DNA of 36,982 bases from Aquificaceae bacterium (GTDB lineage: Bacteria > Aquificota > Aquificia > Aquificales > Aquificaceae): contig JALWEG010000033.1 of NCBI GenBank assembly GCA_027014155.1, forward strand, positions 1-36,982. The letters are read 5' to 3'. Positions 1-36,982 of this stretch are shown here, piece after piece; position 1 is the first letter of the stretch; every line of letters starts with the position of its first letter. A program made the position numbers and the translations under genes. The notes under the pieces were generated by a model, which did no database searches, was not told the origin of the DNA, and worked only from the letters and a program-made list of their open reading frames with translations.

Positions 1-688
1 CGCTGGCGGGGTTTATCGGGGAGGGCATACCGCCCACGGCAAAGTTGGGGTGGGGATTTTTCCCTCCGAAAATAGTGTGAATCTGAACTATCTTCGTTTG
101 CCAATCAAGGGCGTCAAGGTAGTGGGCTAAGAGCATAAGGTTCAGCTCAGGAGGGAGCTTGTATTCGGAATGGTCCCAGTAGCCTTTGCTGAATATACCC
201 AGTTGTTTCCTCTCAACCTGCTGAAAAACCTTCTTCTGAACGTCCCTAAAGTAGCCGGGGGTAGATTTCTCGTAGTCGGAATACCTCCTCGCAAGCTCGG
301 AGGTCTTCTCGGGGTCAGCCTTGAGAGCCTGAACGGGGTTCACCCAGTCCAAGGCGTGGAGGTGGTAGAAGTGAACCACGTGGTCGTGGACAAAGAGGGT
401 CCCTATCATAAGCTTCCTTATCAAGGAAGCGTTCTCGGGAATGTCTATTCCGAGAGCGTCCTCAACGGCTCTTATGGAAGCGAAGGCGTGGACGGTGGTG
501 CAGACACCGCATATCCTCTGGGTGAAAGCCCACGCCTCCCTCGGGTCTCTACCTTTAAGGATTATCTCTATTCCTCTAACCATAGTTCCAGAGCTGTAAG
601 CCTTCCGGATAACACCGTCCTTAACCTCGGCCTCTATCCTTAGATGTCCCTCTATTCTCGTTATGGGGTCAACCACAACCCTCTTCAT
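1..688 (-). CDS. hynL: [NiFe]-hydrogenase large subunit (N-terminal 229 residues, cut by window edge)
   Basis: Catalytic subunit that carries the Ni-Fe(CN)2CO site for H2 oxidation. Reading the minus strand from ATG at 688 gives an open frame to base 1. It holds the family's DPITRIEGH motif (residues 7-15) and the L1 metal-ligand motif RICGVC (C60, C63), followed by the typical [16 protein letters not shown] stretch at about residues 100-115. The C-terminal L2 motif (DPCxxC) and the maturation cleavage site lie beyond the window. The start is 3 nt past the isp2 stop, so it is translated as the last visible gene of the hynS-isp1-isp2-hynL operon. The family call is firm. The assignment to group 1e (Isp-type) comes from the neighbours, not from this fragment. 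Confidence 0.96.
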
Positions 689-691
689 CTC

Positions 692-1996
692 TTACTCCTC
701 CTCTATGGCTTCGGCGACCAGGTCAATTAGGCTTACGAACCTGTAATCTCTATTTAGCTCCCGGGAGCCTCTGTCCAGTGCAAGCATACAGTTGGCACAG
801 TAGCAGGCAACGCTCTTAACACCTACCTTGTCAAAAAGTTCAGCCTTTGCGAGGAAGGCCTTCTGCCTGTGGTAGTCCGCATCGTGCTCTACCACCACGC
901 CACCGCCGCCACCGCAGCATATATTCTTCTCGGGAAACTCTACCGAGTCCTTAAACTCCCCGGCTATCAGTTTTAAAATTTCCCTCGGCTCTTTGAGGAC
1001 ACCTCCCCTTCTACCTATCTGGCAGGAATCGTGGAGTGTTATCTCTTCTATCACCTTTCTGCCCAGCTTGAGCTTCCCTTCCTCCAGCATTTTGTATAAG
1101 AACTCAACTACGTTGAGAACTTCAAAGCTCCACTCCTCCGGGAATACGTTGGGTGCCACGAATCTCATGGATTGGTAGGCGTGCCCGCACTCGGGAGCTA
1201 TTATTGTCCTTATGCCGAGTTCCTTAGCTCCTACGAGTATCCTTCTGAGAAGTTCCTTCACCACCTCCTTACTCTGGGTAAAGAGGCCGAAGTTGGTAGC
1301 CTCGTGGGCCTTAGTTGAAAGTGTCCAGCTAACCCCCAAGTGGTTGAGAACCTTGGCAGTTGAAGCGACGGAGGAGGGATACTTCATAAGCTCTATGGAG
1401 GAGGGTATGTATAGGTAGTCCGCCTTCTTGTCAACGGGAATTTCAACCTCCCACTCGTCGGAAATGAAGTCTATCCTGCTAAGGAACGTCGGAACGTCAA
1501 CTCCGAGGGGACTTCCCTTCTCAACGGCGGTGTTCGTAGCCTCCGCGAGGTCCTCTGGGACGAGGCCAGCCGATGTAAGTGCGCTCCTGAGTATCGCAAC
1601 GAGGCGCGGTGTGTCTATCCCCATGGGACAGACTTTGGTGCACCTGTCGCACATGGTGCAGGTGTAGAAGGCGAGCCTGACCTGCTCTTTGAGGTCTTTA
1701 GGTTCTATCTTCACGCCGAGGCCTAAAGCTTTCTTCAGCCTTCCCCAAAGTGTATAGTTTTCTTTGTAAATATCTCTGAGTAGGTCTGCCTTGTAGGCCG
1801 GTGTCAGAGACGGGTCTATCTTACCCGAGATGTTTTCCCCCATGTAAAATAGACAGGCTTCCGCACAGAGGCCGCAGCGCACGCACGCCTCAAGGTAGGA
1901 GGCGACTTCGGTGTTTATGGAGCTTTTGCATACCTCGTAAAAGGTCTCTATCTCCTCCTGGGTAATCTGCTCTTTATGCTCCACGCGAAGCGTCAT
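692..1996 (-). CDS. isp2: Isp2: HdrD/DsrK-like iron-sulfur protein of the hydrogenase
   Basis: A 434-residue cytoplasmic electron-transfer subunit. The N-terminal part has two ferredoxin-type [4Fe-4S] motifs (C38, C41, C44, C48 and C113, C116, C119, C123). The C-terminal part has the Cys-rich CCG arrangement of HdrB/HdrD/DsrK proteins: PECGH near residue 270, CCGG at 360-363 and CANC at 400-403. In heterodisulfide reductase these Cys bind a noncubane cluster. A strong GGAGG lies 7 nt before the ATG. The order hynS-isp1-isp2-hynL matches the Hyn/Isp hydrogenases known from purple sulfur bacteria, where Isp1 and Isp2 link the hydrogenase to the membrane quinone or sulfur pool. The native electron acceptor here cannot be read from sequence. 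The alternative label glycolate oxidase/heterodisulfide reductase-like Fe-S protein describes the same fold. Confidence 0.93.
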   Translation of the reverse strand: MTLRVEHKEQITQEEIETFYEVCKSSINTEVASYLEACVRCGLCAEACLFYMGENISGKIDPSLTPAYKADLLRDIYKENYTLWGRLKKALGLGVKIEPKDLKEQVRLAFYTCTMCDRCTKVCPMGIDTPRLVAILRSALTSAGLVPEDLAEATNTAVEKGSPLGVDVPTFLSRIDFISDEWEVEIPVDKKADYLYIPSSIELMKYPSSVASTAKVLNHLGVSWTLSTKAHEATNFGLFTQSKEVVKELLRRILVGAKELGIRTIIAPECGHAYQSMRFVAPNVFPEEWSFEVLNVVEFLYKMLEEGKLKLGRKVIEEITLHDSCQIGRRGGVLKEPREILKLIAGEFKDSVEFPEKNICCGGGGGVVVEHDADYHRQKAFLAKAELFDKVGVKSVACYCANCMLALDRGSRELNRDYRFVSLIDLVAEAIEEE

Positions 1997-2009
1997 TTTA
2001 GAACCTCCA

Positions 2010-2684
2010 TCAGAAGCTCACTCCCCTCTTTCCTACGTTCCAACCGTAGAAGAAGACGGACAGGAAGTAATAGACGAAATGAGATAGTCTGCTCATAGGT
2101 ATGTAAATAATGAGGATAGCTCCCGAGAGCATGTGGAGGGTTATTATCCAAACGTAGACTCCTCCTCCGGACCATCTCATAGCGAGGAGTCCGGTGAAGA
2201 TGATGGTTCCTATTAGAAAGTTTGCAAAATATTCATCTTTTCCGGTCAGAAGTTTAAGGACGGGGTTGAAAACTCTATGGACGGTAAGAGCAAATAGGGA
2301 TAGCAGAGCAGAGTAAGCGAGTATGTCCGCCACCAATTGGGGCATATAGGGAAGTTCAAAACCGATTATCTCCTTCCAAAGGAAAGCGTGCTGGGGAACG
2401 AAGAAGGTAAGTCCAAGGAAACCCAAATGGAATAGAAAACCTCCAACGTACTGGATACCCCTGTGAGCGAATACCTCTATGAAGAATCTCCAACCCTGCG
2501 TCGGCTTTAGAGCTATCTTTTCAACAGCTTTGGCTAAAGGATTTCCCTTAGGTTTGGCGTAGTCCTTGGGAAGTCCAAGGAAGATAACTCTGACAAACCT
2601 GTAAGTCATACCCGCAAAAAAGAAGTAGAGGGCAAACTCCAGTAGCGGACCCCTTACGAAGTCGTAGGCCTTAACGTCTATCAT
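2010..2684 (-). CDS. isp1: Isp1: NarI/DsrM-like membrane cytochrome b of the hydrogenase
   Basis: A 224-residue integral membrane protein with about five hydrophobic helices. Several His sit in or near the helices (HRG and FHLG around residues 77-90, VHRV near 140, LHML near 183), as expected for a heme-b subunit that passes electrons between the periplasmic HynSL and Isp2 or quinone. The open frame extends 16 codons further up. I chose ATG 2684 because GGGGGAG lies just upstream and it sits 1 nt past the stop of the preceding 80-aa gene; the longer reading would overlap that gene. Thirteen nt separate it from isp2. Confidence 0.9.
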   Translation of the reverse strand: MIDVKAYDFVRGPLLEFALYFFFAGMTYRFVRVIFLGLPKDYAKPKGNPLAKAVEKIALKPTQGWRFFIEVFAHRGIQYVGGFLFHLGFLGLTFFVPQHAFLWKEIIGFELPYMPQLVADILAYSALLSLFALTVHRVFNPVLKLLTGKDEYFANFLIGTIIFTGLLAMRWSGGGVYVWIITLHMLSGAILIIYIPMSRLSHFVYYFLSVFFYGWNVGKRGVSF

Positions 2685-2685
2685 A

Positions 2686-2928
2686 TCACTCCCCCGCAAA
2701 CAGGTTGTAAAGGAGAGCGAGTAGGAAACCACCTATGAAGCCGTCTATGAACCCCCATACACCCCCCATAACGGCTCCTACAATTCCCGGTGAGTAGCCC
2801 CAGTACAAATCGCCCATTACCTTTACGAACTCATCTCCCCAACCGAACATGGCCGTTATTCCCACAAGGAAGCACCCGCCTCCCCACAAAACTCCCACTG
2901 CAAGACCGAAGGGTTTAAGCCTCAGCAT
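2686..2928 (-). CDS. small two-helix glycine-rich membrane protein inside the hydrogenase operon
   Basis: An 80-residue protein with two hydrophobic segments (about residues 8-28 and 50-75), each rich in Gly, and a conserved-looking core GYSPGIVGAVMGG-WGFIDGFIGG. The ATG at 2928 overlaps the hynS stop (TGATG) and has AGGAGG 6 nt upstream. The GTG at 2931 is also possible, but its spacing is only 3 nt. From memory, short proteins of this pattern are often labelled bacteriophage holin in databases. Nothing here supports a phage role, because the gene is wedged between hynS and isp1 and translationally coupled to both. A more sensible reading is an accessory membrane protein for the hydrogenase complex. 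Its function is unknown. Confidence 0.82.
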   Translation of the reverse strand: MLRLKPFGLAVGVLWGGGCFLVGITAMFGWGDEFVKVMGDLYWGYSPGIVGAVMGGVWGFIDGFIGGFLLALLYNLFAGE

Positions 2929-3962
2929 CACTTACCTCCTTTGAGCTTCTTATTTACCCACGCGATGCCGGCACCGGCGGCGGCTCCGATAGCTATCCCT
3001 GCAGCTACCTTTTTAAGTCCGAAACCCGTTTCCACGACGGGTAAGGGTCGGTATATAAAACCTCTGTCCCAAAAGTCCGGCTCCGCACACCCGAAGCACG
3101 GGTGCCCCGATTGAATGGGAAAGCTGAGACCCCCATTCCACCTTATAGTGGCACAGGCGTTCCTCGTTATAGGTCCCTTACAGCCGAGCTTGTAAAGGCA
3201 ATAACCGTTTCTCGCCCCTTCGTCGTCAAAGCTTCCCGCAAACTTTCCGGCGTTGTAAAAGGCTCTCCTGTAGCACCTGTCGTGTATTGTCTGGCCGTAG
3301 AAGGTTTTGGGTCTCCCGAGGTTGTCCAAAGGAGGAAGTTTGCCAAGGGCGAGAAAGTGAACTACCGTGGCCACCATGACGTCCCCTATGGGAGGACAGC
3401 CGGGAATGTTCACAACGGTCTTCCCCCCCAAAGCTTCATAGAGGGGAACCGCTCCGGTTGGATTCGGCTCCGCTTTAGGGACTCCTCCCCAGCAGGCACA
3501 ACTACCTACGGCTATTATTGCACCTGCGTCCTTAGCGGCCTCCTTCAGAAGTTCGTAATTGGAGCGTCCTCCCACGGTGCAGTAAACACCTTTGGGAGTA
3601 GTTGAACCTTCCACAACCAATATATACTTACCTTTATACTTCTCTATAGCCTCCCTTTTGGATTCCTCTGCACGCTCGCCGGCCGGAGCCATGAGGGTTT
3701 CGTGGTATTCCAAAGAGATAAAATCCAAGAGAACCTCCGTAGGCATTACGGTGGTTGACCTTATAAAGGATTCAGAGCAACCGGCGCAGTCCTGAAACTC
3801 AAGCCATATCACAACGGGTTTTGGCTTTGTTTCAAGGGCGTGGACGAACTGTGCGAACATTGAAGGCGGTAGTCCGAGCGCAGCTGCGGTCAAGGTCGCA
3901 AATTTCAAGAAATCCCTCCGGGAATAACCTTTCACCTTGAACAAATCGTATAAGGTGTGCAT
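2928..3962 (-). CDS. hynS: [NiFe]-hydrogenase small subunit, Tat-exported, membrane-anchored
   Basis: A 344-residue electron-transfer subunit. A twin-arginine signal (RRDFLK, R15-R16, followed by a hydrophobic Ala-rich stretch) targets the folded HynSL dimer to the periplasm. Cluster ligands can be assigned by family pattern: proximal C59, C62, C155, C189; distal H227, C230, C255, C261; medial C270, C289, C292. A hydrophobic segment near residues 316-335, followed by Lys, forms a C-terminal anchor. The two extra proximal Cys of oxygen-tolerant (six-Cys) hydrogenases are absent, being G61 and G160, so a standard oxygen-sensitive cluster is expected. C157 is an additional Cys beside C155. This is the first gene of the operon, preceded by a promoter-like sequence at 3983-4011. 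Confidence 0.97.
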   Translation of the reverse strand: MHTLYDLFKVKGYSRRDFLKFATLTAAALGLPPSMFAQFVHALETKPKPVVIWLEFQDCAGCSESFIRSTTVMPTEVLLDFISLEYHETLMAPAGERAEESKREAIEKYKGKYILVVEGSTTPKGVYCTVGGRSNYELLKEAAKDAGAIIAVGSCACWGGVPKAEPNPTGAVPLYEALGGKTVVNIPGCPPIGDVMVATVVHFLALGKLPPLDNLGRPKTFYGQTIHDRCYRRAFYNAGKFAGSFDDEGARNGYCLYKLGCKGPITRNACATIRWNGGLSFPIQSGHPCFGCAEPDFWDRGFIYRPLPVVETGFGLKKVAAGIAIGAAAGAGIAWVNKKLKGGK

Positions 3963-3982
3963 TCACTAACCCTCTTAAGGTA

Positions 3983-4011
3983 AAGATATATGATTAAGGT
4001 CATATTGTCAA
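3983..4011 (-). promoter_or_regulatory. putative sigma-70 promoter of the hynS operon
   Basis: On the minus strand a perfect TTGACA (4006-4011) is followed after 17 nt by TATCTT (3983-3988). A shifted TATATC at 3985-3990 is also possible. The predicted start lies about 15 nt upstream of the hynS ATG. The 65-nt gap to the divergent thiol-protein gene is the only intergenic space here. Confidence 0.5.
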
Positions 4012-4027
4012 CAAGAGAGCCTGTATT

Positions 4028-4531
4028 ATGCTTAAAAGCAGACACCAAGCTATGCCGCTGGGTAAAGGGGAAAAGGCTTTAGATTTCTCTTTGGAGTCCT
4101 TAGAAGGTGGTAAGGTATCCCTCAAAGACGTTGGAGGATTTAAGGTTTTGGTCTTTTACAAAGTCACCTGTCCCACCTGTCAGCTTACCCTACCCTTCAT
4201 AAACAAGCTTTACAAAAAGTATGGAGACAGGATAGCTTTCCTGGGCATAGGACAGGACTCCCTCAAGGATTTAAAGATTTTTAAGAACAAGTACGAGCTG
4301 GACTTTCCCCAGCTTTCGGATACTCCCAAGTATCCGGTCTCTAAGAGCTACGACATAAGGGTGGTTCCCACAATCTACCTGCTTGACGAGAACAACGAGA
4401 TACTCTTCATGGAAGAGGGTTTCGTCAAGCGGAGCATAGAGGAGCTGGACGGCCAAATCGCTCAGCTTTTGGGCGAAGAGCCGGTGGGCGTCTTTAAGGG
4501 CGTTCACGTTCCGGAATTTAAGGCCGGCTGA
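4028..4531 (+). CDS. TlpA/AhpC-TSA-like thioredoxin-fold protein
   Basis: A 167-residue thioredoxin-fold protein with the redox motif CPTC (C48, C51) after a strand reading LVFYKVT, and a cis-Pro loop VVPTIYLL near residue 118. This is the redoxin/TlpA layout of thiol-disulfide oxidoreductases. No convincing signal peptide is visible: the first residues MLKSRHQA are polar. A cytoplasmic location is therefore likely unless the true start differs. An internal ATG (codon 9, base 4052) begins right at the conserved part (MPLGKGEKALDF) and would give 159 aa. Neither start has a strong ribosome site. The gene diverges from the hydrogenase operon and may head a short operon with the genes to 6412. 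Its substrate is unknown. Confidence 0.82.
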   Translation: MLKSRHQAMPLGKGEKALDFSLESLEGGKVSLKDVGGFKVLVFYKVTCPTCQLTLPFINKLYKKYGDRIAFLGIGQDSLKDLKIFKNKYELDFPQLSDTPKYPVSKSYDIRVVPTIYLLDENNEILFMEEGFVKRSIEELDGQIAQLLGEEPVGVFKGVHVPEFKAG

Positions 4532-4544
4532 GGCTCAAGGAGCA

Positions 4545-4563
4545 TAGCACTCGGGTAGTGCTA
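4545..4563 (+). other. perfect 7-bp hairpin in front of the Cys-rich small gene
   Basis: Seven bases, TAGCACT, pair exactly with AGTGCTA across a 5-nt loop (CGGGT). The stem ends 7 nt before the ATG at 4571, over the region where a ribosome would bind. There is no U-run, so an intrinsic terminator is unlikely. It could modulate translation or RNA stability. Confidence 0.45.
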
Positions 4564-4570
4564 CAAAAGA

Positions 4571-4762
4571 ATGCAGGACAGAGAGCTTTGCAAGGGGTGC
4601 GTTTACTTCGTGGATAACCTCCCTAAGGAGGCTTACTCGGAAGAGGACTGGAAGCTGATACGGGAGCTTGAGTGTTCGGTGGGGGCCACGCCGGGAGACC
4701 AACTCTGTGAAGGCTTCAGAAAGTCCTCCTGTAAGCTCGTTAACCTGAGTGATGAAGATTAA
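4571..4762 (+). CDS. small Cys-rich hypothetical protein (63 aa)
   Basis: A 63-residue acidic protein with five Cys: a CKGC pair (C7, C10), then C35, C46 and C54. The spacing suggests metal or Fe-S binding, or a redox role. I do not recognise the family. It starts 40 nt after the thiol-protein stop and overlaps the next gene by 11 nt, which suggests co-transcription and translational coupling. Being real is supported by tight packing and by the absence of a better frame; homologues were not checked. Confidence 0.62.
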   Translation: MQDRELCKGCVYFVDNLPKEAYSEEDWKLIRELECSVGATPGDQLCEGFRKSSCKLVNLSDED

Positions 4763-5585
4763 ACACCTCCTAATACTTACGCTAATCTCTTTAAGCTGGA
4801 GCTTTGCGGACGTACTCCTGAGGATAGACGGATACACCCTAAGCAGAAAGGAGTTTGAGTCCCTTTTCTCCTCCTACTGGAGGGACATATTCCACATACC
4901 CATACATAGGGCTTCGGCTTCCGACAGAAGGGACTTCCTGATAGAGTATGCGCGCTGTAAGCTGGTTCTCTTGGGCGCTCGGGAGGAGAATCTATCCGTA
5001 GGGGAGGAGGAGCTTAAGCTCGCGCTCAGGGAGAGGATAGGCAAGCTCTCCGTCCCCCCTGTAGTTAAAGAGCTGCTCAGATGCGAGCTGACCGTTGAAA
5101 GGGTGATGGAGGAGACCCAGAGCGAGATAGACCTGTCGGAAGAAGCGCTGCGGGCTTACTACATCTTAAACAAGAGGGACTTCTACTTCCCGGACAGGAT
5201 TATGCTCTTGAGGGTGTTCGTCAAGGACCAGAGCAAGCTGAGCACGGTAAGGAACATATTGGATTACAGCGATAAGGTTTACATAAAGGGTGTGGCCGTA
5301 GGCAAGCCTATGTGGTATTCCCTCCAAACGCTTCCGACCGTCATAAAGAGGAGCCTTCCCTCTTACAGAAAGGGAGAGGTATCTAAACCCATACCCGTTG
5401 AAGGCGGCTACCTCCTGGTGAAGGTTCTGGACAGGAAGAAGGCGGGCATACTCCCCTTTGAGGAGGCCAAAGGTATGATAAGGGATAAGATAGTAAAGGA
5501 GTATAAAGAGGAGGTATTGAGAAGATGGTTAAGGAACGTGGCTCAAAGGCATCACATAGAGCTAAATACGGAATCCTTGTTCTGA
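4752..5585 (+). CDS. periplasmic parvulin/SurA-like foldase
   Basis: A 277-residue secreted protein. The signal peptide MKIKHLLILTLISLSWSFA is followed by a SurA_N-like helical region (about residues 20-135) and a weak PPIC (parvulin) region (about 145-245) with the conserved phrases GEVSKPIPVEGGYLLVKVLDR. The C-terminal helix is basic. It probably helps outer-membrane proteins fold. The prolyl-isomerase catalytic residues are not obvious, so the domain may be a chaperone only. ATG 4752 is preferred to the in-frame GTG at 4749. The gene overlaps both neighbours (11 nt and 61 nt), and the next gene is a second protein of the same kind. Confidence 0.78.
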   Translation: MKIKHLLILTLISLSWSFADVLLRIDGYTLSRKEFESLFSSYWRDIFHIPIHRASASDRRDFLIEYARCKLVLLGAREENLSVGEEELKLALRERIGKLSVPPVVKELLRCELTVERVMEETQSEIDLSEEALRAYYILNKRDFYFPDRIMLLRVFVKDQSKLSTVRNILDYSDKVYIKGVAVGKPMWYSLQTLPTVIKRSLPSYRKGEVSKPIPVEGGYLLVKVLDRKKAGILPFEEAKGMIRDKIVKEYKEEVLRRWLRNVAQRHHIELNTESLF

Positions 5586-6412
5586 GCCTGCTCCTGCTGA
5601 GCCTGCCTGTAGCTCTGGGTAAGACGCTTATAGATAGAGTCGTGGCCAACGTAAACGGCGAACCTATACTGGAGAGCGAGTTAAAGCTCGCCTCCCTCTT
5701 TTACGGCGTTAAGGATAGAGAGAAGCTGGTAAGGATGCTGGTGGATAAGCATCTGATAGTTCAACACTTAAAGAGCAAGGGTTTTAATTTACCTTCCACT
5801 TACTCGGACGAGTATCTGAAGGAGTTGGCCAAGTCCAACGGCAAGAGCCTTGAGGAGTTTCTAAAGGAGATGTATTCCGAGGGGATAACTCCCCAGGACC
5901 TAAAGAGGTTCGTGGAGCTGGAAACCCTTTCAACCTACGGGCTGAGGAACTTCCTGAGTCGTAAGGTGGACGTCTCCCAGATAGAGATAGAGATAGAGAG
6001 GCTAAAAAAGGGCGAGGTTAAGTTTGCCAAGAGGATAGAGCTTCTGGTTTTAGACAAGGATAAGGCACAGGAGCTTCTTAAGTTGGACAGGCTTGAGGAC
6101 CTGGAGTACGTGGCCAAGAGTCTGGGGGGACAGATAGAGAGGCTGAAGGTCTATAAGGGAGACCTTGTAGAGCCGTTGGATAAAGAGGTTTGGAAGGCGG
6201 ACGTGGGAAAGGTGGTGGTGGCCGAGGACGAGAATAACATATACCTTGCCAAGGTGCTCAAGGTGGAGAGGGAGTATTCCGGAAGGAGCGAGGAGGAGAT
6301 AAAGGAGGAGATTGTATCCAAGAAGGTAGAGGCTCTGGCCAAGGAGCTTTTGGAGGAGTTAAAGGAGAAGGGTTATATAGATATCCTCATCTCCTCTAAA
6401 TCCGCCAGCTGA
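5525..6412 (+). CDS. SurA N-terminal-domain periplasmic chaperone
   Basis: A 295-residue protein. A basic N-terminus (MVKERGSKASHRAK) precedes a signal segment of Leu/Val ending near VALG. The SurA_N signature follows (TLIDRVVANVNGEPILESEL), then long charged helices, and a short region near 195-250 that resembles a degenerate PPIC core. SurA proteins escort beta-barrel proteins across the periplasm. The start lies 61 nt inside the upstream parvulin-like gene, with GGAGG about 10 nt before the ATG, so the two are coupled. The 3' end overlaps the convergent murI gene by 40 nt. The surA symbol is withheld because the parvulin domains are not clear. Confidence 0.82.
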   Translation: MVKERGSKASHRAKYGILVLSLLLLSLPVALGKTLIDRVVANVNGEPILESELKLASLFYGVKDREKLVRMLVDKHLIVQHLKSKGFNLPSTYSDEYLKELAKSNGKSLEEFLKEMYSEGITPQDLKRFVELETLSTYGLRNFLSRKVDVSQIEIEIERLKKGEVKFAKRIELLVLDKDKAQELLKLDRLEDLEYVAKSLGGQIERLKVYKGDLVEPLDKEVWKADVGKVVVAEDENNIYLAKVLKVEREYSGRSEEEIKEEIVSKKVEALAKELLEELKEKGYIDILISSKSAS

Positions 6413-7155
6413 AAGTCAACCTCCTTTCCAACTATGAGTTGAACGAGCTTTCCCAGGTTTGGAGATATGTCGGTGAAGAAGATTTCCAGTTTACCTTCTC
6501 CCGCGGTCGGACTCGCCACCTTGGACTTCAGGTCTTGGGCTATCACGCTCGCCGAATCAACTATCTCTACACCCTCAAGATACTCGTTTATGGCCTCCCT
6601 GAGCAAAGGGTAGTGGGTGCAGCCGAGGATTAGGGTGTCCATCTGAAACTCTTTAAGCTCGGCCAAGTAGTGTTCTATGACCGCATCTACCACCTTCCCC
6701 TTCAGGAGACCCTCCTCCACCAAGGGCACGAAGAGGGGACAGGCCTTGGCGAAGACCTCTATACCTTCGGAGCTCAAGAGGCGTTGATAGGCACCGCTGT
6801 TTACGGTGCTGGGCGTTCCTATCACCCCCACGCGTCCGTTCCTCGTGAGACTTACGGCTCTTCTTACACCCGGCTCTATAACCCCTATCACCTCTATCGG
6901 GAGCTTATCCCTGAGGATGCTCAAGGCGTGGGAGCTGGCCGTGTTGCAGGCCACCACCAATACATGCACCTTCCACTCCATAAGGAAGCTGGCGAGCTCC
7001 AGGCTGTACCTTACTACCGCCTGTTTGGACTTGGTTCCGTAGGGAACCCTGGCCGTGTCTCCCACATAGATTATATGAGCGCCGGGAATCTCCCTGTGAA
7101 TCTCCTTCAGAACAGTAAGGCCTCCCACTCCGGAATCAAACACTCCGATGCGCAT
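6373..7155 (-). CDS. murI: glutamate racemase
   Basis: A 260-residue enzyme that interconverts L- and D-glutamate for peptidoglycan. It has the N-terminal FDSGVGGLTVL motif, the first catalytic Cys in VVACNTAS (C70) and the second in LGCTHYPLL (C179), at family positions. Its length is normal for bacterial MurI. The start lies 5 nt past the sfsA stop, so it is the last gene of a three-gene minus-strand run. It converges on and overlaps the SurA-like gene by 40 nt. Confidence 0.96.
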   Translation of the reverse strand: MRIGVFDSGVGGLTVLKEIHREIPGAHIIYVGDTARVPYGTKSKQAVVRYSLELASFLMEWKVHVLVVACNTASSHALSILRDKLPIEVIGVIEPGVRRAVSLTRNGRVGVIGTPSTVNSGAYQRLLSSEGIEVFAKACPLFVPLVEEGLLKGKVVDAVIEHYLAELKEFQMDTLILGCTHYPLLREAINEYLEGVEIVDSASVIAQDLKSKVASPTAGEGKLEIFFTDISPNLGKLVQLIVGKEVDFQLADLEEMRISI

Positions 7156-7160
7156 CTTCG

Positions 7161-7835
7161 TTATGATACAGCAAATTGAGATACGGGAATCTCTCCAGAA
7201 ACCTCTATGGAACCCAGGCTAACCTCACACCTTAGCACCTTAACTCCCAGTCCCTTGCTCACGTAGTACCTAAAGGCTTCGCAAAACTTCGGGTCGGTTG
7301 AGCAGTTGGGACTAAAGCTCCTTGCATCTTCCCTGAGCACCACAAAGACGAGCAGAGGCTCGTAGGTAGAAGATAGCTCCACCAGCTCCCTCAAGTGTCT
7401 CGTTCCCCTGCGGGTGGGCGCGTCCGGAAAGAGGGCGACGCCGTCTCTTACCAGGTTCACCGACTTGACCTCAATCAGCCACTTTCCGTTGATGAGCAGG
7501 TCAAACCTTGAGTTTATACCCTTTGGCTCTCTCTTTACCTGCTTCACCCTGCAGGGGTAGCCTTCCCTCTTGGCCCACTCAAGGAAGAGCCCCGTGGCCA
7601 GATGGGAGTCCACGCATACCAGTGAACTATCCTCCTTTACGAGGAACAGCTCGTAGGCGTACTTGCCCGTGGACTTGCTCTTGAGGTACACCTCTTTGTC
7701 GGGCGTTAGGAGTTCCCTCATTCTGCCCGTGTTTCTTATGAGAACCCTCTCCCTCCTTCCTTCAAGCTCCACAACTCCCACAAAGCGGTTTAGCCTCTCA
7801 AGAAAGCGGGCTTTGAGCAGGTTTTCCAGTTTCAA
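7161..7835 (-). CDS. sfsA: SfsA family protein
   Basis: A 224-residue SfsA protein (sugar fermentation stimulation family). The family has an N-terminal OB-like part (RFLERLNRFV, GRMRELL) and a restriction-endonuclease-like core; here the core reads INSRFDLLINGKWLIEVKSV (near 125-145) and DAPTRRGTRHLREL (about 157-170). A nucleic-acid role is inferred from the fold, and the physiological role is unsettled. The start codon is TTG, overlapping the stop of the sigma-54 activator gene by 4 nt, which indicates translational coupling. Confidence 0.93.
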   Translation of the reverse strand: MKLENLLKARFLERLNRFVGVVELEGRRERVLIRNTGRMRELLTPDKEVYLKSKSTGKYAYELFLVKEDSSLVCVDSHLATGLFLEWAKREGYPCRVKQVKREPKGINSRFDLLINGKWLIEVKSVNLVRDGVALFPDAPTRRGTRHLRELVELSSTYEPLLVFVVLREDARSFSPNCSTDPKFCEAFRYYVSKGLGVKVLRCEVSLGSIEVSGEIPVSQFAVS

Positions 7836-9364
7836 AACTTCTTAACTTCTATTCCGTATTTCTGAATTCGGTAATCAAGCTGCCTGAGGGTGTATCCCAG
7901 AAGCTTTGCCGCCCTTGACTTTACGTATCCCGTTTTCTTAAGAGCTTCCTCTATCCTCTCCCTTTCTGTCTTCTCCAGCTCCTGCGGCAGGTTGGAGGGG
8001 GATATATCCGACACTTCAGCGTAAGCGAGTATGTGAGAGGGCAGGTCTCTGTCCCTTATGACACCCTCGTTCATTATCACGAGTCTCTCAACTATGTTTT
8101 CCAGCTCACGCACGTTGCCGTGCCAGGGATATTCCATCAAGGCTCTGACGGCCTCCGGACTCAGACGCACGGACTTGGAGTACTTCCTATTGAACTTCTC
8201 AAGGAAGTGCTCCGCCAGCAGGGGAATGTCCTCCTTCCTTTCCCTGAGGGGCGGCAGGTGTATCGGCACCACGTTTAATCTGTAATACAGGTCCTCTCTG
8301 AACTTACCCTCCCTTACCAACTCCTCAAGGTTCTTGTTGGTGGCGGCTATTATACGAACGTCCACCTTTATGGTCTTATCGCCTCCTAAGCGCTCCACTT
8401 CCTTGTCCTGCAGAACCCTCAAAAGCTTCGCCTGGAGGCTCAGGGGCATGTCCCCTATCTCATCAAGGAAGACGGTACCCCCGTCCGCCAGCTCAAACTT
8501 TCCCTTCTTGCGGGATACCGCTCCGGTAAAGGCTCCCTTCTCGTATCCGAAAAGCTCCGCCTCCAAGAGATTCTCCGGTATGGCGGCACAATTTATGGTT
8601 ATAAAGGGGTTTTCCTTCCTATCGCTGAGTATGTGTATCTTCTTGGCTATGAGGCTCTTTCCCGTCCCGCTCTCTCCCAGTATCAGGACGGTGCTGTCGG
8701 TCTGGGCGACCTTCTTGACCATCTCAAGTAGGGTATTTATCTTCTCACTGACCCCTACAACCCCTTCCATGGAGATATTTCTCTTTAGCTCCTCCGTAAG
8801 AACTTTTTTCTCCTCCTCCCACTGGCGTTCCTTTTCCAAGAGCTCCTCGTTGAGCTTGAGAAACATTCCCAGCAGCGTTCCCACTATCATCAGGGACTCC
8901 AAGCCCTTCTCAACGCTCTCCCTCTGGGAGAAGCTTTTAAACACCGACAGAACGCCTATGACTGAGCCACCCACCTTTATGGGCACCGATATAAAGCTCT
9001 CCGTTCCCTCAAGCCTCTTTGCGATTTGAGTCTTGTTTAAGAAAGAAGAGTCCGAAGAGGAGAGCCTGTTCAGGACTATGGGAAAGCCAGTTTTGAATAC
9101 CTTTCCCGTTATCCCCTCCCCTTTCTTAAACACGCCCCTCTCTATCTCCTCCCTGGTAAAGCCGTAGGCCTTGACTATCCTGAGCACCCTGAGCTTAGGC
9201 TCGTAGAGGGCTATGAAGCTGTGGCGCACGTCCCAGAAGGAGTAGAGGCTCTTTAGCACCTCGTTCAGAGCGGTATCAAGATTGAAACCCCTGCTGAGTA
9301 TCTTGGCTACCTCGTTAACTATACTCAGCTCCTTAATCTCTAAGCTCTTTCTGGCTGCACCCAT
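7832..9364 (-). CDS. sigma-54-dependent transcriptional activator, NifA-like (GAF-AAA+-Fis)
   Basis: A 510-residue activator of RpoN promoters. An N-terminal GAF domain (about 25-170) should sense a small molecule or redox signal. An AAA+ domain (about 200-430) has Walker A GESGTGKS (230-237), the sigma-54 contact loop GAFTGA (277-282), Walker B VFLDEIGD (298-305) and the arginine-finger region LRERKEDIP. A Fis-type helix-turn-helix ends the protein (about 465-505). There is no receiver domain, so it is not a response regulator. No Shine-Dalgarno is visible before the ATG. The targets are unknown; being operonic with sfsA and murI does not imply regulation of them. Confidence 0.93.
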   Translation of the reverse strand: MGAARKSLEIKELSIVNEVAKILSRGFNLDTALNEVLKSLYSFWDVRHSFIALYEPKLRVLRIVKAYGFTREEIERGVFKKGEGITGKVFKTGFPIVLNRLSSSDSSFLNKTQIAKRLEGTESFISVPIKVGGSVIGVLSVFKSFSQRESVEKGLESLMIVGTLLGMFLKLNEELLEKERQWEEEKKVLTEELKRNISMEGVVGVSEKINTLLEMVKKVAQTDSTVLILGESGTGKSLIAKKIHILSDRKENPFITINCAAIPENLLEAELFGYEKGAFTGAVSRKKGKFELADGGTVFLDEIGDMPLSLQAKLLRVLQDKEVERLGGDKTIKVDVRIIAATNKNLEELVREGKFREDLYYRLNVVPIHLPPLRERKEDIPLLAEHFLEKFNRKYSKSVRLSPEAVRALMEYPWHGNVRELENIVERLVIMNEGVIRDRDLPSHILAYAEVSDISPSNLPQELEKTERERIEEALKKTGYVKSRAAKLLGYTLRQLDYRIQKYGIEVKKF

Positions 9365-9385
9365 TATGTTTAGATAATTTCTATT

Positions 9386-9730
9386 TTATCCCTCGTCCAG
9401 AGGTGTGCACCTGTTTATAGCTCCAAAGCATTCTGGACACACGTCAAAGAATACCTGAAGGCCGAGGCCGCCCAGCAGCATGTTCACCTGAGTTATTACC
9501 AAGTTCTCCTGCCTGTCCGGGAGTATCTGAAACTCCTCAAGGGTCTGGCCGCAGGAGGTTTGCCCCTCGCCCTCTCCCAGCTTGTGAAATACGAAGACGA
9601 GCCTCTTGGTTCTCCTGCACTTCATCCAGACGGGCTTTAGATTCAAGATAACGAAGTTTATCTTCTTCTGCGGGTCCGCAAGCTTCGCCTTCTGAACCAA
9701 CTTTTCCAATCTATCGGGATTTGATGCCAT
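9386..9730 (-). CDS. hypothetical Cys-containing protein (114 aa)
   Basis: A 114-residue protein of unknown family. The central region KKINFVILNLKPVWMKCRRT looks like a beta-strand plus turn. Cys occur at MKCRR, TSCGQT and a C-terminal CPECFGAINRC cluster, which suggests a metal or Fe-S site. I set the start at ATG 9730 because AGGAGG lies 7 nt upstream; the open frame runs 44 codons further but looks non-coding there. It is divergent from phhB with a 116-nt gap that holds no other gene I can see. Confidence 0.7.
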   Translation of the reverse strand: MASNPDRLEKLVQKAKLADPQKKINFVILNLKPVWMKCRRTKRLVFVFHKLGEGEGQTSCGQTLEEFQILPDRQENLVITQVNMLLGGLGLQVFFDVCPECFGAINRCTPLDEG

Positions 9731-9846
9731 TTTTCCGCCTCCTGAAAGTAAATTCTCTACCACCTTTAACCCCCTTTCTATGGCAAAGGTCAAGGTGAGC
9801 CTCCTCAGGAGAGCTATCTTACACCAGTAAACAGGAGGTATGAGTG

Positions 9847-10143
9847 ATGGAGGACAAAACACTCTTGAGTCAAGAGGAACTGCAAAAGGAGTTGAAAGAG
9901 TTAGATGGCTGGAGCAGAGAGTTCAAGTGCATAAGCAGGCGTTTTTACATAGAGGATTGGGCGCAGATAACCCGATTTATAAAACATATAGCTCAGGTGA
10001 TAGAGGAGACCAACCACCACCCGGATATAGTCTTCCATACGGCGACCAAGACGATAACCGTGTCCACAACAACCCACAGCGAAGGCGGGATAACGAGGGC
10101 AGACATTCATCTCGCGAGAAGGCTTAACGAGTTTTTTGAGTAA
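9847..10143 (+). CDS. phhB: pterin-4a-carbinolamine dehydratase
   Basis: A 98-residue PCD/DCoH family enzyme that dehydrates 4a-hydroxytetrahydropterin. The family motif ETNHHPDIVF, with the catalytic His pair, sits at about residues 55-64, and the strand VSTTTHSEGGIT and final helix match the fold. ATG 9847 has AGGAGG 8 nt upstream; a GTG 3 nt earlier is the alternative. No aromatic amino-acid hydroxylase is in the window. It is followed after 10 nt by aroA. Confidence 0.92.
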   Translation: MEDKTLLSQEELQKELKELDGWSREFKCISRRFYIEDWAQITRFIKHIAQVIEETNHHPDIVFHTATKTITVSTTTHSEGGITRADIHLARRLNEFFE

Positions 10144-10146
10144 AAT
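10141..10146 (+). promoter_or_regulatory. -10-like element 7 nt before aroA
   Basis: TAAAAT overlaps the phhB stop codon and lies 7 nt before the aroA ATG. There is no Shine-Dalgarno in front of aroA. A transcript starting from this box would be nearly leaderless. No clear -35 was found. Confidence 0.3.
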
Positions 10147-10153
10147 CTTCTGA

Positions 10154-11443
10154 ATGCAGATAACTAAGGTAAAGAGCGTAGGGGGAAGCCTCAGAGTTCC
10201 TTCCGATAAGTCCATCTCCCACAGAGCACTGATTCTGGGCGCGATAGCTTCGGGCAGGACACGGGTGAGCAAGTGGCTCAGCTCCGCAGACACCAGAGCG
10301 ACCCTGGAAGTCCTGAGGAAGTTGGGAACCGAGATTACCCAAGAGGGGGACACCGTCCTGATTGAAGGTAAAGATTACCGATTTACAGAACCCTCGGACG
10401 TGCTTGACGCGCGAAACTCCGGCACTACCGCGAGGTTGATAAGCGGAGTCCTCTCCACCCAGAGCTTCTTCAGCGTGATAACGGGGGACGAAAGTTTGAA
10501 AGAGAGACCCATGCTGCGGGTGGTTGAACCTCTCAGGCAGATGGGAGCCAGCATAGACGGTAGGGAGAAGGGAAACAAGCTTCCTATAGCGATAAGGGGT
10601 GCCCGGTTGAAGGGTATATCCTTCTTCAACAAAAGGGCCTCGGCGCAGGTAAAGTCCGCCCTCCTTTTGGCTGGACTAAGAGCCGAGGGAATTACCGAGG
10701 TGGTAGAGCCTACGCTGTCAAGAGACCACACCGAGAGGATGCTGAGGCTCTTCGGCGTTCAGGTGGAGACCATAGCGCAGGAGAAGGGACACATAGTAAA
10801 GCTCAGAGGGGGACAAAGGGTGCACGCGGCGGAGGTTTTCTGTCCTGCAGACCCTTCCTCGGCGGCCTTCTTTATAGCTTTAACGGCCTTGGTAGAGGAG
10901 GGAGAACTTCTCCTCAAAGAGGTGCTGATTAACCCCACGAGGGACGGCTTTCTGCGCAAGGCCATGGAGATGGGTGCCCACATAGAGATGTTAGAGGTCA
11001 GGGAGACCTCCATGGAGCCGGTGGCCGACATCTTGGTAAGGTCCGGAAGCAGGTTAAAGGCCGTAGAGGTCAGACCCGACGAGGTTCCCTCCCTGATAGA
11101 CGAGATACCCATCTTGGCGGTAATGATGGCTAAGGCGGAAGGGGTGTCGGTGGTAAGGGGAGCCAAGGAGCTGAGGGTAAAGGAAAGCGACAGGATAAGG
11201 GCCGTTGTGGAGAACTTGAGAAGTATGGGGGTAAAGGTAGAGGAGTTTGAGGACGGCTTCGCCGTGGAGGGACAGGAAAGTTTAAAGGGAGCGAAGATAA
11301 GGACTTACTCAGACCACAGAATAGCTATGGCCTTCTCCGTGGCAGGTTTGGTTGCCGAGGGAGAGACCATCATAGATGATATTAAGTGTGTCCAGATTTC
11401 CTACCCGGACTTTTACAGGGATTTAACTATCGTTTCTCTATAG
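10154..11443 (+). CDS. aroA: 3-phosphoshikimate 1-carboxyvinyltransferase (EPSP synthase)
   Basis: A 429-residue shikimate-pathway enzyme that joins PEP to shikimate-3-phosphate. Conserved parts are present: SVGGSLRVPSDKSISHRALI at the N-terminus, DARNSGTTARL (about 80-90), the SRDHTERML motif, DEVPSLIDEIP and the LRVKESDRI motif, then YSDHRIAMAF near the end. Length and order match the bacterial enzyme, and the GxxGTT-like stretch reads NSGTTA. Its end overlaps the convergent hlyD-like gene by 17 nt, leaving no room for separate terminators. Confidence 0.97.
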   Translation: MQITKVKSVGGSLRVPSDKSISHRALILGAIASGRTRVSKWLSSADTRATLEVLRKLGTEITQEGDTVLIEGKDYRFTEPSDVLDARNSGTTARLISGVLSTQSFFSVITGDESLKERPMLRVVEPLRQMGASIDGREKGNKLPIAIRGARLKGISFFNKRASAQVKSALLLAGLRAEGITEVVEPTLSRDHTERMLRLFGVQVETIAQEKGHIVKLRGGQRVHAAEVFCPADPSSAAFFIALTALVEEGELLLKEVLINPTRDGFLRKAMEMGAHIEMLEVRETSMEPVADILVRSGSRLKAVEVRPDEVPSLIDEIPILAVMMAKAEGVSVVRGAKELRVKESDRIRAVVENLRSMGVKVEEFEDGFAVEGQESLKGAKIRTYSDHRIAMAFSVAGLVAEGETIIDDIKCVQISYPDFYRDLTIVSL

Positions 11444-12512
11444 CCACCTCCGCTCCAAAGCCCACCCTGAGAAGCTCTCTCTTCCCTTTGGTTATCTCTA
11501 TCCTTACCGGAACCCTTTGAGCCACCTTGGTAAACTCCCCGGCGGTTATATCCCTCGGAATCAGAGCGAACTTGGAAGCCGTTGCCATATTAATCACCGA
11601 AACCACACCCTCGTAATCCTCGTGCGGCAGAGCGTCAACCTTTATGTAAACCCTGTTGCCTTCTTTCACCCCTTCCAGCTTGTTCTCTTCAAGCAAAACC
11701 AATATGTAAATGTCCTCGGGATTCAGAAGTGAGTACACGTATTGGCCCGGCCTGACCACCTCACCCTCTTTGAGGAACTCCTTCACCACAACCCCGTCAA
11801 AAGGCGCCCTTAGCTCCGTCTCCTTTAGCATATCTTCCAAGTCTTCCAGCCGCTTGAGCAGGGATAGCCTTCTCTCCTGCAGAGCCTCTATCCTCTTTTC
11901 CAGAGACGTTAAAGCCTTGTAGGAGACCTCAATAACCTCCCTCTGCCTGAGCAAAGACTCCTTCAACCTTAGAGCCGCCTCCCTCTCCTTGAGAAGCCTC
12001 TTCTTACCCGTGTCAATCTCCTCAAACCTGCGTGCCGGCACAACGCCCTTAGAGTAAAGCTCCTTGAACCTGCTCCAGTCCTTATCCAGCTGAGCAATCT
12101 CCGCCTCTAAGGCCTCTATCCTGCTTTGCGCCTGTGCCACCCTGCTGTCTATGACGGAAAGTCTCTTATCAAGCTCTTCCCTTTGCCGCTCCCGCTCCAC
12201 AACGAGAGCCTCTCTCTCCCTTTCCAGAGCACTTATCTGATGCCTTAGCTGAGCAATTTTTAAACTAAGCTCCCTGTCCTCCAGCTTGGCCAGAATCTCT
12301 CCCCTCTTTACCCTCTCCCCTTCCTTCTTATACAGCTTCACCACCCTGCCGCCTACCCTCTTGTAGGCGAGGTTGACCAAGGAGTCGCTCTCCACGAAGG
12401 CGGCGTTGCTGACTGCATGGGACAGCCTGTAGCCGACCCACTTAACCCCCCAGATTCCCGACAGGATTAAAACAACAGCGAGAAGCGTTGCCCCTAAGAC
12501 CTTACTCTTCAT
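11427..12512 (-). CDS. HlyD-family periplasmic adaptor (membrane fusion protein)
   Basis: A 361-residue adaptor for tripartite export pumps. One N-terminal membrane helix (about residues 5-25) is followed by a half lipoyl domain (VVKLYKKEGERVKRGEILAKLEDRE), a long coiled coil (about 75-215, rich in Glu, Arg and Leu) and the second lipoyl half (LRAPFDGVVVKEFLKEGEVVRPGQYV), then the beta-barrel region. This is the EmrA/HlyD layout. It starts inside the end of the TolC-like gene (11-nt overlap). No ABC, MFS or RND transporter follows; the next gene on this side is the opposing aroA. Confidence 0.91.
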   Translation of the reverse strand: MKSKVLGATLLAVVLILSGIWGVKWVGYRLSHAVSNAAFVESDSLVNLAYKRVGGRVVKLYKKEGERVKRGEILAKLEDRELSLKIAQLRHQISALEREREALVVERERQREELDKRLSVIDSRVAQAQSRIEALEAEIAQLDKDWSRFKELYSKGVVPARRFEEIDTGKKRLLKEREAALRLKESLLRQREVIEVSYKALTSLEKRIEALQERRLSLLKRLEDLEDMLKETELRAPFDGVVVKEFLKEGEVVRPGQYVYSLLNPEDIYILVLLEENKLEGVKEGNRVYIKVDALPHEDYEGVVSVINMATASKFALIPRDITAGEFTKVAQRVPVRIEITKGKRELLRVGFGAEVAIEKR

Positions 12513-13773
12513 ATCCTACTTCCTCTAAAAGCTTTAACTTCAATCGCAAGAGTTGATACCTGTTTACCTCAAGGGACTTTAAGGCGGAGGTTAGATAGCT
12601 CTGAGCGTCAATCACCTCCGTATTGGTTCCCAGGCCGGCTCTGTATTTCTCCTTCGCTATCCTCAGGTGCTCTTTAGCCTCCTTCAGCCTTACCCTTGAA
12701 AGCTCCAACCTCTGGCGAGCCGCCTTTATATCCTCAAGGATTCCCTCTATGGATAGCTTGAGCCTACGCTCTGTGTCTTCCTTGAGTAGCGTTTGTATCC
12801 GCTCGTCCCTTTTGGAAATCTCCAAGGCGTGAAACCTGCCTTTACCGCTAAAGAGGTTCCAGCGCAGGGATAAGGAAATCATGTATACGTCGTTGGGAAA
12901 CACGTTGCTCTCCCTGCTGTGCTGGATAACTCCCCTGAGGGAGAGGCTGGGGAGGAAGGCAGAGCGCACCAGCCTTACCCCCTCCTGGGAAGCTCGCAGG
13001 CCTTCTCTGAGTGCCCCAAAGACCGCCCTATTCCTCTTGGCGAGCTTCAGAAGCTCTTCCGGACTCCTGTCCGAAAGGTCGTAGATGTCCTCTTGCCCCA
13101 CATCTTCAACGTCCCTGACCTTGAGTCCCGATAGATAAGACAACAGCTCTAAGGCTTTTCTGTAATCCGCCTCGGTTGAGGCTATCTTCTCCTTTATCTG
13201 ATGGAGCTTTACCTTGGTCTCAAGTATGTCCTTGAGAGCCACAACTCCCTGAGCGTAAAGCTCTTTAACGTCCCTTAGATGTGCCTCAACGCTCTCCCTC
13301 TGCTTGTTGTATACGTCCAGCAGAGCCTTCAGTTGCAGCGCGCTAAAGTAGGCGTCCCTAACCCGAGATACCAGCTCCCTCTCTTTTTCTCTCAACATAA
13401 ACTCCTGCGCCCTCTCCCTTATCTTTGCGATGCGGTATCGGCTCAGCTTAACCGGATTGTAAATCTCTTGGGATAGCACCAGCACATACTTGGGATAAAC
13501 TTCCCTTGAGAATATAAGCTCCTGAGGCGGTGTGTTGGGAAGCAGAGGAAAGAGGATACTCTGCTCTTTTGTGAAGTTCAGGGACAATTCGGCATTCACC
13601 TGCGGCAGCAGCTCGCTGAAGCTCTTTTTTCTCTCCAAGGCAGATTTATCCCTCTCTAACCTCTGGACTCTTATATTCAGGTTCTTCTCTAAGGCTCCGT
13701 GCTGGACCTGCTCAAGGCTTACGGAGAAGCCCGGTGCGGCAACCCACAAAAGTATAAGTAGGAATATAGCCAT
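12502..13773 (-). CDS. TolC-family outer-membrane efflux channel
   Basis: An outer-membrane factor, 423 residues from ATG 13773. The signal peptide MAIFLLILLWVAAPGFS leads into two OEP repeats of long amphipathic helices. Typical phrases include VRDAYFSALQLKALLDVYNKQRE, LYAQGVVALKDILETKVKL and a Tyr-rich RYQLLRLKLKLLEEVG end. The frame is open further up, with an ATG at 13830 (19 more residues) overlapping nothing essential. I prefer 13773 because it starts directly at the signal peptide and has TATAAT 15 nt upstream. It precedes the HlyD-like gene and together they lack an inner-membrane pump partner here. Confidence 0.86.
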   Translation of the reverse strand: MAIFLLILLWVAAPGFSVSLEQVQHGALEKNLNIRVQRLERDKSALERKKSFSELLPQVNAELSLNFTKEQSILFPLLPNTPPQELIFSREVYPKYVLVLSQEIYNPVKLSRYRIAKIRERAQEFMLREKERELVSRVRDAYFSALQLKALLDVYNKQRESVEAHLRDVKELYAQGVVALKDILETKVKLHQIKEKIASTEADYRKALELLSYLSGLKVRDVEDVGQEDIYDLSDRSPEELLKLAKRNRAVFGALREGLRASQEGVRLVRSAFLPSLSLRGVIQHSRESNVFPNDVYMISLSLRWNLFSGKGRFHALEISKRDERIQTLLKEDTERRLKLSIEGILEDIKAARQRLELSRVRLKEAKEHLRIAKEKYRAGLGTNTEVIDAQSYLTSALKSLEVNRYQLLRLKLKLLEEVGYEE

Positions 13774-13788
13774 GAGTCCCAGAGAAGA

Positions 13789-13794
13789 ATTATA
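13789..13794 (-). promoter_or_regulatory. perfect -10 box upstream of the TolC-like gene
   Basis: TATAAT on the minus strand, 15 nt before the preferred ATG, would give a leader of about 8 nt. No good -35 at 16-18 nt spacing; TTGAGA lies 20 nt away. This supports the shorter start. Confidence 0.35.
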
Positions 13795-13853
13795 CTCCCA
13801 TCGCTGGAGGCCTCTCTCAAGCTTCTCCATCACGGCGAAGGCGATAGCTGTAA

Positions 13854-13859
13854 GATAAT
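13854..13859 (+). promoter_or_regulatory. -10-like element 8 nt before the biotin carboxylase start
   Basis: GATAAT lies 8 nt before ATG 13868, and no Shine-Dalgarno is present. The pattern suggests a leaderless or nearly leaderless transcript. No -35 recognised. Confidence 0.3.
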
Positions 13860-13867
13860 CTTCTATT

Positions 13868-15301
13868 ATGTTCAGAAAGATACTGGTGGCCAACCGGGGA
13901 GAGATTGCGGTAAGGATTATTAGAGCTTGCAGAGAGTTAGGCATAGAGTCCGCGGCCATATACTCGGAGGCGGACGTGCGCTCCCTTCACGTTAAGAAGG
14001 CCGACGAGGCTTACCTTATATCGGGAGACCCGATAAGAGCCTACCTTGATTACGTCAAGATAGTTGACCTGGCAAGGCAGATAAGAGCGGACGCCATACA
14101 CCCCGGCTACGGATTCCTCGCCGAGAATGCGGACTTCGCGAGATACTGCAGGAGGAGGGGGATAACCTTCATAGGTCCCACTCCGGAGCAGATAGACACC
14201 TTTGGGGACAAGGTAAAGGCGAAGAAGGTGATGGCGGAGGCCGGTCTTCCGGTAGTTCCCGGTGTGGCAGAACCCATAACCGACACAGAGGAGGCGCTGA
14301 AGGTAGCCAAGGAGATAGGCTTTCCCGTAATGCTCAAGGCCGCATACGGGGGAGGCGGCAGGGGAATGAGGATAGTGTGGAAGGAGGAGGAGCTAAAGCC
14401 CGCCTTTGAGTCTGCCTACAGGGAGGCGGAGACCTTCTTCGGTAAGGGGGACATATTCATAGAGAAGTATCTTGACAACCCTAAGCATATAGAGGTTCAG
14501 GTCTTGGGGGACAAGTACGGGAACATAATCCACCTGGGAGAGAGGGACTGCTCAATCCAGCGCAGACACCAAAAGCTCATAGAGATAGCCCCCTCACCCG
14601 CGCTCCCGAAAGATATAAGAATGAAGATTCTCGGAAACGCCGTCAGAGCGCTCATGAAGGTGGGCTACGAGAATGCGGGCACCTTAGAGTTTTTGGTAGA
14701 TACCAAGACGGGAAATTACTACTTCATAGAGATGAACACCCGCCTGCAGGTGGAACACACCATAACCGAGACCATAACGGGCGTTGACATAGTAGAGATG
14801 ATGATTAGGATAGCGGCGGGAGAGCCGCTCCCATACCTGCAGAGCGATATAGGTTTCAGGGGATACGCCATAGAGTTCAGGATAAACGCGGAAGACCCCA
14901 AAAAGAATTTCGCTCCGGCACCCGGCAAGCTTACAGCCTACTACTCCCCCGGCGGTCCCGGTGTAAGGATAGACGCCGGTGTGTATAAGGACTACATAAT
15001 CCCCCCCTTCTACGACTCCATGATTGCCAAGATGACCGTTTGGGGATTGACGTGGGAAAAAACGGTGGCGAGAGCCAGGAGAGCCTTGGACGAGTTCCTG
15101 ATAAGGGGTGTTCCCACCAATATATCCCTCTACAGAGAGATAACCAGAGACCCCGACTTCCTTAAAGGCGAGTTCGGAGTCAAGTTCTTAGAGGAGAAGC
15201 TCAGAAGCAACGAGTACGATTTTGAGATAGAGGGCGAAAAGCCCTTAGAAGACGTGGTGTTGGCCATCTCCGCCGCCATAGCCGCCCACTACGGCCTATA
15301 G
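13868..15301 (+). CDS. pycA: biotin carboxylase subunit, probably pyruvate carboxylase subunit A
   Basis: A 477-residue ATP-grasp enzyme that carboxylates biotin on a partner carrier. The N-terminal biotin-carboxylase domain reads KILVANRGEIAVRIIRACRE. The ATP-binding Gly-rich loop AAYGGGGRGMRIV is at about 158-170. IEVQVLGDKYGN, GERDCSIQRRHQK and the catalytic ETEITG-like region NTRLQVEHTITETITG are intact. The length and the C-terminal AISAAIAAHYG tail fit the PycA-type subunit of two-part pyruvate carboxylases. AccC of acetyl-CoA carboxylase and the 2-oxoglutarate carboxylase small subunit (CfiB) are close relatives in Aquificaceae and cannot be excluded by eye. The partner subunit is not in the window. 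Confidence 0.85.
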   Translation: MFRKILVANRGEIAVRIIRACRELGIESAAIYSEADVRSLHVKKADEAYLISGDPIRAYLDYVKIVDLARQIRADAIHPGYGFLAENADFARYCRRRGITFIGPTPEQIDTFGDKVKAKKVMAEAGLPVVPGVAEPITDTEEALKVAKEIGFPVMLKAAYGGGGRGMRIVWKEEELKPAFESAYREAETFFGKGDIFIEKYLDNPKHIEVQVLGDKYGNIIHLGERDCSIQRRHQKLIEIAPSPALPKDIRMKILGNAVRALMKVGYENAGTLEFLVDTKTGNYYFIEMNTRLQVEHTITETITGVDIVEMMIRIAAGEPLPYLQSDIGFRGYAIEFRINAEDPKKNFAPAPGKLTAYYSPGGPGVRIDAGVYKDYIIPPFYDSMIAKMTVWGLTWEKTVARARRALDEFLIRGVPTNISLYREITRDPDFLKGEFGVKFLEEKLRSNEYDFEIEGEKPLEDVVLAISAAIAAHYGL

Positions 15302-16050
15302 ACCACCTTCGCCGGCTCGCTCCTGCCGCCTAAAGGATTTATCGCTATTACCTCGTAGGTGGTCGTTCCCTCAGGAAGCTTTCCTACAAAGGAATTGCCT
15401 CGGGTTCTATAAACCTCCCTTCCGTTCTTATAGACCACGTACTCAAGGCTTTCCTTCAGGCTCCAGACTAAGATTAGCTTGTCCTGGGACACTACCAACT
15501 CAAGGTTTTTCGGTGGCTCCGGTCTGGGAATCGGCTTGGGGGATACACAGAAGTTATAAGGGGGACTCTCCCTCTTTCCCATCACACCCGTTATCGCATA
15601 GCACCTCTTGACGTAATCCCGCTCCAGTCTGAGGGTCTCTCTCCTTACCTCTCTTTCGCTCTCAAGTATGAGATTGTCCTCCTTGAGCTCGTATAGATTC
15701 CATCGCCGAAATCCCCTCAGCGCCAGCTCCACGTGCTCCCCACGGCGCTTAATTTCAACCTCAGGTGTTAAGGTCAGCGCTTCCTCCACACAGACCCTTG
15801 CATCGGATTTGCCAGGCGATTTAACCTTAAAACAATCTTTACCTGAGACCATTTTTAAATAGTAATTTCCATGTTTTTTAAATCCTTTTACCGTTATATT
15901 ATCTTCTTTTGGTATCACATACACGTAAGCTCCTATTCTTTTTACATCAAACTTCGGTTTTAACGGCGGTTTTGGACTTTTTTTTATTCCGCATGAGAGT
16001 ATAATTGGGATTATAAGCAAAACCAAAAGCCTAACGGTTTTTACGACCAT
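15289..16050 (-). CDS. lipoprotein with C-terminal fibronectin-III-like domain
   Basis: A 253-residue exported lipoprotein of unknown function. The signal ends in a lipobox (IILS before C20), and CGIKKSPKPPLKPK after it gives a Pro/Lys-rich linker. The last ~80 residues (from EPPKNLELVVSQDKLILVWSL to the end) have the strand pattern of a fibronectin type III domain, ending in YEVIAINPLGGRSEPAKV. The open frame extends to 16089, but ATG 16050 starts the signal peptide properly. Base composition of the first half is more AT-rich than the surroundings. The end overlaps the biotin carboxylase gene by 13 nt. Confidence 0.75.
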   Translation of the reverse strand: MVVKTVRLLVLLIIPIILSCGIKKSPKPPLKPKFDVKRIGAYVYVIPKEDNITVKGFKKHGNYYLKMVSGKDCFKVKSPGKSDARVCVEEALTLTPEVEIKRRGEHVELALRGFRRWNLYELKEDNLILESEREVRRETLRLERDYVKRCYAITGVMGKRESPPYNFCVSPKPIPRPEPPKNLELVVSQDKLILVWSLKESLEYVVYKNGREVYRTRGNSFVGKLPEGTTTYEVIAINPLGGRSEPAKVVYRP

Positions 16051-16078
16051 ACTTATATGATACTCTTGGATAAAGAAC

Positions 16079-16107
16079 TTGACAATCATACTTTTATGGT
16101 TTAAATT
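16079..16107 (+). promoter_or_regulatory. putative promoter of the kamA-like gene
   Basis: Perfect TTGACA (16079-16084), 17-nt spacer, TAAATT (16102-16107, four of six consensus bases). The predicted transcript has a 75-nt leader with two hairpins (see 16115-16157) and a strong Shine-Dalgarno AAAGGAGGTG before ATG 16190. Confidence 0.5.
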
Positions 16108-16114
16108 TAAATGC

Positions 16115-16157
16115 GCCTATCGTAGGCCTGCATAGCTCAAAATCTCTTAAAAGATTT
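16115..16157 (+). other. two small hairpins in the kamA-like leader
   Basis: The first hairpin is GCCTA/TAGGC with a 3-nt loop (16115-16127). The second is AAATCT/AGATTT with a 6-nt loop (16140-16157), followed by a T-rich run (16160-16169). The second hairpin is AU-only, so an intrinsic terminator would be weak. No known riboswitch motif is recognised. Confidence 0.35.
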
Positions 16158-16189
16158 GCTTTTTGTTTTGTACTTAAAGGAGGTGCGGT

Positions 16190-17317
16190 ATGGAAAGAAA
16201 GGTTAAGTATGTCATAAAGCTGGAACACGTGCCCCAGCTGAGAGAGGAGGAGAAGAGGGAGCTCTCTCAGGTGACAGAGCGCTTCGCCTTCAGAACTAAC
16301 ACCTACTACAACTCCCTCATAGATTGGAACGACCCGGAGGACCCCATACGCAGGATAGTTATACCCACTGTGGAAGAGCTGGAGGTATGGGGAAAGCTGG
16401 ACGCCTCCAACGAGAGCAAGTACATGAAGGTTCACGGACTTGAGCATAAGTATCCGGACACCGCTCTCTTGCTCGTCACCGACGTGTGCGGTATATACTG
16501 CAGGTTCTGCTTCAGAAAGCGCCTGTTTATGAACGACAACGACGAGGTCGCCAGGGACGTGTCGGAAGGTCTCGCTTACATAAGGGAGCATTCAGAGATT
16601 AACAACGTGCTGCTCACGGGAGGAGACCCCTTAGTTCTCGCCACCTTTAAGCTTGAGAGGATTCTCAAAGCCCTCTCGGAGATTCCCCACGTGAGGATAG
16701 TCAGGATAGGCTCTAAGATGCTGGCGGTGAACCCCTTCAGGGTTATAGACGACCCGGCGCTCTTAGAGCTTTTTGAGTGGTTCAATAGCGAGACCGGGAA
16801 GAAGCTGTACCTGATGAACCACTTCAATCACCCCAAGGAGCTGACCTCGGAGGCCAAGAGAGCCGTTGAGCTGGTGCAAAAGACCGGCACCACTCTAACG
16901 AACCAGACACCGGTGCTCAGGGGTATAAACGATGATGCGGATACCCTCACCCTATTGCTTGAGGAGCTATCCTTTATGGGAGTTCCACCCTACTACCTCT
17001 TCCAGTGCAGACCGACAGCGGGAAATAAGACCTACTCAACCCCCATAGAGGAGACGATAGACCTGGTTGAGGAGGCACGCTCCAGGGTCTCCGGACTGGC
17101 GGCGAGGGTCAGATACGTTATGTCCCACGAGAGCGGAAAGATAGAGATTCTCGGCAAGAGCAGTGAGAACGTCTTCTTCAGGTACCACAGAGCGGCAGAC
17201 CCGGAGAACGCCGGTAAGTTCATGATTTACAGAAGGAACCCCGAGGCCCATTGGTTTGATGATTACACAGAGCTTGTGGAAGAATATAAGATAGAGGGTG
17301 CTCAAAGGTTCGTTTGA
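16190..17317 (+). CDS. KamA/YodO-family radical SAM enzyme (lysine 2,3-aminomutase-like)
   Basis: A 375-residue radical SAM protein. The [4Fe-4S]/SAM motif reads CGIYCRFC (C100, C104, C107), followed by TGGDPL, the family's GGD step, near residue 144. This places it in the lysine 2,3-aminomutase family, which shifts an amino group using PLP and a 5'-deoxyadenosyl radical. The usual PLP-lysine context (a Gly-rich GGGGK) is replaced by HESGKIEILG near residue 310, so Lys may be kept but the loop differs. It is also shorter than clostridial KamA (about 416 aa). Substrate could be lysine, glutamate or a protein lysine. The start has an excellent AAAGGAGGTG. Confidence 0.85.
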   Translation: MERKVKYVIKLEHVPQLREEEKRELSQVTERFAFRTNTYYNSLIDWNDPEDPIRRIVIPTVEELEVWGKLDASNESKYMKVHGLEHKYPDTALLLVTDVCGIYCRFCFRKRLFMNDNDEVARDVSEGLAYIREHSEINNVLLTGGDPLVLATFKLERILKALSEIPHVRIVRIGSKMLAVNPFRVIDDPALLELFEWFNSETGKKLYLMNHFNHPKELTSEAKRAVELVQKTGTTLTNQTPVLRGINDDADTLTLLLEELSFMGVPPYYLFQCRPTAGNKTYSTPIEETIDLVEEARSRVSGLAARVRYVMSHESGKIEILGKSSENVFFRYHRAADPENAGKFMIYRRNPEAHWFDDYTELVEEYKIEGAQRFV

Positions 17318-17811
17318 TGATGGAGTTTCCGCCCGCCTACTTCTTGATGGCCAAGCTGGAGGAGGAGGTACAGAACCAAAGGAAGCTCCTGAACGTGCTC
17401 TTGGCTTCCGGAGGACGGATTTCCGGCAAAGCGAGACTGAGAACCCTTGAGCACATTAAGAGGCTTATAAGTACACTCAAGCTCACCGTGATGACCATAG
17501 AGGCGACGGACAGGGTATCGGACGATTATACGAGGGAGAGTGCCCTCCTGATGGGTGCGGAGTGCCTCTCCTTCACCGCTCTCACGCTGGAGCTTCTTGA
17601 GAAGAGCTTTCCCATATTCTTAGAGAGCATAACCCTGTATGAAGAGCCGATAGTGGAGCGCATGGAGGGAACCCTATCCTTCATAGAGTCCTGCGTAGGC
17701 AAGAGTGAGCCATCGCCTACGGAGGAGATAGTCCAGTCCATAGACGAGATTATCCGCGTGCTGGAGTACTACGTAAACGTGGGTGAGCGGAGCATCAGAG
17801 ACATGGTCTGA
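17317..17811 (+). CDS. hypothetical helical protein (164 aa)
   Basis: A 164-residue, mostly alpha-helical, charged protein with no membrane segment or recognisable motif. Heptad-like stretches occur near LEEEVQNQRKLLNVLLASGG and in the last 40 residues. ATG 17317 overlaps the stop of the KamA-like gene (TGATG); an ATG at 17320 is equally possible. The stop is directly followed by the topA ATG, so it sits between two genes in one transcription unit. I do not recognise the family, and a link to the radical SAM enzyme is only positional. Confidence 0.68.
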   Translation: MMEFPPAYFLMAKLEEEVQNQRKLLNVLLASGGRISGKARLRTLEHIKRLISTLKLTVMTIEATDRVSDDYTRESALLMGAECLSFTALTLELLEKSFPIFLESITLYEEPIVERMEGTLSFIESCVGKSEPSPTEEIVQSIDEIIRVLEYYVNVGERSIRDMV

Positions 17812-19428
17812 ATGAAGCTCTTTGTAGTTGAGTCCCCCACCAAGGCGAAAACACTTCAAAGGTATTTAGGAAAGGGTTTCAAGGTCAAGGCTACCCTGGG
17901 ACATATAAAAGACCTGCCTCCCAAGGAATTGGGAGTTGACGAAGATAACCTCAAGGCGAAATACGTCTACCTCAGGGGTAAGAGGAAGCTGGTGGAAGGT
18001 ATAAAGAGGCTGGCAAAGAACTCGGAGGAGGTTTACATAGGCACGGACCCGGACAGAGAGGGAGAGGCCATAGCTTACTTCCTGAGAGAGGAAATACTTA
18101 AGGTAAATCCCAACGTAAAGAGGGTCAGGTTTTACGAGATTACCAAGGAGGCGATAAAAAACTCCCTCAGAGAGGCCGGAGAGCTTGATATAAACCTGGT
18201 ACATGCCCAGTTCTCCCGCAGGATTTTAGACAGACTCATAGGCTTCAAGCTATCTCCACGCCTATGGAGAGCTTACAGGGACTTTAAGCTTTCCGCCGGG
18301 AGAGTTCAATCTCCCGCACTGAGACTGATAGTGGAGAGGGAAAGAGAAATTCAGAGCTTCAAGGAGAAGAGCTACTACTACGTCAAGGCACAGGTGCGCA
18401 AGGGAGAGCAGACCTTCCTCCTTACCTACGACTACAGGTACGAGAAGCCCGCCAACGCCAAAGATATAGCCGATAGGATTGAAGAGGCCCTCTTCGTGGT
18501 AAAGAGCATCAAGGTAAACTCCCAGAAGGTTCCACCCCCAAAACCCTTTATAACCTCAAGCCTTCATGCGGAGGCCAACTCCAGGCTGGGACTGTCTGCG
18601 GAGAAGACCCAGAGGCTGGCACAGGCTCTCTACGAGAGGGGACTAATAACCTATCCGAGAACTGACAGCTTTAGAATGAACGAGAGAAAGGCCAAAGAGT
18701 TCATGAGCCACATAAAGAAGAGGTTAGGCCAGGAGTACGTAGGTAAGCTCAGGAGATTCAAAGAAAAGCCCACGGCGCAGGGTGCCCACGAGTGCATAAG
18801 GCCTACGGGACTGAAAAGCGTGAGCCTGAGCGGTGAAGAGGACGCCCTCTACAAGCTCATACTTGATAGAACCTTAGCATCGCTGATGAGTCCGGCGGTG
18901 GTGGAAAGGACGGAGGTTGAGGTGGAGGTCAGCACGCCCCGCCTGAGGAGTCCCATAATCATGAAAGCGAAAGGTTTGAAGATAGCCTTTGACGGCTGGT
19001 GTAGGGTTTACCCCTGCGGCCTTGAGGAGGCACCGTTGCCCCCCTTAGAGGAGGGAGAGGTGCTCAAGGTAGAAAAGGTGTTCCTTCAGGAGAGTAAGAC
19101 AAAGCCCCCTCCCAGATATACGGAAGGCTCTTTGATAAAGGCCTTAGAGAAGCTGGGAATAGGGAGGCCCTCCACCTACGCCTCTCTCGTGAAGAGCCTC
19201 AAGTCTAAAGGTTACGTTGAACTCCGCAGAGGCGCTCTGGTTCCCACCGAGAGGGCCTTTAAGGTGGTTGATTTCCTCATGGAGAGCTTCCCCGGACTTA
19301 TGGACTACAGGTTTACCGCCAGTATGGAAGAGAGGTTAGACCTGGTGGAAAAGGGAAGTGCCAACTGGAAGAGCGTAGTTAGGGATTACATGGGTTTGCT
19401 GTTTGATGGTGGCCCAGGGCGGACTTGA
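17812..19428 (+). CDS. topA: DNA topoisomerase I, short form without zinc domains
   Basis: A 538-residue type IA topoisomerase that relaxes negative supercoils. The TOPRIM domain starts MKLFVVESPTKAKTL and contains GTDPDREGEA (77-86). The catalytic Tyr is Y281 in LITYPRTDS. The SAGRVQSPAL box (161-170) and the QGAHECIRPT and GRPSTYASLV motifs are intact. The protein stops right after the core (FTASMEERLDLVEKGSANW), with no C-terminal zinc-ribbon modules, which many longer homologues carry. Its last 22 nt lie in antisense to the tRNA-Phe gene (19407-19428), so the tail GGPGRT is encoded by tRNA sequence. Confidence 0.95.
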   Translation: MKLFVVESPTKAKTLQRYLGKGFKVKATLGHIKDLPPKELGVDEDNLKAKYVYLRGKRKLVEGIKRLAKNSEEVYIGTDPDREGEAIAYFLREEILKVNPNVKRVRFYEITKEAIKNSLREAGELDINLVHAQFSRRILDRLIGFKLSPRLWRAYRDFKLSAGRVQSPALRLIVEREREIQSFKEKSYYYVKAQVRKGEQTFLLTYDYRYEKPANAKDIADRIEEALFVVKSIKVNSQKVPPPKPFITSSLHAEANSRLGLSAEKTQRLAQALYERGLITYPRTDSFRMNERKAKEFMSHIKKRLGQEYVGKLRRFKEKPTAQGAHECIRPTGLKSVSLSGEEDALYKLILDRTLASLMSPAVVERTEVEVEVSTPRLRSPIIMKAKGLKIAFDGWCRVYPCGLEEAPLPPLEEGEVLKVEKVFLQESKTKPPPRYTEGSLIKALEKLGIGRPSTYASLVKSLKSKGYVELRRGALVPTERAFKVVDFLMESFPGLMDYRFTASMEERLDLVEKGSANWKSVVRDYMGLLFDGGPGRT

Positions 19429-19482
19429 ACCGCCGACACCCCGGTTTTCAGCCGGGTGCTCTACCAACTGAGCTACCGGGCC
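19407..19482 (-). tRNA. tRNA-Phe (GAA), CCA encoded
   Basis: The minus strand reads GGCCCGGTAGCTCAGTTGGT for the 5' half. A 7-bp acceptor stem closes with one G-T pair. The D arm is normal, and the anticodon stem CCCGG/CCGGG encloses CTGAAAA with anticodon GAA. The T arm contains GGTTCAAGTCC. The 3' CCA is encoded (19407-19409). It lies downstream of spoT on the same strand with its own promoter, and its 3' end overlaps the opposing topA stop. Confidence 0.97.
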
Positions 19483-19495
19483 TTTGGGATAGATA

Positions 19496-19525
19496 ATTAT
19501 ATCCCATCTTGGAGCTACTTGTAAA
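19496..19525 (-). promoter_or_regulatory. promoter of tRNA-Phe, overlapping the end of spoT
   Basis: A -35 TTTACA (19520-19525, five of six) and perfect -10 TATAAT (19496-19501) with an 18-nt spacer on the minus strand. The start would be about 7 nt before the mature tRNA. The -35 overlaps the last spoT codons. Confidence 0.6.
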
Positions 19526-21620
19526 ACCTCGTGCACTTGTCAACACCCTCTATCTCCTTGAGGGAGCGCATAAGCTCCTGCAGATGTTTTTTCCCCTCTA
19601 CATCTATCACGAACTCCATGGAGGCCGTTCCGTTGCTGAGGCTGGCGCTCTTAGATTGGAAAACGTTGGAACCTCTCTTAGCAATCTCGGAGGTGACGTC
19701 GGACAGTATCCCCAGTCTGTCTTTTACCTCAAGCCTTATACGGGTCTTGAACTTACCCTTCGCCTGCCACTTGACCTTGAACACCCTCTCCGAAGAGCTG
19801 AGCATAATGCTCTTTAGATTTGAACAACCTTTTTCATGAATAACCAATCCCTTTCCCTTTACCACCACACCGTAAACCTCGTCGCCCGGAACGGGCATAC
19901 AGCAGTGGGCTACCCTATACTCTACGCCTTCAAGTCCTTCCAGCGATATTACGCCCCTGCCTTCCCTCTGAACCCTGGAAGTTTTTTGCTCCTTCCTCTC
20001 TAAGAGCTTATAAAGCCTCAGTAAAGACAGCTTTCCGCTCCCGAGTGCCAGCAGCAGCTCTTCCTCTTCGTTAAACCTGACCCTCTTCCTCAGAGATTCT
20101 ATAAGCTCCTCGTGGGAGACACCCATCTTTTGCCTTATCTTCTCCAGCAGTTTTCTACCTTCCGTCAGGTATCTTTCTCTATCTAACTGCTTTATATACT
20201 GCTTTATCTTGTTCTTGGCCCTTGAGGTTACCACGAAGTTGAGCCACGCCGGATTGGGCTTGCCACCGGGAGAGGTTATTATCTCAACCATCTCTCCGTT
20301 TCTGAGCTTGTAGTCCAGCGGCACTATCCTTCCGTTTACCTTTGCTCCCTTGCAGCTGTTTCCTACGTCGGTGTGTATGCGGTAGGCAAAGTCCACAGGG
20401 GTGGCTCCCTTGGGGAGAACCACTATGTCCCCCGCGGGGGTGAATACAAAAACCTCTTCGTAGAAGAGGTCTCTCTTTATGTTATCAAGCAGCTCGTTGG
20501 CGTCCTTGCTTCCCTGTATGCTCTCAACGAGGTCTCTGAGCCATACGAAGGTCTCACCCTCTTGTGCTCTTACGCCCTCTTTGTAAGCCCAGTGGGCGGC
20601 TATTCCCTTTTCGGCTCTTTCGTGCATCTCGTAGGTTCTTATCTGGAACTCAACCATCTTGCCTTTTGGTGCAACCACCGTGGTATGTATGGACTGGTAA
20701 AGGTTGGACTTAGGGACGGATATGTAGTCCTTAAACTTACCGGGCACCTGTGTAAAGAGGCTATGTATCAGTCCAAGAACCGAGTAGCACTCGGCAATAC
20801 TGTTTACTATAACTCTCACCCCCAGTATATCGTGAACGTCCTCAAGCCTTATATTCTTCCTTATGGTCTTCTGCCAAACGCTGTAAAGGTGCTTTGACCT
20901 GTACTGCAACGTGGCCTCTATCCCGTTTTTTCTCAAAATCTCCTTCACCGGAGGCACCACGAACTTTTCCAGATACTCTTTCAGCTTATCCCTTGACTCG
21001 CTTATAAAGCTTCTGACCCTTTGATACTCCTTGGGGTAGAGGTACATGAAAGCCAAGTCCTCAAGCTCCGTCTTTATACTCCACACCCCCAACCTGTGGG
21101 CTATGGGAGCGTATATCTCCAAGGTTTCACGGGCGATTCTTATCTGCTTCTCCTTCCTGAGGTATTTTAGAGTTCTCATATTGTGGAGCCTGTCGGCCAG
21201 CTTCACCACCATAACCCTGATATCCTTGGACATGGCCAACAGGAGCTTTCTGAAGTTCTCCGCCTGAGCCTCTTCTGCCCGTTTGAACTTCAGCTTACCT
21301 ATCTTGGTAACACCCTCCACTATATCCGCCACGTCTCTGCCAAACTTCCTGACCAGGTCATCGTAAGAGGTGTCCGTATCCTCAAGCACATCGTGGAGAA
21401 ACGCAGACACTATGCTGGTTATGTCCATGTTCATATCGGCGAGTATCTTGGCTACCTCTATAGGGTGGATTATGTAGGCTTCTCCCGAGGCTCTTTTTTG
21501 GTTTCCATGCTTATCTTTTATAAACTCGTAGGCTTTGAGTACTTTTTCCCTGTGCTCGGGATACCTTTCCAGTATCTCTTCAGTTATAATTTTGTCTTTA
21601 CTACCCTCTTTAAGTGCCAT
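19515..21620 (-). CDS. spoT: bifunctional (p)ppGpp synthetase/hydrolase, RelA/SpoT family
   Basis: A 701-residue stringent-response enzyme. In order: an HD hydrolase domain (AFLHDVLEDTD; VKLADRLHNMRTL), a RelA/SpoT synthetase domain (YRSKHLYSVWQK, DILGVRVIV, KDYISVPKSNLYQSIHTT, VEFQIRT), a TGS domain (VFVFTPAGDIVVLPKGATPVDFAY), a zinc-finger-like region (HCCMPVPGDEV) and a C-terminal ACT domain. Intact HD motifs suggest hydrolysis as well as synthesis. ATG 21620 is used because the upstream open frame lies entirely in antisense to mreB. No Shine-Dalgarno is present, but TATATT lies 7 nt upstream. It is the only long RSH protein in the window. Confidence 0.95.
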   Translation of the reverse strand: MALKEGSKDKIITEEILERYPEHREKVLKAYEFIKDKHGNQKRASGEAYIIHPIEVAKILADMNMDITSIVSAFLHDVLEDTDTSYDDLVRKFGRDVADIVEGVTKIGKLKFKRAEEAQAENFRKLLLAMSKDIRVMVVKLADRLHNMRTLKYLRKEKQIRIARETLEIYAPIAHRLGVWSIKTELEDLAFMYLYPKEYQRVRSFISESRDKLKEYLEKFVVPPVKEILRKNGIEATLQYRSKHLYSVWQKTIRKNIRLEDVHDILGVRVIVNSIAECYSVLGLIHSLFTQVPGKFKDYISVPKSNLYQSIHTTVVAPKGKMVEFQIRTYEMHERAEKGIAAHWAYKEGVRAQEGETFVWLRDLVESIQGSKDANELLDNIKRDLFYEEVFVFTPAGDIVVLPKGATPVDFAYRIHTDVGNSCKGAKVNGRIVPLDYKLRNGEMVEIITSPGGKPNPAWLNFVVTSRAKNKIKQYIKQLDRERYLTEGRKLLEKIRQKMGVSHEELIESLRKRVRFNEEEELLLALGSGKLSLLRLYKLLERKEQKTSRVQREGRGVISLEGLEGVEYRVAHCCMPVPGDEVYGVVVKGKGLVIHEKGCSNLKSIMLSSSERVFKVKWQAKGKFKTRIRLEVKDRLGILSDVTSEIAKRGSNVFQSKSASLSNGTASMEFVIDVEGKKHLQELMRSLKEIEGVDKCTRFYK

Positions 21621-21627
21621 TAAAATA

Positions 21628-21635
21628 AATATATT
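21628..21635. promoter_or_regulatory. overlapping divergent -10-like boxes of spoT and mreB
   Basis: TATATT reads on the minus strand at 21628-21633 (7 nt before the spoT ATG) and on the plus strand at 21630-21635 (16 nt before the mreB ATG). Only 31 nt separate the two starts, so both promoters must share this sequence. -35 elements were not recognised. Confidence 0.4.
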
Positions 21636-21651
21636 CCCTAAAGGAGGAAAG

Positions 21652-22677
21652 ATGTTTTTAGATAAACTCTTGGGATTCTTTTCAAGCAACATAGGAATAG
21701 ATTTGGGGACTGCCAACACGGCGGTGTTCTTGGAAAACAAAGGAATAATAATATACGAACCTTCCATAGTGGCTATAGACGTAAGGAGTAAAAAGGTTCT
21801 CGCCGTAGGTAAAGAAGCCAAGGAGATGATAGGCAAGACCCCGGAGAACATTCAAGCCATAAGACCCTTAAGGGACGGAGTCATCACCGATTTTGAAGTT
21901 ACCCACATGATGCTCTCCTACTTCATAAAGAAAGCTCTCGGCAACTCTATGTTTAAGCCAAAGCCGAGGGTGATAATAGGTGTCCCTACCGGCATAACGC
22001 CCGTTGAGAAGAAGGCGGTCATAGACGCCGCTAAGAATGCCGGTGCCAAAGAGGTGTTTCTGATAGCTGAACCCATGGCGGCGGCCATAGGTGCGGACAT
22101 GCCCATAGACGAGCCGGTGGGGAACATGGTGGTGGACATAGGGGGCGGTACCACTGAGATAGCCGTAATATCCTTGGCCGGGATAGTGGTCTCCAACTCC
22201 CTGAGGGTGGCCGGAGATGAGATGAACGAGGCCATAATTCAGTATATAAAGAGGAAGTTCCACCTTCTCATAGGAGAGCAAACGGCGGAGAGGATAAAGA
22301 TAGAGCTGGGCAGTGCCATAAAGGAAAACGAAGAGAGAAGCATGGAGGTAAGGGGTAGGGACATGACCGGCCTTCCCAAGTCGGTGGAGATTACCAGCAA
22401 TATGATTACCGAAGCCCTTGATGACACCGTCAACTCCATAGTGAACACCCTCAGGGCTACCCTGGAAAAAACTCCGCCGGAGCTGGCCGCGGATATAGCC
22501 GACAAGGGTATAGTTTTGGCAGGTGGAGGCTCCCTTCTCAGGAATCTGGACGTTAGGATAACCGACGAGACGGGCATAAGAGCTTACTACTGCGAAGACC
22601 CGCTGACCGCGGTGGCCAGGGGTGTAGGTCGTGTTCTTGACCAGATAGACCTCGTTAAGAAGATTTCTATGGAATGA
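21652..22677 (+). CDS. mreB: rod-shape protein MreB (bacterial actin)
   Basis: A 341-residue actin-like ATPase that forms membrane-associated filaments and guides lateral wall synthesis. It has the phosphate-1 motif IGIDLGTANT, the connector DGVITDFE, the phosphate-2 motif VVDIGGGTTEIAVI and the adenosine motif GIVLAGGGSLL. An N-terminal amphipathic FLDKLLGFF could bind the membrane. ATG 21652 follows AAAGGAGGAAAG; the longer open frame is antisense to spoT. It is the first gene of a mreB-mreC-mreD-mrdA operon, overlapping mreC by 4 nt. Confidence 0.97.
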   Translation: MFLDKLLGFFSSNIGIDLGTANTAVFLENKGIIIYEPSIVAIDVRSKKVLAVGKEAKEMIGKTPENIQAIRPLRDGVITDFEVTHMMLSYFIKKALGNSMFKPKPRVIIGVPTGITPVEKKAVIDAAKNAGAKEVFLIAEPMAAAIGADMPIDEPVGNMVVDIGGGTTEIAVISLAGIVVSNSLRVAGDEMNEAIIQYIKRKFHLLIGEQTAERIKIELGSAIKENEERSMEVRGRDMTGLPKSVEITSNMITEALDDTVNSIVNTLRATLEKTPPELAADIADKGIVLAGGGSLLRNLDVRITDETGIRAYYCEDPLTAVARGVGRVLDQIDLVKKISME

Positions 22678-23483
22678 AACGCTACGGCTTTCACTTAGCG
22701 TTCGTATCGCTCCTGCTACTGAGCCTATTCATATTCTTCAGCGACCTGTCTGGAAGCCCCCTGCTGGACAGAATCAAAGAGGTATCCTACAGAGCGGTTC
22801 TGCCGGTCATAAACCTGAAGGAGGCGATTTTCAATTACGTTGAGGAGAACATGAGCAAGTATGTCCTTTTGGTGAACCTCAAGGAGGAGAACAGCAGGCT
22901 CCTTAAGGAGCTGGAAATGTGCAAGGTAAACGAGGTGGAGCTGAGCACCTACAGGAGGGTTTTAAGAAGGCTCGGACAGGAATTAAAGCTGGACGGTTTC
23001 AAAAGTTTGGGAGGAGTAGTATTTTCAAGGGTAGTGTATTACGACCCCACCGGACTTGACGCCTTTGTGATAATCTCTGCAGGCAGGCAGTCGGGTGTCT
23101 CAAGGGGAGACATAGTTCTGTCCAGAGGAGAGGTTATAGGTACGGTTAAGGAAGCCTACACGGCTACCTCAAAGGTGATTACTACCCTCAACGGAGAGCT
23201 AAACCTCTCCGTTCTTCTTGAAAGTTCAGGGAAGGCTTACATATACAGGGGAGGCTACCCTTTGGGAGAGCTTCTTTACGTCAACAAGAAGGACAGCATC
23301 AGCGTAGGGGACAAGATTCTCTACAGAGACCCCGAGGGCAGACTCCCCAACTTCATAGTCGGATACGTGGATAGAATAGAGAAGGGTGAAAGTCCCTTCT
23401 TCAGGAAGGTCTTCGTTAAACCTGCCGCCGACCCGAGGCGCTCGGAGATGGTCATAGTCCTCGCAGAGAGAAAAGCAAGATGA
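22674..23483 (+). CDS. mreC: rod-shape-determining protein MreC
   Basis: A 269-residue bitopic protein. One membrane helix (about residues 8-25) is followed by a coiled coil (about 60-95) and the MreC beta domain with VVYYDPTGLDAFVIISAGRQ, SRGDIVLSRGEVIG and the end DPRRSEMVIVL. It links MreB to PBP2 in the periplasm. ATGA overlap with mreB and 4-nt overlap with mreD show translational coupling. Confidence 0.94.
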   Translation: MKRYGFHLAFVSLLLLSLFIFFSDLSGSPLLDRIKEVSYRAVLPVINLKEAIFNYVEENMSKYVLLVNLKEENSRLLKELEMCKVNEVELSTYRRVLRRLGQELKLDGFKSLGGVVFSRVVYYDPTGLDAFVIISAGRQSGVSRGDIVLSRGEVIGTVKEAYTATSKVITTLNGELNLSVLLESSGKAYIYRGGYPLGELLYVNKKDSISVGDKILYRDPEGRLPNFIVGYVDRIEKGESPFFRKVFVKPAADPRRSEMVIVLAERKAR

Positions 23484-23938
23484 TACATTACGCGGTTATA
23501 TTCGTGCTGGCCTTCTTCCAGAGCTCCTTTCTATCTCCCCTCTTTGCACCGGGATTTCTCTCCCCAGACCTCGTCTTTATCTTCCTATTTACCTATTCCT
23601 TTAAAGAAAGGAAGGACATAATATTTAAGGCCTTCTTCGGCGGTTTCGTTCTGGACGTGCTCCACGACTCTCTGGGACTCTTTATGAGCGCCAACCTGCT
23701 GTCCGCCTACCTTATGTTCATGTTCTACGAGAGAATCCTGGTCAAGAGGCTCTTCTTCGTGCTGGGTAGCTTAGCCTTCTTTACACTCCTGAATTACTCG
23801 GTTAAGATAGCCTTGATGAGTAGGAAGTTCTCCTTTGAACTCAATCCCTTCGTCCTATCTCTGTCCCTCTTCATAACCTTGACCTTAGGACTCCTCGGCT
23901 ACTTACTCTTCGCGGGTGGCAGAGATGAGCAGACGTAG
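23480..23938 (+). CDS. mreD: rod-shape-determining protein MreD
   Basis: A 152-residue membrane protein with about five hydrophobic helices. It is MreD-like in size, in its N-terminal FQSSFLSPLFAPGFLSPDLVFIF stretch and in position between mreC and the PBP2 gene. Sequence conservation in this family is low, so the call rests partly on context. The end overlaps mrdA by 14 nt. Confidence 0.88.
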   Translation: MIHYAVIFVLAFFQSSFLSPLFAPGFLSPDLVFIFLFTYSFKERKDIIFKAFFGGFVLDVLHDSLGLFMSANLLSAYLMFMFYERILVKRLFFVLGSLAFFTLLNYSVKIALMSRKFSFELNPFVLSLSLFITLTLGLLGYLLFAGGRDEQT

Positions 23939-25691
23939 GTTTATCTTTATCCTCGTTCTGATAGTTGCTACCTTCTTTGCAGTGCTCCTGAGGCTCTTCT
24001 ACCTTCAGGTCATAAAGGGGGATTTTTACAGGAAGCTGGCCGGAAAGAACTTCAAGAGAGTCAGAAAGATATACCCTCCCCGCGGGGACATACTTGACAG
24101 GAGGAAGAAACCCCTCGCCTACGATGTTCCCGAATACGTCCTCCTCTTGGACGCTGCCAGGCTGAACAAGAGGGAGCTTATATCCCTAAGAGATACCCTG
24201 AAGGAGCTGTTCGGCGTGGACATAGAGGGAGTTATAAAGAAGGGCGTAAGAGGCATAGAACCCGTCAGACTCAAAAGTTCGCTCACCCAGAGGGACTTGG
24301 ATACCTACTTCTCCAACGTGGACAGACTTCCAGGCGTTTACGTGGAGACTATTCCCAAGAGGTTCTATCCGGAGGGCAAGCTTGCTTCCCACGTGCTGGG
24401 CTACGTAGGACTACCTTCCGAGAGAGAGTTAAAGAAACTTAAGGAACTCGTAGGAGTAAACAGCTACGTAGGTAAGCTGGGTCTTGAGAAGTCTATGAAC
24501 AGGGTTCTCTTAGGCGAGCTGGGGGAAGAGGAGGTTATAGTGAACGCCGTGGGTAAGATAGTGAAGAAGAGGAAAATCAAGGAGTCTAAGAAGGGCAAGA
24601 GCCTCGTTCTCACCCTTGACAGTAGGGTGCAGAGGATAGTTGAGGAGGTATTTGAGGAATCGGGTCAGGTGGCGGGAGGGGTGATAGTCTTTAAGGCTAA
24701 AACGGGAGAGGTGTTGGCCTTGGCCAGCTTCCCCAGATACGACCCTAACAAGGTATACGATGAGTGGGAGAAAATAAACGGCAACAAGCTCAAACCTTTG
24801 TTTAACAGGGTCGTCAGGGGCAGGTACCCGCCCGCCTCGGTTCTTAAGCTGCCAGTGGCTTACGCCCTCCTGAGCACGGGCATCGCCGGTGCGCACGCCT
24901 CCGTCTTTTGCTCCGGTTCCTTCTTTTTGGGAAACAGAACCTTTTACTGCTGGAAGAGGGACGGACACGGCAGCGTTGATATGGTGGAGGCCATAAGCGA
25001 GTCCTGCGACGTTTACTTTTATACCAACGGCTACAGGCTGGGTCTCAGGAAGATGGAGGCCTTTTTCAGGAGTTTCTCCTACGGAGAGAGGATACCCTTT
25101 GAGCTGCCCGTAAAGAGGGGCTTTATACCGACACCCAAGTGGAAAAGGAAACGGTTCGGCGAGCCTTGGTACGACGGGGATACCGTAAACGTGAGCATAG
25201 GCCAAGGCTACATGCTCTCTACCCTAATGGAACAGAGTCTCATGGTCATGGGTATAGCCAACAACGGGGTCATATACAGACCTACTCTATTGAGGGAAAT
25301 CCTTGACGAGGAGGGCAGACTCGTATGGAAAAACAGAAAGAGCGTCTTTAAGGTAATAAGGGGGGATATGGAACACTTTGCGGTTCTACGAAAGGCTATG
25401 CGCGAGGTGGTAAGGAAGGGCACCGGACACCTTGCCTTCTCCAAAATAGTGGACATAGCGGGCAAGACGGGAACGGCACAGGTTTCAAGGGTAAGCCGTG
25501 AGAAGAGAAAGAAGCTCCCCTGGAGGCTGAAAGACCACGCCTGGTTTGTCTGCTTTGCTCCTTACAGAGACCCCTTATTTGTGGTAGGTGTACTCGTGGA
25601 ACACGGAGAATCGGGGGGTAGGGTGGCAGCTCCTATAGCGCGGAGAATCTTGGAAAGGATTTACATACAGAAGCTCCACAAAGAGATTTAA
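23925..25691 (+). CDS. mrdA: penicillin-binding protein 2 (elongasome transpeptidase)
   Basis: A 588-residue class B PBP that cross-links peptidoglycan in the side wall. A short cytoplasmic tail (MSRRR) and one membrane helix are followed by the PBP dimerisation region (PPRGDILDRRKKPLAYDVPEY) and the transpeptidase domain with SVLK (S305, K308), the SESCD motif and KTGTAQ. ATG 23925 is used; GTG 23916 would add 3 residues. It closes the mreBCD operon. rodA, often next in such clusters, is not present; the sequence after it holds a broken HEPN gene instead. Confidence 0.94.
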   Translation: MSRRRFIFILVLIVATFFAVLLRLFYLQVIKGDFYRKLAGKNFKRVRKIYPPRGDILDRRKKPLAYDVPEYVLLLDAARLNKRELISLRDTLKELFGVDIEGVIKKGVRGIEPVRLKSSLTQRDLDTYFSNVDRLPGVYVETIPKRFYPEGKLASHVLGYVGLPSERELKKLKELVGVNSYVGKLGLEKSMNRVLLGELGEEEVIVNAVGKIVKKRKIKESKKGKSLVLTLDSRVQRIVEEVFEESGQVAGGVIVFKAKTGEVLALASFPRYDPNKVYDEWEKINGNKLKPLFNRVVRGRYPPASVLKLPVAYALLSTGIAGAHASVFCSGSFFLGNRTFYCWKRDGHGSVDMVEAISESCDVYFYTNGYRLGLRKMEAFFRSFSYGERIPFELPVKRGFIPTPKWKRKRFGEPWYDGDTVNVSIGQGYMLSTLMEQSLMVMGIANNGVIYRPTLLREILDEEGRLVWKNRKSVFKVIRGDMEHFAVLRKAMREVVRKGTGHLAFSKIVDIAGKTGTAQVSRVSREKRKKLPWRLKDHAWFVCFAPYRDPLFVVGVLVEHGESGGRVAAPIARRILERIYIQKLHKEI

Positions 25692-25714
25692 TTGAGGTTA
25701 AGATTGAGTAAACA

Positions 25715-26097
25715 ATGAGCGGTGAAATCTTCCGGCTTGCAGAAGAAAGGCTGTTCGTAGCAGAGGGCATACTTCCTCGGAAACTTTACAATGCCTGCGC
25801 TTCCGAGCTTTACTTTGCTCTTTTCACCTTGATGAGGGCAGTCCTCACGGATAGGCATGGAAAGAGATGAAAGCACGTAGGTATATTTACAGCCTTCTCA
25901 AGAGAGTGCGTTGAAGAAGGACTCATTCCTAAGAAGCTTCTTAAGAAGGTGGGACAGCTCAATCAGGAGCTATATTACATGCGACGAAAGTTGATTATGG
26001 AGAGGGATTGGATAGCTTTGACATAGAGGTGCTGAGAGATTATCTTCCTCTTGTGAAGGAGGTGTTTGAAATTGTTAAAGGTAGAGTGGACTTCTGA
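25715..26097 (+). pseudogene. broken HEPN-domain (UPF0332-like) gene
   Basis: Reading from ATG 25715 gives a HEPN-like start, with LAEERLFVAEGIL and the helix ASELYFALFTLMRAVL. A TGA stops the frame at 25868-25870. The same frame continues KHVGIFTAFSRECVEEGLIPKKLL to about 25989, after which the conserved continuation VDYGEGLDSFDIEVLRDYL is found one frame away (from 25990) and ends at TGA 26095-26097. Adding one A in the run GAAAG at about 25988 would join the two parts. The gene thus carries a nonsense codon and a likely one-base deletion. HEPN proteins of this kind are often RNase toxins paired with a small partner gene; that role is inferred. Confidence 0.75.
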
Positions 26098-26314
26098 AGT
26101 TCTTGAGAAGATTAAAGAACTTCCCTTTGTGGAAGATGTGGAAATACTGACCGAACTTCCCGAGGATGTTGAGGCTGAACTCGGGATAAGGATAAAGCTC
26201 ACAAAGGACGCCGGCAGGTATCCGGTAGGCAGGCTAATTTCAAGGGTTCTCAACGAGATTAGCTGGAGGGAGTTTGAGAACTCAGGTAGATATCCGGCTG
26301 TGTATTGGGAGTAA
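26066..26314 (+). CDS. small hypothetical protein overlapping the HEPN remnant (82 aa)
   Basis: An 82-residue acidic protein of unknown family. AAGGAGGTG lies immediately upstream, inside the HEPN remnant. The start is TTG at 26066, or TTG at 26072 with better spacing; no ATG is available near. The ending SRVLNEISWREFENSGRYPAVYWE is distinctive. No nucleotidyltransferase GSxxRG motif is present, so it is not an ordinary MNT antitoxin. Its position fits the second gene of a HEPN pair, but this is inference. It may itself be unexpressed now that the first gene is broken. Confidence 0.55.
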   Translation: MKLLKVEWTSEVLEKIKELPFVEDVEILTELPEDVEAELGIRIKLTKDAGRYPVGRLISRVLNEISWREFENSGRYPAVYWE

Positions 26315-26348
26315 AACGGAAAACCTTCAATTCGTTGAGTAGGGGAAA

Positions 26349-27185
26349 TTAAGCCTCGTCTGAGAATATTCTCTGGGGAATCTCCGCCTTTATTATTCCC
26401 TTCTCCTTACCCAGTTTGAGTATGAGTCTGACGGCCTTCCTGCCGTCGTCTCCGTAGTCCACCGTCCTCTGGTTTACGTACATGCCCACGAACCTATCCG
26501 TTCTATCCATGTCGTCCGTCAGACCCCTGGCGTAATCTATCGCGTAGTCCAGAGCCTTTTCCCTTTCCCTGAGGGAGAACTCAACGCTCTGTCTCATCAG
26601 TTTCTCTATCTTCCTTATCACCTCATCACCCAAGTCCCTTCTGACCACGTTGCACCCCAAGGGAAGCGGTAAACCGGTTTCCTCCTTCCACCACTGACCC
26701 AAGTCCACCACCTTTTTAAGGCCAAAGTCTCCGTAAGTTAATTGCCCTTCGTGAATCACCAATCCAGCGTCAACCTTGCCTTCAAGAACGGCCTCTATTA
26801 TCTCGTCAAAGGGAATTACTACGTGCTCAAAGTCCGGCTCATAGAGCTTCAAGGTCAGGAAGGCGGTCGTAAGCTCTCCCGGGACGGCTACTCTCTTGCC
26901 TTTCAGAGAGTCCAGCCTTTCCTTCGCAACCACCACCGGCCCGTAGCCGTCCCCCACACTTCCGCCGCTGGGCAGAACGAGGTACTTGTCGGCGACGTAG
27001 GGGTAAGCGTGAAAGGATATGGCGGATACCTCATAGGTGCCCTTTAGGGCTTCCCTGTTGAGGGTCTCTATGTCCGCGAGGACGTGCTCTATCTCCAGGC
27101 CCTGGGTATCTATCTCTCCCTTAACTAAGGGGTAAAACATGAAGGCATCGTCTGAATCCGGACTGTGGGCTATCCTGATTCTCAT
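26349..27185 (-). CDS. mqnD: 1,4-dihydroxy-6-naphthoate synthase (futalosine menaquinone pathway)
   Basis: A 278-residue periplasmic-binding-protein-fold enzyme that converts cyclic dehypoxanthine futalosine to 1,4-dihydroxy-6-naphthoate. The family pattern is clear: AHSPDSDDAFMFYPL at the N-terminus, SAISFHAYPYV, GYGPVVVAKE, VPGELTTAFL and the DAGLVIHEGQLTYGDFGL segment with its active-site His. No signal peptide, so it is cytoplasmic. It indicates menaquinone-type respiratory quinones made by the Mqn route, which fits hydrogen respiration. It is the last gene of the mtnP-FUN14-mqnD run, with TAGAAT 9 nt before the ATG. Confidence 0.95.
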   Translation of the reverse strand: MRIRIAHSPDSDDAFMFYPLVKGEIDTQGLEIEHVLADIETLNREALKGTYEVSAISFHAYPYVADKYLVLPSGGSVGDGYGPVVVAKERLDSLKGKRVAVPGELTTAFLTLKLYEPDFEHVVIPFDEIIEAVLEGKVDAGLVIHEGQLTYGDFGLKKVVDLGQWWKEETGLPLPLGCNVVRRDLGDEVIRKIEKLMRQSVEFSLREREKALDYAIDYARGLTDDMDRTDRFVGMYVNQRTVDYGDDGRKAVRLILKLGKEKGIIKAEIPQRIFSDEA

Positions 27186-27194
27186 GGCCTATCT

Positions 27195-27200
27195 ATTCTA
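27195..27200 (-). promoter_or_regulatory. -10-like element 9 nt before mqnD
   Basis: TAGAAT (five of six consensus) on the minus strand, 9 nt upstream of the mqnD ATG; no Shine-Dalgarno. It lies in the 23-nt gap after the FUN14-family gene, so mqnD could have its own nearly leaderless transcript. Confidence 0.3.
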
Positions 27201-27208
27201 ACAGCTTT

Positions 27209-27505
27209 TCACACTTTCATACCCATAAGGAAGCCGACGGCAAAGCTCCCGGAGAAGGCAGCCGTCTTCAGAGCCGAGGTGGCGAAGGCCTCAAGGGAAG
27301 AGAAAGAGTGGCGCACAAAGCTCTCAAGCCCGTCCCAATTAACGGAAATTACCCCTTTATCCGCAAGCCAGAGCAGGCTGAGTATGTAAAGGCCCATAAA
27401 CAGGGTCAGGAACTTGAAGACCCTCTTGAAGGTAAACCCCAGGACGAAACCTACCGCTCCCCCGAAACCCACGTCCTTCAGTGGAAAACCTTCCGCTATG
27501 TCCAT
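27209..27505 (-). CDS. FUN14-family small membrane protein
   Basis: A 98-residue protein with the FUN14 layout: a Gly-rich first segment (DVGFGGAVGFVLGFTFKRVFK), a second helix (FLTLFMGLYILSLLWLADKGVISVNW) and a C-terminal helix with GSFAVGFLMGMKV. Bacterial FUN14 proteins have no settled function. The start is 3 nt past the mtnP stop, and mqnD follows after 23 nt, so the three probably form one operon. Confidence in the family is good from pattern alone. Confidence 0.8.
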   Translation of the reverse strand: MDIAEGFPLKDVGFGGAVGFVLGFTFKRVFKFLTLFMGLYILSLLWLADKGVISVNWDGLESFVRHSFSSLEAFATSALKTAAFSGSFAVGFLMGMKV

Positions 27506-27508
27506 GGC

Positions 27509-28348
27509 TCACTTACCTACCTTGGCACCCTCAAGGACGTTGCCGCATTCGCAGCCCCTTTCCGAGGGCAGAGCTTCTACGAACCTGACGATAATCTTGC
27601 CTATCTCCTCCGTCTTCTTACCCATCAGCTCTATAACCTCATCGCTGGTGAGCCTGTAGCCGGAGATTCCTGCCGCGGGATTGGCCACAACACAGAGGGA
27701 AACGTAGCACATGGTAAGCTCCCTCGCTAAGGCCACCTCCGGATATCCCGTCATACCTACCACATCGGCACCCAAGGTCTCCAGCATCTTTATCTCCGCC
27801 GGGGTCTCAAAGCGTGGGCCCTCTGTGCAGGCGTAAATTCCCGCAGAGAAGTACCTGCGACCCATACCCTCCATAACCGCGGCCATCACTCCCTTCATCT
27901 GGGGACAGTAGGGGGTGGTCATGTCCAAATGCACCACCGCACCGGAGTTTATAAGCTCGGCCACCTTATCGTCGCCCTCCACCTTCTTAGACAGCCTGCC
28001 CTCGTAGTAGGTAAACTCCCTCCTCTTGGTAAACTCTATAAAGCCGTCCACGAGAACGTAATCCCCCGGACGCAGGGTTCTGTTTATGGCACCCACAGCC
28101 GACACGGCCAGAACCCTATCCACGCCCACCTCCCTGAGAGCCCAAAGGTTGGCTCTGTAAGGAACCAGGTGGGGGGGATAAGAGTGTCCCTCTCCGTGGC
28201 GGGAGATAAAGGCCAGCTCTACGCCTTCGCACTCAAGTATGGCCACGTCGGAAGAGGGTCTGCCGAAAGGGGTATTTAGCGATACCTTTTCCTTCAGCTT
28301 GAAGTTCTCAAGCCCGTAGAGACCGCTTCCGCCTATAATACCAAGCAT
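27509..28348 (-). CDS. mtnP: S-methyl-5'-thioadenosine phosphorylase
   Basis: A 279-residue purine-nucleoside-phosphorylase-fold enzyme of the MTAP branch. It has [36 protein letters not shown] (phosphate and ribose contacts), the conserved [17 protein letters not shown] and [14 protein letters not shown], and [13 protein letters not shown]. It recycles methylthioadenosine and may also handle 5'-deoxyadenosine from radical SAM enzymes. Some members prefer methylthioinosine, which cannot be excluded. The upstream region has TAAAAT 13 nt before the ATG and no Shine-Dalgarno. Confidence 0.93.
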
Positions 28349-28387
28349 GGGACGGGTTTGTATTTTATCAAAAGGGGGCTGGTAAAA

Positions 28388-28741
28388 ATGAAGGAGACAG
28401 AGGTAAGCGACCCTAAGGAGCTGACAGAGGCTCTTAGAGAAGGCTACGATAGGGTGTATCTCCTCTCCGACGAGGCGGTCAGAGCCTTCGTCAGGCTCAA
28501 GAGGAATTACTCCCTGATAAAGACCTTTGCCATAATGCTTTCTTTTATGACCGTCTTCGCCGTTTATTTCGCTCTCTATGAAGCCATGAAGTATCCCCTT
28601 TCCGTAGCGGCACCGGCCATGGCCGCGGTAGTAATTATGGAGGTTGTGGGACTCGTCCTCCTTGACAGAGCATTTAAACCACTTCTGAGATACAACCTCC
28701 AGAAATTAGGAGACGGCAGATACCTCTTGAACAAGAGGTGA
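28388..28741 (+). CDS. hypothetical two-helix membrane protein (117 aa)
   Basis: A 117-residue protein with an acidic N-terminal part ([20 protein letters not shown], then [19 protein letters not shown]), two membrane helices (about 50-70 and 78-97) and a basic tail ending [14 protein letters not shown] 28388 follows GGGGGCTGGTAAAA. The frame is open 10 codons further up to a TTG. No family recognised. It is divergent from mtnP with 39 nt between starts and ends 1 nt before the truB stop. Confidence 0.68.
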
Positions 28742-28742
28742 G

Positions 28743-29603
28743 CTAAGCGCTGGCCATCAGCCTTTCTGGCTTTAGCAAGCACTCCTTAACCGTTCCTACG
28801 CCCACGAACTTGCCGCTTATGTACACCCTGACGTATCCGTCAATGTCGCACTCCTCCAAGGGCACGCTGTTTCCCTTAACCAACCTGCTTCCCAAGACGG
28901 AACCTAAGCTTACCGAAGGCAGGAAAGAAAGAGCCTTATCGGTGGGAATCAGCAGGTTGCCGGGTTCTTTGAAGCTCAGAAAGTCCTCAAGGGTAGGTGC
29001 GTCCTCAACCCTGAAGCCATCCACCGCCGTCCTTCGGAGCTCTACCACCGTAGCCCCAACTCCCAGGGCTTGGCCTATATCGTGAATTAAGGTCCTTACG
29101 TAGGTTCCCGAAGATACGGTAGTCCTGACCTCAAAGTGGGGTAGAGTGCAGCGGGTAAGCTCCAAGGAGTGCACCTTCACCTTCACGGGTTTCAGCTCCA
29201 CCTCTTCGCCCCGCCGGGCCAGCTTATAGGCCCTCTTACCCTTTACCTTCTTGGCGGAGAACTTGGGGGGCACCTGCTCTATTTCTCCTCTGAATTTTCC
29301 CAAGACCCTTTTGATAGACTCGCAATCAACGCTCACCTCCCTCCTCTCAATTACCTTGCCCTCAAGGTCGTAGGTGTCCGTGGTCAGACCAAGCTCTCCC
29401 ACCACCCGATAGCTTTTATCAAGGTTCAGAAAGAGCCAGGAGAATCTCGTTGCCTTTCCTACGAGCAGAAGAAGCAGTCCGGTGGCTATGGGGTCTAAGG
29501 TGCCGGTATGTCCGACCTTATCTTTGAGCTTCTTCCTTACCAGTTCAACGACGCGGGTGGAGGTGATACCCTTGGGTTTGTCTATGAGGAGCAGCCCGTC
29601 CAT
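28743..29603 (-). CDS. truB: tRNA pseudouridine-55 synthase
   Basis: A 286-residue enzyme that makes pseudouridine 55 in the T loop of tRNAs. The N-terminal MDGLLLIDKPKGITS, the catalytic motif GHTGTLDPIATG (D37), the KSYRVVGELG strand, the FRGEIEQVPPKFSAKKVKG stretch and the VSSGTYVRTLIHDIG motif are all present. A C-terminal PUA-like region follows (GNSVPLEECDIDGYVRVY). It starts 2 nt after the sigma-factor stop and is the last gene of the htrA-sigma-truB set. Confidence 0.95.
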   Translation of the reverse strand: MDGLLLIDKPKGITSTRVVELVRKKLKDKVGHTGTLDPIATGLLLLLVGKATRFSWLFLNLDKSYRVVGELGLTTDTYDLEGKVIERREVSVDCESIKRVLGKFRGEIEQVPPKFSAKKVKGKRAYKLARRGEEVELKPVKVKVHSLELTRCTLPHFEVRTTVSSGTYVRTLIHDIGQALGVGATVVELRRTAVDGFRVEDAPTLEDFLSFKEPGNLLIPTDKALSFLPSVSLGSVLGSRLVKGNSVPLEECDIDGYVRVYISGKFVGVGTVKECLLKPERLMASA

Positions 29604-29605
29604 CT

Positions 29606-30538
29606 CTACGTCAGGAAGTCCCTGAGATGTCTCTTCATAGCTAAGCTCCTGAGCTTCCTTAAGGCTCTCGTCTCCAGCTGGCGAACCCTCTCTCTGGATA
29701 CTCCCAAGGCTTCTCCTATCTCTCTGAGGGTTTTAGGTTCTTCCCCGGAAAGTCCGAACCTCAACTCTATAACCCGCCTCTCCTTCTCCGGTAGCTTTTC
29801 TAAGAGGTCATACACCTCCTTCTCAAGAACCTCCTGAATTATGTTCTCTTCCACGTCCGCGGTTCCGTGCTTTGTCAGGAAGTCAACGAAGAAGGTGTCC
29901 TCGTTGTCCCCCACCGGAGCGTCCAAAGAAAGGGGTATCCTGCACACCTGCAGATACTTCTCCACCTCCTCGGGGGTAATCCTGTAGCCCTCCTTCTCAA
30001 AGGCTTTCTCTACCTCTTCGGATTTGGGTTCTCTACCCAGCTCCTTCTCTAACTCTTTGGCCAATATCTTCTTGCTAACCCTCTCGGCTACCTCTTCGGG
30101 GGTGGGTTCCCTCTCCAGCTCCTTAGCCAGCTCGCTATAGACCGTCCCTACCTTGCTTATGAGATGAGACTGCTTTAGGGGTATCCTGACGGCTCCCGTT
30201 TGCTGGGATAGGGCTTGCATTATGGCCTGTCTAATCCACCAGACGGCGTAGGATATGAACTTAACGCCCCTGTCCGGGTCAAATCGCTTGGCGGCCTCTA
30301 TCAAGCCCAGATTGCCCGCCGCTATCAGCTCGGAGAAGGGCAGCCCGTATCCCGTGTACTGCTTCGCAACGCTTATGACGAACCTGAGATTGGACTCCAC
30401 CAGCTTCTTGAGAGCCTCCTGGTCTCCCTCCTTGGCCCTCTTGGCCAGCTCCTTCTCTTCCTCCGGAGATAGGAGAGGTATCTTAGAAATCTTCTTAAGG
30501 TATTGATTTATAAGCTCCTGTTCGGTATCAGAAATCAT
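29606..30538 (-). CDS. group 2 sigma-70 family factor (RpoS/SigA-like) with an internal repeat
   Basis: A 310-residue sigma factor. Region 1.2 (EQELINQYLKKISKIPLLS), region 2 (ESNLRFVISVAKQY, AAKRFDPDRGVKFISYAVWWIRQAI) and region 4 (LPEKERRVIELRFGL, LREIGEALGVSRERVRQLE) are canonical. It lacks the long region 1.1 of a housekeeping RpoD, so it is more likely an alternative factor. Region 3 is longer than usual because a segment is nearly repeated (LAKELEREPTPEEV at 137-150; LAKELEKELGREPKSEEV at 159-176). GAGGAAG precedes the ATG. Its regulon is unknown. Confidence 0.92.
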   Translation of the reverse strand: MISDTEQELINQYLKKISKIPLLSPEEEKELAKRAKEGDQEALKKLVESNLRFVISVAKQYTGYGLPFSELIAAGNLGLIEAAKRFDPDRGVKFISYAVWWIRQAIMQALSQQTGAVRIPLKQSHLISKVGTVYSELAKELEREPTPEEVAERVSKKILAKELEKELGREPKSEEVEKAFEKEGYRITPEEVEKYLQVCRIPLSLDAPVGDNEDTFFVDFLTKHGTADVEENIIQEVLEKEVYDLLEKLPEKERRVIELRFGLSGEEPKTLREIGEALGVSRERVRQLETRALRKLRSLAMKRHLRDFLT

Positions 30539-30545
30539 AACTTCC

Positions 30546-31955
30546 TCACTCTAAACTCAGAACCAGATAAAGGTTAGACCTTCCCCTCTTCACGAGGAGC
30601 AGAACCTTCCTCTTGCCCGTCTCCCTTATCCTATCTATAGCCATGTAGAAGTCCTCCTTAGTCCTTATAGGGACGTTGTTCACCCTAAGTATTATGTCTC
30701 CGGGACGGAGTCCACTCATGTAGGCGGAGCTTCCGGGGACCACACCTACCACTATGGCACCCTCTATCCCCAGCTTGCGTTTTTCCTCCGGCGTCGGATT
30801 CCTGAGCGAAAGTCCCAGACTTCCCTCTTCCGTGTCCGTGTCCGCTTTGACGCCGCTCTCGGGCAACTCACCTATCTTTACCTTCAGCACCTTCTCCTTG
30901 CCATCCCTGATGACCTTCAACTCTACCTGCGTGCCGGGCTTGGTCTTCATAATCCTTAGCTGCAGGTCCCTAACCTTATCTATGGGTTTTCCGTCAACCT
31001 CAACTATGACGTCTCCCACCTTTATACCTGCCTTGTCCGCAGGGCTACCCTTGACTACCTGAGCTATCAGTATCCCCTCTTTAACCCCTATGGCCTCAGC
31101 TATGTCGGGGGTGACCTCCTGAATGACCACTCCCAACCAGCCTCTGATAACCCTTCCGTTCTCTATTATCTGTTCCATCACCCACTTGGCTAAGTTGATA
31201 GGTATGGCAAAGCCGAGTCCCTGACCCTCCGCCACTATGGCCGTGTTTATCCCTATCACTTCCCCCTTTATGTTTATGAGGGGACCTCCGGAGTTTCCGG
31301 GATTTATGGCGGCGTCCGTCTGTATGAAGCTCTCGTACTGGGTTATGCCTATGCTTCTCTTTAAAGCGGATATAACTCCCACGGTTATAGTTCTCTCAAG
31401 GCCGTAAGGGTTTCCTATGGCTATGACCAGCTGTCCCACCTTTAGGTTGTCCGAGTTGCCAAACTTGGCGATTCTCTTGTCTATGTCCTTTATGTCGCTG
31501 ACATCTACCTCCACCACCGCTATGTCCGTCTTGGGGTCTCCTCCTATTAGCTTTGCCTTCTTCTCGGTGTGCCTATCAAACCTGACGGTTATACTCTTGG
31601 CGTCCTTGACCACGTGGTTGTTGGTGAGGATAAAGGCCTTGTTGCCCTCTTTCTTGACAATCACCCCCGAACCCAGAGAGCGCCTCTGTCTTCTTTCGGG
31701 AGAGAAGGGGAAGGGTAGGTGAAAGGGGATATCAAACTCCTCAAGTGGATTTATCTTGGTCTCTTGAAGGGCAAATATGGTAACCACCGAGGGTGATACC
31801 TTCTCAACTACGGAAGTTAGCTCTCTCTCAAACCGCTCTAAAACGCCCGTTCCCGTTAAAGGGCTCTCTTGAGCACCGGTCTCTGTTTGCTGCGCTTTAC
31901 AACTTCCTATCAGGAAAATCACCAATACTGCGAAAATGGAAAGGACTCTGTTCAT
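30546..31955 (-). CDS. HtrA/Deg-family serine protease, lipoprotein form, two PDZ domains
   Basis: A 469-residue envelope protease and chaperone. The signal ends at a lipobox (LIGS before C19), so it should be anchored in a membrane instead of being free in the periplasm like E. coli DegP. The trypsin-like domain has H114 (NNHVV), D144 (TDIAVV) and S222 (NPGNSGGPL). Two PDZ domains follow (about 265-360 and 380-465), with GWLGVVIQ and GLRPGDIILRVN motifs. GGAGGAG sits 4 nt before the ATG. The gene heads a run with the sigma-factor gene and truB. Confidence 0.95.
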   Translation of the reverse strand: MNRVLSIFAVLVIFLIGSCKAQQTETGAQESPLTGTGVLERFERELTSVVEKVSPSVVTIFALQETKINPLEEFDIPFHLPFPFSPERRQRRSLGSGVIVKKEGNKAFILTNNHVVKDAKSITVRFDRHTEKKAKLIGGDPKTDIAVVEVDVSDIKDIDKRIAKFGNSDNLKVGQLVIAIGNPYGLERTITVGVISALKRSIGITQYESFIQTDAAINPGNSGGPLINIKGEVIGINTAIVAEGQGLGFAIPINLAKWVMEQIIENGRVIRGWLGVVIQEVTPDIAEAIGVKEGILIAQVVKGSPADKAGIKVGDVIVEVDGKPIDKVRDLQLRIMKTKPGTQVELKVIRDGKEKVLKVKIGELPESGVKADTDTEEGSLGLSLRNPTPEEKRKLGIEGAIVVGVVPGSSAYMSGLRPGDIILRVNNVPIRTKEDFYMAIDRIRETGKRKVLLLVKRGRSNLYLVLSLE

Positions 31956-31989
31956 TTTCTCCTCCAGCTTAAAGTTCCTAACAAAGTTA

Positions 31990-31995
31990 ATTATA
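31990..31995 (-). promoter_or_regulatory. perfect -10 box for htrA
   Basis: TATAAT on the minus strand, 34 nt before the htrA ATG. No clear -35 was found. It lies 10 nt from the hemL -10 box on the other strand, so both promoters share the 63-nt gap. Confidence 0.4.
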
Positions 31996-32004
31996 TAGCG
32001 ATAG

Positions 32005-32010
32005 TATAAT
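32005..32010 (+). promoter_or_regulatory. perfect -10 box 8 nt before hemL
   Basis: TATAAT on the plus strand ends 8 nt before the hemL ATG, with no Shine-Dalgarno. A start about 7 nt downstream would make the mRNA leaderless. This is the clearest example of the pattern in the window. Confidence 0.5.
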
Positions 32011-32018
32011 CAATCTCT

Positions 32019-33293
32019 ATGAACAACCGAAAGATTTTCAAGGAAGCTTTGGGTCTTCTTCCCGGAGGAGTTAACAGTCCCGTCAGAGCCTTCAAGGCTG
32101 TGGGAGGCGAGCCTATAGTCCTGACCAAAGGCAAGGGATACAGGGTTTGGGACGCGGATGGCAAGGAGTACATAGACTTCCTCGCCTCTTGGGGTCCCCT
32201 AATCCTGGGACACGCTCATCCTAAGGTGGTAAAGGCTCTGAGGCAAGAGCTGGAGCAGGGTATATCCTTCGGACTGACCAATCCCCACGAGGTAAGGCTG
32301 GCAAGGCTGGTGGTGGAGATGGTTCCGTCGGTGGAGATGGTCAGGTTCGTGAACTCGGGCACGGAAGCCACCATGTCCGCGGTCAGGCTCGCAAGGGGAA
32401 TCACCGGCAGGAAGCTGGTTCTCAAGTTTGACGATTGCTACCACGGGCACTACGACAGCCTACTGGTGTCCGCGGGTTCGGGCGTTGCCACCTTCGGGAT
32501 ACCGGGAACTCCGGGCATACCGGAAGACATAGCGGGCCTGACCTTGGTAGTTCCTTACAACGACGAGGAAGCCTTGGAGGAAGCCTTTAAGAAACACGGA
32601 GAGGATATAGCCTGTGCCATAGTTGAGCCTGTAGCGGGCAACATGGGCGTGGTTATTCCAAAGAAGAGCTTCTTGAGTAAGCTCAGAGAGCTGACCCGGG
32701 CACACGGTGCTCTTCTGATATTTGACGAGGTCATAACGGGTTTCAGGCTCTCTAAAGGCGGTGCTCAGGAGCTTTTCTCCGTAGAGCCGGACATAACCTG
32801 CTTGGGGAAAATCTTAGGAGGTGGAATGCCGGTGGGAGCCTACGGAGGAAGGAAGGAGCTCATGGAGAGGGCGGCTCCCGAGGGCGAGGTGTATCAGGCA
32901 GGCACCCTGTCCGGAAACCCCTTAGCCATGGTCTGCGGGGCAGAGACTCTAAGGACTCTCAGGGACACGGAACCTTACGATGAGCTGGAGCAGAAGATGG
33001 AAAAGCTCGCAGAGGGCGTAAGCTCCATTCTCAAGGATAAGGGATTGCCTTTTAGGATAAACCGGATAGCCTCCATGATGACTGTCTTCTTCACGGAGAA
33101 AGAGGTGGTTGACTTTTCCTCCGCCAAGACCTCGGATACTGAGCTCTTCTCACGGTTCTTTAAAACGCTTCTGGGCAAAGGGGTTTTAATTCCTCCCTCT
33201 CAGTTTGAGGCCTGGTTCATCTCCACCGCACACGACGAAGATGCCTTGGAGGAAGCCTTAAGTAGAATTCAAGACGCCGTAGGTTCCCTGTAG
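32019..33293 (+). CDS. hemL: glutamate-1-semialdehyde 2,1-aminomutase
   Basis: A 424-residue PLP enzyme that makes 5-aminolevulinate for heme. It has LLPGGVNSPVRAF, FVNSGTEATMSAVRLARG, the FDEVITGFR segment and the PLP Lys K264 in CLGKILGGGMPVGA. Length and motifs are normal. It starts without a ribosome site just after a TATAAT box, and its stop is directly followed by the next gene's ATG, giving a hemL-flippase-like-lnt operon. Confidence 0.97.
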   Translation: MNNRKIFKEALGLLPGGVNSPVRAFKAVGGEPIVLTKGKGYRVWDADGKEYIDFLASWGPLILGHAHPKVVKALRQELEQGISFGLTNPHEVRLARLVVEMVPSVEMVRFVNSGTEATMSAVRLARGITGRKLVLKFDDCYHGHYDSLLVSAGSGVATFGIPGTPGIPEDIAGLTLVVPYNDEEALEEAFKKHGEDIACAIVEPVAGNMGVVIPKKSFLSKLRELTRAHGALLIFDEVITGFRLSKGGAQELFSVEPDITCLGKILGGGMPVGAYGGRKELMERAAPEGEVYQAGTLSGNPLAMVCGAETLRTLRDTEPYDELEQKMEKLAEGVSSILKDKGLPFRINRIASMMTVFFTEKEVVDFSSAKTSDTELFSRFFKTLLGKGVLIPPSQFEAWFISTAHDEDALEEALSRIQDAVGSL

Positions 33294-34241
33294 ATGCGCA
33301 GAACCTTCCTATACGGAACGCTCCTCTTTGTGCTAATTCTGCTGGTCAGCTTGGGCTTTATAGTCTTTAAAACCTTTTCAAAGGAAACCCTATCGGCTCT
33401 GGCCGGCCTAAAGAGGAAGTACATATTCCTGTCGTTTCTTATTATCTTTCTCTATCATACCTTTGATAACCTAAGATTATTCATTCTCTCTAAAGCCTTG
33501 GGTGTGAGATACTCCCTCGGATACGGCTACATAATATCCTTTACAAACACCTTTGCCGCAACGGTGACTCCAGCGCACGTAGGAGGTGAGATGTCCTCCG
33601 TATACATGCTCCTCAGAAAAGGCGCCGGGCTTCACCGGGTCATGAGCATAGTGACCATGAAGACTATAACTGGAGCCTCCTTCTTCATCTTCATGCTCCC
33701 CGTCATGGCCTACTACCTCTACAAGCATCCGGAGGCACTGAGCAACACCCTCAGATTGCTGGGGATACTCTTAGCAGTGTCCGCTTTCGTTTACATTGCC
33801 GGCAGGCTCTTCTTCAACAGGAGCGAGAATAAACACCACAAGGAGAAGCTCAAGAAGTCCCTAAGGAGGTATCTGACCTACATGAAGCTCTTTGGCTACA
33901 AGAGAAAGAAGGAGGTGGTTCTTGCCACACTCTCAAGCATCACCCTGTACATCTGCTTCCTGCTCATAGCGCCTACCCTCATCATGGCCTTCGGCAAGGA
34001 TATAGACTTGGTTGAGGGGGTATTCACACAGCTGGGGTTGCTCTACGCCATATTCATGAGTCCGTCGCCGGGGGGCAGCGGTGTAGGTGAGCTGGGTGGG
34101 CTGGTAATATTTGCCAACTTCTTACAGCCTTACGAGATAGGTCTCTTCGTCCTCCTTTGGAGGTTTATAAGCCAATACATGAGCGCTCTCTTGGGAGGAG
34201 TGTTTTTCCTGATATGCCTCTGGATAGACTTAAGGAGATAG
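33294..34241 (+). CDS. LPG-synthase-TM (UPF0104)-like integral membrane protein
   Basis: A 315-residue membrane protein with about seven to eight hydrophobic helices. It shows the family phrases NTFAATVTPAHVGGEMSSVY (a polar Thr/Pro/His loop in a membrane helix) and MSPSPGGSGVGELG. This family corresponds to the membrane half of lysyl-phosphatidylglycerol synthase and includes lipid flippase-like proteins. There is no soluble lysyl-transferase domain, so it is not a full MprF. A lipid-handling role is supported by the overlap with lnt (28 nt), but the substrate is unknown. Confidence 0.83.
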   Translation: MRRTFLYGTLLFVLILLVSLGFIVFKTFSKETLSALAGLKRKYIFLSFLIIFLYHTFDNLRLFILSKALGVRYSLGYGYIISFTNTFAATVTPAHVGGEMSSVYMLLRKGAGLHRVMSIVTMKTITGASFFIFMLPVMAYYLYKHPEALSNTLRLLGILLAVSAFVYIAGRLFFNRSENKHHKEKLKKSLRRYLTYMKLFGYKRKKEVVLATLSSITLYICFLLIAPTLIMAFGKDIDLVEGVFTQLGLLYAIFMSPSPGGSGVGELGGLVIFANFLQPYEIGLFVLLWRFISQYMSALLGGVFFLICLWIDLRR

Positions 34242-35572
34242 GTAAGGCTTTACTCGTAGCGCTTCTGTTTCATCTACCCTTTTCCAAGCTAAACCTCTGG
34301 TTCCTCCTTCCCGTACCCTTCTTCTTACTGATAAGGGAGAGGTCCTTCCGTTTCTGGCTGCTTACGGGATTCTTCGCCTTCTTCCTGAGCTTGCACTGGG
34401 TTTACATAGCCTCTTACAGATACGGAGGTGTGAGCCTGCCGGTCTCCTGGCTTATGGTAGCTCTGCTGGCTCTGGTTCTGGCACTCTACCAGTTCGGTCT
34501 GAGCTTCCTTCTTTGGAAGCTCCTGGGTTTTAGGATTTGGGCCTTCCCGCTGGTCTGGGTCCTCGTTGAGCTGATGCGTTCCTTTCTCCCCTACGGAGGC
34601 TTTCCTTGGATTCTAATGGGCAGCGTCCTGATGGAGGTTCCGATACTCAAGTTTCTCCTGAGCACGGTGAAGGTCTATGGGGGCAGCCTCCTGGTGCTGA
34701 CCGGTGTAGTGTTGACTTATACGAAGCACAAGAAGGCGAGCCTAACGTTCGCACTGGCCGTGGGCGGGCTAATCTACCTGAGCCTCTGGAATTACTACTC
34801 AAAGGTAAGTCCCCGAAAAGAAAAACCTTTTCGGGTTGCCATCGTGCAGCCGGCCATACCTCAGGACGTAAAGCTGTCCGACGAAGCCTTCAGGAGAGCG
34901 TACCCCCTATACCTTGAGCTTATAGAGGAGGCTCTAAGGCGAGGCGCTCAGCTTATAATACTTCCCGAGTCTGCCTTCCCCTTCTTCGTTTCCGAGCTGG
35001 GCTACGAGGGCAAAGAGATTCTGGAACTTTCCAAAAGGGTTCCAATAGTGGTAGGTATGGTGGACGTGGACTTTGATGCGCGCATAGCCTACAACTCTGT
35101 ACTCGCAATAAAGAACTACAAGATTGTAGACAGGTACGATAAGGTTAGACTCCTTCCCTTCGGAGAGTATATACCCCAACCCTTCGGGTTTGTGAAAGAG
35201 CTGTTTCCCGCCGTGTCGGGCATAGACTACTTACCGGGAAGAGAGTTAAAGCCTCTAAATCTGGGAAGCCTTAAGGTGGCCACGCCGGTGTGCTTTGAGG
35301 TGGCCTACTGCCGTTTGGTCAAGGAGCTTTCCGCAAACGCAGACCTTATAGCTGTCCTAACTAACGATGCGTGGTTTGAGGACTCTTTGGGCACCTATCA
35401 GCACATGAGACTCGCGCGCTTGCGAGCCTTAGAGAACTCTAAATATGTCCTTTGGGTCAACAACACGGGGCCTTCGGCGGTGATATCTCCGGAAGGCCAA
35501 ATCTTAAAGGCCACCGAGTACGGCAAGGCTCAGATTCTCGTGTATGAGGTGCCTTTAGTAAGTGTCAAATAG
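34214..35572 (+). CDS. lnt: apolipoprotein N-acyltransferase
   Basis: A 452-residue inner-membrane enzyme that adds the third acyl chain to lipoproteins. Six to seven N-terminal helices are followed by a nitrilase-like domain with E252 (LPESAFPF), K310 (YDKVRLLPFGEYIP) and C360 (TPVCFEVAY), the catalytic triad. ATG 34214 is chosen; the open frame extends to a TTG at 34157 that lies deep in the upstream gene. GGAGGAG lies 13 nt before the ATG. The lipoproteins in this window (HtrA-like, FN3-like) would be substrates. TATAAT follows 1 nt after the stop, at the start of the AT-rich region. Confidence 0.94.
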   Translation: MPLDRLKEIGKALLVALLFHLPFSKLNLWFLLPVPFFLLIRERSFRFWLLTGFFAFFLSLHWVYIASYRYGGVSLPVSWLMVALLALVLALYQFGLSFLLWKLLGFRIWAFPLVWVLVELMRSFLPYGGFPWILMGSVLMEVPILKFLLSTVKVYGGSLLVLTGVVLTYTKHKKASLTFALAVGGLIYLSLWNYYSKVSPRKEKPFRVAIVQPAIPQDVKLSDEAFRRAYPLYLELIEEALRRGAQLIILPESAFPFFVSELGYEGKEILELSKRVPIVVGMVDVDFDARIAYNSVLAIKNYKIVDRYDKVRLLPFGEYIPQPFGFVKELFPAVSGIDYLPGRELKPLNLGSLKVATPVCFEVAYCRLVKELSANADLIAVLTNDAWFEDSLGTYQHMRLARLRALENSKYVLWVNNTGPSAVISPEGQILKATEYGKAQILVYEVPLVSVK

Positions 35573-35596
35573 TATAATAGATACTGACGATATAAT
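35573..35596 (+). promoter_or_regulatory. two tandem TATAAT boxes in front of the hairpin RNA/RT region
   Basis: Perfect TATAAT hexamers occur at 35573-35578 and 35591-35596, 18 nt apart. Initiation from the second would fall near 35603, at the first base of the GC-rich hairpin arm. No good -35 at 16-18 nt was found for either. Confidence 0.45.
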
Positions 35597-35603
35597 TATT
35601 AAT

Positions 35604-35667
35604 GCGCCGAGGGTGATGCCTTTATCATTAATTATCATAACCTCTCACAAGTCCCCTCGGCGCTTTT
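35604..35667 (+). ncRNA. candidate structured RNA or long-loop terminator upstream of the RT
   Basis: Ten bases GCGCCGAGGG (35604-35613) pair perfectly with CCCTCGGCGC (35654-35663) around a 40-nt AT-rich loop, followed by TTTT. The loop contains a repeated 7-mer TTATCAT spaced 10 nt apart. The 5' arm sits where transcription from the second TATAAT would begin. Either this is a small RNA of about 60-65 nt with a closing stem, or it is the terminator of the lnt operon with an unusually big loop. Total size is short for a retron msr-msd. Confidence 0.4.
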
Positions 35668-35680
35668 ATAGGTTTTAGCC

Positions 35681-36982
35681 ATGGAATGGACGTTTAGTAA
35701 ACAGGATATTGAAAATGTTAAAATAGGGTAGGAAAGGAGAAGGGATAAAATAAAGGAATTATCAAAATATAGTCTTAAAAGAAAAAAGTATAGTACCGTA
35801 GATAAACTAAATAGATGGATAGAAAGTTTACATGGAATTTTAAGCCAAGAAGAGGAAGTGGAAAAATTACTGGACGACTTAAATAGGGATGTATACAAAT
35901 TCTCACCTTTTAAGTTCATCTTTTACATAGATAAATATTTTCTTAAACTGAGGACTACTCTGAAGATTGTAGGCGCTAACGGTATCCAGCTAAGTAATAA
36001 TAAAGCATTTTATGATTTTCTTGTATCAAAGCTTATAGCTAATAAGGTTTTTGAATTCTTGAAAGAAAAAGACTTACTTATGCCACCGAGGAACAAGGCT
36101 ATTTCTGAACTTGTGCGTAAGTTGAGAGATGAAAACAACTTAAAGATAATAAAAGGTGATTTTGTAAGTTATACACAGAATATCCCCAGAAAAAGTTTAG
36201 AAAAGGAACTTAGAAATTTTTTAGATATTCCAGATAATGTTGTAAATTTAATATTAGCTTATTTAGAAGCTGGTAATACATTTTCTGTTAAAACAAAAAC
36301 GTACGATATAAGATCTTTCTTTTCTAAAATTAGATTCGAAAACGATTATTTATTTGACGGAGACTTTAGATCTATCATAAATGAAAGTGGTGTGCTTGCG
36401 GGCACACCTATATCAACCCTGCTTGGTCACGTCTTTTTATTGAGATTTGACAAAAAAATGAAAGAAATTGCCACTGGTAATGGATTTTATTGTCGATATA
36501 ATGATGATTTTATTCTATTATATCCGAGTAATTTGGAATTTAATGTAGTAAAGAGCGAAATAATAAACTTCATCAGGGATTTATACGATTTAAGAGGAAG
36601 GGATTTACAGGACATAGAAAGAAAAGTGGTGAGGATAGATAACCTGAAGGTAGGAAAGGATATAGATTTTCTTGGATACATTTTGAAAAAAACACATGTA
36701 GGTGGCGAAAACGGCGGAAATAAAAAAAGGCCAACTGTATCTATAAGTATAAGATACAAAACTTTAAAAAAATTCATATTTAAGTACATAATAGAGTATA
36801 AACTTGCAGAAAAAGAAATTGATTATAGATTAAAGAATATAAAAAATAAGGAAAAAGATGATGAAATTAGAAGATACATAGCTGCAAAGGCAATATATTT
36901 AAATAATTGGCTTTTAAGTTTCATACATATAAACGACAAAGATTTATTATACTTGTTATATATAAAATTTGTACACCCTGAT
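35681..36982 (+). CDS. divergent reverse transcriptase, 3' end beyond window, in-frame TAG at codon 17
   Basis: From ATG 35681 the frame encodes 16 codons, a TAG (35729-35731), then 417 open codons to the window edge. Reverse-transcriptase motifs are in order: KIIKGDFVSYTQNI with the motif-A Asp (36158-36160), a GTPIS motif B (36401-36415), the YNDD catalytic box in YCRYNDDFILL (36497-36508) and the DFLGY motif (36665-36679), followed by a Lys-rich helical region like a thumb. No retron VTG, maturase or HNH domain is seen. No good start exists soon after the TAG, although AAAGGAG (35733-35739) lies there. So the gene is a recent nonsense mutant, is read through, or starts at a non-standard codon. 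Base composition is about 30% GC versus about 50% elsewhere, suggesting transfer. The RT class is unresolved; a UG/DRT or Abi-type defence RT is my best guess. Confidence 0.8.

What the first reader, a model, noticed from the sequence alone, without database searches (positions are those of the whole stretch)
35681..36982. Divergent, AT-rich reverse transcriptase at the right edge
An uninterrupted 417-codon frame (after the TAG) contains a motif-A Asp, a GTPIS motif B, a YNDD box and an LGY motif with correct spacing for an RT palm. It is unlike retron RTs (no VTG motif; YNDD where retrons usually have YADD), no DGR template/variable repeat is visible, and no group II intron or maturase domain is seen. 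The segment PRNKAISELVRKLRD just before motif A resembles, as far as I recall, unknown-group (UG/DRT) RTs linked to phage defence. It stands alone next to lnt and could be a new subtype.
Basis: partly seen in the sequence, partly recalled or inferred. Interest (0 to 1): 0.85.

Follow-up and report, generated by a model that had tools for sequence, protein, structure and literature searches.

The report
Unclassified defence-type reverse transcriptase with leader RNA
The right edge of this heat-loving-bacterium contig holds part of a new branch of bacterial reverse transcriptases related to antiviral, telomerase-like enzymes; in two related genomes the same gene is preceded by a conserved folded RNA (once, or five times in a row) that may be its copying template.

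Summary
In detail: window 35732-36982 is an open RT frame (417 codons) with motif-A Asp, GTPIS, YNDD and LGY; it runs off the contig end. The start is really ATG 35681; the in-frame TAG (35729) lies inside a conserved N-terminal helix, so this copy is disrupted or starts late. Only 3 of 136 Aquificota genomes carry the gene, in unrelated neighbourhoods. They form one clade (100/99) among class-2 UG/DRT enzymes (DRT10, DRT3a, DRT2), but score 49-66 bits against the UG17/DRT10 model where a true DRT10 scores 542, and have no SLATT gene. Group II membership is rejected (AU p=0.029). New: the two intact relatives carry a covarying, Rfam-unknown RNA element directly upstream of the RT (one copy; five tandem copies) and nowhere else in the phylum. 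Several copies, and a hairpin at the same place in the window, contain A-B-A' direct repeats like DRT10/telomerase templates (joint p 0.001-0.006). The steric-gate Phe/Tyr is Thr. Best reading: a new class-2 DRT-like subtype making repeat cDNA on a leader-RNA template. The template role is inferred; the window's own hairpin matches the element only weakly.

The parts
35681..36982 (+). RT gene, 5' part: ATG 35681, TAG at codon 17, then open to the contig end (C-terminal part missing)
35729..35731 (+). in-frame TAG inside the N-terminal helix; aligns with Ile (G043) / Leu (G013) of intact homologues
35732..36982 (+). 417-codon open frame, RT fingers-palm-thumb (P0001)
36158..36175 (+). motif A DFVSYT: catalytic Asp143 (36158-36160); Thr148 (36173-36175) at the sugar steric-gate position, D+5
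36389..36415 (+). motif B GVLAGTPIS (Ala where most RTs have the Gln of PQG)
36497..36508 (+). YNDD catalytic box
36671..36679 (+). LGY motif (FLGY)
35604..35663 (+). leader hairpin: perfect 10-bp G+C-rich stem (35604-35613 / 35654-35663) around a 40-nt A+T-rich loop, 18 nt before the RT start; counterpart by position of the RNA element of the homologues, weak match by model
   Evidence: fold z -4.3; unfiltered R1 search E 0.054 in 451 bp; R2 E 0.91 in 2.8 kb
35622..35638 (+). A-B-A' direct repeat TTATCAT-TAA-TTATCAT in the hairpin loop (candidate template, 10-nt period)
   Evidence: shuffle p 0.008-0.020 for this loop
35573..35578 (+). TATAAT, -10-like hexamer upstream of the hairpin; the consensus scan did not call a promoter on this strand
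   Evidence: sequence, scan
34157..35572 (+). lnt (apolipoprotein N-acyltransferase), context only; not conserved next to the RT in relatives

Best explanation
The gene encodes a reverse transcriptase of a previously unclassified lineage within the class-2 UG/DRT assemblage (kin: DRT10, DRT3a, DRT2, DRT9). Most likely it works as a small ribonucleoprotein: the RT binds the structured RNA made from its own leader and copies a short stretch in the RNA's variable loop again and again, the direct repeat A-B-A' letting the product slip back and re-anneal, as in DRT10 and telomerase, to make tandem-repeat cDNA that serves in phage defence. Shown here: the RT, its kinship, the RNA element with covariation, its exclusive place before the RT in two genomes. 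Inferred: that the RNA is bound, that it is the template, that repeats are made, and that the output is defence. The window copy is probably damaged (premature TAG), and its leader hairpin lacks the inner stem-loop.
For: Class-2 UG profiles are the best hits of all three proteins; the closest PDB sequences are DRT2 RTs (2.8e-12). Tree: Aquificota clade 100/99, grouped with DRT10 and DRT3a (81/85) and then DRT2 (80/80). AlphaFold model of the G043 protein (pLDDT 75) is nearest to G2L4 RT, DRT9, group II, DRT2; TERT also appears. RNA element: a model from two copies in G043 finds the copy before the RT of G013 at E 1.4e-5; on six copies 98% of cells pair, 10 of 17 pairs change on both sides, 0 of 500 shuffles reach this, slid structures fall to 44-50%; in 136 Aquificota genomes it is found only in the two with the intact RT, always directly upstream. 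A-B-A' repeats in the loops: window TTATCAT, L5c TTCTG, L5d TTTAG, L5e TCAATC, periods 8-12; joint p 0.001-0.006. Literature: DRT2, DRT3a, DRT9 and DRT10, the class-2 systems described in the papers read, use an ncRNA template, and DRT10 uses A-B-A' (PMC12632851, PMC13174585, PMC12483538).
Against: No expression, binding or product data. Two of five G043 loops (L5a, L5b) and the G013 loop have no better repeat than shuffles; L5c and L5d are near-duplicates, so the joint p is optimistic. The window hairpin is not a significant match to the element. No defence gene was recognised next to any of the three loci. The deeper tree branches are weakly supported, and AU tests do not exclude grouping with DGR (0.061), DRT10 (0.053), DRT2 (0.13), DRT3a (0.17) or the mycobacterial RTs (0.15).
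Confidence: 0.5

Rival explanations
1. The folded RNA is a regulatory leader: the RT (or another factor) binds the hairpins in its mRNA to control its own synthesis, and the RT copies something else or works without a template.
For: The element ends 18-20 nt before the start codon in the window and G013; a leader position fits autoregulation.
Against: Five tandem copies with conserved stems and varying loops in G043 fit variable templates better; class-2 relatives use upstream ncRNAs as templates.
Confidence: 0.22
2. It is a degenerate or domesticated RT (for example of group II origin) without a present role; the window copy is a pseudogene.
For: Nonsense codon at codon 17; patchy distribution, 3 of 136 genomes; A+T-rich recent arrival.
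Against: Two intact full-length homologues with conserved catalytic residues, and a covarying RNA kept with them; group II grouping rejected p 0.029, no intron RNA in Rfam.
Confidence: 0.18
3. It belongs with a chromosomal mycobacterial RT family (30 loci, shared motif A DFxxYxxNxP and FYARYNDD) with altered nucleotide selection, outside the DRTs.
For: BLASTP E 1e-10 to P0008; both lack the aromatic steric gate (Thr / Gly) and the Gln of motif B.
Against: The tree puts the mycobacterial RTs beside group II, on a branch 2.8 long, though holding the two together is not rejected (p 0.15). The retrieval itself used the pattern FY[AC]R[FY][LN]DD, so the shared YxDD context is selected for.
Confidence: 0.1

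Closest known systems
DRT10 (UG17)
   Same: Class-2 UG RT; best profile hit of the window protein and of the G013 one; upstream structured RNA; A-B-A' repeats downstream of a stable stem; similar C-terminal W..xF..[IV]ND.KLL..L stretch
   Different: 49-66 bits against 542 for a true member; no SLATT partner in the two intact loci; RNA element of 65-83 nt, not 137 nt, tandem copies; the DRT10 and DRT2 loci fetched have no match to it; Thr steric gate
DRT3a
   Same: Among the best profiles; nearest branch in the tree (Erysipelothrix phage protein)
   Different: No DRT3b partner; no ACACAC template loop; tree position rests on a 2.4-long branch
DRT2 (UG2)
   Same: RT alone with upstream ncRNA; closest solved structures by sequence
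   Different: 49.7 bits or less against the NCBIfam Drt2 cut-off of 390; outside the DRT2 clade
DRT9 (UG28)
   Same: RT with ncRNA directly upstream; fold match 9vku 1.3e-06
   Different: Drt9 is not among the listed profile hits of these proteins; no poly-U loop
Telomerase (TERT/TR)
   Same: Template with alignment repeat next to a stem (by analogy); weak fold match 6usr 1.9e-04
   Different: No direct kinship tested; only the RT core is comparable

Membership tests
Class-2 UG/DRT RTs | RT nearest to class-2 UG profiles and in their clade | tested here: met
   deeper support only 80-85
Class-2 UG/DRT RTs | ncRNA that templates cDNA | tested here: inconclusive
   covarying upstream RNA in two relatives; templating not testable here; window copy weak
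Class-2 UG/DRT RTs | phage defence | not testable with these tools
   no assay
DRT10/UG17 | full-length match to the UG17 model | tested here: not met
   49-66 bits against 542 for P0004
DRT10/UG17 | adjacent SLATT gene | tested here: not met
   none recognised beside the RT in L004, L005; window downstream side missing
DRT2 | NCBIfam Drt2 cut-off 390 bits | tested here: not met
   48.7 and 49.7 bits
DRT3 | Drt3a cut-off 200 bits and Drt3b partner | tested here: not met
   44.5 bits; no second RT beside the gene in L004, L005
Group II intron RT | group II clade, intron RNA, maturase model over cut-off | tested here: not met
   AU p 0.029; no Rfam intron; 43 of 300 bits
Retron | retron RT model over cut-off, VTG motif | tested here: not met
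   24.6 of 235 bits; no VTG in P0001; retrons not in the tree
DGR | template/variable repeat near the RT; DGR clade | tested here: inconclusive
   no long direct repeat near the RT on the side available, downstream side missing; DGR grouping AU p 0.061, not formally excluded

The most novel reading that the evidence does not exclude
A class-2-type RT that draws on several different telomerase-like RNA templates encoded in tandem, and whose remodelled sugar pocket (Thr at the steric gate, no Gln in motif B) lets it build RNA or mixed RNA/DNA repeats instead of pure cDNA.
Probability: 0.12. Interest if true: 0.9.

Novelty: new variant of a known kind. Interest (0 to 1): 0.68.

Why it matters
It would add an RT-plus-RNA system from thermophiles to the class that includes the proposed bacterial kin of telomerase, without the SLATT partner of DRT10, and with tandem arrays of template-like RNAs, which I did not find described in the papers searched. 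Heat-stable members would suit structural work, and the Thr/Gly steric gate gives a direct test of whether some bacterial RTs no longer exclude ribonucleotides.

Tried and rejected
Dispersed repeat (REP- or SINE-like mobile RNA): covariance-model searches found the element only at the RT loci; the looser pattern search gave mostly background, as its reversed control shows. Known Rfam family: none. Viral homologues: two IMG/VR scans empty. Missing C-terminus on another contig: not found. Empty-site comparison at lnt: sister genomes have lnt beside RSH, but in this genome RSH lies elsewhere, so the insertion point cannot be read. Genome-contig hits other than the two Aquificota loci are mycobacterial or other actinobacterial RTs at 25-47% over short stretches. 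Some Aquificota hits of the UG17 profile are LINE-like proteins or unrelated genes. An own hairpin scan with fixed spacing missed three of the six copies and was replaced by the covariance model. A literature search for mycobacterial RTs failed on a short term and was not repeated.

Full report
Observation. The window is the whole of contig C33 of an Aquificota genome (36982 bases; the phylum is read from the kin genomes' record titles). The 417-codon frame 35732-36982 is a real RT: profile matches reach 5.6e-15, and two full-length homologues, in G013 (about 480 aa) and G043 (511 aa), keep motif A Asp, motif B, xxDD and FLGY. The window copy lacks the C-terminal part, which lies beyond the contig end and was not found elsewhere in the assembly. 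Aligning the region before the TAG shows MEWTFSKQDIENVKIG*ERRRDKIKEL in ungapped register with FSVEDLEKLKKRIEERIKEVEL of G043; so ATG 35681 is the ancestral start and the TAG is a nonsense codon (mutation, error, or a late start such as GTG 35858).

Distribution. Three of 136 Aquificota genomes carry it, in three genera and two families. Neighbours differ each time: lnt; nuo genes and a phosphoesterase-like gene; an ITPase-like gene and a 2-oxoacid ferredoxin oxidoreductase-like gene. In two sister genomes lnt is followed by a convergent RSH gene with no RT. The window RT is 28.9% G+C in 51.3% surroundings. This is the pattern of a laterally moving stand-alone gene. Both intact relatives come from bins with one sample label (L_MaxBin.005 and .033).

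Kinship. All three proteins hit class-2 UG/DRT profiles best: RT_UG17, Drt3a, Drt2, UG4. A real DRT10 with its SLATT gene (L060) scores 542 bits against the UG17 model, the present family 49-66; so it is kin, not a member. A tree of 26 RTs gives the Aquificota clade 100/99 and joins it to DRT10 and DRT3a (81/85); a group II grouping is rejected (p 0.029), others are not. Retrons, DRT9, UG4, TERT and class 1 were not in the tree. An AlphaFold model of the G043 protein (pLDDT 75, three sequences) is nearest to G2L4, DRT9, group II and DRT2 structures.

RNA element. Upstream of the G043 RT lie five hairpins (L005 2236-2304, 2323-2405, 2503-2577, 2595-2670, 2689-2753), upstream of the G013 RT one (L004 14911-14841, minus strand): outer stem GGCGGGRC/GYCCCGCC, a variable loop, CCCC, an inner stem-loop, AGAGG, outer stem. 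A model built from two G043 copies finds the G013 copy at 1.4e-5. Over six copies 98% of pair cells are standard and 10 of 17 pairs change on both sides; no shuffle of 500 reaches this, and sliding the partners halves the pairing (the alignment was fitted to the structure, which leans the count towards it). In 136 genomes the refined model finds only these six places. Rfam has nothing. This is shown for the relatives, not for the window.

Window hairpin. At the matching place (18 nt before ATG; 20 nt in G013) the window has a perfect 10-bp stem around a 40-nt loop (fold z -4.3). With filters off it is the best match of the element model in the lnt-RT stretch, but at E 0.054 in 451 bases and 0.91 in 2.8 kb, without the inner stem-loop. 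I treat it as a possible diverged counterpart; a terminator of lnt with a long loop is the alternative.

Template pattern. DRT10 ncRNAs carry A-B-A' in the template loop, where A' re-aligns the cDNA (PMC12632851). Longest direct repeats of period 4-16 in the loops here: window TTATCAT (period 10), L5c TTCTG (12), L5d TTTAG (10), L5e TCAATC (8); L5a, L5b and the G013 loop nothing beyond chance. Joint p 0.001 (mononucleotide) to 0.006 (dinucleotide shuffles). L5c and L5d are near-duplicates and the loop limits were set by hand, so this is suggestive only.

Active site. At D+5 of motif A, the steric gate that keeps ribonucleotides out of RTs (PMC4634563, PMC8857657), all 17 DRT, group II and DGR reference RTs have Phe or Tyr; the three Aquificota RTs have Thr and 30 mycobacterial RTs have Gly. 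The Gln of motif B is Ala/Pro here and Met in most of the mycobacterial set. The register is ungapped in the alignment; a structure has not tested it. Relaxed sugar selection is a testable inference.

Mechanism and verdict. The best-supported account is a two-part system, RT plus leader RNA, of class-2 DRT type, probably making repeat cDNA for defence. The kinship and the RNA element are shown; binding, templating, product and defence are inferred. Interest is held down by the damaged, truncated window copy and by having only three members.

Noticed in passing
L013-L042 (e.g. L013 7578-8909): A conserved chromosomal mycobacterial/actinobacterial RT (about 444 aa, LQSDFxxYG motif A, FYARYNDD) with Gly at the steric gate in 30 of 30 loci; in L013 its start overlaps the end of an upstream membrane-protein-like gene. 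The one member scanned matches no UG model well.
   Followed up: partly
L055 (G027:C152), L056 (G087:C130): Long endonuclease-plus-RT proteins resembling eukaryotic LINE elements in Aquificota assemblies; probably contaminating contigs.
   Followed up: no
L052 (G132:C2, about 1393034-1393423): Large RT protein whose C-terminal part looks nitrilase-like, reminiscent of UG5-nitrilase, in another Aquificota family.
   Followed up: no
window 19410-20984 (-): In this genome the RSH gene sits beside a tRNA gene and away from lnt, while two related genomes have lnt and RSH convergent and overlapping: a local rearrangement.
   Followed up: partly
L086 (Rhodococcus plasmid pGD02.2.2): DRT10-like RT with PAG instead of PQG in motif B and no annotated SLATT gene in the fetched stretch.
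   Followed up: no
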